In this document: in pieces, positions 1 through 10,430 of the stretch
Numbering within the stretch: the stretch's first letter is position 1
Layout: each line of letters opens with the position of its first letter
NCBI GenBank assembly: GCA_030629485.1
Contig: DAOVOW010000037.1
Coordinates: forward strand, 1-10,430
DNA: 10,430 bases
Direction of reading: 5' to 3'
From: a bacterium
GTDB taxonomy: Bacteria; Zixibacteria; MSB-5A5; GN15; FEB-12
Position numbers and translations under genes: made by a program
Notes under the pieces: model-generated
The model's input: only the letters and a program-made list of their open reading frames with translations
Told to the model about the DNA's origin: nothing
The model's database searches: none

Positions 1-14
1 CAGAGATAGATATG

Positions 15-55
15 TCCATCATAACGGACAGAGATAGTGAACCTATTCACAAACT
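15..55 (+). repeat. 41-bp direct repeat, left copy
   Basis: This block matches 491-531 at about 36 of 41 positions. Three of the five differences fall in the four-base spacer of the enclosed palindrome, while the half-sites are nearly unchanged. That pattern fits selection on the half-sites. A further short copy of its CAGAGATAG word stands at 1-9, so more copies may lie beyond the left edge. Confidence 0.75.
35..52. promoter_or_regulatory. Rex-box-like palindrome, site 1 (one mismatch)
   Basis: The 18 bases read TAGTGAA-CCTA-TTCACAA, one mismatch from the published Rex operator consensus TTGTGAA-N4-TTCACAA. Rex is the NADH/NAD+-sensing repressor. The inner core, AGTGA-N6-TCACA, also resembles a CRP site, but the A and T next to the spacer favour Rex. 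The site lies inside a 41-bp block that recurs at 491-531. No gene starts nearby on either strand within the window, so the likely target is a minus-strand gene beyond the left edge. Confidence 0.5.
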
Positions 56-130
56 CACCCGCCAGCGAGGGGTTGGACCAGTTCCCCCCTTCAATGTTAA
101 CCGGGTTGAAAAAACTCGTGCCCGGTTGTG

Positions 131-168
131 TTGGGTCTTGATCCCGTTTCAACGGGATTGTGACCCGA
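131..168. repeat. Two-tier inverted repeat (hairpin) in the left gap
   Basis: Inner arms ATCCCGTT (141-148) and AACGGGAT (151-158) are perfect complements around two bases. Outer arms GGGTC (133-137) and GACCC (162-166) pair about exactly the same centre. The shared centre makes chance less likely. No run of T follows on either strand, so it is not a standard intrinsic terminator; it could be an operator or an RNA structure. Confidence 0.6.
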
Positions 169-205
169 CACATAACTACATATCAGACAAGGGCGGCAGG
201 TCACA

Positions 206-233
206 TCCGCCGCGGCGGACTCCTCGCAATGAC
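206..233 (-). repeat. GTCATTGCGAGG-type intergenic repeat unit
   Basis: Read on the minus strand, the segment starts GTCATTGCGAGGAGTCC and runs into a perfect 14-bp palindrome (TCCGCCGCGGCGGA, 206-219). The opening matches a word I know from dispersed intergenic repeats in many unrelated bacterial genomes. The usual closing half with GCAATCTC is not seen, so this copy is partial or a variant. The family assignment is from memory. Confidence 0.5.
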
Positions 234-320
234 GGCTCTCTGAGTTTATCGACAAGCCCTGTCAACGGGGCCAAAGCTGAGTCATACCAGCTACAAAATC
301 AGCCGCAGGGAGAGCCGACA

Positions 321-338
321 TTGTGAAACAGTTCACAA
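321..338. promoter_or_regulatory. Rex-box-like palindrome, site 2 (exact consensus)
   Basis: The 18 bases TTGTGAAACAGTTCACAA match TTGTGAA-N4-TTCACAA at all fourteen defined positions. The right flank AAC is shared with the three other sites in this gap. A chance exact match in under 1 kb is very unlikely. The palindrome is seen directly; the identity of the binding protein (Rex, or a CRP/FNR-type regulator) is inferred. Confidence 0.6.
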
Positions 339-375
339 ACTTGGTCGTGTCAGCCCACTCAGAACAAGTCGATTG

Positions 376-449
376 GGTGCCGTCACGCGTCTCTGCCTGA
401 CGCCCTTCGGCCTGCAAAGCAGCCGTCGGGCGGGGTCGCCCGACACCAC
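376..449. repeat. Hairpin-rich intergenic element
   Basis: Three dyads sit side by side: CGTCA (381-385) with TGACG (398-402); CTGC with GCAG around AAA near 412-422; and a perfect 8-bp stem GTCGGGCG (425-432) with CGCCCGAC (437-444) around GGGT. The outer ends, GGTGCCG and CGACACC, are near-inverted copies of each other, as in a small MITE-like or REP-like element. No target-site duplication is evident. It lies between Rex-like sites 2 and 3. Confidence 0.5.
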
Positions 450-490
450 GACCGACACACTCAAATAAGAGGAGCGCAGAGGTGCGTATA

Positions 491-531
491 TCCATCATAA
501 AGGACAGAGATTGTGAACTGCTTCACAAACT
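491..531 (+). repeat. 41-bp direct repeat, right copy
   Basis: This is the second copy of the block at 15-55. It runs from a shared TCCATCATAA word through GGACAGAGAT into the Rex-like palindrome and its AAACT right flank. The copies are 476 bp apart in direct orientation, with two other elements between them. Confidence 0.75.
511..528. promoter_or_regulatory. Rex-box-like palindrome, site 3 (exact consensus)
   Basis: The 18 bases TTGTGAACTGCTTCACAA match the Rex consensus at all fourteen defined positions. On the minus strand a TATGAT hexamer (494-499), close to a -10 box, lies downstream, so a protein bound here would cover the -35 area of a leftward promoter. The same layout exists at site 1 (palindrome 35-52, TATGAT at 18-23). 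No good -35 hexamer is visible, so the promoter itself is speculative. Confidence 0.6.
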
Positions 532-667
532 ACATACACCACAATAGACCCGATAAGAGACGTATGGAAACCCATAACGCAGGATAACATAGACCTGCCA
601 AGTCGCTTATGAACCACCATCGCCGGCCCCACAAAACCGCCCGAGACAAGTCCTAAACACAACTATA

Positions 668-685
668 TTGTGACAACATTCACAA
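668..685. promoter_or_regulatory. Rex-box-like palindrome, site 4 (one mismatch)
   Basis: The 18 bases read TTGTGAC-AACA-TTCACAA, one mismatch from the Rex consensus. The core is an exact TGTGA-N6-TCACA, so this copy alone would fit CRP as well as Rex. It lies about 110 bases beyond the stop codon of the propeller gene, so it is not placed to control that gene's own promoter. Confidence 0.5.
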
Positions 686-795
686 ACGGCCAGAACCGGC
701 GACACAGCGACAGGGGAGGTCAGTTAGTTTGGAAGAGTTCGGGAAGGGAAATCAGGAAGATGAAGCGCGGTAGGCACAGGCCGGTGCTGGCGTTC

Positions 796-3700
796 TTAAT
801 CCGAATATCGACGGAATTCGGGCCTCGTTGGGGCTGGGGATGCCGGGCAATTGCCGGGCGGCGGACCATCATTGAACATATAATCGACAAGGTGCACCAG
901 GTCGGAAATATCGATAACCTCGCCAGCGTCACCATCGACATTGCCTTCTTCCAAGCAAGGTGGGGGCAGTCCATCTTGGAAGAAGAATGCAACCAGATAA
1001 ACCAGGTCGGATATGTCGATCACATCGGCCAAGTCAAAGTCAATGTTCCCTCTAATGGGTGGGAGACAACAGCCCCAGTCGCAGGCATCGCCAACACCGT
1101 TGCTGTCGGCGTCTTCCTGGCCGGGATTGTAGACTAGTGGGCAGTTGTCGAGATCGCAGGTATTGGCAGGGAAGTCGGGATTACCGAACCCGTCACCATC
1201 GGTATCAGTGCAGGTATCGCAGGAGTCGCCAACCCCGTCGTCATCAGCATCCTCTTGAGCCGGGTTATATATGGCAAGGCAGTTGTCACAAGAGTCGCCG
1301 AACTGGTCGCAGTCGAAATCCTCCTGGTCGGGGTTGTAGACTGAGGGGCAATTGTCCTCATCGCAAGTGTTGGCTGGGAAGCCGGGATCACCATAGCCGT
1401 CGTTGTCCAAATCGGTGCAGACATCACAACTGTCGCCGATACCGTCGCCATCTGAGTCGACCTGACAGGGATTAGAAACGTCCGGGCAATTGTCCTCGGG
1501 GCAAGTGTTACTTGGAAAACCTGGATCTCCGAATCCATCACCGTCGGTATCGGTGCAGGTGTCGCATGGATCGCCGATGCCGTCGCCATCAGTGTCGAGT
1601 TGACCGGGATTACAGACGTCGAGACAATTGTCGCAGGAATCGCCAACCAAATCGCCATCGATGTCCTCCTGCTCCGGGTTGAACACGAAAGGACAATTGT
1701 CATCAGGGCAGTGGTTTTCCGGGTGGTCTGGGTCGCCGTAGCCGTCACCGTCAGAATCAATGCAGATGTATTCGATTCGGGCCAGCTTTGTGACGAAGGC
1801 GTCAAAACCGCCCTGCAGTGAATCCTGCACCGGATCGAGAGTGGGGAAGTCGGCCGAGCCGGTGTACCCAACCACATAAGCATTCAGGCCGGTGTCGACC
1901 CGTATTCCATAGCCAAAGTCATCGCCGCCGATACCACCCAGGTAGGTCGAATAAATCAACGAGTCGCCGTCATCACTGAGGGCTGTGATAAAGGCGTCGT
2001 ATCCGGCGCCGAAGGTGGGGTCCATAGCCTCCACAGTAGGGAAGTTCTGTGAGCTGGTGGCTCCCGTGACGTAGGCTTCGCCGTTATGATCGACGGCGAT
2101 CCCGGAGCCGAATTCCACATTCCAGCCACCGAGCATGGTGCTATAGGCCAGTGAATCGCCGCACGGGCCAAGCTTGCTGATGAACACCATCAGATAGCCC
2201 TGGAATACGGAATCATAGGCATTAACTGTGGGGAAATCGCTGGAAAGTGTAAATCCGGTGAGATAAGCGCTACCGTACTCATCTACATCCAAGGCAAGCG
2301 CGAGATCATCGCTCGTGCCTCCAAGGAAGGTGCTATAGACGAGGCTGCCGCCCATAGTGTCGAACCTGGTGACGAAGGCATCACCATAGGCCGGTCCCCC
2401 GCCATAAATGTCGTCGTAGGCAGCTTCGGTCGGAAAATCAGAGGAAGCGGTATATCCGGTTACCACGGCCGCTGAATCAGGGCTGACAGCTACTGATGCG
2501 GCACAGTCGTTACTGCTGCCGCCAAGATAAGTACTGATTTCAAGAAGGCCCTCGGGGCTGAGTCGGGCCATGAATGCATCCTGGTCGCCGCCGAGACTGT
2601 TGTCGTAGGGCGTTGCTGACAAGGTGAAATCGGCGGAGCCTGTGTTTCCAACCAGGTAGGCTCTGCCAGCATCATCAACCGCCACGCCGGCACCTGCGTC
2701 GTCGTTGCTGCCACCGAGGTAAGTGGAGAAAAGCAACGAATCGCCGGTTGGAGACAGCCTGAGGGCGAAGGCGTCTCGTCCCCCGGCATTGGACGATTGA
2801 AAGGCCTCGACCACCGGAAAATCGCCGGAAGCTGTTACGCCCGTGAGGCAGGCAGAACCATCATCGTACACCGAGATTCCGAGGGCACGGTCATCGCCTT
2901 CGGCTCCGCCGAGATATGTACTGTATGCCAGCGAGCCTCCGTCGGCCGAAAACTTGAGTACAAAAACGTCATGGGAGCAGACGGTGGTATCATTGTAGGT
3001 ACTGTCGAGCGGATCGGCCAGGGGGAAGTCAAGCGAGTTAGTATAGCCGGTAACGTATGCGCAGCCCGCGGAGTCAATCGCCACACTTCGTCCGTAATCA
3101 TTACCACCGCCGCCGACAAAACTGCTAAAAGACAAAACGGGATCGATTACCAGTGGTAGCGAAGAGTCATAATCGGGTCCCAGGTCAAAGCCGAAGGTGT
3201 TATCCCCATACAGGAGATAGTCCGCAGTCACACTGATCTGAGTATCACCATCGAGCTGGTAGGTCACAGGTCGCGTCTCGATCATCCGGCCGAAGGCGGT
3301 ACTGATTACTAAATCACCGGCGGCATTGGTAGAGAGCGAGTCGATGCCATGGTACTGGAGCCTGATCTGGCTGGGGTCGGCGGATGGCGATACTACGAAG
3401 TCGTATTCGAGGTGAGAGTAGGTACCCTTGAACTTAAGATCGATGCCAGGGTATATTTGGTGGTAGGATAGCTCGCGGTAGTTGGGTACCCGGAGCCGCC
3501 AATTATCGGGGTTGTTGCCGAGGAAGTAGTTGGAGTAGGAACCGAGAGTCACTTGGCCGCTGACTGCGCCGCCGCTCTGAGCGCCCAGCATAGATAACCT
3601 GACTATAAGGCCGGCCAGACTGTCTGGTTTGTCAGAGATACGATAGCCAAAGGCCACCAATGGATCTTCGTTAGTAGTGGTGTCAAGGAGTCGGGTGAAA

Positions 3701-3942
3701 TGATAGAAGACGCTATTCTGGGTGAACCAAATGGCGGCGCCTCCGGCATCGGCCCGAAAGAGAACGGCGTCATGAAACTGACCCGCATTGGCCGTGAACA
3801 TCAAACCGCAGTCGGTCAGATTCCGAAAGACCACATCACCGGGGTTGGGTTGATCCATCGCGTGAGGGCGTTGACGGACCAGTCCTCCCAAGACGGCCAA
3901 CAGGGTCAGCCCGGCGATCGTGAAGATAGTTGCTCGCTTCAA
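796..3942 (-). CDS. Secreted SBBP beta-propeller protein with TSP3 repeats and C-terminal dockerin
   Basis: The product is a large extracellular structural or binding protein; no catalytic motif is visible. The likely start is a TTG at 3940-3942, giving MKRATIF and a hydrophobic signal peptide (about residues 1-30), because a TGAGGAA ribosome site sits just upstream. A TTG at 3966 would add eight residues but has a poorer site. Residues of about 40-265 resemble the conserved N-terminal region of SBBP proteins (FTANAGQF near its start, YPGIDLKF and VIDPVLSF later). Seven SBBP repeats follow (about 267-727), with YSTYLGG at the start and YVTGxTxSxDFPT in the middle of each; seven fits one closed seven-bladed propeller. 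Next come Cys/Asp-rich TSP3-type calcium-binding repeats (about 728-955) and two dockerin-like halves (about 960-1028), then an 18-residue Pro/Arg-rich tail. It has its own promoter at 4002-4030. Ligand unknown. Confidence 0.9.
1077..1758 (-). repeat. TSP3-type calcium-binding repeats in the propeller gene
   Basis: Long units of about 46 codons, of the form [19 protein letters not shown] followed by DNCPxVxNPxQxDxD, recur four times. Two shorter 23-codon units of the form CDNCLxxxNPxQxD are inserted after the first and third long units. The dense Asp residues at DxDxDG positions and regularly spaced Cys pairs match thrombospondin type 3 repeats, which bind calcium and stiffen extracellular stalks. 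The long/short alternation differs from the uniform 23-codon array at 9551-10429. Confidence 0.85.
1760..3145 (-). repeat. Seven SBBP repeats coding for a beta-propeller
   Basis: Seven consecutive units of roughly 62-70 codons share the pattern (Y/F)STxLGG, then a V/I-x-V-D core, then a YVTGxTxSxDFP block and DAFVxKL. Unit 4 replaces the central glycine-rich stretch with [10 protein letters not shown], and unit 6 has NVEFGSG in place of the acidic loop. No blade is broken by a stop or frameshift. Seven blades is a common number for closed propellers. Confidence 0.85.
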
Positions 3943-3946
3943 CAGG

Positions 3947-3953
3947 TTCCTCA
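3947..3953 (-). promoter_or_regulatory. Ribosome binding site choosing a TTG start
   Basis: On the minus strand TGAGGAA stands four bases before TTG (3940-3942). This favours the internal TTG over the TTG at 3964-3966, which has only a weak GGA upstream. The chosen start also gives the usual signal-peptide opening of Met, Lys, Arg and a hydrophobic run. No in-frame ATG lies upstream as far as the promoter. Confidence 0.55.
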
Positions 3954-4001
3954 GAAGCAGTGTCAATAGATCCGAAGCAGAGCTTCTCAGTAGACATCCG
4001 T

Positions 4002-4030
4002 AAAATAGTTGGTCACATTCTGTTTGTCAA
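4002..4030 (-). promoter_or_regulatory. Sigma-70-type promoter of the propeller gene
   Basis: On the minus strand a perfect -35 TTGACA (4025-4030) and a -10 TATTTT (4002-4007) are 17 bases apart. Transcription would start near 3995, leaving about 50 untranslated bases before the TTG start. This places an independent promoter between the cohesin-like gene and the propeller gene. Confidence 0.7.
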
Positions 4031-4045
4031 TCGATAACGATCGAT
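4030..4045. promoter_or_regulatory. Inverted repeat abutting the -35 box
   Basis: Two ATCGAT words (4030-4035 and 4040-4045) flank AACG, immediately upstream of and touching the TTGACA at 4025-4030. ATCGAT is its own complement, so this can be read as a direct or an inverted repeat. The position suits an activator or repressor site. No T-run follows, so it is a poor terminator for the gene before it. Confidence 0.4.
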
Positions 4046-4146
4046 AGTATCAGTGCGTTCCGATGTCGTCAGGCCGGATGCGATTCATTTCGTGTGTTCT
4101 CCAACTATGCCTTCAAAACGATTTCTTTCCTGATAAATAAGATCGG

Positions 4147-5085
4147 TCATTGCCCGCAAAGCGGCGGGGGACCTCCGGTAAACATATAGTCAACCAACCA
4201 GACCAGATCCGAGATGTCGTTCACGCCATCTCCGTTGCAATCAGCAGCCATGAGGACAAGAGGTTCCTGTCCTCCCGTGAACATCCAATCGACCAGACAG
4301 ACCAGGTCTGAGATATCGATAGCACCTGTGGGGTCGGCGTCGATATTGCCGCAGACATAACCGCCGGTTACGGTCAGTGAGCCATCGTTAATGAATACCC
4401 GTGATGTATCGATGACGGCGAACTGGCACCAGAAAATGTAGGTTGAGTCGTGCGGCTCCCAGGGGTTCACCAATTGCCACTCAAGACAGGAATCTCCGAC
4501 CCACTCCAAACAGGCATAGAATGCGGTGTCCAACACGGAATCCAGCGCGGTGCCGATCACCTGCCCCATTGGATCGGAGAAAGCGAACTCGGACAGGCTG
4601 GACCGTGCGATCAGAATATCTACCGACCTATTAGTAGTTGTATCCGGCACGGCGTCTACGTCCGCGATCAGTTTTATCAATGGCAATCCGCTTTGTTGAG
4701 GCGAAATACCGGGGGTCGTGGGGGGGGGTGGCCAGTTGGCCACCCCGACGATCTTGATATTATACGGAGTTCCACCGATATGATTGACCTGAATCAACTC
4801 CCAGCCAGAGGTGAGGGTGCCTGATGTATCGAAACTGAGTTGAAATTCCAGGATGTCCGGGCGACTGAGTTGCAGCCAGAGTGAAAACCCCGCCACGGTA
4901 TCTTCGTAATTGTTCATATAGATGGAGATCGGGACATCGATGGCGCCGGACTCGGCAGTGGTGTCCATAACCCGAACTTCCAGGAGTGGCGTCCGCGGCG
5001 TACCGAGCGCGGCGTATGGCGCGAGCGTAATCAGTAGGACAGCACAAAAGATGAAACTACGGGCTGGGTTAGCGGTCCTGAGCAT
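4147..5085 (-). CDS. Secreted cohesin-like protein with C-terminal dockerin
   Basis: The protein has 312 residues. A signal peptide ends near residue 28 (after LAPYAALG). Residues of about 33-235 resemble a cohesin or related beta-sandwich: a vPISIYMNN segment, an aromatic-rich GFSLWLQL strand and alternating hydrophobic strands. No catalytic motif is seen. Residues of about 244-312 form two dockerin-like halves, GNIDADPTGAIDISDLV and DCNGDGVNDISDLV, each followed by LVDxMFTGG. The first calcium loop is two residues longer than the canonical twelve; the second is canonical. A cohesin-like module and a dockerin in one chain could allow chaining with itself or capture of the dockerin-ended neighbours; this is inference. 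ATG at 5083-5085 is supported by GGAGAG upstream. The gene has its own promoter at 5227-5255. No clear terminator follows. Confidence 0.85.
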   Translation of the reverse strand: MLRTANPARSFIFCAVLLITLAPYAALGTPRTPLLEVRVMDTTAESGAIDVPISIYMNNYEDTVAGFSLWLQLSRPDILEFQLSFDTSGTLTSGWELIQVNHIGGTPYNIKIVGVANWPPPPTTPGISPQQSGLPLIKLIADVDAVPDTTTNRSVDILIARSSLSEFAFSDPMGQVIGTALDSVLDTAFYACLEWVGDSCLEWQLVNPWEPHDSTYIFWCQFAVIDTSRVFINDGSLTVTGGYVCGNIDADPTGAIDISDLVCLVDWMFTGGQEPLVLMAADCNGDGVNDISDLVWLVDYMFTGGPPPLCGQ

Positions 5086-5090
5086 CTGGT

Positions 5091-5096
5091 CTCTCC
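5091..5096 (-). promoter_or_regulatory. Ribosome binding site of the cohesin-like gene
   Basis: GGAGAG on the minus strand lies five bases before the ATG at 5083-5085. It supports this start, which opens directly into a signal peptide. Confidence 0.6.
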
Positions 5097-5226
5097 GGAC
5101 AGTTTCAGAGTTTCATTTGGTCGATCTTCCGGCAATGCGCCGTGGCGTCGACCCCGATGTGTAATTGTCTCTGCCGCAACTGGTTGAACATGCGGCCCCT
5201 TCCCGTACACTAAAACACTCAGCCAT

Positions 5227-5255
5227 ATAATATAGAATCGACGGCGATTTGTCAA
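5227..5255 (-). promoter_or_regulatory. Sigma-70-type promoter of the cohesin-like gene
   Basis: On the minus strand TTGACA (5250-5255) and TATTAT (5227-5232, five of six consensus bases) are 17 bases apart. Transcription would start near 5220, giving a leader of about 135 bases. The leader is long enough for control at the RNA level, but I see no known riboswitch. Confidence 0.75.
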
Positions 5256-5262
5256 GCTTGAC
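5251..5262. promoter_or_regulatory. 12-bp palindrome overlapping the -35 box
   Basis: GTCAAGCTTGAC is a perfect 12-bp palindrome sharing five bases with the TTGACA at 5250-5255. A protein bound here would block the -35 contact, so it is a candidate operator for the cohesin-like gene. No known consensus is recognised. Confidence 0.4.
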
Positions 5263-5378
5263 CCTGCACTTTCACATAGATTTGCAAAAGATGAAAAGCT
5301 GTTGCATTCCATCCAGTACCAAGCAGAACATCCCGGTCTTCTGGTCGATTGATTCGATCTGCTGTGCGCGCTTAACTT

Positions 5379-5408
5379 CGGCCGCCCCCGGTTCTGCGGG
5401 AGCGGCCG
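5379..5408 (-). terminator. Strong hairpin after the T9SS-cargo gene, no U-tract
   Basis: Fourteen bases beyond the stop codon the minus strand can form CGGCCGC-T-CCCG paired with CGGG-G-GCGGCCG around a six-base loop. That is a 12-bp stem including one G-U pair that exists only in the minus-strand RNA. The strand bias suggests an RNA function. The bases after it (AAGTTAAGC) are not U-rich, so it may stop transcription with a protein factor, or protect the 3' end. Confidence 0.55.
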
Positions 5409-5422
5409 ATACTCGCCGGCGA

Positions 5423-8400
5423 TTACTTTACCAACATCATCTTTCGGGTCTGGTTGAATTGGTCGGTCCGGAGGCGATAGAAGTAGACACCCGATGAGAC
5501 CGGTCGATTCTGCTCGTCGCGTCCATTCCAGACTAGTTCATGTCGTCCGGCTGGCAGCAGGTCATCGATTAGCGAGGCTACCTCCTGCCCCAGGATATTG
5601 TAGATCGACAGTCTAACCCGAGCCGGTGATGGCAGCCCAAAAGCAATTGAAGTGCTCGGGTTAAAGGGATTGGGATAGTTGGCCGCCAGGTAATAGTGGT
5701 CCGGTACCAACTCGGACTGTCCCCCAACCTGTCGGGTCACCAGCCGGTAGCTGCCGTCCGGCAGTCGCAGAGAAACATCTGTGCCGACAGTCTGCTGGTA
5801 TCCGTTGTCGTGGCCGATGATCTCGAGTTGGTACCCCAGCGACGACAACTCGGCAAGGCCGCTAAAGTCAACCGCTTGTCCGCCGGTTCCGGCGACGGCA
5901 AGGGTCCAGTTCACTTCTTGCTCCAACCCTCGAATCTCCTGCCGATAGCGCCCGAAGCCCTGATCGAGGTCGGATAACAGTACCAGGGTCTCCTGGGCCC
6001 TCGTTGGTGATCCCGGTGGCGCGGGCAAATCGTATTTCGGATCAAACCCGGCGACGGCATCCGCGGCCAGTCCGATAGTTACCACCGTGTTCCCACAACT
6101 CAGGCTAACGAGAGTGGCTTGGTTGTCGACCGTACCCAGAGACAACGGTGGTTGCGATGAACCGTCATGTGCTACCGCAGCCATGGGGGGCACATCGGCT
6201 AGGCAGAGTTGAAGACCGTTTACTAACGCTGCGAACCAGTGGCCGTAGCCGGTAAACAGGTTCGGCGTCATGAAGTAGTGGTTGCCATACCAGGCGTAAA
6301 GCACCGGTGACACCCAGCCGGCGGCTGCGGCATCCCAGAAGGATAGCTGGTAGCCGGCCGAGTCAACCATAGCGGCATATGCATCTATCTGGTGGCGGAA
6401 GGGACAACCGATCAGGTTCCAGCCCATTCGCAGATCGATGCAGACAACACTATCATCCGGCTGTATTGCGGCTCCCTCGTAATCGATGGTGGTGGCCTGA
6501 GGCAACAGCAGCCAGTAGCCCGGACCGCGCCCGATCACTTCATCCGGTGCATAGTACGCGCCGTTCCAGCCGTACAACTGGAAGAATAAGGCATCGTCAC
6601 CGAAGACTGCTTCGGGTGATCCGTTCCGCAACAACAGCGGTGTCGAAACCAGGCTCCAGCCGCCGGGGTAGGTTTGGTAGTGAATATCGAAGTCACAAAC
6701 GCGGATAGTGAACCGAGTTTCGCCTCCGGGGGTGGAGAAATCATAGCCGAAGCGCGCAAAATCCACCGACACCATCTGACCGGCCTCGTTGAATAACGAG
6801 ATCGTGTAGTCGACCGGGTTTGACGAGTACGAACATTCCAGGATTACTTCGGTATGATGGTTTGTCTGCACCACCATCTCCCATTCTTTGCATTCCTGCT
6901 GCAGCAGGTAACGGAAGTCGGTGGCAAACTCATCGGAGAACTGACCCCACTCCGGGTGAGGGAAGAAGACCCGCACGTAGTCGCCCGGCGGGATAGGCGC
7001 TTTGAACTTGTCGAGAAGCGGATCAAAGCCGTCGGTGGCCGTCGAGTCGACGCCGAAGCGAGCGGTGAAATCCTCCAGTCCGGTGCCGGTGTGAGCATAT
7101 ATCCCGATGTCGAACGGTCGATGAGTGAGTCCGGGCTCAACGGTCAGATTCACCGGTACTATTACGGGAGAATTGTGGGCGGTTGGTGCGTCGAATATCA
7201 GGTTACCTGCGTGGAGGCCGACAGGCAAACTATCAGCGTATACCATCACTACCACCGAGTCAGGTGTGTGGCCGGAACCAGCCGAGGCCGATAGCCATGG
7301 AACATCCGTGGATACCTCGAAGTTGTCCGGTACCGGTCCGGTGGAGTGGACAGTTATGGTCTGCGGCGGTGGATCAGATTCCCCTTCGACTTTATTGAAC
7401 TCCAACTCGGAAGGTGCTACCACCAAGTCCGACGGTGGTCGGTTTACGATGGTAAAGCAATGCGGTCCGTCCCAGGCCGGGTTTATCAATCCTTGCCCCT
7501 GGACGTACCATTCCCATCTCCCCGTCGGCGGGAACCAGGTGGAATCGAGGCACAGGACACCGCCTGCATATACTGAATCGATAGGACCGATCTCTATAGT
7601 CAGTACCACGTCGTCAAAGCCGGGCGGCATACCGTCATCCATCATCACAACCGCCCCAAACCCGACGGTGTCGGCGCCCATTCCGTCAACGCTGAATTGA
7701 CTGAAGAAAACGCCGAGGTCAAAGTCGGCCATACCCAGGGTCCCGGTGGTATCCAATGTGGTTGTGGTCCATTGCGCTCCGGTCGGAGAGTGGATCTTGA
7801 AACCATTGATAAGCCCGGCATACCGGTTCTCGTCTCCGGTGAAACGAAGATAGAAGGTGATATCTTCGTTTGTCAGAATCTCGCCAAAACCGACTCCGCC
7901 GTCGACGTGATCCAGAATGACGGCCGGACCGCCCGGCAGCACCCGCAGTTCAACCGCAACTATCACCGGGGAATTGTCCGCCTGCGGTGAGGTGATCATC
8001 ATCGCCGAAAAATAGGTGCCGGCACTCATAGTAGATATATCAACCATTACCCACAATGAATCCGGTGTGCTGCCGCCGGTTGGGGCTACGCTTAGCCAGG
8101 GGATTGAATCAAGCGCCACGACGTAGGTCATGGGATCGGCGTTCGACGAAAGATGCAGAATCTGCATTGGCGGGTTGGGTCCATCCTCTGATGCTACGAA
8201 AGATAGAGTCTGCGGTGATACGAACAGGCTGTCGCCTGTTATCGGCTTCGAAACGGTGTAGCAATGAGGTCCATCCCAGGTCGGAAAGGCATTGATGCCG
8301 GCCGAGGCCGCCCACTTCCAGACTCCCGATGGGGGATAATAGGCCGAATCGAGACAGATCGTCTTGCCGGAATGAACAGGGTCGATGGGACCGATGGTGA

Positions 8401-8800
8401 TGGTAAAAGTGACATCATCGAATCCCGGCGGCAGTCCCGTAGAGGAAATCCGAAAAGCACCAATGCCGACCGTATCGGCGCCTTGTCCGTCGGCGCTGAA
8501 CTTGGGCAGGAATACTCCGCCGTCGAATTGGGTCATACCCAGGGTACCGGTAGTGTCGTGATGGGTGGCCGACCAGGTCGCCCCGTTGGGGGAATAGACT
8601 CTAAAGCCGTTCGCGATGCCATCGAAGCTGGTGTCGCTTGGATTAGACACTCTCAGATGGAACACCACGGCACGTCCGGTCCCTATGGAAGAACCGCCGA
8701 CCAATCCGTCGACATGATCGACGCTGACCGACTGACCGAAGGCGGTAGCCGCCAGCAACATGGCGCCGGCAACCATCATCCTGAGCACTCTGCCTCTCAT
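5423..8800 (-). CDS. Secreted modular protein with duplicated domain pair and T9SS sorting domain
   Basis: The 1125-residue protein starts at ATG 8798-8800 behind AGGAGG. A signal peptide ends at about residue 22 (ATAFG). A module of about 160 residues, opening with DHVDG and carrying TGTLGM and GADTVGxGA, is followed by a BACON-like beta-sandwich (about 190-290, with PWLSVAP and NSPVIVxVxL). The same pair repeats at about 295-455 and 455-555, offset by 269 residues. A T9SS-cargo motif, GFDPxxDxxxPPG, occurs twice (about 590 and 915). Two GWxLxxxP segments (about 711 and 795) lie between. Residues of about 1040-1125 form a FlgD-like Ig T9SS type A sorting domain: NYPNPFNPSTSI, YNILGQEV, GRHELVWNGRD, SSGVYFYRL and a terminal MMLVK. 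It should cross the outer membrane through T9SS and be attached or released. No catalytic residues are evident. Unlike its three neighbours it has no dockerin. Confidence 0.92.
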   Translation of the reverse strand: MRGRVLRMMVAGAMLLAATAFGQSVSVDHVDGLVGGSSIGTGRAVVFHLRVSNPSDTSFDGIANGFRVYSPNGATWSATHHDTTGTLGMTQFDGGVFLPKFSADGQGADTVGIGAFRISSTGLPPGFDDVTFTITIGPIDPVHSGKTICLDSAYYPPSGVWKWAASAGINAFPTWDGPHCYTVSKPITGDSLFVSPQTLSFVASEDGPNPPMQILHLSSNADPMTYVVALDSIPWLSVAPTGGSTPDSLWVMVDISTMSAGTYFSAMMITSPQADNSPVIVAVELRVLPGGPAVILDHVDGGVGFGEILTNEDITFYLRFTGDENRYAGLINGFKIHSPTGAQWTTTTLDTTGTLGMADFDLGVFFSQFSVDGMGADTVGFGAVVMMDDGMPPGFDDVVLTIEIGPIDSVYAGGVLCLDSTWFPPTGRWEWYVQGQGLINPAWDGPHCFTIVNRPPSDLVVAPSELEFNKVEGESDPPPQTITVHSTGPVPDNFEVSTDVPWLSASAGSGHTPDSVVVMVYADSLPVGLHAGNLIFDAPTAHNSPVIVPVNLTVEPGLTHRPFDIGIYAHTGTGLEDFTARFGVDSTATDGFDPLLDKFKAPIPPGDYVRVFFPHPEWGQFSDEFATDFRYLLQQECKEWEMVVQTNHHTEVILECSYSSNPVDYTISLFNEAGQMVSVDFARFGYDFSTPGGETRFTIRVCDFDIHYQTYPGGWSLVSTPLLLRNGSPEAVFGDDALFFQLYGWNGAYYAPDEVIGRGPGYWLLLPQATTIDYEGAAIQPDDSVVCIDLRMGWNLIGCPFRHQIDAYAAMVDSAGYQLSFWDAAAAGWVSPVLYAWYGNHYFMTPNLFTGYGHWFAALVNGLQLCLADVPPMAAVAHDGSSQPPLSLGTVDNQATLVSLSCGNTVVTIGLAADAVAGFDPKYDLPAPPGSPTRAQETLVLLSDLDQGFGRYRQEIRGLEQEVNWTLAVAGTGGQAVDFSGLAELSSLGYQLEIIGHDNGYQQTVGTDVSLRLPDGSYRLVTRQVGGQSELVPDHYYLAANYPNPFNPSTSIAFGLPSPARVRLSIYNILGQEVASLIDDLLPAGRHELVWNGRDEQNRPVSSGVYFYRLRTDQFNQTRKMMLVK
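7131..8725 (-). repeat. Internal tandem duplication: DHVDG module plus BACON-like domain, twice
   Basis: The coding unit spanning about residues 25-290 recurs at about 295-555. Conserved anchor motifs appear in order in both: DHVDG, NGF(R/K)(V/I)(Y/H)SP, DTTGTLGM, FSxDGxGADTVG, GFDDVxxTI, CLDS, WDGPHC, PWLS, and NSPVIV. At DNA level the copies are clearly diverged, so the duplication is old. It runs in step, with no frameshift at the junction. Confidence 0.85.
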
Positions 8801-8805
8801 ACTGT

Positions 8806-8811
8806 CCTCCT
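8806..8811 (-). promoter_or_regulatory. Ribosome binding site of the T9SS-cargo gene
   Basis: A perfect AGGAGG on the minus strand stands five bases before the ATG at 8798-8800 and fixes the start. Confidence 0.8.
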
Positions 8812-9036
8812 GTCAAATCTGTGTACGTGTGTGCGATTCATTTCGTATTCTGTATCGTAGATCGTAGTAGCGGACTAACGTGGTTATTATCGAGAGAGTA
8901 GTCTATTCTGGCGCATTTGCTATCCCGTGTCCTGCGCCGGGGGCGGCCGGTATTCGATCTGCTGTATTCCAAGTGTGTAGTAACTCGTGTAACTGGGTCG
9001 ACGGCGTGTGTCGCCGACACCACGGCTTCAATTAGA

Positions 9037-9064
9037 AATATAGCCAAAATCCTCCTCCAGGCAA
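9037..9064 (-). promoter_or_regulatory. Possible promoter of the T9SS-cargo gene
   Basis: On the minus strand TTGCCT (9059-9064, four of six) and TATATT (9037-9042, five of six) are 16 bases apart. This would give a leader of about 230 bases. No better pair was found nearer the start codon. It lies past the terminator of the preceding gene, where a promoter is expected. Confidence 0.35.
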
Positions 9065-9251
9065 GGGAAAACAGGCAAGCCTGATCTTCGTGCCGCGAGC
9101 GCCGTTTGATAAGCTGGGTTGGAGGAATTCGAATTCGCTCAGGGCCGGCCCGTCAGACCTGCTGCCACCAGAGTTATTCTGTTCCGTCACGAGCGTTCGC
9201 CTCACGCAACAACCACGACGCCGTCATCGGGCGTCTCGTAGCGGTAGACAC

Positions 9252-9287
9252 AAAAAGGCCACCCCTGTCTGAACAACAGGGGCGGCC
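9252..9287 (-). terminator. Intrinsic terminator of the TSP3/dockerin gene
   Basis: In the minus-strand RNA, GGCC-G-CCCCTGT (9287 down to 9276) pairs with ACAGGGG-T-GGCC (9268 down to 9257) around a seven-base loop, giving a 12-bp stem with one G-U pair. It is followed directly by TTTTT (9256 to 9252). This is a textbook Rho-independent terminator 32 bases beyond the stop codon. Confidence 0.9.
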
Positions 9288-9319
9288 ATGCTAATCAATA
9301 AGGCGTCATTGCCCGGGAT

Positions 9320-10430
9320 TTACCAGGGGCAGTCCGCCGGTGGCGGGCCACCATTGAACATGTAATCTACCAAATAGACCATGTCAGCTATGTCGAGGGC
9401 TAAGTTTGCATCGACATCTGCTTCTTCGAAGCATGGTGGTTCCGGACCTCCGAAGAACATATAGTCAACGAGGTAGACAAGGTCGGCGATATTGGGCTGG
9501 TCGCCCATAATACCATCGACATCACCTCTCATGCCTTCACAGCAACCGTCGCAAGCGTCACCGATACCGTCCCCGTCAGAGTCTGCCTGATCCGGATTGT
9601 AGTCCTCGATGCAGTTATCGCAGGAGTCACCGACGCCGTCGACGTCAAGGTCTTCCTGATCCGGGTTATAGTGATCGGGGCAGTTGTCGCAAGCGGAACC
9701 CAAACCGTCGGCGTCCGGATCCTCCTGGCCGGGATTATAATCGGTCGGACAGTTGTCGACATCGCCGCAGACACCGTCGTTGTCAATGTCGTTATCCGGA
9801 TCATTAGGACACGCGTCGCAGGCATCGCCGATACCGTCGTTGTCACTATCTTCCTGGTTCGGATTGTAGTCATCCGGACAATTATCGCAGACAGAGCCGA
9901 TACCGTCGGCATCAGGATCTTCCTGATTCGGGTTGGCGTCATCGGGGCAATTGTCGCAAATGTCACCGACGTCGTCACCGTCGCCGTCCTCCTGATTCGG
10001 ATTGGCGTCGTTTGGACAATTGTCACAGGCGTCGCCTACCGTGTCGTTGTCGGCATCTTCCTGATCCGGGTTCTGATCGTCCGGACAGTTGTCGCAGACG
10101 TCGCCGACGCCGTCCAGGTCGACATCCGACTGGTCGGTGTTGGCATCATCGGGACAGTTGTCACAGACGTCACCGACGTCGTCGTTGTCGGCATCAGCCT
10201 GGTCGGTGTTCTGATGGTTCGGACAGTTGTCGCAGGCGTTGCCGACATCATCGCCATCGGTGTCGGTCTGATCAGTGTTGGGAACATCAGGACAGTTGTC
10301 ACAAGCGTCCCCTACCGTGTCGTTGTCGACGTCCTCCTGGTTCGGATTCTGGTCATTGGGACAGTTGTCGCAGACGTCACCGACGCCATCGCTATCGGCG
10401 TCCTCCTGACCCGGGTTGGGGGTATTCGGA
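9320..10430 (-). CDS. TSP3-repeat protein with C-terminal dockerin (5' end outside the window)
   Basis: About 369 codons are visible, open to the right edge, so the start, signal peptide and any N-terminal domains are missing. The visible part is almost wholly a calcium-binding repeat array (9551-10429), then a GCCEG linker and two dockerin-like halves: DVDGIMGDQPNIADLV and DVDANLALDIADMV, each followed by YLVDYMF and GGP. The first half has Ile where the fifth loop position is normally acidic, so it may bind calcium weakly; the second is close to canonical. The protein ends ADCPW. It is probably an extracellular stalk carrying an unseen N-terminal domain, comparable with the propeller protein at 796-3942. 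An internal TTG at 9701-9703 is not a real start, because the repeats continue unbroken upstream. A strong terminator follows. Confidence 0.9.
   Translation of the reverse strand, partial: PNTPNPGQEDADSDGVGDVCDNCPNDQNPNQEDVDNDTVGDACDNCPDVPNTDQTDTDGDDVGNACDNCPNHQNTDQADADNDDVGDVCDNCPDDANTDQSDVDLDGVGDVCDNCPDDQNPDQEDADNDTVGDACDNCPNDANPNQEDGDGDDVGDICDNCPDDANPNQEDPDADGIGSVCDNCPDDYNPNQEDSDNDGIGDACDACPNDPDNDIDNDGVCGDVDNCPTDYNPGQEDPDADGLGSACDNCPDHYNPDQEDLDVDGVGDSCDNCIEDYNPDQADSDGDGIGDACDGCCEGMRGDVDGIMGDQPNIADLVYLVDYMFFGGPEPPCFEEADVDANLALDIADMVYLVDYMFNGGPPPADCPW
9551..10429 (-). repeat. 69-bp TSP3 repeat array
   Basis: Eleven complete units of 23 codons, plus part of a twelfth at the edge, follow the pattern CDNCPxDxNPxQxDxDxDGxGD. 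The 69-base spacing is exact where checked (TGC codons at 9551, 9620 and 9689). One unit junction (about 9758-9820) carries an 18-residue insertion, CPNDPDNDIDNDGVCGDV. Units differ at the third-to-last and spacer residues, so the array is not freshly amplified. Confidence 0.9.

Follow-up and report, generated by a model that had tools for sequence, protein, structure and literature searches.

The left end of this stretch of DNA carries four copies of a regulator-like palindrome in what appears to be a gene-free region, and thus raises the question of which protein binds them and which gene they serve. The window, i.e., the whole stretch that was analysed, is the complete 10,430-bp contig C206 of a 2.47-Mb genome (G000, 83% complete); the contig end on the left, 34 bp ahead of the first site, therefore falls inside a larger array. 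A sequence-only reading had likened the palindromes to Rex operators and supposed that either a redox-controlled gene lay just left of the window or a dispersed repeat carried the operator around the genome. Comparison with related genomes indicates that the palindromes belong to an old, conserved cluster of redox-regulator-like sites, several hundred bases upstream of the gene for a large secreted protein.

The palindromes and the repeats around them

A search of the window for TTGTGA-N6-TCACAA at up to three mismatches returned exactly four palindromes, none assigned to a strand, at positions 35–52 (site b, TAGTGAACCTATTCACAA), 321–338 (site c, TTGTGAAACAGTTCACAA), 511–528 (site d, TTGTGAACTGCTTCACAA) and 668–685 (site e, TTGTGACAACATTCACAA). 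Measured against TTGTGAA-N4-TTCACAA, sites c and d are exact and sites b and e have one mismatch each, site e falling short of the full Rex consensus because of a C at position 7. Dinucleotide shuffles gave a mean of 0.22 palindromes and a maximum of 3, and none of 200 reached four, so the sites stand as originally described, as does the AAC right flank common to all four. They lie in register as direct repeats, and their spacers contain G and C. The region also seems to be free of genes, as had been proposed: the sole open reading frames that start in it, of 104 and 78 amino acids, are mechanical. Further frames extend into it from the right, and much of it is dispersed repeat. No Rfam family reached its gathering score in the window, and over 17 related loci the database returned two tRNAs only.

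The array is partly duplicated within its own genome. Two additional sites lie on contig C403 at positions 3980 and 4080, the latter with the same 18-mer as site b. Window positions 1–327 run parallel to C403:4046-4384 (256 of 296 aligned bases overall), with 59 bp identical at the start and 108 bp identical at 220–327, and this second array copy adjoins a gene that we call g864. The 18-mer of site c recurs at the equivalent place in two relatives (G001 and G005). Within the window, a 55-bp unit that includes a site (1–55, plus strand) is repeated at 477–531 with 82% identity. Beyond the two array contigs, sites in this genome are few (C200, C21, C335, C395 and a weaker one on C407); the other Rex-type sites are in the vicinity of the rex gene, of an aldehyde dehydrogenase and an ABC transporter (these two named by eye) and of a contig-end place.

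Comparing window positions 1–720 with the genome by BLAST, where the best 40 of 90 first-look candidates were scored, gave at least 44 match rows. Two dispersed intergenic repeats account for most, both on the plus strand: R1 (about 105–205, roughly 100 bp) with at least 18 further rows at 17 or more places, two rows coinciding on C130, and R2 (about 372–455, roughly 80 bp) with at least 19 further rows, one on C403. Neither contains the palindrome, and the suggestion that a dispersed repeat carries the operator is thereby contradicted. Among the matches listed, the remaining rows were one self match, four within 206–261 and two more on C403 (window 1–116 and 220–327).

An array upstream of a secreted-protein gene

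Across 61 genomes, G000 included, the pattern TTGTGA-N6-TCACAAAC had 55 exact matches in 29 genomes, versus 3 for the backward control pattern. The gene next to the array on C403, g864, encodes 864 amino acids and reads away from the array. A protein search of 41 genomes with g864 placed a number of sites approximately 0.65–1 kb ahead of the starts of the best matches. Sites at no more than one mismatch were found 0.6–1.75 kb upstream of the start in 18 of 26 matches, some of which may not be true orthologues; the eight matches that lack sites include two with only 696 bp (G045) and 456 bp (G047) of upstream DNA.

Ten aligned upstream regions share a sigma-70-like promoter (CTTGACA, about 17 bases, TA...T), then GTCTAGGGAAATAGTTGTG and a leader that runs to AAAGGAGCAT and the g864 start. 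The promoter of G000 reads TTGACA-N17-TA...T; transcription is presumed to start near GTCTAGGG. The leader motif, searched for independently of the palindromes, had 30 matches in the 61 genomes; those in G041 and G056 were left out because no promoter adjoined them, leaving 28 leaders in 26 genomes. In 21 of the 22 leaders with more than 500 bases downstream, the start of a g864 match comes 342–412 bases further along, the exception being G057. In 30,121 bases of upstream DNA, with at most 1.2 kb taken for any one of these 28, 45 sites were found at no more than one mismatch, compared with a mean of 0.08 and a maximum of 1 in 100 shuffles and none for the mirror motif. At least one site precedes 20 of the 28 leaders; the nearest is 258–404 bp ahead of the leader start, with a median of 343 bp, and no site at up to two mismatches falls within 80 bp of any of the 28 leader starts. 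Up to seven sites make up an array, the closest 258 bp and the farthest over 1 kb ahead of the presumed start.

The association has exceptions. At one mismatch or fewer, eight of the 28 leaders lack a site, in genomes where rex is present (for G026 only 370 bp could be inspected). A search by eye for perfect inverted repeats at −250 to −450 of the leaders without an array (two copies in G009, and G010, G014, G022, G025, G026 and G032) revealed no common replacement palindrome; one 2-mismatch site lies upstream of the G025 leader. Conversely, the leader motif was not recovered beside g864 in family f3 and part of f4 (G038, G039, G041, G044, G050), although arrays precede g864 there.

Where arrays occur, their sites outlast their surroundings. 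In G013, BLAST detects no significant similarity between two upstream regions except in the 47 bp nearest the promoter, but both hold an exact site at −357. Between congeners, the half-sites are mostly kept, as judged by eye, while the 6-bp spacer changes. Selective preservation of the array sites is thus what this comparison of sequences shows.

The leader itself is probably transcribed, since it holds a covarying hairpin: about 60 nt in, both arms change yet stay paired in most of 17 sequences (e.g., GGAAC/GUUCC, GUAACG/CGUUAC, CAACG/CGUUG and AUAACA/UGUUAU), and in G016_C262, where the arm finder failed, the fold shows the stem. With a length of approximately 340–410 nt and a strongly conserved 5′ part, the leader at L048:3283-3650 (minus strand) and its relatives form a candidate new leader RNA motif; Rfam gave only sub-threshold snoRNA-type matches over L048:3250-4384 (E 0.45–1.9). 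A second dyad, similar to TACTAC-N3..7-GTAGTA and clearest in G014 and G032, was observed immediately before the −35 element, at approximately −86 relative to the start of the g864 leader, in a stretch conserved in many relatives.

The product of g864 is likely a secreted or surface adhesin or scaffold. All 17 aligned relatives carry a C-terminal secretion-sorting domain, ten a He_PIG Ig domain and seven a cohesin domain, with matches at E up to 0.01 and some under curated cut-offs. In the PDB, the g864 profile further matches cadherin-repeat chains. A structure predicted for a relative from a two-row alignment was left unused because its confidence was too low (mean pLDDT 37, with 709 of 853 residues below 50).

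To the right of the array in the window is g1056 (796–3966, minus strand), encoding a beta-propeller protein of the SBBP kind that also has thrombospondin-3-like repeats (the NCBIfam match scores under its cut-off), whose relatives flank array sites in G001:C105, G005:C235 and G003:C98. On the last of these, the end of g312, a g1056 homologue (66% identity), the sites, the promoter and leader and g864 follow one another on one contig and in one direction. Contig C102 of G001, which holds g864 and the first site, ends in 141 bp identical to the reversed end of C105 and to the start of C11 (g424), and C105 carries the orthologues of the window genes g1056 and g312. The gene order in G003 and the contig overlap in G001 strongly indicate that g864, read leftwards, is the left neighbour beyond the contig edge. 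This fits the supposition of a redox-controlled gene just left of the window, the redox control itself being a candidate. Two further features of these neighbourhoods were observed. At the far end of the window (9548–10419, minus strand), 69/138-bp tandem repeats, by eye of the thrombospondin type-3-like calcium-binding kind, lie in a frame that reaches the contig end. The rex gene stands approximately 8–10 kb from g864 in G039 (C1:396000-412000, L408), with g348 and g424 between the two, and in G022 (C21:303000-319000, L409), where g348 and g424 lie beyond g864 and the array is absent.

Several genomes appear to hold this region twice. In G013 the final 127 bp of one promoter-leader copy, at a contig end, are also those of a second copy at another contig end, and in G009 two copies have 137 bp in common. 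We read such genomes as having two near-identical g864 copies with different upstream neighbours, collapsed in assembly. G016 has two separate g864 genes with an array at each. Array copies within a genome are more alike than those between genomes (96.5% identity in G005 and 92.9% in G001), the excess being only slight in G000 (86.5% versus at most 85.5% between genomes). The ends of contigs within arrays had also suggested attC-like integron or tyrosine-recombinase sites; this idea was dropped because the contig breaks, with exact identities of 127, 137 and 141 bp, fit two-copy promoter/g864 regions and the sites track g864.

These duplications, which break assemblies, together with the repeated 55-bp unit and two dispersed families with at least 17 and 19 further places, could be taken to mean that the palindromes arose as by-products of intergenic repeats, dispersed or mobile, and have no regulatory role. 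This is very improbable. The R1 and R2 families are free of sites, few such sites occur in G000 outside the two array contigs, and the position of the site is kept in G013 although the surrounding DNA is dissimilar. Carriage by dispersed repeats is rejected because, besides the lack of sites in R1 and R2, the array precedes one gene family, that of g864, in three taxonomic families (f1, f3 and f4).

Candidates for the binding protein

A rex gene was found in 56 of the 61 genomes and in 22 of the 24 with arrays. In G000, where the sequence-only reading had proposed looking for one, it lies at C21:3558 and scores above six NCBIfam Rex cut-offs (NF003995, 255.9 bits). No rex was found in the array genomes G044 (76% complete) and G057 (one contig, 83% complete), nor in the 40 kb around the G057 array. 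TTGTGAA-N4-TTCACA(A/T) stands upstream of 30 of 31 rex genes examined, G031 being the exception, and the likeness first seen to Rex operators is upheld in that the array half-sites are those of the lineage's own rex operators. Position 7 of the array half-sites is A in 68% of cases, versus a background of 23%, and G in 1%. The array sites are nevertheless looser in sequence than the rex operators, which have A7 and T12 together in 30 of 30 cases; among 82 array sites, 34 have both, 43 have one and 5 have neither. In PMC2883068, positions 4 and 5 are described as mattering most for S. aureus Rex, mismatches at positions 1 and 7 as frequent in confirmed sites, though mostly lower-affinity ones, and an A/T-rich spacer as favoured. 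Rex is the best candidate for the protein that binds the array.

The core of the palindrome would also admit a dimer of the CRP/FNR superfamily, akin to HcpR or CRP. CRP classically recognises TGTGA-N6-TCACA with a loose spacer, and the spacer of the array is loose. A gene of this family is present in G000 (C99) and in 17 of the 24 array genomes. Moreover, the identical consensus TTGTGANNNNNNTCACAA is assigned to HcpR in Desulfovibrio (PMC545781). However, a protein with both cNMP and HTH_Crp_2 domains was not found in seven of the 24 array genomes (G008, G018, G024, G038, G041, G044 and G057), four of which (G018, G024, G038 and G041) are 96–98% complete; in G018 and G041 a Crp-HTH match lies just above the cut-off (27.5 and 31 bits) with no cNMP domain beside it. 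Parsing 27 of the 31 lineage proteins gave the recognition helix ETLSR in 26 and QTFSR in one, both of which we take to be FNR-type. A recognition helix that reads TGTGA is of the R-E-x-x-G-R type, and none was seen in the 27 parsed proteins (4 of the 31 were unparsed by the script). G is nearly absent from position 7 of the array half-sites, which also argues against a binder of this family. We therefore hold a CRP/FNR dimer to be improbable, and the original judgement that CRP fits less well than Rex is sustained by the seven array genomes without a CRP-type protein and the FNR-like helices.

A third dimeric regulator, neither Rex nor CRP, may recognise the TTGTGA half-site; the likeness of the array to rex operators would then come from convergence or from a Rex paralogue. 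A third regulator would account for the looser spacer (A7/T12 in 34 of 82 versus 30 of 30), for the arrays in G044 and G057, where neither rex nor a CRP-type protein was found, and for a placement relative to promoters that differs from that of rex operators. Against this, the A7/T12 preference is common to the array and the rex operators, and there is one rex-type match per genome where found, except for a weak partial second in G030, so that no Rex paralogue is in sight. Such a regulator is unlikely, though with a real chance of being the binder.

Three exact TTGTGA-N6-TCACAA sites each were also observed at G002:C12:65348-65723 (L091) and G003:C154:1428-1798 (L093), adjoining a locus that by eye encodes multihaem cytochromes and an NHL protein. 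They look unlike Rex sites because five of the six have G at position 7 in one half, and they may belong to another regulator.

Rex, as the preferred candidate, would not act here from the expected place. Rex is known as a promoter-occluding metabolic repressor. Since the nearest site lies 258–404 bp upstream of the presumed transcription start, the array is not a promoter-overlapping Rex cluster, and the usual repressor layout, with the operator at the promoter, was seen in none of the 28 leaders. In the sense of distance from the presumed transcription start, the 18-mers do lie mainly away from promoters, a placement that the sequence-only reading had named as speaking against it. Promoter-like hexamers (score of at least 10 of 12) accompany 12 of 30 rex operators, 1 of 45 array sites and 5 of 400 random positions. 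The array sites thus have no link to such hexamers, which makes simple occlusion by Rex unlikely.

Proposed regulation and comparison with known systems

With a probability of roughly 60%, we propose that a distal array of Rex-type operators controls g864, the secreted surface protein of about 864 amino acids, and that the four palindromes form the outer part of this array. Comparison of the genomes shows the link between array and g864 in relatives, the distance from the promoter, the preservation of the sites and the presence of rex. At a low NADH/NAD+ ratio, several NAD+-bound Rex dimers would occupy the array and act on the sigma-70-like promoter some 0.3 kb away, via looping or a long nucleoprotein stretch. 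The most likely effect of the bound array would be lower transcription, a direction guessed from Rex biology elsewhere. NADH would release the dimers, so that the cell surface would follow the redox state. Multi-dimer occupancy, distal action and redox release are less certain than binding by Rex.

Several observations weigh against a role for Rex: the looser spacer, the G and C in the spacers of the window sites, the rarity of promoter hexamers (1/45 versus 12/30), and the arrays of G044 and G057 without a rex match, the G057 leader also having no clear g864 match after it. Those weighing against the Rex and g864 pairing are the 8 of 28 leaders that are site-free, the arrays of G038, G041 and G044 without the leader motif, and the location of g864 beyond the window.

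More broadly, and more doubtfully, Rex may work across an order of Zixiibacteriota in the manner of an enhancer or silencer, from several sites and over a long range. Its target would be a major surface protein whose gene has a long structured leader and is present in duplicate in several species, and Rex may thereby couple surface composition to NADH/NAD+. If so, Rex control would reach beyond fermentation and respiration genes, to the cell surface in an uncultured bacterial group, and Rex action would extend from promoter occlusion to action at a distance. The conserved array, promoter and structured leader would together be a strong regulatory handle on a seemingly important secreted protein that is duplicated in at least some genomes.

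Among known systems, distal multi-site enhancers and silencers, such as the upstream activating sequences of NtrC or NifA, have multiple sites for dimers, located some hundreds of bp ahead of the promoter. The array has the same multi-dimer layout; the promoter here, however, is sigma-70-like. The HcpR/CRP sites (TTGTGANNNNNNTCACAA; HcpR sites in PMC545781) share the core half-sites and the 6-bp spacer with the array, which differs in its preference for A7 and in occurring in some genomes without a CRP-type protein. The single autoregulatory rex operators of the lineage (C21:3466 in G000) have the same half-sites as the array, but are strict at A7/T12, usually comprise one site, adjoin their gene and have a good promoter-like pair nearby in 12 of 30 cases.

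Gram-positive Rex operators have the same palindrome and spacing as the array (TTGTGAAW4TTCACAA in S. aureus, PMC2883068), and the tolerance of S. aureus Rex at positions 1 and 7 is that seen in the array. A GTDB scan for two sites 90–120 bp apart returned 99 stretches, many of them from Bacillales, where clusters of 2–4 Rex-type sites often lie within approximately 150 bp of gene starts, the nearby genes by eye encoding NADH oxidase, PflB, AdhE, CydA and Ldh. Clusters of 5–9 palindromes were also observed in Bacteroidales, Treponema and others (L120, L122, L128, L131, L169, L192, L198, L205, L208 and L211). In the titles and opening lines of abstracts of the open-access papers that the searches listed, no description was found of a distal Rex array or of Rex in Zixibacteria. 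In contrast to the Gram-positive operators, the sites described here number up to seven, are distal, and precede a secreted-protein gene rather than one for fermentation or respiration. Clustered Rex operators are already known, and what is new here is therefore the distal position and the target.
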